Shown one piece after another: positions 1 to 36,850 of a DNA stretch of 36,850 bases (position 1 is its first letter; each line of letters opens with the position of its first letter). The translations under genes were made by a program, and so were the position numbers. The notes below the pieces were generated by a model. The model was not told the origin of the DNA. It saw nothing but the letters and a program-made list of their open reading frames with translations, and did no database searches. Origin of the DNA: Caulobacter sp. (GTDB lineage: Bacteria; Pseudomonadota; Alphaproteobacteria; Caulobacterales; Caulobacteraceae); the NCBI GenBank assembly GCA_030652755.1, contig JAUSPV010000047.1, positions 1 to 36,850 of the forward strand. Reading direction: 5' to 3'.

Positions 1-198
1 GCGGCGACGGCCTCGGGCTACAACGGCAAGGTCATGGGCGCCATCGGCAACGCGCTGTTCGCAGTCGAACGCGGCGGCCGGGACGGGACCGGATATCCGA
101 TCCTCTCCGTCGCCTGCGGAATCGTCGGCAAGGACGGCATCGAGCCGGACGTCTGGTACGCAGCCAAGGACGGTAAGCTGGTGAGGGTCGAGCAATGA
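1..198 (+). CDS. C-terminal part of a hypothetical mobile-element protein (5' truncated by window edge)
   Basis: Open frame 1 from the window start to TGA at 196-198 (...[16 protein letters not shown]); next gene starts within its stop (ATGA). Confidence 0.6.
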
Positions 199-455
199 CC
201 GCAGCCCGCGTGATCTATTCCGCCCCGCCAGCCGCATCCGTCCCCGGTCCAGAGCCCGTTGGCTCCGACCGCGTCGAGATCGGCGACACCGCGCGCCTTC
301 GCTTCGACGAGGTCCGTGGCCGTGTCGCCCGGATCTCCTCGACCATGCTGTCGCGAACCGCCACCCGCGCCGCTGTCGAACAGGCCGACGCCATGCTGGC
401 CGAGATCGAACAGCAGGCCAAGGCGGCGCGGATCGCTCTGGCGAGGGGGCGGTGA
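195..455 (+). CDS. hypothetical protein (86 aa)
   Basis: ATGA overlaps with both the upstream and downstream genes; same operon. Confidence 0.6.
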
Positions 456-688
456 TGACCCTCGCCCTCGGAACCCGCGCACGGCTCGCCCTTGGCCCCA
501 TCACGTTCTGGAACCCGCACCGCAAGCTGAAGGTGCTCAAGGCTCTGGACGCTGCCGACGCCGACGGACGCACGGCCCTCATGGCCGAACACGGCCTGAC
601 CGATGACGAGGTCACGCACTGGCGCGCGGCATTCGATCGCCACGGCATCACCGGGCTTGCCACCCGCAGACAGGAGAACCGACGTTGA
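452..688 (+). CDS. SciP-like DUF1153-family small DNA-binding protein
   Basis: C-terminal half LTDDEVTHWRAAFDRHGITGLATRRQENRR matches the DUF1153/SciP signature (LTvdEfxxWqrAidRHGxxGLraTRxQxyR) as recalled. Confidence 0.65.
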   Translation: MMTLALGTRARLALGPITFWNPHRKLKVLKALDAADADGRTALMAEHGLTDDEVTHWRAAFDRHGITGLATRRQENRR

Positions 689-1128
689 CCGAAGCTCCCA
701 CCCCGAACCCCATCGACCTGCACGTCGGCGGCAGGATCCGCGCCCGCCGGAAGATCATCGGCGTCAGCCAGAGCACGCTCGCCGACAGCCTGGGGCTGAC
801 CTTCCAGCAGGTGCAGAAGTACGAGCGCGGCGCCAACCGGGTCAGCGCCAGCAAGCTGTACGAGATCGCCCGCAAGCTGCAGGTCGGCATCGCCTTCTTC
901 TTCGAGGGCCTGGCCGATCCCATGTCGGCCGAGGCGTCCGACATCGACGTCGACGGCCTGGGCGAGGTCCACGCCTACCTGATGACGGCGGAGGGCATCG
1001 ATCTCGCCCGGTCGCTCCCGAAGGTCCCGCGTCGCCAGCGTGCCCGGCTGCTCGCCCTGATCCGCGAGTTGGCCGGCGAGGATGACGAAGCCGAGGAGGC
1101 CCGCGGCGGCCTGCGGGTGGCGGCGTGA
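685..1128 (+). CDS. XRE-family HTH transcriptional regulator
   Basis: IRARRKIIGVSQSTLADSLGLTFQQVQKYERGANRVSASKLYEIARKLQV is a classic HTH_3 domain; TTG start overlapping the upstream TGA. Confidence 0.85.
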   Translation: MTEAPTPNPIDLHVGGRIRARRKIIGVSQSTLADSLGLTFQQVQKYERGANRVSASKLYEIARKLQVGIAFFFEGLADPMSAEASDIDVDGLGEVHAYLMTAEGIDLARSLPKVPRRQRARLLALIRELAGEDDEAEEARGGLRVAA

Positions 1129-1322
1129 GCGAGTCCCGCATCACCGAGATCACGGTCCAACTTCATCAGCAGACCGAGCGCGCGATCCTCGTCAGCGATG
1201 ACGGCGATGTCGAGAAGGCGTGCTGGCTGCCGAAGTCGCAGATCGAGTTCGCCGAGAAGGCGGGCGGTGTGATCGAGGTCACCCTGCCCGAATGGCTGGC
1301 GACCGAGCGAGGCCTGGTCTGA
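1125..1322 (+). CDS. hypothetical protein (65 aa)
   Basis: GTGA overlap with upstream gene; in operon. Confidence 0.6.
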   Translation: MSESRITEITVQLHQQTERAILVSDDGDVEKACWLPKSQIEFAEKAGGVIEVTLPEWLATERGLV

Positions 1323-1516
1323 TGCTCGACCTCACCGAACGCCAGCACGACCTGCTCACGCGCATCAGCCGCGCCGGCGCCGCCGGTCACGCGCTGCAAC
1401 AGGGCGAGGTCGCCGACGCCTGCCGCATGGGTTCGGCCGGGCTCTGCACCGTCGATCGCAGCCGGGCCGTGATCACCGAGAAGGGACGGGGCTTTCTCCT
1501 GCGCGTGGTCGCGTGA
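1322..1516 (+). CDS. hypothetical protein (64 aa)
   Basis: TGATG junction with upstream gene; ORF MLDLTERQHDLLTRISRAGAAG...LLRVVA. Confidence 0.55.
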   Translation: MLDLTERQHDLLTRISRAGAAGHALQQGEVADACRMGSAGLCTVDRSRAVITEKGRGFLLRVVA

Positions 1517-1791
1517 GCCGCTTCAGGGTCAAGCCGCACACCGAGCCGAGGAAGCCTCGCACGCAGGCGCAGGAGGCCGCGACCGACCGGGCGTTCCGCA
1601 TCTTTCGGCTGCGCGGGCTCTACTACCAGGCGCTGCTGCTGACCGGTGAACGCCGCGAACAGGCGCAGGCGGCCGTCGACGCCGAGCTGCGGCTCCTGGG
1701 CGCCAAGACGCACGCCGAGCATGCCGCCGAAGTCGCCGAGCACTTGGCCGCCGAGCCCCACCCTGACGACTTCGCGGAGTTGCCCTTCTGA
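1513..1791 (+). CDS. hypothetical protein (92 aa)
   Basis: GTGA start overlap; downstream TGATG junction. Confidence 0.55.
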   Translation: MSRFRVKPHTEPRKPRTQAQEAATDRAFRIFRLRGLYYQALLLTGERREQAQAAVDAELRLLGAKTHAEHAAEVAEHLAAEPHPDDFAELPF

Positions 1792-2735
1792 TGACCCTCC
1801 CCGTCACCCCCTGGAACGGCGAGCCGATCAGCGCCGACGGCGTCTATGACCTTACGATGGACGCCTACCACGGCCAGCCGTGCGAGGGCCCGTCGATCAG
1901 CAGCAGCGGCCTGCGGACGATCTGGGAGCAATCCCCCGCGCACTACTGGATCGACAGCAGCCTCAACCCGAACCGTGCTGTCGACGACGACGAGCGGCCG
2001 CACTTCAGCCTCGGCCGGGCCGCGCATCACCTCCTGTTTCTCGGCCGCAAGGGCTTCGACCAGGAGTTCGCGACACGGCCAGCGAAGTGGAAGGACTGGC
2101 GGACCGCCGAGGCCAAGGAGTGGAGAGCCGAGCAGATCAAGGCCGGGATGACGATCATCACCGACCACGAGCTCGAGCTGATCGCCGGCATGGCCCGCAG
2201 CCTGGCCGAACACCCGATGGTCAAGTCCGGCATCCTCGACGGCGACGTCGAGCGCTCGCTGATCTGGAAGGACCCCCTCACCGGCGTCTGGCTCAAGAGC
2301 CGACCGGACAACATCACCACCGACGGCGGCGACTACTCCGACCTGAAGACGACTGTCAGCGTCTCCGACCACGCCCTCCAGCGGACCATCGCCGACTTCC
2401 ACTACCAGATGCAGGGCGCCCTGGTCGGCGAGGCCTCGCGTACCGTCCTGGGCGTCGAGATGCAGAGCTTCACGCTCGTGTTCGTCGAGAAGGCGCCGCC
2501 GCACTGTGTGCGGGTCATCACCTTGAGTGATGAGGACCTGCGCCGGGGCGCCCAGCAGGTCCGGGCCGCGGCCGACATCTTCGCCCGCTGTGTTGCGACG
2601 GGCCGCTGGCACGGGCCCGGCGGCGACCAGACCGACGCCGCCACCCTGCCGATCGACACCTTCAAGGCCAAGCGCATCGACGAGCGCCTGGAGATCCTTA
2701 AGGCGACGGACCCCTTCCTTCAAGCCGCCGAGTGA
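1791..2735 (+). CDS. RecE/exonuclease VIII-like PD-(D/E)XK nuclease
   Basis: FSLGRAAHHLLF, RPDNITTDGGDYSDLKTT (D...DxK) and FHYQMQ motifs; immediately precedes RecT/Bet. Confidence 0.85.
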   Translation: MTLPVTPWNGEPISADGVYDLTMDAYHGQPCEGPSISSSGLRTIWEQSPAHYWIDSSLNPNRAVDDDERPHFSLGRAAHHLLFLGRKGFDQEFATRPAKWKDWRTAEAKEWRAEQIKAGMTIITDHELELIAGMARSLAEHPMVKSGILDGDVERSLIWKDPLTGVWLKSRPDNITTDGGDYSDLKTTVSVSDHALQRTIADFHYQMQGALVGEASRTVLGVEMQSFTLVFVEKAPPHCVRVITLSDEDLRRGAQQVRAAADIFARCVATGRWHGPGGDQTDAATLPIDTFKAKRIDERLEILKATDPFLQAAE

Positions 2736-2739
2736 GAAC

Positions 2740-3777
2740 ATGACCGCCAGCAACATCGCCACCATCGACCCCAAGCCCGCGCGGCGCTCCGTCGTCGCGG
2801 AGGTCGCCCACCGCTACGGTATGGAAGCCGACGCGTTCGAGGCCACCCTGCGCAAGACCGTGGTGAAGGGCGACGTCAGCCGCGAGGAGTTCGCGGCCTT
2901 GATGGTTGTCGCCAACCAGTACGGGCTGAACCCGCTGACCAAGGAGTTCTACGCCTTCCCGGCGAAGGGCGGCGGGATTCAGCCCATCGTCAGCATCGAC
3001 GGCTGGTCTCGGATCATCAACGACCACCCGGCCTTCGACGGCATGGAGTTCGAGGACATCCGCGAGGGCGCCGAGCTTCTGGCCATCACATGCCGGATGC
3101 ACCGCAAGGACCGCAGCCGCCCGATCGAAGCGACCGAGTACATGGTCGAGTGCAAGCGCGGAACCGACGTCTGGAAGCAGTGGCCTCGCCGGATGCTTCG
3201 CCACAAGGCGATGATCCAGTGCGCTCGCTACGCCTTCGGCTTCGGCGGCATCGTCGACCAGGACGAGTACGAGCGCATGATCGACGTGACGCCGGCGGCT
3301 GCGACCCGGCCGGACGTCCGCGAGCGGCTGGAAGCGCGCGGCGAGACCCGAGAGGGCTTCAACGCCGCCCGCGCGACCGAGGTCGTCGACCAGATCACCG
3401 GCGAGATCACCGACGCTGTCGTCGAGCCCGTCGACCCGCCCGCCGACGACGACCTCCCCATCCGCGACGACACCGCCGACGACTTCCCGGGCGACACGCC
3501 GAGCACGGCCGATCCGCTGACCGCCCTGCGCACCGGCGCCGAACTGCTCGCAGACCAGGCCGAGCAGGATCCGGACTTCGACCCCATCGACTGGGCCGCG
3601 TCGTTCACGCGTGGGCTGGACCAGCTGCCGACGGTCGAGGAAGTCGCCGGCGCGTGGAAGGAGGCCCAGAAGTCCGGCCGCGTCCGCACGCTCAAGGCCC
3701 GCAACGAGGGCATGGCGAAGGCGCTGGCCGAAGCCGTCAACGCCCGGGTCGCGGCGATCAACGGGACGGGTGAGTGA
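2740..3777 (+). CDS. RecT/Bet-family single-strand annealing protein
   Basis: EEFAALMVVANQYGLNPLTKEFYAFPAKGGGIQPIVSIDGWSRIINDHPAFDGMEFE is the Bet/RecT core; 3-nt-scale spacing to RecE. Confidence 0.9.
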   Translation: MTASNIATIDPKPARRSVVAEVAHRYGMEADAFEATLRKTVVKGDVSREEFAALMVVANQYGLNPLTKEFYAFPAKGGGIQPIVSIDGWSRIINDHPAFDGMEFEDIREGAELLAITCRMHRKDRSRPIEATEYMVECKRGTDVWKQWPRRMLRHKAMIQCARYAFGFGGIVDQDEYERMIDVTPAAATRPDVRERLEARGETREGFNAARATEVVDQITGEITDAVVEPVDPPADDDLPIRDDTADDFPGDTPSTADPLTALRTGAELLADQAEQDPDFDPIDWAASFTRGLDQLPTVEEVAGAWKEAQKSGRVRTLKARNEGMAKALAEAVNARVAAINGTGE

Positions 3778-4841
3778 TGGCCGATGTCACTTCGATCAGT
3801 TGGACCGACCACACCTTCGCGCCGTGGTTCGGCTGCACCAAGGTCAGCCCGGCCTGCGACGGCTGCTACGCAGAGCACCTGACGGCGACCCGGTTCGGCA
3901 AGGCCAAATGGGGACCGCATGCCGAGCGGGTTCGGTCGGCTGCCTCGACATGGAAGAAGCCGCTGACGTGGAACCGGGCGGCGGCGCGAGACGGAACCTC
4001 GTCCTTCGTCTTCTGCAGCCACCTGTCCGACGTGTTCGACAACCAGGTCCCGCCCGAGTGGAGGGCCGAGCTGTTCGACCTGATCAGGATCACGCCGAAC
4101 CTGACCTGGCTGCTGCTGACCAAGCGGCCGCAGAACATCGTCAAGCTCTTCGCGCAGAGCCTCGCCCGGCCGGCTGACGATCCGGACCTTCGGAACCACT
4201 GGCCCCGCAACGCCGCCGTCGGCTGCACGGTCGTCACCCAGGCCGAGGCGGACCGCGACGTTCCGATCCTGCTCAAGTCCAAGCTGCAGATCTCGCCGGC
4301 CTTCGCCTTCGTGAGCATGGAGCCCCTCCTTGAAGCGGTGGGCCTGACGCGGGTCTGCCTCCGCCCGAGGGTCGCGGGCTCGCCTCGGGCCGGCATCCAC
4401 CTCAACAGCCTGACCGGTCGCTACTTCGAGAGCGGGGTTCCATATCATGGCGACTGGGACATCAACGGCCCGGCGCCGACCGGCCCTGGCCTCGCCCTCG
4501 ACTGGGTCATCACCGGCGGGGAGACCGACCAGGGCAAGCACATGGCCCGGCCGTCGCACCCCGACTGGTTCCGCAGCCTCCGCGACCAGTGCGCCGCCGC
4601 CGGCGTCGCCTATCACCACAAGCAGAACGGCGAGTGGGCGCCGGTCGCCATCGTCGATCCGGACGGCATCGTTCGCGGCGACGACATCATGATCTGGCCG
4701 AACGGCCACATCGGCGGCGGAACCCATCATCAGCACGGCGGCTACGGCTCACTCCAGCGCAAGGTCGGCGTCGGCCGAGCGGGGCGCGAGCTCGACGGCG
4801 TGATCCATGACGCTCGACCAGCCACCCAGGGAGCCGCCTGA
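3777..4841 (+). CDS. DUF5131 / phage Gp37-Gp68 family protein
   Basis: ISWTDHTFAPWFGCTKVSPACDGCYAEHL three-Cys motif plus FVFCSHLSDVFDNQVPPEW and WLLLTKRPQNI. Confidence 0.88.
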   Translation: MADVTSISWTDHTFAPWFGCTKVSPACDGCYAEHLTATRFGKAKWGPHAERVRSAASTWKKPLTWNRAAARDGTSSFVFCSHLSDVFDNQVPPEWRAELFDLIRITPNLTWLLLTKRPQNIVKLFAQSLARPADDPDLRNHWPRNAAVGCTVVTQAEADRDVPILLKSKLQISPAFAFVSMEPLLEAVGLTRVCLRPRVAGSPRAGIHLNSLTGRYFESGVPYHGDWDINGPAPTGPGLALDWVITGGETDQGKHMARPSHPDWFRSLRDQCAAAGVAYHHKQNGEWAPVAIVDPDGIVRGDDIMIWPNGHIGGGTHHQHGGYGSLQRKVGVGRAGRELDGVIHDARPATQGAA

Positions 4842-5545
4842 TGGCCGAACACATCATCCGCGTCATCGACTTCGAGACCACGGGCATGGAGCCGCCACAC
4901 GAGGTCTGCGAGGTCGGGTACTGCGATCTCATCAAGACCGCCGACGGCTGGGCGGTCGATCCGCCGGTCTCTTGGCTCTGCGGTGTCCGGTCGATCCCGC
5001 CGGAAGTCCGCGCGATCCACCACATCACCATGGCCGAGGTCGCTGGCCTGGAGCCGTTCGATCCGGCGGCGTTCTTCGGGGAGGAAGGGGGCGCGGCTGC
5101 GGCAGTGATCGCCGCCCACAACATGGAGTTCGAGGCGAAGTTCCTCGGCGCCCATGCCGTGCCAACCCTCTGCACCTACAAGGCCGCCCTGCGCGTCTGG
5201 CCGGAAGCGCCCGGTCATTCCAACGGTGTCCTGCGGTACTGGCTCGAAGATCAGGGCCTGCTTTCGCTGGACCACCACACGGCCATGCCGCCGCACCGGG
5301 CCGGGCCTGACGCCTACGTCACCGCGCACATCCTCAAGGCGCTCCTGACCCGCGCCACGGCCCGCGAGATGGTCGGGTGGACCCGGGAGCCCCGGCTTCT
5401 GCCGACCTGCCCTATCGGCAAGTTCCGAGGCAAGCCGTGGTCCGAAGTCGAGGCGGGCTTCCTGAACTGGATGCTCGGCCAGCCGACGATGGAGGCAGAC
5501 CTGAAGTGGAACGCCCAGCGCGAGCTTGATCGGAGGGCTGCATGA
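4841..5545 (+). CDS. DnaQ-like 3'-5' exonuclease (exodeoxyribonuclease X-like)
   Basis: VIDFETTGMEPPHEVCEVGYCDL (ExoI), AAHNMEFEAKFL (ExoII), HRAGPDAYVTAHIL (ExoIII); C-terminal PIGKFRGKPWSEV segment. Confidence 0.85.
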   Translation: MAEHIIRVIDFETTGMEPPHEVCEVGYCDLIKTADGWAVDPPVSWLCGVRSIPPEVRAIHHITMAEVAGLEPFDPAAFFGEEGGAAAAVIAAHNMEFEAKFLGAHAVPTLCTYKAALRVWPEAPGHSNGVLRYWLEDQGLLSLDHHTAMPPHRAGPDAYVTAHILKALLTRATAREMVGWTREPRLLPTCPIGKFRGKPWSEVEAGFLNWMLGQPTMEADLKWNAQRELDRRAA

Positions 5546-5733
5546 TGCGCGAGCGCGGCGCGACAATCAGCCTGCGCGTCCGGCCCGACCTCAAGGATCG
5601 GCTGGACGCTGCATCGGCGGCACACCCATACAGGCCCAGCCTGACGGCCATCCTTGAGCGCGGCGCTGAACTGGCGCTCGTCGAGATGGCCGAACAGTTG
5701 GCCGCCATGCGCGACACGAAGGGCCCCGCCTGA
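5542..5733 (+). CDS. hypothetical small protein, possibly ribbon-helix-helix
   Basis: MMRERGATISLRVRPDLKDRLDAASAAHPYRPSLTAILERGAELAL; RHH-like pattern. Confidence 0.5.
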   Translation: MMRERGATISLRVRPDLKDRLDAASAAHPYRPSLTAILERGAELALVEMAEQLAAMRDTKGPA

Positions 5734-6065
5734 TGCAGCCCGCCGCCACCATCTACTACCGCGCCAGGCACGTCCCCGGCGCCATCGACCTGGGCGCTGA
5801 CCAGACCGAGCCGCTCCGCCCGTACGGCCGCTGGTCCCGGATCCTGGACGCCCTTGTCGACGGCCCGGCGCGGCTTCGGGATATCCACCATGCTGTCCGA
5901 AAGCCCGACAGCCCTCATAGCGGCCGCGTCGAGAAGCACATGACGGTCCGGGCGCTGTTCGCGATGGTCCAGCGCGGGCTGGTCCGCCACTGCGACATAG
6001 GCTTCGAGCTGACGGCCGCCGGCGTGGCTGCGCAATCGGCGCTTGGCCAGGAGCGGGCGGCATGA
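5733..6065 (+). CDS. hypothetical protein, possible winged helix
   Basis: TGATG junction; pattern RILDALVDGPARLRDIHHAV...LFAMVQRGLVRHCDIGFELTAAG. Confidence 0.5.
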   Translation: MQPAATIYYRARHVPGAIDLGADQTEPLRPYGRWSRILDALVDGPARLRDIHHAVRKPDSPHSGRVEKHMTVRALFAMVQRGLVRHCDIGFELTAAGVAAQSALGQERAA

Positions 6066-6796
6066 CGCGGCCCCGCATCCTGGACCTCTACTGCGGAGCC
6101 GGCCTTGTCGCCGATGGCCTAAAGGCCGCCGGCTTCGACCCGACCGGCGTCGATTACGTCGCCCAGCCCCGCTACCCCGGTCCCTTCCTGCTCCACGATG
6201 CCCTGACCCTCGACGAGCGCCTGCTCGACAGCTTCCCCTTCATCTGGGCCTCGCCGCCCTGCCTGAAGGACACGGTTCTTAGCCGGTCGGCCCGGCGTGA
6301 GCAGGAGGCGCACGGCACGAAGCTGACCAGCCATCCCGACCTGATCACCCCGACCAGAGCGATGCTGCAGCGTTGGGCCGAGCGCACGGGCGGACGGTGG
6401 GTGATCGAGAACGTCTTCGGCGCCCCGCTGATCGACCCGGTGGTGCTGAGCGGCTTCATGTTCGACCTCGGCGCCAACTACGAGGGGCAGCGCTTCCACC
6501 TGGAGCGCAAGCGGAAGTTCGAGACGAACTGGCTGCTCCCGATCCCGGCCTTCACGCGCAAGAAGCCGGTAATCGGCGTCTACGGTGGCCACGCCCGCTG
6601 TCGGGCGGCCAGCGCCGGCGGACGCGGAACCGCCGACTTCATCGGCGTCGAGGACAAGACCGCCCTTATGCGCGAGGCCATGGGTGTCGACCGTTACGTC
6701 ACTGGCGCCGAGGTCAGCCAAGGCATTCCGCCGGCCTACGCTCGGTACGTCGGCGTGCAGCTGATGTCGCACCTGCGGGAAAGGGCTGCGGCATGA
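6062..6796 (+). CDS. phage-type DNA (cytosine-5) methyltransferase-like protein
   Basis: ILDLYCGAGLVADGLKAAGFDPTGVD (SAM motif I), ASPPC (motif IV-like), WVIENVFGAPL, EVSQGIPPAYARYVG. Confidence 0.82.
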   Translation: MTRPRILDLYCGAGLVADGLKAAGFDPTGVDYVAQPRYPGPFLLHDALTLDERLLDSFPFIWASPPCLKDTVLSRSARREQEAHGTKLTSHPDLITPTRAMLQRWAERTGGRWVIENVFGAPLIDPVVLSGFMFDLGANYEGQRFHLERKRKFETNWLLPIPAFTRKKPVIGVYGGHARCRAASAGGRGTADFIGVEDKTALMREAMGVDRYVTGAEVSQGIPPAYARYVGVQLMSHLRERAAA

Positions 6797-6996
6797 TCCC
6801 TCGCCCCCTCACCGCCGCCAGCTACCGGTTCGCCGCCGCCGCCCATCGTCGCGAGGCTGCGATCCGCCGGGAGTCGCCGCTGATCTTCCAGCGGGACTTC
6901 GCCGAGGTCCTCGAAGGCTGGGCCGACAACGCCGACGCCCGGGCCGATGAGCTCGAGGCCGCCGCTCAACCTGACCTGTTCCGAGGTGCCGCATGA
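6793..6996 (+). CDS. hypothetical protein (67 aa)
   Basis: ATGA overlap at 6793; MIPRPLTAASYRFAAAAHRREAAIRRES... Confidence 0.55.
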   Translation: MIPRPLTAASYRFAAAAHRREAAIRRESPLIFQRDFAEVLEGWADNADARADELEAAAQPDLFRGAA

Positions 6997-7634
6997 AAGC
7001 TCGTCCCATCCTGTTCTCCGCCCCCATGGTCCGCGCCCTGCTGGCGGGGACGAAGACGCAGACTCGGCGGGTGGTGAAGCCTCAGCCCGACAGCGTCAAA
7101 GCCCTCGGTCGGGACGACGCGCTCGTGCCTTACAGGGTGGCCGCGCCCCCCGCCGACATGCCGAGCGCAAGGATGGAGGTGCCGATCCTCTGCCCCTACG
7201 GCCAGCCCGGCGATCTGCTGTACGTCCGCGAAACGTGGGCGGCCGACGGTCAAGGGGGCGTGCGGTACTACGCCACCGACGACGTGCACGATCTGCGCCG
7301 AAAGCGCGTCAGCATCCACATGCCCCGCTGGGCCTCCCGCCTGACGCTGGAGATCACCGACGTCCGGGTGGAGCGGTTGCAGGACATCAGCGAGGCGGAT
7401 GCGCTGGCCGAGGGCATTCAGCGTTGGCCAGACGGGCGCTTCGCTGGAGATGACCACGATCCCGATCCCAACCGCCTCGCCGCCACTTCGGCAGTCGGAG
7501 CCTACTCGCTGCTCTGGACCCACATCAACGGCCCCGGCTCATGGGACGCCAACCCGTTTGTCTGGGCCGTGTCCTTCCGCGTCCACCGGACGAATGTCGA
7601 CCAGGTGCTGACCCACCTCGGGGCGGCGGCATGA
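6993..7634 (+). CDS. ASCH-like phage protein (often annotated morphogenetic protein)
   Basis: PILFSAPMVRALLAGTKTQTRRVVKPQP...CPYGQPGDLLYVRETWA...RLTLEITDVRVERLQDISEADALAEGI pattern. Confidence 0.75.
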   Translation: MKARPILFSAPMVRALLAGTKTQTRRVVKPQPDSVKALGRDDALVPYRVAAPPADMPSARMEVPILCPYGQPGDLLYVRETWAADGQGGVRYYATDDVHDLRRKRVSIHMPRWASRLTLEITDVRVERLQDISEADALAEGIQRWPDGRFAGDDHDPDPNRLAATSAVGAYSLLWTHINGPGSWDANPFVWAVSFRVHRTNVDQVLTHLGAAA

Positions 7635-7912
7635 CGGTGGCTGAGCGCACTCCCTGCAGCGTCCCGTTCTGTCGCCGATCCGTCGCTGGTCGATGGGCTG
7701 GCTATCTCTGCGGCGATCACTGGCGGCTGGTCGACAGGGACCTGAAGCGCCTGCGCACCAGGCTCCGCCGTCGATTCATGAAGCGCGGCGAGGTGCTGAC
7801 CATCAAGGGCGGATGGCGCTGCCTGACTGACCGCGCCGCCCGCGCCGAAGCCGGCATCTGGCGTCGGATGGTTCGGCAAGCCATCGAGCGAGCAACCGGG
7901 GTCTCCGCATGA
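7631..7912 (+). CDS. hypothetical protein (93 aa) with small Cys cluster
   Basis: ATGA overlap at 7631; TPCSVPFCRRSVAGRWAGYLCGDHW. Confidence 0.55.
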   Translation: MTVAERTPCSVPFCRRSVAGRWAGYLCGDHWRLVDRDLKRLRTRLRRRFMKRGEVLTIKGGWRCLTDRAARAEAGIWRRMVRQAIERATGVSA

Positions 7913-8037
7913 AGGCCCTCCGCTTCACCCTGATCCTGGCGCTCTCCGCCCTTGCCTGCGGGATGGCCGTGGGCGTCCTGATCTTCGCGCCGGCCCAGCC
8001 GCGCCTCACTTCAACCGACGAAGGACACCGCGGATGA
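7909..8037 (+). CDS. 42-aa single-TM/signal-peptide-like microprotein
   Basis: Not in the supplied ORF track; ATG 7909 to TGA 8037: MKALRFTLILALSALACGMAVGVLIFAPAQPRLTSTDEGHRG*, ATGA overlap at both ends. Confidence 0.6.
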   Translation: MKALRFTLILALSALACGMAVGVLIFAPAQPRLTSTDEGHRG

Positions 8038-8603
8038 CCACCGCCTTCCCCCTCTCCTGGCCCGACACCATGCCGCGCACCCAACGTCGCGAGGCCGGGA
8101 AGTTCACGGCCACCCTGGCGGCGGCACTGGACAACGTCGAGACCAGCCTGCGCCGGTTCGGTGCGGACAGCGGCAAGCCGGTGACCAACATCGTGCTCTC
8201 GTCGAACGTGTCCCTCGGCGTGAACAAGCCCGATGATCCCGGCATCGCCGCCTGGTTCACATGGGAAGGCCAGCAGCTCTGCATCGCCGTCGACCGCTAC
8301 CAGACGCCGGCGGCCAACCTGCAGGCCATCCACCACATCCTGGAGGCTCGCCGCGTCGAGCTGCGCCACGGCACGCTGAACCTGGTCCGGGCGACCTTCC
8401 AGGGGTTCAAGGCCCTGCCGGCGCCGCCGGGCTCGCACTGGACCGAGATCCTGAACCTGCCGATCACGGCGACGGCCGACCAGATCAAGGCCAAGCACCG
8501 GGAGCTCGCCAAGACCGCCCATCCGGATCAGGGCGGCTCTCAGGAACAGATGGCCCGGCTGACCGACGCTCGTGACCGCGGGCTGAAGCAGGTGGCGGGA
8601 TGA
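8034..8603 (+). CDS. phage J-domain protein
   Basis: C-terminal EILNLPITATADQIKAKHRELAKTAHPDQGGSQEQMARL contains the HPD motif of J domains. Confidence 0.82.
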   Translation: MTTAFPLSWPDTMPRTQRREAGKFTATLAAALDNVETSLRRFGADSGKPVTNIVLSSNVSLGVNKPDDPGIAAWFTWEGQQLCIAVDRYQTPAANLQAIHHILEARRVELRHGTLNLVRATFQGFKALPAPPGSHWTEILNLPITATADQIKAKHRELAKTAHPDQGGSQEQMARLTDARDRGLKQVAG

Positions 8604-8965
8604 CCGAGTCTGTCGACCACACAGCCCGTCTTCGCCGCATGAGAGACAATCTGAAGGGCGCGCCGGGCATTGAACTTCGCAAGGACCGCCGGGCGCTGGC
8701 GTGGGCGCTGGACAAGCTCGCGCGTGCCAGATCGGACGCGCTGACCGAGGCCGCCGACTATGCGGCCTTCTATGCCGAGGAGCGGATGCGCCTCTGCAGC
8801 GACACCATCATGCTTGATCCCGTCTTCTCGGGTGGCGAGATCACTCCGGACAGCCTCGCCAAGTCCCGCGAGCTCCAAGTCGACGGCACGATCAACTCGG
8901 CCAGCTATCACGCGGCCACGCACATCGCCGAGCACCTGCGGAAGCTGGCGGAGGGTGTCGGCTGA
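8600..8965 (+). CDS. hypothetical protein (121 aa)
   Basis: ATGA overlap; in operon. Confidence 0.55.
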   Translation: MTESVDHTARLRRMRDNLKGAPGIELRKDRRALAWALDKLARARSDALTEAADYAAFYAEERMRLCSDTIMLDPVFSGGEITPDSLAKSRELQVDGTINSASYHAATHIAEHLRKLAEGVG

Positions 8966-9369
8966 TGCTCGACCAGGCCCTCGCCTGCACATCTCCTGAC
9001 CGTCTGCCCCTGCGCATGACGGCCCAGGAGGTGTGCGCGCTCGGCCGGTTCTCCATGAACACCCTCGCCCGGAAGCGGAAGGCGGACCCCAATTGGCTGC
9101 CGCCGTCCACAGTCCAGGGCGGACGATCCACAATTTTCGACCGGCCAGCCGTTCTCAAGGCGCTCGGCCTCACCACGGATGGAGCGCCCCATGCCCCGGC
9201 GGGCGACGAATGGACATTTGACCCCGATGCCTTCCGTGCTGCTCGATCTCGGCCGGTACGTGACCGTGCGGCCGCGCAAGGACGGGACCGCGCGGGTGCT
9301 GTTCGAGGTTCCGGCCCGGCTCCGGCCCTCCGGCTGGTCACCGGCGATTCCGCTTCCGATCGGCGGTGA
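8965..9369 (+). CDS. AlpA/excisionase-like small HTH protein
   Basis: RMTAQEVCALGRFSMNTLARKRKADPNWLPPSTVQGGRSTIFDRPAVLKAL resembles AlpA/MerR-type HTH; directly upstream of the integrase. Confidence 0.55.
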   Translation: MLDQALACTSPDRLPLRMTAQEVCALGRFSMNTLARKRKADPNWLPPSTVQGGRSTIFDRPAVLKALGLTTDGAPHAPAGDEWTFDPDAFRAARSRPVRDRAAAQGRDRAGAVRGSGPAPALRLVTGDSASDRR

Positions 9370-10354
9370 GCGCCGCGGCGACCTGACCGACGCGGACGAG
9401 GTGTCGAGGATCCAGGCCGACGCAATCACGATGCTGGCGAAGCTTAGGGCCGCTCGGCTCGGTCGCGAGGTCGAGAGCCCGGCCCGCTCAATGCCGGTGC
9501 TGATCCGATCCTGGCAGTCCACCCAGCGGTTCAAGGACAAGAAGCCCAAGACGCAGAAGGGCTACGAGTACCACGCGGGCATTATCAGCGATTGGTCCGC
9601 TAGCATCGGCCACCCGCCGGTCGAGCGCCTGAAGCTGGAGAGGATCGAGGAGTTCCTCGCCTTCTACGACGACCGCCCGACGACGCGCCGGCACCTGAAG
9701 ATCGTCCTGAGCATGCTCATGGACCGCGCCATCCAACTCGAATGGAGGACCTCAAACCCGCTGGCCACGATCAAGATGGGGGCGCCAAAGTCGAGCGTCA
9801 CGATCTGGGAGCGGACAGACGTCGATACGCAGGTCGCCCGCGCTCGCGAAGCCGGCCAGCCCTCGGTCGCCGCGATCATCCTCACCGAGTGGGAGATCGG
9901 CCAGCGGATCACCGACGTGCGGCGATTTCGGCACGGCGCCGACTACGCCGGCGGCGCCTTCCGCTTCTGGCAGGACAAGACCAACAGCTGGGTCACCATC
10001 CCGGTCAGCACGGAGCTCCAAGCGCTCATCGAGGAGGTGCGCGATCCGGACAGCCTCTACCTGTTCACCGACGCGGCGACCGGCAAGCCGTGGGACGAAC
10101 AGCGCTTGGGCCACGTCTTTCAGGACATCCGGGGCGAAGGCTGCGCACTTCAGCTTCGCGCCCTGCGCCACAGCTGCGTCGTCCAACTCGCGCGGAGCGG
10201 CGTTGACATCCCCGGCATCTGCAGCATCACCGGCCACTCGCCCACGGCGGCGACCAACATCCTCAAGCTCTACCTGCCCCGCGACAATGTCCTGGCCTGG
10301 CAGGCGCAGACGAAACGGGGCCTGATCAAGAAGGTTCGGCGAACGAAAGTCTGA
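9179..10354 (+). CDS. tyrosine recombinase/phage integrase (start could be 9191 or 9227)
   Basis: LRALRHSCVVQLARSGVDIPGICSITGHSPTAATNILKLYLP: C-terminal R, GH and Y boxes; next to tRNA-Lys. Confidence 0.9.
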   Translation: MERPMPRRATNGHLTPMPSVLLDLGRYVTVRPRKDGTARVLFEVPARLRPSGWSPAIPLPIGGERRGDLTDADEVSRIQADAITMLAKLRAARLGREVESPARSMPVLIRSWQSTQRFKDKKPKTQKGYEYHAGIISDWSASIGHPPVERLKLERIEEFLAFYDDRPTTRRHLKIVLSMLMDRAIQLEWRTSNPLATIKMGAPKSSVTIWERTDVDTQVARAREAGQPSVAAIILTEWEIGQRITDVRRFRHGADYAGGAFRFWQDKTNSWVTIPVSTELQALIEEVRDPDSLYLFTDAATGKPWDEQRLGHVFQDIRGEGCALQLRALRHSCVVQLARSGVDIPGICSITGHSPTAATNILKLYLPRDNVLAWQAQTKRGLIKKVRRTKV

Positions 10355-10401
10355 CGGTCATCCGACCGCGAGTCTGACGGTCTGGCTGCTCGGCCGAAGC
10401 C

Positions 10402-10434
10402 CGGCGCTCGCAACGCCAAGCGCCGTCTCGTTTT
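10402..10434 (+). terminator. candidate Rho-independent terminator after integrase
   Basis: CGGCGCT-N10-AGCGCCG (10402-10408/10419-10425) followed by TCTCGTTTT. Confidence 0.5.
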
Positions 10435-10441
10435 CGATTGG

Positions 10442-10513
10442 TAGGCCGGGTGGGGGTCGAACCCACGACCATTCGATTAAAAGTCGAATGCTCTACCACT
10501 GAGCTACCGGCCC
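10442..10513 (-). tRNA. tRNA-Lys(UUU), probable integration target
   Basis: Minus strand GGGCCGGTAGCTCAGTGGTAGAGCATTCGACTTTTAATCGAATGGTCGTGGGTTCGACCCCCACCCGGCCTA folds as a cloverleaf; anticodon loop CTTTTAA. Confidence 0.95.
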
Positions 10514-10632
10514 GCTCGCGAAGCAGCGGCTGTGCCGGTTCGAAGCGGCGCGGACCATAGTGGCGGCGGTCCGGCGCGGCAACCCGCCGTAATGGCTTTC
10601 CGCTGCGTCCGGCGCATGATTATGCTGTCGCC

Positions 10633-11235
10633 ATGCGTACACTTCTCACTGCCCTCGCCTGCCTGTCGCTCACGGCCTGCGCCAGCCTCGGCAGTTCGCC
10701 GCCTCCGGGACGCGTCCAGACCACCGATCAGGTCAACCGCGGAAGTGTCACCGGCGCCGTCAGCGCGCCGGCCCGCGACCTGAACATGCTGCGAACCAAG
10801 ATCCCGCAGGTGTTGCTCGATGCGCTGGAGGATCCTTACAGGCGGCCCAACCCGGCGACCTGCACCGAGATCATCGCCCAGGTGCGACCGCTGTACGAGG
10901 CGCTCGGCGCCGACATTGACGACCCCGCCTCCGGAGGTGATGAGCGCGACCTGATCGACAAGGGCCGCGACGCCGCAGGGGAGACGGCGCTGGGGTTCGT
11001 CGCCGGGGCCGCGCAGGACCTGATCCCGCTGCGCAGCTGGGTGCGGCGGCTGTCGGGCGCCGAGCAGCACGACCGACTGGTGCGGGCGGCGATCACCGCC
11101 GGCGGCATTCGCCGCGGCTACCTCAAGGGTCTGGGCGAATCGCGCGGCTGCAACCCGCCGGCCACGCCCAGCCACCTGAAGTCCAGCCTGCCACAGGAAC
11201 CGCCCCGCAAGGGACCTAGGTATCCGGTCAAGTAA
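10633..11235 (+). CDS. hypothetical lipoprotein
   Basis: Lipobox-type signal MRTLLTALACLSLTAC|A. Confidence 0.7.
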   Translation: MRTLLTALACLSLTACASLGSSPPPGRVQTTDQVNRGSVTGAVSAPARDLNMLRTKIPQVLLDALEDPYRRPNPATCTEIIAQVRPLYEALGADIDDPASGGDERDLIDKGRDAAGETALGFVAGAAQDLIPLRSWVRRLSGAEQHDRLVRAAITAGGIRRGYLKGLGESRGCNPPATPSHLKSSLPQEPPRKGPRYPVK

Positions 11236-11264
11236 GAGGCCGCTACGCTTCGCGAAGCAGGCGC

Positions 11265-12377
11265 CTACTTCACATGCCGCGCCCGGAACTCCCGCCGGAA
11301 CGCCTCGAACGTCCCCGCTGAAATGGCGGCGCGCATGGCGGCGGTCAGGGCCTGGAAGAAGGCGATGTTGTGCCAGGACAACAGCACCTGGCCGAGGATT
11401 TCGTCCGACCGCACCAGATGGTGCAGATAGGCCTTCGAATAGTCCCGGCTGGCCGGACAGTCGCTGTCCTCGTCCAGCGGCGTGTCGTCGTCGGCGAAGC
11501 GGGCGTTCTTCATGTTGATCGCCCCGTCCCAGGTCCAGGCCTGGCCGTGCCGGCCCGAACGGGTCGGCAGCACGCAGTCGAACATGTCCACGCCGCGCGC
11601 CACCGCCTCGACCAGGTCGATCGGCTTGCCGACGCCCATCAGGTAGCGCGGGCGGTCGGCCGGCAGCATGGCCGGGGCGTAGTCGAGCACCGCGCACATG
11701 CCCTCATGCCCCTCGCCCACCGCCAGCCCGCCGATGGCGTAGCCGTCGAAACCGGTCTCGATCAGCCGCTCCGACGATTCCCGGCGCAGATTTTCGAAGG
11801 TCGAGCCCTGCTGGATGCCGAACAGGGCCTGGGCGTCGCGGGCCCCGAACGCCGCCTTGGACCGCGCGCCCCAGCGGGCGGAGAGCTCCATCCCCTGCCG
11901 CGCCCGCGCCTCCTCGGCCGGCCAGGCGACGCATTCGTCCAGCTGCATGACGATGTCGCTGCCCAGCAGGTCAGCCTGGATCTCCATCGAGCGCTCCGGC
12001 GTCAGCACATGTTTTGAACCGTCCAGGTGGCTGGCGAAGGTCACGGCCTCCTCGGTCACCTTGCTGATCCCCGACAGGCTCATGACCTGAAAACCGCCGC
12101 TGTCGGTGAGGATGGGCCTCTCCCAGCGCATGAACCGGTGCAGGCCGCCCAGCCGCTGCACGCGCTCGGCCGTGGGCCGCAGCATCAGGTGGTAGGTGTT
12201 GCCCAGGATGATGTCGGCGCCGGTCGCCCTCACCTGGTCGACGGTCAGGGCCTTGACGGTGCCCGCGGTGCCGACCGGCATGAAGGCCGGCGTGCGGATG
12301 TCTCCGCGTGGGGTGCGCAGGACGCCCGTGCGGGCGGCGCCGTCGGTGGCGGAGATGTTGAAGGGGAAAGCGGCCAT
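11265..12377 (-). CDS. tgt: queuine tRNA-ribosyltransferase (tRNA-guanine transglycosylase)
   Basis: [58 protein letters not shown]. Confidence 0.97.
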
Positions 12378-13471
12378 CAGGGCGCGCGGAATAGCAGGCT
12401 TGAATCCCCGTAGGAATAGAAGCGGTAGCCGGTAGCGATGGCGTGGTCGTAGGCCTCGCGCATCACAGTCTGGCCGGCGAAGGCGCTGACCAGCATGAAC
12501 AGCGTCGATTTGGGCAGGTGGAAATTGGTCATCAGCACGTCGGCCGCCCGGAAGCGGTAGCCCGGGGTGATGAAGATCGCCGTCTCGTCCGCCCAGGGCG
12601 CGATCACGCCGTCCTCGCCCGTGGCGCTCTCCAGAAGCCGCAGCGAGGTGGTGCCGACGCAGACGATGCGGCCGCCCGCCGCTCGCACGGCGTTCAGCGC
12701 GGCGGCCGTGGCGGCGCTGACCTCGCCGTACTCGGGATGCATGCGGTGGTCGGCGACGTCATCAACCTTTACCGGCAGGAAGGTGCCGGCTCCGACATGC
12801 AGCGTCACGAAATGCTGCGAAACGCCCGCGGCAGCCAGTCGCGCCAGCAGATCGGGGGTGAAATGAAGTCCCGCCGTGGGGGCCGCCACCGAGCCGTCCT
12901 CGCGCGCATAGACGGTCTGGTAGTCGGTGCGGTCCTGATCGTCCTCGCCCCGCTTGGCGGCGATGTAGGGCGGCAGCGGCATGTGCCCCCGCGTGTTGAT
13001 CGCCAGGTCGAGGTCGGGCCCGGACAGGTCGAAGGCCAGCACCACCTCGCCGCCCTCGCCCTTTTCCACCACCGTGGCGTCCAGCAGCGCGCCCTCGCAG
13101 CCGCGATCGCTCGCGGCGCCAAAGCGGATCCGGTCGCCGGCCTTCAGCCGCTTGCCCGGCCGCATGAAGGCGCTCCAACGGTCCGGCGACAGACGCTTGT
13201 GCAGCGTCGCCTCGACCGCCACCGGCGAGCCGTCGCCGCCACCCTCGCCGCGGCCCTCCCGCAGGCCGTCCAGCCGGGCCGAGATCACGCGGGTGTCGTT
13301 GAAGACCAGGGCATCGCCCGCCCGCAGCATTGAGGGCAGGTCGCCGACCGTCAGGTCCTGGCGTCCCTCGCCTGGCCGGATGACAAGCAGCCGGGCGCTC
13401 TCGCGCGGGCTGGCCGGCCGCAGCGCGATGAGATTCTCGGGGAGATCGAAGTCGAAGTCAGACAGACGCAT
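12377..13471 (-). CDS. queA: S-adenosylmethionine:tRNA ribosyltransferase-isomerase
   Basis: [29 protein letters not shown]..., [25 protein letters not shown]; adjoins tgt. Confidence 0.97.
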
Positions 13472-13569
13472 GGGCGGGCGAACCGCCACGTCCGCGCGCC
13501 TTCGTCAAGCGCGCGATGGACAACGCCGGCCGCGATACACACATTGACCGGACAACTCCGGGGTTCCTC

Positions 13570-14184
13570 ATGCGTCTTGTAATCGTTGCTCTGACTATCG
13601 GCGTCGCCGCCCTGACCACGGCCTGCAGCCGCAAGGCGGACAAGGCCGAGGCCCCGCCGTCCGCCGTCGCCGAGGCGCCGCCCGCCGCCGCGCCGGCCGT
13701 CGAGAGCCCGACCGTCGAGGTTTCACCGGGCTTCCGACACGAGGGGGCCTTCGACGCGTCCGGGTTCTATCTGGCATCCCAGCCCGTGCAGATCGGCGCC
13801 TATCGCCTGACCCATCTGGGCATAGGCGCGCCGAGCGACTTCCAGCAGTGGGAGAAAGGCGAGCGGGCCTCGGTGTTCGGACCCATCCTGCTGCAGTTCG
13901 ACGACGTCAGCAGCCCCGTCCAGACCAACGAGATGGGCGGGGAGACTCACACCGTCAGCGTCCGGGTCCTGCCCCAGGCCTACAGCCTGACGACCGGCAA
14001 GATGACCTTCAGGGGCGCCGATCCGAAGCTGGGCGAGGTGCTGTTCAGCGGCCAGTTCGATCCGTCAGCCCTGGCCCAGGCCCGAAACGAGGGCTCGAGC
14101 CAGGGTCCGGTCCTGCGCGGCCTGCTCAAAGTCGGCGAGGCGCCGGCGAGGCCGGTGGCCATGGTCTATTTCGTCGGCGAGTGA
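13570..14184 (+). CDS. hypothetical lipoprotein
   Basis: MRLVIVALTIGVAALTTAC lipobox signal. Confidence 0.7.
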   Translation: MRLVIVALTIGVAALTTACSRKADKAEAPPSAVAEAPPAAAPAVESPTVEVSPGFRHEGAFDASGFYLASQPVQIGAYRLTHLGIGAPSDFQQWEKGERASVFGPILLQFDDVSSPVQTNEMGGETHTVSVRVLPQAYSLTTGKMTFRGADPKLGEVLFSGQFDPSALAQARNEGSSQGPVLRGLLKVGEAPARPVAMVYFVGE

Positions 14185-14248
14185 CGCGGCGCCGAACCCG
14201 CGCGCGCCCTGCACCGACCGTGCACGAATCGCGTGCTAGACGGGGCGG

Positions 14249-15232
14249 GTGAGATTCCTGCTCAGATTTCTGTCCGGCCTTGCCCGCGCCGCCGCGCTGC
14301 TGATCACGGCCGGCTGCGTTCTGGCGCTGTTGCTGGCCCAGGGCGGCCGCTTCAGCGATCGTCTGGATGTTCTGACGCATTTCACGCCCTGGCTGCTGGC
14401 CGGCTCGCTACTCGGGCTGGCGATCTGGGCCGTGGCGGGCCGGAAAGGTCGCCTGACGCCCGGCCTGACCCTGGTCGGCGCCCTGTCGGCGCTGCTGCTG
14501 ATGGGCCCAGAGATCGCCGCCGCCGCCGGCCAGACGCGCGGTCCCGTGGAGGGGCCAACCCTGAAGATCGTCCAGTTCAACCTCTGGGGCCGCAACCGCG
14601 ACCCCGAGGCTACCGCCCGCTGGATTCTTGGGGAGGACCCGGACGTGATCATCTTCCAGGAGGGTTTCGCGCGATCAGGCGGCGTCGCCGGGGCGCTGGC
14701 GGCTCGCTATCCGCACCGCACGACCTGCGCCGAACCCCGCGCCTGTTCGACGATGATCCTGTCGAAGCGCGCGCCGGTCGCCGAGGGCGGCCTGCAGGCC
14801 GGAGTGTCGGACGCCAACCTGTCGGGAGCCTGGGCCACCTTCCAGGGCAGGCGCGGCCCATACACCGTGGTCGGCGTCCACTACACCTGGCCGCTGCCGG
14901 CAGGGCCGCAACAGCAGCAGACCCTGAGGCTGTCACGCGTTCTGGACCAGTTCCCGAAGGAAAGCCTTGTCGTGGCCGGCGACTTCAACTCGACGCCCTG
15001 GTCGTTCTCGCTCCGCCGTCAGGACCGCCTGTTCGGCATCGAGCGCCGCACCCGCGCCCTGTTCACCTGGCCGGCCGGCCGGTTCTCTCGCCCGGCGTTC
15101 AGGGCGCCCTTCCCGATCCTGGCGATCGATCAGGTCTATGCCGGGGCGGACTGGAAGACCGTCGCGGTCCGTCGGGGTCCGGCGCTGGGGTCGGACCACT
15201 ACCCCGTGGTCGTCGACCTCGCCCGTCCCTGA
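14249..15232 (+). CDS. endonuclease/exonuclease/phosphatase family protein with N-terminal TM segments
   Basis: VQFNLWGRN, VIIFQE, VVAGDFNSTPWS, LGSDHYPVVVDL; GTG start. Confidence 0.88.
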   Translation: MRFLLRFLSGLARAAALLITAGCVLALLLAQGGRFSDRLDVLTHFTPWLLAGSLLGLAIWAVAGRKGRLTPGLTLVGALSALLLMGPEIAAAAGQTRGPVEGPTLKIVQFNLWGRNRDPEATARWILGEDPDVIIFQEGFARSGGVAGALAARYPHRTTCAEPRACSTMILSKRAPVAEGGLQAGVSDANLSGAWATFQGRRGPYTVVGVHYTWPLPAGPQQQQTLRLSRVLDQFPKESLVVAGDFNSTPWSFSLRRQDRLFGIERRTRALFTWPAGRFSRPAFRAPFPILAIDQVYAGADWKTVAVRRGPALGSDHYPVVVDLARP

Positions 15233-15246
15233 CGGCCTGACGCGCT

Positions 15247-15714
15247 TCAGGCGTCCGCGGCGACCTTCATCGACACGATCTTGCCCGGCTGGCGGGGCGG
15301 TTCGCCCTTGGGCAGCGCGTCGATGTGGTCCATGCCGTCGGTGACCACGCCCCAGGCGGTGTACTGGCCATCCAGGAAGGTTGCGTCATCGAAGCAGATG
15401 AAGAACTGGCTGTTGGCCGAGTTCGGGCTGCTGCTGCGGGCCATCGAGCAGACGCCGCGGACGTGCGGCTCGCGCGAGAACTCGGCCTTCAGATCCGGCT
15501 TCTTCGACCCGCCCATCCCGGTGCCGGTCGGATCGCCGCCCTGGGCCATGAAGCCCGGGATGACGCGGTGGAAGACCACGCCGTCATAGAAGCCCTCGCG
15601 GGCCAGTTCCTTGATCCGCTCGACATGGCCTGGAGCCAGGTCCGGACGAAGCTGGATCGTGACCACGCCGGTTTCGGTGGTCAGCAGCAGGGTGTTTTCA
15701 GCGTCGGTCGTCAT
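15247..15714 (-). CDS. peptidyl-prolyl cis-trans isomerase (cyclophilin type, cytoplasmic)
   Basis: GVVFHRVIPGFMAQGGDPTGTGMGG, SANSQFFICFDD; no signal peptide. Confidence 0.93.
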   Translation of the reverse strand: MTTDAENTLLLTTETGVVTIQLRPDLAPGHVERIKELAREGFYDGVVFHRVIPGFMAQGGDPTGTGMGGSKKPDLKAEFSREPHVRGVCSMARSSSPNSANSQFFICFDDATFLDGQYTAWGVVTDGMDHIDALPKGEPPRQPGKIVSMKVAADA

Positions 15715-15718
15715 GGGG

Positions 15719-16546
15719 CTATTGCACCTTCACAGGGATGTTCACGTCACAGAGCGAGAAGTCGGCGCCCTTTTCCTCGCGCAGCCGTTCGATCTCGCCC
15801 TTGAACCAGGGTCCGGCCGGGTCGATGACCCGCACGGCCGGGCGTTCGGAAGCGGGTATATCGGCCAGAACGCGCACGCGGTCCATCCGGTCCTGCGGCG
15901 CGGCCACCGGTTCACCGGTCTTGATGGCGCGGATGACCTCCAGTCCGCTGATCACCCGGCCGAAGGCGGTGTAGCGCTTGTCGAGCGACAGGTAGGGCTG
16001 ACGCATCAGGAAGAACTGGCTGTTGGCGCTGTCGGGATCATCGTCGCGCGCCATGCCGACCACGCCCGGACAATAGCTGCCCCAGGCCGCGACCTTCTTG
16101 TCCGCGGTCATCTCGCTCCAGCTCATCGCCTGGCTGACGACGGGGAGCGACTTGAGAAAGCCCTCCTCTGTCCCCCAGGGGCTGGCGGCGACCGTGAGGG
16201 CGGTATCAGCGGCGCGGCGGAAGGTGAACTCTCCCTTCAGGTCGGGCAGATCGGTCCCGCCCTCCCCCGTGTCTTCGGGATCGCCGGTCTGGGCCATGAA
16301 CCGGTCGATGACGCGGAAAAAGGTCCGGCCGTCGTAGGTTCCCTTCCGAGCCAGGTCCTTCAGCCGCGCCACGTGGCCGGGCGCGACCTCGGGAACCAGC
16401 TCGACGATCACCCGCCCCCGGGTGGTGTCGATCACCAGCACGTCCTCGGCGTTGGGCATGCGCCAATCAGCCGGGCCGGGGTCGGCCAGCGCCGGAGCGG
16501 CGCAAGCCATCGTGGCGGCGGCGAAGATCAGGATGTCGCGGCGCAT
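15719..16546 (-). CDS. peptidyl-prolyl cis-trans isomerase (cyclophilin type, exported)
   Basis: TFFRVIDRFMAQTGDPEDTGEGG, DSANSQFFLMRQ; N-terminal signal from MRRDILIFAAATMACAAPALA. Confidence 0.88.
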   Translation of the reverse strand: MRRDILIFAAATMACAAPALADPGPADWRMPNAEDVLVIDTTRGRVIVELVPEVAPGHVARLKDLARKGTYDGRTFFRVIDRFMAQTGDPEDTGEGGTDLPDLKGEFTFRRAADTALTVAASPWGTEEGFLKSLPVVSQAMSWSEMTADKKVAAWGSYCPGVVGMARDDDPDSANSQFFLMRQPYLSLDKRYTAFGRVISGLEVIRAIKTGEPVAAPQDRMDRVRVLADIPASERPAVRVIDPAGPWFKGEIERLREEKGADFSLCDVNIPVKVQ

Positions 16547-16559
16547 GAGCGTCCCTCCG

Positions 16560-17423
16560 TCAGCCGACCCTGGCAGGGATATCGACGTCGCAGGGATTGA
16601 GCGGACGCCCGCCGGCCTTCGACCTGGCATCGGCGACCATTGCCTTGAAGGTCGGGCCGGCGACGTCGAGCACCTCGACCTTCGGCCGTTGGGCCGCCGG
16701 CAGGTCAGCCAGCACCCGGACGGTGGTCATCACGTCCTGGGGCAAGGATACCGGCTCGCCGAGCTTGATCGCCCCGACGACGTCCTGGCCGACGATCACC
16801 CGCCCCCAGGCTGTGTAGTCGTTGTCCAGCGAGGCATAGGGTCCGCGCATGAAGAAGAACTGGCTGTTGGCGCTGTCGGGATTGCTCGACCGCGCCATGC
16901 CCATGACGCCGGAACAGAACAGACCCCAGGACGTCACCTTGCCGTCGGCCGCCAGCATCATCTGCATGCTCGGCAGCGACCGCACGGGCAGAACGCCCAG
17001 GAAGCCGACCTCTGTCGCCGACGGAGTGTTGAAATCGCCGGGCAGGCGGTCGACGACCGTGAACGCCGGCGCCGCTCCCCGGCGGAACGGGAACTCGGCC
17101 TTCAGGTCCGGCAGCTCCGAGCCCCCCATCCCGGTGTTGGTCGGGTCACCGGTCTGGGCCATGAACCGGTCGATCACCCGGAAGAAGGTCAGGCCGTCGT
17201 AGAATCTGGCCCGGGCCAGGGTCCGCACGCGCTCCACATGAGCCGGCGCGGCGGCCGGGACCATCTCGACGATGATCCGCCCCTTGCTGGTCTCGAACAC
17301 CAGGACGTTTTCGGGATCGGGCGTGCGCCACTCCGCGGCCGGGACGGGCGTCTGGGCCAGGGCGGGGCCCGTCGCCGCGGCGAGGGACAGAACAGCAGCG
17401 AGCGCGAACGGCGCGACCTTCAT
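16560..17423 (-). CDS. peptidyl-prolyl cis-trans isomerase (cyclophilin type, exported)
   Basis: TFFRVIDRFMAQTGDPTNTGMGG, DSANSQFFFMRG; signal MKVAPFALAAVLSLAAATGPALA. Confidence 0.88.
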   Translation of the reverse strand: MKVAPFALAAVLSLAAATGPALAQTPVPAAEWRTPDPENVLVFETSKGRIIVEMVPAAAPAHVERVRTLARARFYDGLTFFRVIDRFMAQTGDPTNTGMGGSELPDLKAEFPFRRGAAPAFTVVDRLPGDFNTPSATEVGFLGVLPVRSLPSMQMMLAADGKVTSWGLFCSGVMGMARSSNPDSANSQFFFMRGPYASLDNDYTAWGRVIVGQDVVGAIKLGEPVSLPQDVMTTVRVLADLPAAQRPKVEVLDVAGPTFKAMVADARSKAGGRPLNPCDVDIPARVG

Positions 17424-17526
17424 GGAAAACCTTCTCTGATGACGCCCCGTCAGCCCGCGTAGAACGCCGCCGCCCGGTGCACAAGCCCCGCGTCGCCGAC
17501 GGGGAAGGCCTTGAGGCCGACCGGCT

Positions 17527-18021
17527 TCACCCCTTCCGGACCTTGCCCATCAGCCTTTCGGCCACGCCGGGGGTCACGAACTTGGTGATATCACCGCCCA
17601 GGATGGCGATTTCCTTGACGAGGCGAGACGCCACCGCCTGGTGCCGCGGATCGGCCATCAGGAACACCGTCTCGATCTCGCGATCGAGCTGCTGGTTCAT
17701 GGCGGTCATCTGGAATTCGTACTCGAAATCGGCGACGGCCCGTAGACCCCGCACGATAATGCCGGCGTGAACCTCACGGGCGAAGTGCATCAGCAGGCCC
17801 TTGAAGGGGATCACCTCGATCTCGGCCACCCGCTGAAGGTGGGCGGTCTCGTCGCGGATGATGGCCACCCGCTCGTCGAGGCTGAACATCGGGCCCTTGC
17901 CCTCGTTGATGGCCACGCCGATCACCAGCTTGTCCACCAGCTTCACGGCCCGTCCGATGATGTCCAGATGACCATTGGTCATCGGATCGAACGTGCCCGG
18001 ATAGAGTCCGACTCTCTGCAC
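17527..18021 (-). CDS. coaD: phosphopantetheine adenylyltransferase
   Basis: VGLYPGTFDPMTNGHLDIIGRA...IVRGLRAVADFEYEFQMTAMN. Confidence 0.97.
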   Translation of the reverse strand: MQRVGLYPGTFDPMTNGHLDIIGRAVKLVDKLVIGVAINEGKGPMFSLDERVAIIRDETAHLQRVAEIEVIPFKGLLMHFAREVHAGIIVRGLRAVADFEYEFQMTAMNQQLDREIETVFLMADPRHQAVASRLVKEIAILGGDITKFVTPGVAERLMGKVRKG

Positions 18022-18045
18022 CCGGTACCCCCTGCGTCATTTCCG

Positions 18046-20814
18046 CTATGCGGGGGTCTGGGAGTCCCCGCTGTCGTTGTCATTATCGTTGTCGTCTTCG
18101 TCGCCGCTTTCGGCCGAGGCTTCAAGCCTTTCCACGCTCACGACATGCTCATCTTCGGCGGTGCGGAAGACGATGACGCCCTGGGTGTTGCGGCTGGCGA
18201 CCCTGATATTGGCCACCGGACAGCGGATCAGCTGACCCTGATCGGTCACGAGCAGAATTTCGTCGGCCTGATCGACGGGGAAGCTGGCGACCAGCCGTCC
18301 GCCCTTGCGGGTCAGGTCCTGGGCCAGCAGGCCCTGGCCGCCGCGGCCCGTGCGCCGGAAATCGTAGGCGCTGGTGCGCTTGCCGATGCCTTCGGACGAC
18401 AGGGTGAGGATGAATTCTTCGGCCGCCTGCAGCTGGATGATCCGGTCGGGCGTCAAATCCGCCTCGCCGACGTCTTCGTCGTCGTCGGCCGGCGCGACGT
18501 CGTCGCCCTCGTCGCTCTCGGACTTGATGCGGGTGCGCTCGTACTTGAGGTAGCTGGCGCGTTCGGCGGGAGTGGCGTCGACGCCATGCAGGATGGCCAT
18601 CGACAGCACCTGGTCGCCCTCGGCCAGACGGATGCCGCGCACCCCGGTCGACTCGCGGCCCGCGAACACGCGCACCTCGCCGACCTCGAACCGGATCGCC
18701 CGGCCCAGGGCCGTGGTCAGCAGCACGTCGTTGCGCGGGTCACAGAGGCCGACGCCGATGATGGAGTCGCCCTCGTCCAGCTTCATGGCGATCTTGCCGT
18801 TGCGGTTGATCGAGGCGAAGTCGCTGAGCTTGTTGCGACGCACGTTGCCTGAGCGGGTGGCGAACATCACGTCCAGCGCGTCCCACTGGGCCTCGTCCTC
18901 GGGCAGCGGCAGGATCGAGGTGATGCTCTCGCCGGGCTCGATGGGCAGCAGATTGACGAAGGCCTTGCCGCGCGAGGTCGGCGTACCGACCGGCAGGCGC
19001 CACACCTTCAGGCGATAGACCTTGCCGCCGGAGCTGAAGAACAGCACCGGCGCGTGGGTCGAGGCGGAAAACACGCGGGTGACGGCGTCTTCTTCCTTGG
19101 TCGACATGCCCGACCGGCCTTTGCCGCCGTGCTTCTGGCTGCGGTAGGTCGACAGCGCCGTGCGCTTCACATAGCCGCCGTGGGTGACGGTGATGACCAT
19201 CTCCTCGCGGGGGATGAGGTCCTCATCCTCCATCTCGGCGCCGCCTTCGACCATCTGGGTCCGGCGCGCAATGGCGAAGCGCTCGCGAACCTCGACCAGC
19301 TCCTCGCGCACGACGGCCATGATGTTGGCGCGGTCGCTGAGCAGTTCCAGCAGCGTGGCGATGGAGCCGGCCAGCGTGCGGGCCTCGCCCATGATCTCTT
19401 CCTGGCCCAGGCCCGTCAGGCGGGACAGCGTCAGGGCGAGGATGGAGCGCGCCTGCTCTTCGGACAGCCGGACCTGGTCGCCCTCGGTGATCACCGTGCG
19501 CGGGTCGGCGATCAGCGCGATCAGGGGCATCATGTCGCCGGTCGGCCAGTCGCGGGCGCAGAGCCGCTCACGCGCCTCGGCCGGATCGGCCGAACTGCGG
19601 ATGATGTGGATGAACTCGTCGATGTTGGCGACGGCGATGGCCAGGCCGACCAGCACATGGCCTCGGTCCCGCGCCTTGCTGAGCTCGAACTTGGTGCGCC
19701 GGACGACGACCTCCTCCCGGAAGTCGACGAAGGCGCCGATCATCTCGCGCAGGCCCATCTGCAACGGCCGGCCACGGTTCAGCGCCAGCATGTTGTAGCC
19801 GAAGCTGCTCTGCAGCGCGGTGAAGCGGTACAGCTGGTTCAGGACGACATCGCCCTGGGCGTCGCGCTTCAGCTCGATGACGATCCGCATGCCCTGGCGG
19901 TCGCTCTCGTCGCGGATATCGCTGATGCCCTCGATCTTCTTGTCGCGGACCAGTTCGGCGATGTGCTCGACCAGGCTGGACTTGTTCACCTGATAGGGGA
20001 TGGCGGTGATGATGATGGCTTCGCGATCCTTGCGAAGCTCGCCCACCGTGGCCACGCCGCGGATGATCACCGAGCCGCGGCCGGTCATCAGGGCGGTGCG
20101 CGCCGCCGTGCGGCCGATGATCTCGCCGCCGGTGGGGAAGTCCGGCCCCGGCACGATGTCGAGGATCTCGTCCAGGCCGATGTCGGGATTATCGATCAGC
20201 GCCAGGCAGGCGTCGACGACCTCGCCCAGGTTGTGCGGCGGAATGTTGGTGGCCATGCCGACGGCGATGCCGCCCGCGCCGTTGACAAGCAGGTTCGGAA
20301 TCCTGGCCGGAAGGACGGTCGGTTCCTGTTCCTTGCCGTCGTAGTTCTCCTGGAAGTCGACGGTGTCCTTGTCGATGTCGGCCAGCAGCGCGGTCGCGGC
20401 GTGCGCCATCCGGCTTTCGGTGTAGCGCATGGCCGCCGGCATATCGCCGTCGACCGAACCGAAGTTCCCCTGACCGTCGATGAGCGGCAGGTTCATCGAG
20501 AAGGTCTGCGCCATGCGGGCCAGCGCGAAATAGACCGATTGGTCGCCGTGCGGGTGGAAGCGGCCCAGCACGTCGCCGACCACGCGCGCCGACTTCGAGT
20601 ACGGCCGGTCCGGAGTCATGTTCAGGTCGTGCATCGAATAGAAGATGCGGCGGTGCACAGGCTTGAGGCCATCGCGCACGTCCGGCAGCGCACGGCTCAC
20701 GATCACGCTCATGGCGTAATCGAGATAGCTGCGCTTCAGCTCGTCCTCGATGGCGATGGGGGCGACAGCCCCCCGCCGTCCGTCATCCGGAGGGGTCTTA
20801 TTTTCGTCGGTCAA
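18046..20814 (-). CDS. gyrA: DNA gyrase subunit A
   Basis: [36 protein letters not shown], and QKHGGKG GyrA-box-like motif. Confidence 0.97.
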
Positions 20815-20928
20815 GTGCGGGATTTTGCTATCAGAATCGGACCCAATACGTCCGCCCGTTAGTTAACATCCAAGACCCGCGGGCGCCACCTTCGGGCGCC
20901 GTTTTCCCCACTGCCGGAGAGTCTTTCC

Positions 20929-21450
20929 ATGCGCCTTTTCCCAATCTTCGTGACCGCCGCCGCCATCGCCCTCCCCGCGCTGGCCGCGCCGGCCTCGGTC
21001 ACCGTCAACCTGAAGGGCCCCGCGGGCGAGGATATGGGACGGGCGACGCTCACCGAGGGCGCGCGCGGAGTCGTGATGCGGGTAGACGCCAAGGGCCTGA
21101 CGCCGGGCTGGCACGGGCTGCATTTCCACGAGAAGGGCGACTGCTCGACGGCCGATTTCAAGTCGGCGGGCGGGCACGTCCATGACGCCAAGGCCGTGGT
21201 CCACGGCTTCCTCGCCCCAGGCCACAATGACGCCGGCGACCTGCCCAACCTGCACGCGGGAACCGACGGGACGGCGATGGTCGAGGTATTCACGCCCTTC
21301 GTCTCGCTGTCGGCCGGCGGTGACAAGCCCGGCCTTCTCGACGCCAACGGCTCGGCCCTGGTCATCCACGCCAAGGCCGACGACTACACGAGCCAGCCGA
21401 TCGGCGGGGCCGGAGACCGCGTCGCCTGTGCGGTCATCGGCGCGCGCTAG
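20929..21450 (+). CDS. sodC: Cu/Zn superoxide dismutase, exported
   Basis: GWHGLHFHEKGDCS, GGHVHDAK, GHNDAGDLPNL; signal peptide. Confidence 0.95.
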   Translation: MRLFPIFVTAAAIALPALAAPASVTVNLKGPAGEDMGRATLTEGARGVVMRVDAKGLTPGWHGLHFHEKGDCSTADFKSAGGHVHDAKAVVHGFLAPGHNDAGDLPNLHAGTDGTAMVEVFTPFVSLSAGGDKPGLLDANGSALVIHAKADDYTSQPIGGAGDRVACAVIGAR

Positions 21451-21453
21451 AGT

Positions 21454-22395
21454 CTAGGTCTGGAGCTGGCGGTCGGCGGCGGCGCGCACCGCCGCGCGGC
21501 GTTCTGACAGGGCCACCAGCGCCACCCCGACCAGGGTCGCGCCGCCGCCCAGCACGAGTTGCAGGGTCAGGGTGTCGCCCATCAGGCCGATGCCGATGCC
21601 GCAGGAGACCAGCGGCGTTAGCAGGAACCAGGGCGTCACCCGCCCGGGTTCGCGGCGCTGGACCAGCCAGAACAGCAGGGCCGTGGCGCCGACGGTGGAG
21701 GCCAGGCCCGCCCAGACGATGGTCGTCCACACCACCCAGCCGGCCGACATCGCCTTGCCGACAACATCGCCCTCGAAAGCGAAGGACGCCGCCAGCAGCA
21801 CCGGTGCGGCGACCACCGAGGTCAGGGCCTGCATCTTCAGCGGCGGCACGCCGGGCATGCGCCGCACCAGAACAGTGCCCAACGCCCACAGGCCGCTGGC
21901 GACAAGGCCCAGAGCGATACCGGGCAGGTCCGCGGCTCCGTGCGGGTCGAGGCTCATCCAGGCCACGCCCACGAAGGCGACGACCATCCCGGCCAATGCG
22001 GCCGGCGCCATCCGCTCGCCCAGCATCCGCCAGGCGAAGAAGGCGGTCATCGGGATCCACAGCTGCAACGCCACGACCATCGGGCTGAGGTTGTCGATCA
22101 GCGAGAAGCCCCAGTAGATCAGGCCAAAGTGCAGCGGCCCGCACAGCAGGATGATCGGCAGGATCTGCTTCCACGGCGGGAAAGGCGGTTTGAGAAACGG
22201 CGCCAGCACGATCAGCGCCACGCCAAACCGAAGCCCCCCCACCAGCAGGGGCGGCAGCGCCTCGGTCGCCACCTTGGCGGCGGCGTTGTTGATCCCCCAG
22301 ACGAGGAGGATCGCGCCGATGGCGCCCCACTCGGCAAGCGAGAACGACGAGCGGTCGGAGGCGGGGGAAGCGGGCGTGGGCACGGCGCCGCTCAT
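21454..22395 (-). CDS. EamA/DMT-family transporter
   Basis: Repeated hydrophobic EamA segments (ILLVWGINNAAAKVATEALPPLLVGGLRFGVALIVL...). Confidence 0.88.
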   Translation of the reverse strand: MSGAVPTPASPASDRSSFSLAEWGAIGAILLVWGINNAAAKVATEALPPLLVGGLRFGVALIVLAPFLKPPFPPWKQILPIILLCGPLHFGLIYWGFSLIDNLSPMVVALQLWIPMTAFFAWRMLGERMAPAALAGMVVAFVGVAWMSLDPHGAADLPGIALGLVASGLWALGTVLVRRMPGVPPLKMQALTSVVAAPVLLAASFAFEGDVVGKAMSAGWVVWTTIVWAGLASTVGATALLFWLVQRREPGRVTPWFLLTPLVSCGIGIGLMGDTLTLQLVLGGGATLVGVALVALSERRAAVRAAADRQLQT

Positions 22396-22532
22396 TGCAC
22401 AGGGCAGGCAGGGGGTGAAGCCCTGCCCGGTTCAATCCCGGCTGCGACGACGCCGCCGTCTCACCCTGAACACTCCCATGGCGGCCCATACGCGCCTGCG
22501 CCAGGGCGCAAGCGGCTGAGCCCGCCCTCCTT

Positions 22533-23021
22533 CTAGAACGGAATCTCGTCGTCGAGGTCGGCCGAGAAGCTTTCCTTGGGCCCGGAGGGCTGGCTGCGGG
22601 CGCCCCCGCCGGAATAGCCGCCGAAGTCGCCTTCGTCTCGCGACGCGCCGCCGCCGCCGGCGCCGCCGTCACGGCCGCCCAGCATGGTCAGTTCGCCGCG
22701 GAACTTCTGCAGCACGATCTCGGTGGAATACTTCTCAACGCCGGCCTGGTCGGTCCATTTGCGGGTCTGGATCGCGCCTTCGATGTAAACCGTCGAGCCC
22801 TTCTTCAGGTACTGCTCGACCACCTTGACGATGTTGTCGTTGAACACGACGACCCGGTGCCACTCGGTGCGCTCCTTCTTCTCGCCGGTGGCGCGGTCGC
22901 GCCAGCTCTCGGAGGTGGCGATGCGCAGGTTGGCGACGCGGTCGCCCGAGTTGAGGGTGCGGATCTCGGGATCGGCGCCCAGATTGCCGACCAGAATGAC
23001 CTTGTTGACGCTGCCCGCCAT
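22533..23021 (-). CDS. ssb: single-stranded DNA-binding protein
   Basis: [40 protein letters not shown]; acidic tip DLDDEIPF. Confidence 0.97.
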
Positions 23022-23149
23022 GGGGATCTCCTTCACGCGCCCGGCGACCTTGGCCCCCTCGTTTCGCGAGGCCCGCCGATCGGACCTCCGGGGCGCGCCG
23101 GAATCTGGCGCACAGGCTAACGGGCGTTAACGTTTGACGATAGCCACAT

Positions 23150-23164
23150 GTTCATATTTTGTTC
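23150..23164. promoter_or_regulatory. LexA (SOS) box upstream of ssb
   Basis: GTTCATATTTTGTTC = exact GTTC-N7-GTTC, the alphaproteobacterial LexA motif. Confidence 0.75.
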
Positions 23165-23225
23165 TCGGCGACAAGAGCTTATGCACAGCATTTTCGCCGC
23201 AGCCTGACGCTCGGGGAAGCCCGCC

Positions 23226-23603
23226 CTACTGGACGGCGCCGGGCATCACCAGCCGGCCATCGCCGGTGCGAACCAGCATCAGGTACTGGTTGCCGTTCCA
23301 CTTCTGGGCCCGGAAGATTCCGCCGCGGCGCAGGTGGATGAAGCTGCCCTGGTAGGCGCCGATCATCTCGGCGTTCTGGCCGCCCAGTCGCAGGAAGCGC
23401 AGGCGCATGCCCTCGAGCTGGGCCGCGCATTTCTCGATGCTGTCGATGTCGCGGGCCACGACGTTGAACTTGTAACCACCGTCGGGAAGGTAGGCCATGT
23501 GGTAGCAGATGCCGCGCTCCGTCGGCGCCTCGAAGGCCTTCTCGCAGGCCGAGAGGACCAGGGCCGATAGGGCGGCGACGAGCGTGAGGGCGATGCGGTG
23601 CAT
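23226..23603 (-). CDS. hypothetical lipoprotein
   Basis: MHRIALTLVAALSALVLSAC lipobox. Confidence 0.7.
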   Translation of the reverse strand: MHRIALTLVAALSALVLSACEKAFEAPTERGICYHMAYLPDGGYKFNVVARDIDSIEKCAAQLEGMRLRFLRLGGQNAEMIGAYQGSFIHLRRGGIFRAQKWNGNQYLMLVRTGDGRLVMPGAVQ

Positions 23604-23635
23604 GGAGCGAGCCTAGACCTGAAACGGAGCCCGGC

Positions 23636-24304
23636 TCAACCCACCGGCGGGATAGAGCAGTTGGCGCCCTGCTCCACCAGCGTGCGGAAGCGGCGGTTGT
23701 CCTGCGAAATCTCGACCTTGTCGCGAACCAGGCGCAGCGTCTGCTCGCCCCAGCGGCCGTAGGTCGCCCCGCCCCGCTTCTCGCACTGCCCGGCGAACAG
23801 GGTTTGCACGCAGCTGTTGAGATCCATGGAGCCCGCCTGCGACCAGCCGCCGCCAGAGTAGCGCCAGCACATCGAACCGGAAGGGGCGGGCTGCGCGGGC
23901 TCGCTCGAGGCGGTCGGCGCCGTCTGGACAGGTGCGGGCGCGATCGGCTTGGGCGGAAGCGGGGCGAGAATGGTGCCCGCGGCGTCGGCGGCGGCAAGAG
24001 CCCCGGTTTCGTCAACGCCGACGTCCAGCGCGCCGGTGGCGACGCCGTTGCGCTGGGCGCATTCGGTCAGGGTGATCTCGCCGGCGAACTGGCCGGCGAC
24101 GAAGCAGCGGATCGGCCGGGCCGGATCCAGCCTGGTGTCGTCATCGCGTCCGGTCTCGACAACCAGGCCGCCCTGCGAGGCCGGGGGCGGCTCTGCCGGA
24201 GCCTTGCTTCCACGCATGATCGTCACGGCGATCAGGATGCCGAGCAACAGCGCCACGCCGCCGCCGACGGCCAGGACAATCCGGCGATCCTTGAAGAAAT
24301 CCAT
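23636..24304 (-). CDS. hypothetical single-TM protein with Cys-containing domains
   Basis: MDFFKDRRIVLAVGGGVALLLGILIAVTIM TM anchor, then a proline-rich linker. Confidence 0.65.
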   Translation of the reverse strand: MDFFKDRRIVLAVGGGVALLLGILIAVTIMRGSKAPAEPPPASQGGLVVETGRDDDTRLDPARPIRCFVAGQFAGEITLTECAQRNGVATGALDVGVDETGALAAADAAGTILAPLPPKPIAPAPVQTAPTASSEPAQPAPSGSMCWRYSGGGWSQAGSMDLNSCVQTLFAGQCEKRGGATYGRWGEQTLRLVRDKVEISQDNRRFRTLVEQGANCSIPPVG

Positions 24305-24347
24305 GTCTGAACCGCTAGCCTGCGGTGACGACGCTTTCAAGTGCGCG

Positions 24348-27251
24348 TCAGTATCCGCCGGTCAGACGATCCAGCGCCGCCTGGTAGTTGGCGATCTGGT
24401 TGGTCAGATAGGCCGGGGCCGTCCCGCCGGCGCCAGGCGCGGCGGTGACGACGGGCTTGGCCGCCGTTTCGAGGGATCTGTAGGCGTCGCGCACCCGGGT
24501 CAGCGACTTGGCGATCGCAGCGATGGCCGCGGCGATGCCGTCCTTTGAATTCAGGTTCAGGTCGATGTCGAGGCCGATGCCGAACACCGGCCCCTTGCCG
24601 TCGGCCGAAACGCTCTTGCCCGCCTTGTCGATGACGGTGTTGCGCACGACGCCGGGCGCGAGGCCGATGGCCTCCAGCGCGTCGCTGCCGCCCTTGCCGG
24701 GCAGGATTTCCACCGACGCCGACTTCTGCTGCGGGCTGACCTTGATACGGCGGAACTCGCCGTCGGCCACGACCTCGACCTTGACCTTGAAGCCGCCGGC
24801 CCGCTCGATCTTCTTGGCCAGGGTGTCGAGCGTATCGTTGGCCTCGATGGTCACGGCCGCCAGGCGCCCGCCCTGGGTCGTGCGAATCTGGAAGCTGTCG
24901 CCCGCCCGCACCGAGGTCGCCGAGACCAGCTTCTGGGAGTCGGCGAAGAGCAACGCGCCCTTCGGCAGGCCCAGCTTGTCCAGCGCGCTGGCGCCGGTGG
25001 TGTCGACGGCGATCGAGGTGGCCGTGGCCATGCCGTCCTTACCGGTCACCCGCTGCGCCTCGACGGCGCCGGAAGTCACGTCGATCTTGGCCAGGTAGCC
25101 GTCCTTGGTGGAGATCGGCATGGCGCCGGGCTGGTCGGCGCTGGCGCTCCCGGCGACCCAGACCTTGCCGTCGGCCACGGTCATGGCGCTGACCGTATCG
25201 TTTCCGACCCCGCCGAAGTAGGCGAGGTTGTCCCCGGCCGTGCTGGTCAGGTCCGTCGACAACCGGGCCGCGAAGGCGTCCTGCGCCCCACTGTAGGCCC
25301 GCGTCACGCCGCTGACATCCAGCGCGCCGTTGGAGGTTGTGCCCGCGACCCACAGGTAGCCGCCGTCCATCCCGAGGCCCTTGATGGCGCCGCCGCCCAT
25401 CTGCCCCAGGTCGCGCGTCGCGCCGGCGGTGAAGCCGGCCGCCGAGGTGTGGGTGGTCGAGGTCACCTTCGCTGGATCGGTCCCGCCGTTGTGCGCCCCA
25501 TAGTCGGTCGAGGTCACCGTCGGGACGCCGTTGGTGGTGGTGGTCGTGGTGATGTTGGCAAAGCCGTTGTCGTCGGTGCGCACCGTCTCGGTGACGCTGG
25601 GCGTGACGGTGAAGCTGCGCAACACGCCCCGGCCGTTCTCGACCCCGGCGATGGTGACGGTCGAGCCGTTGACGACCATGCCGCCGACGCTGTCCTCGCC
25701 GACAGAGCCGAACTGGGTGGTGAACAGCGTCCGGGGATCACCCTTGGCGTCGGGCGCGACAGCCATCAGGTAGTTGTCCCAGCCGCCGACGGTTCCACCG
25801 CCGCTGGGCAGCGCAGACTTGGTGCGGCCGGCGACAAACACCACGCCGTTTTCGCCGAATCCGACCTCGGTCGCCTCGTCGTCCTCCAGCGCGCCCCGGC
25901 GCTGGGTCCACATCTCGTCGCCCTTGGCGTCGAACACGGTGACGAAGCTGTCGGTCTTTCCGGAGGCGGCGGTGGAATTGATCGGTCCGTCCGTCGCGCC
26001 GTTCAGCTCACCGGTCACCCGGCCGGCGATGGCCACCCGGCCGTCCGATGCGATGCTCAGCGCCAGCCCCTCGGCCTGGTCCGCCGCGCCCAGCGTGCGG
26101 GCGTACATCAGCTTGCCGGCGCTGTCATACTTGAGCAGCGCCACGTCGCGCTCGCCCTTGACCGTCTGGTTGTCCACCGTGCCGTTGACATCGGCCAGGA
26201 CGTAGAGCGAGCCGTCGGCGCCCACCTTGCTGGCTCGCACAGTCTCGATCGTACCCTCCAGTACGCCCGACGAAATCTTCGAGCCTGCCGCGCCGACCGT
26301 TGTTCCGTCCAGCTTGACCAGCGTGCTCTCGAACTTGCCGTCGTCGGTCTTGGAGTTCTTGTCGGGGTCCGGATTGCCGGCGTAGGTCGTCACATAGACC
26401 GCCGGCGTTGTGGCCGCCGCCGAGAAAGTCAGCTGCTCGGTGGAGTCGCCGCTGATCTTGAACGAATAGTCGTCGGCGATCGCCGGGAGGGTCACGGTGG
26501 TGCCGCCGGTGGTCACCTTGCGCGGTTCGCCGGGCGTGCGCTCGACGCTGAAGCGCGACTGCAGGCCTGCGGCCGAAAGCTTGTCGTTGATGTGGGCGGT
26601 GACCGCGCCCATCGACCGGGCGCCGGAGATTTCCGAAAGGTCGATGGCGATGTTGTGGGTGACCGTGCCGCGCTTGACGGTGATGTCGAACTTTACATCG
26701 CCCTGGAAGGCGGCGACCGCGTCGCTGTGGCCGCCTGTGTGGACCTTTCCGGTCTTGTAGCTGTAGATCGCCCGCGGCACGCCGACCTCGGACTTGTTGG
26801 TGATCATGGTGTCCCCGCGGGTGATCCGCATGGTCTCCATCTTCAGCTTGTCGGTGTAGCTGGTGATCTCGGTCAGGCCGCGGGTGAACACCGAGGCCAC
26901 GCGATTGATCTCGGCCTGGGTGACGCCGGTCGCCTTGGCCCGCTCGGCCAGACCGTTGAGCGCGTTGAGCCCTTGGTACAAAGCGAAGAGCTTCTTGTAG
27001 TCGTTGCTGGCGCCGGGCAGATCGAGCTGGGCGGCCCCTTCGTCGATGAAGCGGCGCCCGGCCATGGCCTGCCTGACCAGTTCATTCGATTTGAGGGCGG
27101 TCGAGGTCGTCGCCCAGGGCGGCGTCGGCGCATACTTGGGCTTGCCCCCGACCATCGTCGCGCCAACGCCCGTCGCCCCCGCGGAAGCAAACCCGCCGGT
27201 GCGCGCCTGGTAAAATCCCAGGAGGACGTTGCTGTCGATCGAGATGACCAT
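24348..27251 (-). CDS. flaEY: FlaEY-like flagellar locus protein (967 aa)
   Basis: N-terminus MVISIDSNVLLGFYQ; two flagellin_IN-like segments; internal propeller-like repeats; position beside flagellin genes as in Caulobacter. Confidence 0.65.
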   Translation of the reverse strand: MVISIDSNVLLGFYQARTGGFASAGATGVGATMVGGKPKYAPTPPWATTSTALKSNELVRQAMAGRRFIDEGAAQLDLPGASNDYKKLFALYQGLNALNGLAERAKATGVTQAEINRVASVFTRGLTEITSYTDKLKMETMRITRGDTMITNKSEVGVPRAIYSYKTGKVHTGGHSDAVAAFQGDVKFDITVKRGTVTHNIAIDLSEISGARSMGAVTAHINDKLSAAGLQSRFSVERTPGEPRKVTTGGTTVTLPAIADDYSFKISGDSTEQLTFSAAATTPAVYVTTYAGNPDPDKNSKTDDGKFESTLVKLDGTTVGAAGSKISSGVLEGTIETVRASKVGADGSLYVLADVNGTVDNQTVKGERDVALLKYDSAGKLMYARTLGAADQAEGLALSIASDGRVAIAGRVTGELNGATDGPINSTAASGKTDSFVTVFDAKGDEMWTQRRGALEDDEATEVGFGENGVVFVAGRTKSALPSGGGTVGGWDNYLMAVAPDAKGDPRTLFTTQFGSVGEDSVGGMVVNGSTVTIAGVENGRGVLRSFTVTPSVTETVRTDDNGFANITTTTTTNGVPTVTSTDYGAHNGGTDPAKVTSTTHTSAAGFTAGATRDLGQMGGGAIKGLGMDGGYLWVAGTTSNGALDVSGVTRAYSGAQDAFAARLSTDLTSTAGDNLAYFGGVGNDTVSAMTVADGKVWVAGSASADQPGAMPISTKDGYLAKIDVTSGAVEAQRVTGKDGMATATSIAVDTTGASALDKLGLPKGALLFADSQKLVSATSVRAGDSFQIRTTQGGRLAAVTIEANDTLDTLAKKIERAGGFKVKVEVVADGEFRRIKVSPQQKSASVEILPGKGGSDALEAIGLAPGVVRNTVIDKAGKSVSADGKGPVFGIGLDIDLNLNSKDGIAAAIAAIAKSLTRVRDAYRSLETAAKPVVTAAPGAGGTAPAYLTNQIANYQAALDRLTGGY

Positions 27252-27319
27252 AGGGGCCCTGGACGGAGTTCCGCGTCGAAAGCTTGCCCGACAAGGGCTG
27301 AGGAGTCGTTAAGCGCGGC

Positions 27320-27874
27320 TCAGGCGGCGATCAGACCTGCCGTGGCCAGTTGGGCCCTGGCCGCGGGCGCAAGCACCTGCCACTCGTCACGCAAGATGCC
27401 GAGCATCACGACGTCGCGCGGCGCGCCATCCTTGAGGACATGGCCCAGCAGGTAGCCCTCGCGCCGAAAGCCGACGGCGGTGTGGATCTTCATGGCGGCG
27501 TCGTTGTCGGCCATGACTTCGGCCCAGACCTTGTGCAGGCCCAAATCACCGAAGGCGCGGTCGAGACCCAGAACCTGGGCGGCGCGGCCGACGCCCCTGC
27601 CCCGGGCTTCGCGGTCGCCGACGAACCAGTTCCAGGCGGCGCGGCGGTGGTGCCCCGACAGGCCGGTGAGGGTCAGCAGGCCGGCCGGCCGGCCGCCCCG
27701 CTGGATCATCCAGCCGCGCAGGTCGGGATCATTCGAGAGTTGCGCGAACCAGGCGCGGTGCGCCTCACGTCCCGACACGTCGGCGTCGGACATCCAGCGC
27801 GCCACCTCGGGCTCGCCGCGCCAGCGATAGAGAAGCTCCTCGTCGTCAGGAGCGAGATCACGCAGTTCGATCAT
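27320..27874 (-). CDS. GNAT acetyltransferase, FlmH/PseH-like
   Basis: LRDLAPDDEELLYRWRGEPEVARWM...ARGRGVGRAAQVLGLDRAF...KVWAEVMADNDAAMKIHTAVGFRREG; within flagellin cluster. Confidence 0.78.
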   Translation of the reverse strand: MIELRDLAPDDEELLYRWRGEPEVARWMSDADVSGREAHRAWFAQLSNDPDLRGWMIQRGGRPAGLLTLTGLSGHHRRAAWNWFVGDREARGRGVGRAAQVLGLDRAFGDLGLHKVWAEVMADNDAAMKIHTAVGFRREGYLLGHVLKDGAPRDVVMLGILRDEWQVLAPAARAQLATAGLIAA

Positions 27875-27944
27875 GCAGACGCTCCGCCCCGCAGCGGTCT
27901 ACGATAGCGGCGCGTCGCGGCGGAACCGTGACGCGCCCGCTTCA

Positions 27945-28778
27945 TCAGCTCTTGAACAGCGACAGGATGATCTGCGGCTGCTGGTTGGCGATCGACAGCG
28001 CCTGGGCGCCGAGTTGCTGCTGAACCTGCAGGGCCTGGAGGCGCGCGCTTTCCTTCGCCAGGTCGGCGTCGACCAGGTTGCCGATCCCGGTGTTGAGCAC
28101 GTCGGACAGCTTGGACACGAACTTGTTGTGCGCCTCGATCTGACGCGACTGCGCGCCCAGGTCGCCGAGGGCCTGGTTGACGTTGCTGATTGATGTGGTC
28201 AGCGCCGCCTGGATGCTGGTGGCCAGGGTGGCGGTGGTGATCGAGGCCGTCGCCGCCATGGTCACGATGGCGCCGCCCAGCGCCATGTTCTTTCCCGACA
28301 GGGTAATGTGCGAGTTCGCGTCGGCATTGGCGAGAAACCGGATGCTGGCGCCCAGCGAACCGTCGAGCAGGTTGGCGCCATCGAACTCGGCGTCGTTCAC
28401 CACCTGGGTGATCTGCCGGAGCAGGGCCTTGAAGTCCGAGTCGAGGGCGGTGCGGGCGACGGTGTCCAGCGACGGGTCCATCGCGGCCGTCACCTTCTCC
28501 TTCATCTGCAGCATCAGGTCAGAGACGGTCTCGCCGGCCGTCATCGCCACGTCGGCGATGGACTGGGCCCGGTCGAGGCTCATCTTGACCGCGCTGAGCG
28601 CGCCGAGGTCGGCTCGCTGGGCCTGGGCGATGCCCCAGACCGAGGCGTTGTCCTTGGCCCCCTGAACCTTGAGGCCCGTGCTGATGCGGTTCTGCACGCC
28701 GGCCATGTCGTCGTTGGTCTTGTTCAGATTCTGTAGCGCGACCAGGGCTGACTGGTTGGTATGGACGCTGATCGCCAT
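27945..28778 (-). CDS. flagellin (divergent paralog)
   Basis: [53 protein letters not shown]-terminal ALSIANQQPQIILSLFKS. Confidence 0.93.
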   Translation of the reverse strand: MAISVHTNQSALVALQNLNKTNDDMAGVQNRISTGLKVQGAKDNASVWGIAQAQRADLGALSAVKMSLDRAQSIADVAMTAGETVSDLMLQMKEKVTAAMDPSLDTVARTALDSDFKALLRQITQVVNDAEFDGANLLDGSLGASIRFLANADANSHITLSGKNMALGGAIVTMAATASITTATLATSIQAALTTSISNVNQALGDLGAQSRQIEAHNKFVSKLSDVLNTGIGNLVDADLAKESARLQALQVQQQLGAQALSIANQQPQIILSLFKS

Positions 28779-28961
28779 AGGGCTTCTCCTAGCAAGGCGC
28801 TTCGCAGGGCGAGGCGACTCACCGAGCCTCCTCACAGGCCAAGCTGGCTGGAGATCGTGTGCGTATGGTTAACGCGCGTAAACCATGATGGCCGCCACGG
28901 CGGGAGCCGTGTCGGGAAAAGCCTTGCGTTCGCCGCGGCAAGACGCCGCGACCGTTCGTCG

Positions 28962-29243
28962 TCAGGACTTCGAGTTGACGATATCGCCGGGGTCGTAAGC
29001 GGGATCGTCCTTCAGCCGCAGGACCTCTTCACGGGGAAGCTGCCGAACGACCTCGCCGGTCCGGCGATCGAGAGTCTTGTAGACGATGGCGCCGGACTGC
29101 TCATCTTCTTCGATGATCAGACGCAGATCCGCGGATTGGGGCGCGGCGTCCTTCGGCGGCCTGGGGGTGTCGGGACGGGTGATCGGCGGGGGCTGGAAGG
29201 CGCCCGTGGATGCAACCGGCGACAGGGGTGCGATGGCTTTCAT
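28962..29243 (-). CDS. flaG: FlaG family protein
   Basis: LIIEEDEQSGAIVYKTLDRRTGEVVRQLPREEVLRLKD. Confidence 0.85.
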   Translation of the reverse strand: MKAIAPLSPVASTGAFQPPPITRPDTPRPPKDAAPQSADLRLIIEEDEQSGAIVYKTLDRRTGEVVRQLPREEVLRLKDDPAYDPGDIVNSKS

Positions 29244-29293
29244 CTCTCCTTACGCCGACCTCTACAGACCGACGTCTCTCTGAACGTGCGCGT

Positions 29294-29354
29294 GGCGAAG
29301 GTCTCGCGACCTTCGCCGGCGCGGCCGGGGCGGACGGCGTTGGCCGCCCGCCCC
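29294..29354. terminator. two tandem strong hairpins between flagellin and flaG
   Basis: GGCGAAGGT/ACCTTCGCC (29294-29317) and GGGGCGG-ACGGC-GTTG-GCCG-CCCGCCCC (29327-29354). Confidence 0.45.
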
Positions 29355-29367
29355 TTTTGCGGTGCCC

Positions 29368-30198
29368 TTAGCGGAACAGTCCCAGGAGGGACGAGGTCGA
29401 GCTGTTGGCGATCGACAGAGCCTGCACGCCGAGCTGTTGCTTGGTTTGCAGGGCCTGCAGCTTGGCGCTCTCCTTGGCCAGATCGGCGTCGACCAGGTTG
29501 CCCACGCCGGCGTCGAGGCTGTCTTGCAGCTTGCCGACGAAGGTGAGGTGCGACTCGAGCGACTTCGAACCGGTGCCGAGCTTGGCCAGGGCCGAGCCGA
29601 CGTTGGAGATCGAGGTGCTGACGGTCGTGACCAGCGCCGCCGCGATGGTGGCGGTGCTGAGCGAGGCCGTGGCGGCGACGGTGACGTTGGCGCCGCCGAG
29701 AGCCAGCGACTGCGCCGCCACAGTGATCTTGGACGTGCCGTCCGCGTTGGCCAGAGCCGTCACGGTGTTGCCCGAAGCCTTGATCATGTTGGCGCCGTTG
29801 AAGTCGGCGTTGGTGACAGCCTTGGTGATCTGATCACGAAGCGCCTTGAAGTCTTCGTTCAGAGCCGAGCGGCTGGTGGTGTCGAGCGTCGTGTCCGACG
29901 CGGCCAGGGCCTTTTCCTTCATCTGCAGAAGCAGGTCGGAAACGGACTCGCCGGCGGCGATCGCGACGTCGATGGTGGATTGACCGCGCTGGAGCGAGTC
30001 CTTCACGGCGTTCAGGGCGTTGGACGTGCCGCGCTGGGTTTGGGCGATGGCCCACACCGCGCCGTTGTCCTTGGCCGAGGCGACCTTCTTGCCGGTGTTG
30101 ATGCGGCCCTGAACGTTGGCCAGTTCGTTGTTCGTGGCGTTCAGGTTTTGCAGCGCGACGAGCGCGCCATTGTTCGTGTTAACGCTGTTCAGCGCCAT
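29368..30198 (-). CDS. flagellin
   Basis: [58 protein letters not shown]-terminal [19 protein letters not shown]. Confidence 0.96.
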
Positions 30199-30268
30199 GA
30201 CGATATTCCCTTCCAGGTGTCCGACGTCGTTTTGACTGCCGGGGGCCTTTTGCCCACCTGACTGGGAA

Positions 30269-30283
30269 GCAATCGCCGGGCCA
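30269..30283 (-). promoter_or_regulatory. sigma54 promoter for flagellin gene
   Basis: Minus strand TGGCCCGGCGATTGC = TGGC-N7-TTGC, 71 nt upstream of the ATG. Confidence 0.75.
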
Positions 30284-30357
30284 ATTGGGCCGACCCCGCG
30301 CACCGGTGCAAGCAATTGAAATTGCTGCGTTATATGTCTGTTAGGGATAGCGCCGCC

Positions 30358-30404
30358 CGGCAAATTCTGCCGAGCTCAGGGCATGGGTGGCAATTCCTGC
30401 CGGG
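30358..30404 (-). promoter_or_regulatory. two ftr-like (FlbD enhancer) palindromes
   Basis: CGGCAAATTCTGCCG (30358-30372) and GGCAATTCCTGCCGGG (30389-30404), 75-120 bp upstream of the sigma54 site. Confidence 0.6.
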
Positions 30405-30423
30405 CGACCCGGAGGAAAAGGCT

Positions 30424-30454
30424 GCCGGGCGGGGCTGCTGAAACCCCGCCCGGC
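30424..30454 (-). terminator. Rho-independent-like terminator of flagellin gene
   Basis: Perfect 11-bp stem GCCGGGCGGGG/CCCCGCCCGGC; on the minus strand followed by AGCCTTTTCC. Confidence 0.65.
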
Positions 30455-30462
30455 GTCGCGGC

Positions 30463-31287
30463 CTACTGGAACAGTCGGGTCAGCGACTGGGTCGACGTGT
30501 TCGCGATCGAGAGCGCCTGGACGCCGAGCTGCTGCTTGGTCTGCAGAGCCTGGAGCTTGGCGCTTTCCTTCGCGAGGTCAGCGTCGACCAGATTGCCGAT
30601 ACCCGCGTCGAGGCTGTCCTGCAGCTTGCCGACGAAGGTCGCGTGCGCATCGAGAGCCTTGGACTTGGTGCCAAGGCGAGCGAGAGCCGCGCCGGTGTTG
30701 GTGATGGAGGTCGAGACCGTCGTGATCATGGCCGCAGCCAGGGTCGACGTTCCGATCGAGCCCGCCGCAGCGACGGTCACGATGGATCCGCCCAGGGCCA
30801 TGACTTCAGCAGCCACGGTAATCTTGGACGATCCGTCCGCATTGGCGAGGGCCGCGATGGCCGTAGCGCCGGTCTTGATGAGATTGGTCCCATTAAAATC
30901 GGCGTTCGACACGGCCTTGGTGATCTGGTCACGCAGGGCCTTGAAGTCCTCGTTCAGTGCGGACCGGCTGGTGGTGTCGAGGGTGGTGTCCGACGCCGCC
31001 AGGGCCTTTTCCTTCATTTGCAACAGCAGATCAGAGACGCTTTCGCCGGCGGCGATCGCCACGTCGAGCGTGGAGCGACCCCGATCGAGCGAATCCTTCA
31101 CCGCATTCAGGGCCTGCGAAGTGCCGCGTTGCGTCTGGGCGATGGCCCAGATGGCGCCGTTGTCCTTCGCGCTGGACACCTTCTTGCCGGTGTTGATGCG
31201 ACTCTGCGTCTGCGACAGTTCCATGTTGGTCGCGTTGAGGTTCTGGAGCGCGATCATCGCGCCCACGTTGGTGTTGACCGAATTCAT
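30463..31287 (-). CDS. flagellin
   Basis: [56 protein letters not shown]-terminal [19 protein letters not shown]. Confidence 0.96.
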
Positions 31288-31360
31288 CGGCTTTCCTTCC
31301 ATTCTGGTCGGGGGGATGCCCGGCTTTTGCCGGCGAGCATTCTTGCTCGCTAATCGCATC

Positions 31361-31375
31361 GCAAGGCGCGGGCCA
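31361..31375 (-). promoter_or_regulatory. sigma54 promoter for flagellin gene
   Basis: Minus strand TGGCCCGCGCCTTGC = TGGC-N7-TTGC, 74 nt upstream of the ATG. Confidence 0.75.
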
Positions 31376-31486
31376 GATGAACGGCGATCGACGGCCAATC
31401 AGGCCGTTGTTTTTACAGGGTAATCTTGGGGCGATTGCAGCGCCGGCGCCAGCTCAAACGCGAACCGCCCGGCGCGAATGGCCGGG

Positions 31487-31502
31487 CGGCAGAGTTTGCC
31501 GG
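31487..31502 (-). promoter_or_regulatory. ftr-like (FlbD enhancer) palindrome
   Basis: CGGCAGAGTTTGCCGG about 112 bp upstream of the sigma54 site. Confidence 0.55.
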
Positions 31503-31524
31503 AACGTCAGGACGCCAGGCCCGG

Positions 31525-31887
31525 TCAGGCGGCTTCAGCGCCGCCCGACAGACCGTTCATCATGATGCGGTTGATGTCGATCAGAGGCTCGATTTCCTCT
31601 TCACGGCGGATCACCGAACTGGTGTGCCGGCTGACCCAGAGGCTGAGCGATATGATCTGGGCGCGTAGCGGAATCGGCAGCTGGTTGGCCGGGTCCGAGC
31701 AGTCACTGGCCAGCGCCGACCACAGACGTCGGTTCCAGTCCAGGGCCTCGATCCGCCCCTTGATGTCCGTGTCCGGCAGGTCGGCGGCCTGCATGAGGGC
31801 GCGCGTGACCTGACCGAAGAGGCGGTGTTCCGCCTCGCGCGGGTTTTCAGCCCGCGCCGCGGCCTGCTGGTACGCCTGCAGCGACAT
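31525..31887 (-). CDS. flaF: flagellar biosynthesis regulator FlaF
   Basis: [31 protein letters not shown]...[16 protein letters not shown]; next to flbT. Confidence 0.9.
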
Positions 31888-32272
31888 TGCCCAACCTTTC
31901 GTCTTCGTACTCAATCAGCTTCCGGCACAGCATGAGCGCCTTGTAGTATTCTTTGCTCATGGCGTGCTTGGAGATGGAAACGCAGTCGGCCAGGACGTCC
32001 GGATTCCGGATTACGCCCATGAACTCCGAAAGCCTGCGCACGAACTCGTCATAGTACCGGAGCGCCCCTGGCTCATCGAGGTACATCATCATCACCGGGA
32101 AATAGATCATCCGGGCCGGAGTCACGGCCTCTTCCGGCTGCATGATGTCCTTCTCGCGCAGCACGGACGCCTTGTTCTGAAGAACCAGCACTCCGCGCCG
32201 ATCGCCGTTCTGCACGACGGCGCCATTGAGAACGAACTTCTCTCCGGGCTTCAGCGACAGTTTCAGCGGCAA
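31847..32272 (-). CDS. flbT: flagellin translational regulator FlbT
   Basis: [44 protein letters not shown]...[14 protein letters not shown]. Confidence 0.95.
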
Positions 32273-32407
32273 GGCGTCTCACTCCGAAGTCGGGGGCGCG
32301 CTCGTCCGCGGAACCAACGTTCCGGAGAATCCACCCGCCCGATGAAGGCAACGCTAAGGTCGCACGGTTAACGGGACATTGCCCAGCCCGCGACACCTCG
32401 CCGCTGG

Positions 32408-32422
32408 TTAATGCGGCATTAG
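32408..32422. promoter_or_regulatory. CtrA-like site in divergent flbT/flmG intergenic region
   Basis: TTAATGCGGCATTAG = TTAA-N7-TTAG, one base off TTAA-N7-TTAA. Confidence 0.4.
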
Positions 32423-32482
32423 GCATAACCGGCGCATCCGGAGGCGGTATCGTCGTCCCCGCGTTCACGGAGTCGCGCGCGC

Positions 32483-34273
32483 ATGCGCCAGCCCAAACTC
32501 AAGCCGCAGACCTCGGCCATCGCGCTGGGCATGGAGCCCGTGCAGATCGCCGCCGCCGCGCCGCGCATGTCCGGCCAGGTCGCGGGTGACTCCGGCTCCC
32601 GCGCCGCCCTTGATCGCCTCAACGCGGCCGTGGCCGAGCTGAAGGCGGTGGCGGTGCAGCCGTTGTTGCAGCAGGCGGTGACGGCGCTGCAGGCGGACGA
32701 TTTCAAGGCCGGCGGCGACCTGGCTATCAAGGCGCTGGAGATGGACGAGCGAAACGGCTTTGGCTGGTACCTTCTGGCCATCGCCCGCGAGCGGGCCGGT
32801 GACTTCGCGCTGTCGGTCAAATGCTACGAATCGGCGCTGGCCCTCATCCCTGACCATGCCGAGGTGGCCAACGATCTGGGCCGCCTCGCCTACCGCATGG
32901 GTATGGTCGGCACGGCCGAGAAGCTGTTCGTGCACTATCTATCCAGCCATCCGGAGTCGTTCGAGGCGGCCAATAACCTGGCCTGCGCGGTTCGCGACCA
33001 GGGCCGCTTCGCCGAGGCCATCGAAATCCTGCGTCCGGCCATTCACGCGACGCCCGACAGCGCCCTGCTGTGGAATACGCTCGGAACGGTGATCGGCGAG
33101 GAAGGCGACCCCGCCACCTCGACCACCTTCTTCGACGAGGCGCTGCGGCTCGATCCGATGTTCAGCAAGGCCCGTTACAACCGCGGCAACGCCCGCCTGT
33201 CTCGCGGCGACCGCCAGGGCGCGCTGGAGGATTGCGAAACGGCGATGAAAGCGGCCATGGCGCCGGACGAGCGGCTGATGATGGAACTGGCCCGCTCGAC
33301 CATCCTCATGGCGCTCGGGCGGGTCGGCGAAGGCTGGGACGCCTACGAGGCCCGGCTGCAGCCGGCGTTCGCCGACGTCACCCACTACCTGATCGACCGG
33401 CCGAAGTGGACGCCGGACAGCGATCTCGCCGGCCGCACCCTGCTGGTCATTGGCGAGCAGGGCCTGGGCGACGAGGTGATGTTCGCCAATGTCCTGCCCG
33501 ACCTTGTGGAAGCCCTTGGCCCCGACGGCCGTCTGATCCTGGCCGTGGAGCCGCGGCTCGTGCCCCTCTTCCAGCGATCCTTCCCGCGCGCGCAGGTCGG
33601 CCCGCACGCCACCTTCAAGGTCGACGCCCGCTCGGTGCGCGCCGTGACCTTCCTCGAGGACCTCGAGACGGTTGATCTCTGGACGCCGATCGGCTCGCTG
33701 CTGCGCCGCTTCCGCCGGACCGTGGAGGGCTTTCCGACCCGCGAGCGCTTCCTGACGCCGGATCCGGCGCGCGTCGCGCACTGGCAATCCGCGCTCTCCC
33801 CCCTGCCCGGCCTCCGCGTCGGCCTGCTGTGGAAGAGCCTGCTGATCAACAGCGCCCGCCACCGCTTCTTCTCGCCGTTCGAACAGTGGGCCCCGATCCT
33901 GAAGACTCCGGGCGTGAGCTTCATCAACCTGCAGTACGGCGACTGCGACGCCGAACTGGAGTTCGCCCGCCGCGAGTTCGGGGTCGAGATCTTCCAGCCG
34001 CCCGAAATCGACCTCAAGCAGGATCTGGACGACATCGCCGCGCTCTGCTGCGCCACCGACCTGGTGCTCGGGTTCTCGAACGCCACGATCAACCTGGCCG
34101 GCGCCTGTGGCGCGCCAATCTGGCTGATGAGCGTCGACGGCGCCTGGACCCGGCTAGGGAGCGAAGCCTATCCCTGGTATCCGCAGGCCCGCTGCTTCTC
34201 CTCGAGCGACTACCAGGACTGGACGCCGGTCATGGGCGAAGTCGCCCAGGCCCTGACGCTTCGCGCCGGCTGA
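32483..34273 (+). CDS. flmG: FlmG-like TPR glycosyltransferase (flagellin modification)
   Basis: N-terminal TPRs, C-terminal GT-like domain (GRTLLVIGEQGLGDEVMFANVLPDL...GLLWKS...LVLGFSNATINLAGACGAPIWLM); adjacent to flbT/flaF. Confidence 0.85.
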   Translation: MRQPKLKPQTSAIALGMEPVQIAAAAPRMSGQVAGDSGSRAALDRLNAAVAELKAVAVQPLLQQAVTALQADDFKAGGDLAIKALEMDERNGFGWYLLAIARERAGDFALSVKCYESALALIPDHAEVANDLGRLAYRMGMVGTAEKLFVHYLSSHPESFEAANNLACAVRDQGRFAEAIEILRPAIHATPDSALLWNTLGTVIGEEGDPATSTTFFDEALRLDPMFSKARYNRGNARLSRGDRQGALEDCETAMKAAMAPDERLMMELARSTILMALGRVGEGWDAYEARLQPAFADVTHYLIDRPKWTPDSDLAGRTLLVIGEQGLGDEVMFANVLPDLVEALGPDGRLILAVEPRLVPLFQRSFPRAQVGPHATFKVDARSVRAVTFLEDLETVDLWTPIGSLLRRFRRTVEGFPTRERFLTPDPARVAHWQSALSPLPGLRVGLLWKSLLINSARHRFFSPFEQWAPILKTPGVSFINLQYGDCDAELEFARREFGVEIFQPPEIDLKQDLDDIAALCCATDLVLGFSNATINLAGACGAPIWLMSVDGAWTRLGSEAYPWYPQARCFSSSDYQDWTPVMGEVAQALTLRAG

Positions 34274-34289
34274 CGGGAGACTGACAGCG

Positions 34290-35009
34290 ATGGTCCTTGC
34301 GATCCTGCAGGCCCGCATGTCCTCCACCCGTCTGCCGGGCAAGGTCATGGCCGACCTTGCCGGCGCCCCGATGATCCTGCGGCAGATCGAGCGGCTGAAC
34401 CGGGCCCCGAGCCTGCGCCGCATCGTCGTGGCCACATCCGACCAGATCAGCGACGATCCGCTCGCCCGGGCCATGGACGACGCCGGCGTGCCGGTGTTCC
34501 GCGGATCACTGAACGACGTGCTGGGACGGTTCGTCGGCGCCATCGACGCCTTTGGCCCCGCCGAGGTCGCGGTTCGCCTGACCGCGGACTGTCCATTGGC
34601 TGATCCGGACGTGATCGAGGCCACGCTCGCCCTTCAAGCGGCGACCGGCGCTGACTATGCCGCCAACGCCGGCCAGCGGCGGACCTTTCCCAAGGGCCTG
34701 GACGTGGAGGTGTTCCGCGTGACCGCCCTGTGCACTGCTGACGCCGAAACCCGTGACCCCTACGACCGCGAGCACGTCACGCCGTTCCTCTACCGCCGGC
34801 CGGAGCGCTTCGCCCTCGCCTTCCACCATCAGGCCGTCGACGAGGGCGAGGTCCGCTGGACGGTCGACCGGCCCGACGACCTTGAGTTCGTGCGCGCCGT
34901 TTACGGGGCGCTCTATCGGGCTGACCCTGCCTTCACCAGCGACGACATCCGCGCCTTTGTCCGCGGCCGTCCGGATCTGCATCGCCTCGGAGGAGACCGC
35001 CGCCTGTGA
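34290..35009 (+). CDS. SpsF-like cytidylyltransferase
   Basis: MVLAILQARMSSTRLPGKVMADLAGAPMILRQIERL...VRLTADCPLADPDVIE. Confidence 0.88.
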   Translation: MVLAILQARMSSTRLPGKVMADLAGAPMILRQIERLNRAPSLRRIVVATSDQISDDPLARAMDDAGVPVFRGSLNDVLGRFVGAIDAFGPAEVAVRLTADCPLADPDVIEATLALQAATGADYAANAGQRRTFPKGLDVEVFRVTALCTADAETRDPYDREHVTPFLYRRPERFALAFHHQAVDEGEVRWTVDRPDDLEFVRAVYGALYRADPAFTSDDIRAFVRGRPDLHRLGGDRRL

Positions 35010-35569
35010 CCGCCCCCGCCATCCTTCTGCGCGACGTCGCCGAGCCCGACCGCCAGCGTCTCCTGACCTGGCGCAACAGTCCCGAGGTCGCGGCCTACAT
35101 GTACTCGGACCATGCGATCAGCCCGGCCGAGCACGACCGCTGGTTCAACGGCCTGGCCGGTGATGACCGCCGCCGCTACTGGATCATCGAGGTGAACGGC
35201 GAGCCGGTCGGGCTGGCCAATCTGGCCGACATCGACCCCACGCACCGCCGCTGCGCCTGGGCCTACTACCTGGCCAGCCCGTCCGTCCGCGGCCTGGGCG
35301 TCGGCTCCTTCGTCGAGTTCCAGGTTATCGAGCATGTGTTCGGGGCGCTGGAACTGGACAAGCTGTGGTGCGAGGTCCTGGCCTCCAACGAGGCGGTCTG
35401 GAAGCTGCACATGCTGCACGGCTTCGAGCGCGAGGCGCTGTTCCGCCGCCATGTGATCAAGAACGGCGAGCGCGTCGACGTCATTGGCCTGGGCCTGCTG
35501 GCGGAAGACTGGGCCTTGAGACGGGACGAAATGGCCGACCGGCTGCGGGACCGGGGCTTCGACATATAG
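35006..35569 (+). CDS. GNAT acetyltransferase, PseH-like
   Basis: ILLRDVAEPDRQRLLTWRNSPEVAAYMYSDHAISPAEHDRWF...KLWCEVLASNEAVWKLHMLHGFEREALFRRHVIKNGERVDVIGLGLL. Confidence 0.85.
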   Translation: MTAPAILLRDVAEPDRQRLLTWRNSPEVAAYMYSDHAISPAEHDRWFNGLAGDDRRRYWIIEVNGEPVGLANLADIDPTHRRCAWAYYLASPSVRGLGVGSFVEFQVIEHVFGALELDKLWCEVLASNEAVWKLHMLHGFEREALFRRHVIKNGERVDVIGLGLLAEDWALRRDEMADRLRDRGFDI

Positions 35570-35580
35570 CCGGAGGCGCG

Positions 35581-35605
35581 GGAACGGCAGGGCGCGCAGA
35601 GGGTT
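35581..35605 (+). promoter_or_regulatory. EcfG/SigT-like promoter candidate
   Basis: GGAAC-N16-GGTT, about 45 nt upstream of the ATG at 35650. Confidence 0.45.
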
Positions 35606-35649
35606 GATTCCGGGACCACGGGCGCGTCGCCCGCTTTCAGGAACCCCGC

Positions 35650-36078
35650 ATGACCCCGCAAGCCGACTTCGAGACCGAAGCCCAGGACCGCGCCGAGATC
35701 CTGGACGAGACCAACCTGACCGAGGATGGCGACCGCATCGCCAATTTCGACGAGATTCCCGATGTCTTCGACGCGACCAGCGCGGAGGGCGATGCCGATG
35801 ACGAGGCGTTCGACAATGACGACGCCGAGGCCATCGACGAGGACCTGGACGTCGCCCGCGACGACGAAGGCCTCGACATCGGGCGCGAGCCGCTGTCGGC
35901 CGCGGGCAGTGAACCGGGCGGCGTGCCCACGGACGCCGACAAGCCCTCCGACCTCGAGGCCGACGAGGAGGAGACCGATGTCGACGCCGACCCGCACGTC
36001 GATCGCCAGCTGGACAAGGGCCTGAAGGAGACCTTCCCGGCCAGCGATCCCGTCTCCATCAACCCCGGCGCAGATTGA
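35650..36078 (+). CDS. highly acidic hypothetical protein with C-terminal FPASDP motif
   Basis: Asp/Glu-dominated 142 aa; ends DKGLKETFPASDPVSINPGAD. Confidence 0.75.
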   Translation: MTPQADFETEAQDRAEILDETNLTEDGDRIANFDEIPDVFDATSAEGDADDEAFDNDDAEAIDEDLDVARDDEGLDIGREPLSAAGSEPGGVPTDADKPSDLEADEEETDVDADPHVDRQLDKGLKETFPASDPVSINPGAD

Positions 36079-36121
36079 GCTCCGCGCCATGAGCGCCTGC
36101 CGTGTCCCGAGGGAGGCGTTC

Positions 36122-36265
36122 ATGGCCGGCCACAAAACCCCCGAAGAGATCGCACACGCCGAGGCCGACGCCCTGCTGGATGAGGAACTGGATCACAGCT
36201 TCCCGGCCAGCGATCCGCCCTCGTCCCTTCTCCGCGAACCGGATGAGCCGCCGAAACCGGCTTGA
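36122..36265 (+). CDS. 47-aa hypothetical protein with FPASDP motif
   Basis: Absent from ORF track: MAGHKTPEEIAHAEADALLDEELDHSFPASDPPSSLLREPDEPPKPA*. Confidence 0.7.
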   Translation: MAGHKTPEEIAHAEADALLDEELDHSFPASDPPSSLLREPDEPPKPA

Positions 36266-36336
36266 ATGTCCGGCGGAGCGCTTTAGGCTGGCCCCAATTG
36301 AACGTTTGTTTGAGGTCGGCCCCGCCGCCTCGGGGG

Positions 36337-36850
36337 ATGAAGATGAGCCAGCGCTTCGAAGGCACTGAAAACTATGTCGCTACCGACGACCTGAAGATCG
36401 CGGTCAACGCCGCCATCGCCCTGCAGCGTCCGCTGTTGATCAAGGGCGAGCCCGGCACCGGCAAGACAGTTCTGGCCGAGGAAGTGGCCAAGGCGCTCGG
36501 CAGCAAGCTGATCACCTGGCACATCAAGTCCACGACCAAGGCCAGCCAGGGCCTGTACGAATACGACGCCGTCACCCGCCTGCGCGACAGCCAGCTCGGC
36601 GACGAGCGCGTCAGGGATATCCGCAACTACATTTCCAAGGGCAAGCTCTGGGAAGCCTTCGAGCGCAAGAAGCGCCCGATCCTGCTGATCGACGAGATCG
36701 ACAAGGCCGATATCGAGTTTCCGAACGACCTGCTGCAGGAACTCGACCGGATGGAATTCTACGTCTACGAGACCATCGAGACCATCAAGGCCGAAATCCG
36801 CCCCATCGTCATCATCACCTCCAACAACGAAAAGGAACTGCCCGACGCCT
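36337..36850 (+). CDS. MoxR-type AAA+ ATPase (3' truncated by window edge)
   Basis: LLIKGEPGTGKTVLAEEVAKAL (Walker A), PILLIDEIDKAD (Walker B), IVIITSNNEKELPDA. Confidence 0.9.
   Translation, partial: MKMSQRFEGTENYVATDDLKIAVNAAIALQRPLLIKGEPGTGKTVLAEEVAKALGSKLITWHIKSTTKASQGLYEYDAVTRLRDSQLGDERVRDIRNYISKGKLWEAFERKKRPILLIDEIDKADIEFPNDLLQELDRMEFYVYETIETIKAEIRPIVIITSNNEKELPDA

Follow-up and report, generated by a model that had tools for sequence, protein, structure and literature searches.

The window analysed here, a stretch of 36,850 nucleotides from a Caulobacter sp. contig (JAUSPV010000047.1), carries on its minus strand (24348..27251) an open reading frame running from ATG to stop and encoding 967 amino acids, for which we keep the name FlaEY given in an earlier note on this DNA. 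By sequence comparison, the ORF is a member of the FlaEY family, which occurs in Caulobacterales and other alphaproteobacteria: it aligns over the full or nearly full length with FlaEY of many Caulobacter (E 0 to 1e-235). Homologues, mostly single full-length ORFs, are found in 45 of 61 relatives and also in named records of Caulobacter (some of them named C. vibrioides), Phenylobacterium, Asticcacaulis, and Woodsholea. The gene is single-copy in the source genome, and the closest named records to the window are Caulobacter MAGs.

The surrounding region is flagellar. The nearest flagellin gene (27945..28778, minus strand, with Pfam matches to both Flagellin_N and Flagellin_C) is accompanied by further flagellins at 29368-30195 and 30463-31290, and Pfam identifies FlaG, FlaF, FlbT, a GNAT acetyltransferase, and a TPR protein alongside them. 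The latter two we take to be FlmH and FlmG, and the neighbours of flaEY resemble flagellin-modification genes. The upstream region of flaEY contains a GAGTC site (GANTC) at 27303..27307; in C. crescentus, GcrA binds the flaY promoter, and this binding depends on CcrM, the promoter being a CcrM/GcrA target (PMC3667746). Two small cysteine-containing genes lie downstream of flaEY (23226-24340), and the same position is kept in another genus of the family. Elsewhere in the window, a prophage-like segment (1791-10354) encodes an exonuclease VIII, a Bet-like annealing protein, a DNA methyltransferase, and an integrase, with tRNA-Lys adjoining at 10439-10513. In other genomes the location varies. 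In one of them, FlaEY is flanked by flgI and fliG, and in Erythrobacter aureus it is part of a plasmid's main flagellar cluster, with fliG on one side and a basal-body gene, flgN, and flgI on the other; some genomes have it away from flagellar genes or next to a FliL-like gene alone.

The single FlaEY protein matched no model of Pfam or NCBIfam above the cut-off. The AlphaFold model (67 sequences) is confident (pLDDT 87.4, pTM 0.81), and it predicts helices, a first IN domain, a propeller, a second IN domain, and again helices, in this order; the inserted beta-propeller proposed in the earlier note is thus present in the model, together with terminal helices. The propeller is of the SBBP type and occupies residues ~282-754 (24990..26408, minus strand). 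All five repeats on which the proposal was based are found (GRVAIAGR at ~404, NGVVFVAGR at ~467, STVTIAGV at ~530, GYLWVAGT at ~631, and GKVWVAGS at ~695), and a simple repeat motif occurs 8 times against 1.7 in shuffled sequences (P 0.003). Residues 282-754 of the model form about 28-30 strands in four-stranded blades, of which there are about seven by our reading of the model's strand list, two more than the repeats noticed earlier; judging by the strand order, strands at ~282-330 and 741-754 would close the ring. Among solved structures, the propeller of CylK was matched by the single FlaEY sequence in phmmer (E 5e-23) and by the family profile (E 4e-67), and is the closest solved relative. 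The Pfam SBBP family (PF06739) is detected in 24 of 44 FlaEY members (best 6.5e-22), the window protein alone giving no match, and the NCBIfam family SBBP LipL53 in 42 of 44. Repeats and predicted fold together place FlaEY among the SBBP beta-propellers. In the literature searched, we found no beta-propeller within a flagellar axial protein.

On the N-terminal side (all segments on the minus strand), a tail of residues 1-36 (27144..27251) is modelled as a short helix 7-18 followed by a low-confidence linker. Residues 81-150 (26802..27011) form a D1-like hairpin, with helices 83-106 and 112-135, that is homologous to flagellin ND1: hhalign aligned residues 36-182 with ND1 at E 3.2e-7, against 0.32 for the reversed control. 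No part of flagellin could be aligned by hhalign with the first ~80 residues, the ND0/ND1a region being missing, and the N-terminal helices had no hhalign match in FliD. The propeller is flanked by two flagellin_IN-type beta domains, residues 183-300 (26352..26705) and 770-875 (24627..24944), which correspond to the two flagellin_IN-like segments noticed earlier. They align with each other (E 1.4e-5; reversed control 0.097), and the second aligns with the IN domain of FliD (E 1e-8; reversed control 0.03), so that the suggested profile comparison with flagellin and FliD detected both relationships, whereas reversed profiles detected neither. When genomes were searched with the FlaEY profile, weak matches to FliD and flagellin reading frames were obtained as well. 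A ubiquitin match of the same profile was taken as likeness to the IN module and not to ubiquitin.

Since the top ranks of a Foldseek search with the whole model were occupied by propellers only, CylK being the first, residues 40-300 were modelled separately (pLDDT 80, pTM 0.46); the fragment retains the first IN domain. Its best five matches in the PDB were 9m6h, 9u4r, 9m67, 9m6i, and 9gnz; four of these are titled FliD or cap complexes, the remaining one the initial complex in filament assembly. Rank 8 was FliC D2/D3. Taken singly, the FliD/cap matches are weak (E 5e-3 to 4e-2, four of the five spanning about 125 columns), and it is the agreement among the best five that carries weight. At the other end, a helix of residues 901-932 (24456..24551; 903-931 in the model) is a candidate CD1, the C-terminal 88 residues giving a non-significant hhalign score with flagellin CD1 (E 0.034; Flagellin_C region, PF00700); the C-terminal region had no significant hhalign match to FliD either. 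The two ends, for which the earlier note saw a resemblance to axial-protein termini, have no significant match to the textbook termini. The most conserved segment is the last helix, PAYLTNQIANYQAALDRL, at residues 944-965 (24357..24422; helix 947-965 in the model), with mean identity of 84% in the 40 nearer homologues and 45% in the rest. Possibly, it binds a chaperone or the filament tip.

There is a single cysteine in 61,972 residues over 67 FlaEY homologues, whereas the rate in the other window proteins (0.94%) predicts about 580; none occurs in the window flagellins, and 4 occur in 15,165 residues of FliDs. This near-absence argues against a cytoplasmic protein, in agreement with the view taken in the earlier note. 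No hydrophobic or Sec-like signal was seen at the N-terminus of FlaEY, and both observations fit export through the flagellar channel. FlaEY thus has the broad features of axial proteins: helical ends around beta domains, no Sec signal, and few cysteines. On the strength of composition, homology, and model, FlaEY is very probably an exported flagellar axial protein.

Which axial position it might take was approached through the other genes of the source genome (99.99% complete). A family match identifies FlgK, which is adjoined by FlgL-like and hook-like (FlgE-like) genes, these two being recognised by inspection of their termini and gene order. In contrast to FlgK, FliD is missing: none was found by PF07195, and none at E 1 with a profile of alphaproteobacterial FliD. 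The Caulobacter vibrioides control genome likewise contains flagellin but no FliD by PF07195. With FlgK and the FlgL-like gene present, the junction is already filled, and the missing FliD points to the filament tip. The earlier idea of a surface or junction component can thus be narrowed to the tip as a candidate location. A comparison of FlaEY with FlgK gave no match, the two sequences compared being too shallow a sample for a conclusion. FliD was detected by PF07195 in 9 of 41 relatives. At one locus of a Caulobacter having both genes (L123, 8400-18324), Pfam identifies FlgD, FlgE, FlgK, FliS, a sigma-70-family factor, and a separate flagellin alongside FliD. Second flagellar systems that include FliD occur in some large-genome Caulobacter. 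The possibility that the FliD of such Caulobacter caps the flagellum of FlaEY was rejected at this one locus, where it is part of the separate system.

Among 388 alphaproteobacterial genomes, FlaEY (full or nearly full by profile) was found in 30, FliD (above cut-off) in 86, and both in none; flagellin was present in all 30 FlaEY genomes. With kinship ignored, Fisher P values are 6e-7 for the lack of overlap and 2e-7 for the co-occurrence with flagellin, and the mutual exclusion is in part phylogenetic. In families having FlaEY, two members without flagellin have FlaEY absent or as a fragment, and a third retains a 191-aa piece. About half of the flagellin-positive genomes in this draw have neither FliD nor FlaEY. 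Caulobacterales without FlaEY mostly have few, long flagellins (frames of 397-530 aa), whereas those with FlaEY have several short ones. Two families of Caulobacterales and one genus of a third are flagellated and have neither FlaEY nor a detected FliD, again mostly with few long flagellins.

We infer from the architecture, the homology to ND1 and the FliD IN domain, the depletion of cysteine, the co-occurrence with flagellin, and the lack of a detectable FliD that FlaEY may be exported by the flagellum, oligomerise at the filament tip, and act there as a cap-like axial protein replacing the missing FliD. We give this reading nearly an even chance: FlaEY has parts like those of a cap, in a genome whose cap is missing and whose junction is already occupied. 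FlaEY would be exported by the flagellar secretion system after FlgK and FlgL; the two IN domains and the propeller would form a plate and an outward crown, holding and folding the incoming flagellins. Somewhat more tentatively, FlaEY could cap the filament in Caulobacterales and related alphaproteobacteria that have no FliD in general, as a second evolutionary solution to capping in which flagellin-like helices and IN domains are combined with a beta-propeller crown. Several facts speak against a cap: the genomes with neither gene, which mean that a genome without FliD need not have FlaEY; the lack of specificity of IN modules; the flagellin-like N-terminal helices; and the naming of FlaEY as a possible regulator in the literature (PMC8921679). 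IN modules were rejected as cap markers, as FlgK- and FlgE-like proteins have them too; they mark axial proteins, not caps.

The flagellin-like ND1 also agrees with another role outside the cell, namely that of a low-copy subunit of the filament, an adaptor between hook and filament (for example, adjoining FlgL), or a filament-borne adhesin, displaying the propeller without capping. The position of flaEY next to the flagellin genes and its association in Caulobacterales with several short flagellins suit such a role; however, a protein missing the ND0/ND1a region could hardly be packed into the filament tube, and the junction already has FlgK and the FlgL-like gene. We regard this as unlikely, although it is the strongest of the alternatives. 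Less probable still is an exported regulator: FlaEY would inhibit or signal inside the cell until export relieved it, and flagellin synthesis would in this way be coupled to the assembly of the filament. Besides the label already mentioned, altered fliC and flgI expression is reported for a mutant of the Sphingomonas homologue FlaQ, as cited in PMC8921679, and control of the flaY promoter by GcrA and CcrM points in the same direction. However, no DNA- or RNA-binding domain was found in FlaEY by Pfam, NCBIfam, or the model, its length of ~970 aa, its IN domains, and its propeller are not what one expects of a typical anti-regulator, and a defect in assembly would also change expression. A cytoplasmic flagellar protein, such as a chaperone platform for flagellin glycosylation or export, is very improbable given the near-absence of cysteine and the homology to axial modules, despite an N-terminus that is not Sec-like and adjoining genes of the flagellin-modification type.

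A cap-like axial protein thus remains the preferred reading, and the regulator label could then reflect an indirect effect, the loss of a filament-assembly part feeding back on flagellin expression. Overall, the observations of the earlier note are confirmed, and its interpretation is largely supported. For filament growth in alphaproteobacteria that have no FliD, FlaEY provides a named, testable candidate, encoded beside the flagellins of a model genus; the lack of FliD, observed here for Caulobacter, is also reported for Rhizobiaceae (PMC6913195).

The propeller of FlaEY resembles CylK and the SBBP (LipL53) family in sequence and fold. CylK is an enzyme of Friedel-Crafts alkylation; a CylK-like enzymatic reading of FlaEY was rejected, there being no evidence of that chemistry, and FlaEY has no N-terminal signal. 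FlaEY is similar to flagellin (FliC/Flj) in the ND1 hairpin (E 3e-7), the virtual freedom from cysteine, and the adjacency of the genes, but it is about 3.5 times as long as the window flagellins, lacks ND0/ND1a, and has two IN domains and a propeller. Of the complete flagellin D0/D1 (PF00669), it has only the ND1 hairpin, with a weak Pfam match in 3 of 44 members, the window protein not among them. With FliD (HAP2) it shares the IN-type beta domain (E 1e-8), the best PDB matches of fragment 40-300, and the scarcity of cysteine, and differs in its flagellin-like N-terminal helices, the large inserted propeller, and the termini. Neither FliD_N (PF02465) nor FliD_C (PF07195) matched FlaEY or appears in the list of 25 families obtained for 44 homologues; by sequence, therefore, it is not a member of the FliD family, although it may still work like FliD. 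FlaEY also bears the name of FlaE-FlaY of C. crescentus, and members of its family are found across Caulobacter; FlaE-FlaY is described in the literature as a possible regulator (PMC8921679, PMC3667746), whereas the structure predicted here indicates an axial protein. If this is true, a gene long labelled a regulator would be re-filed as a structural part of the flagellum.
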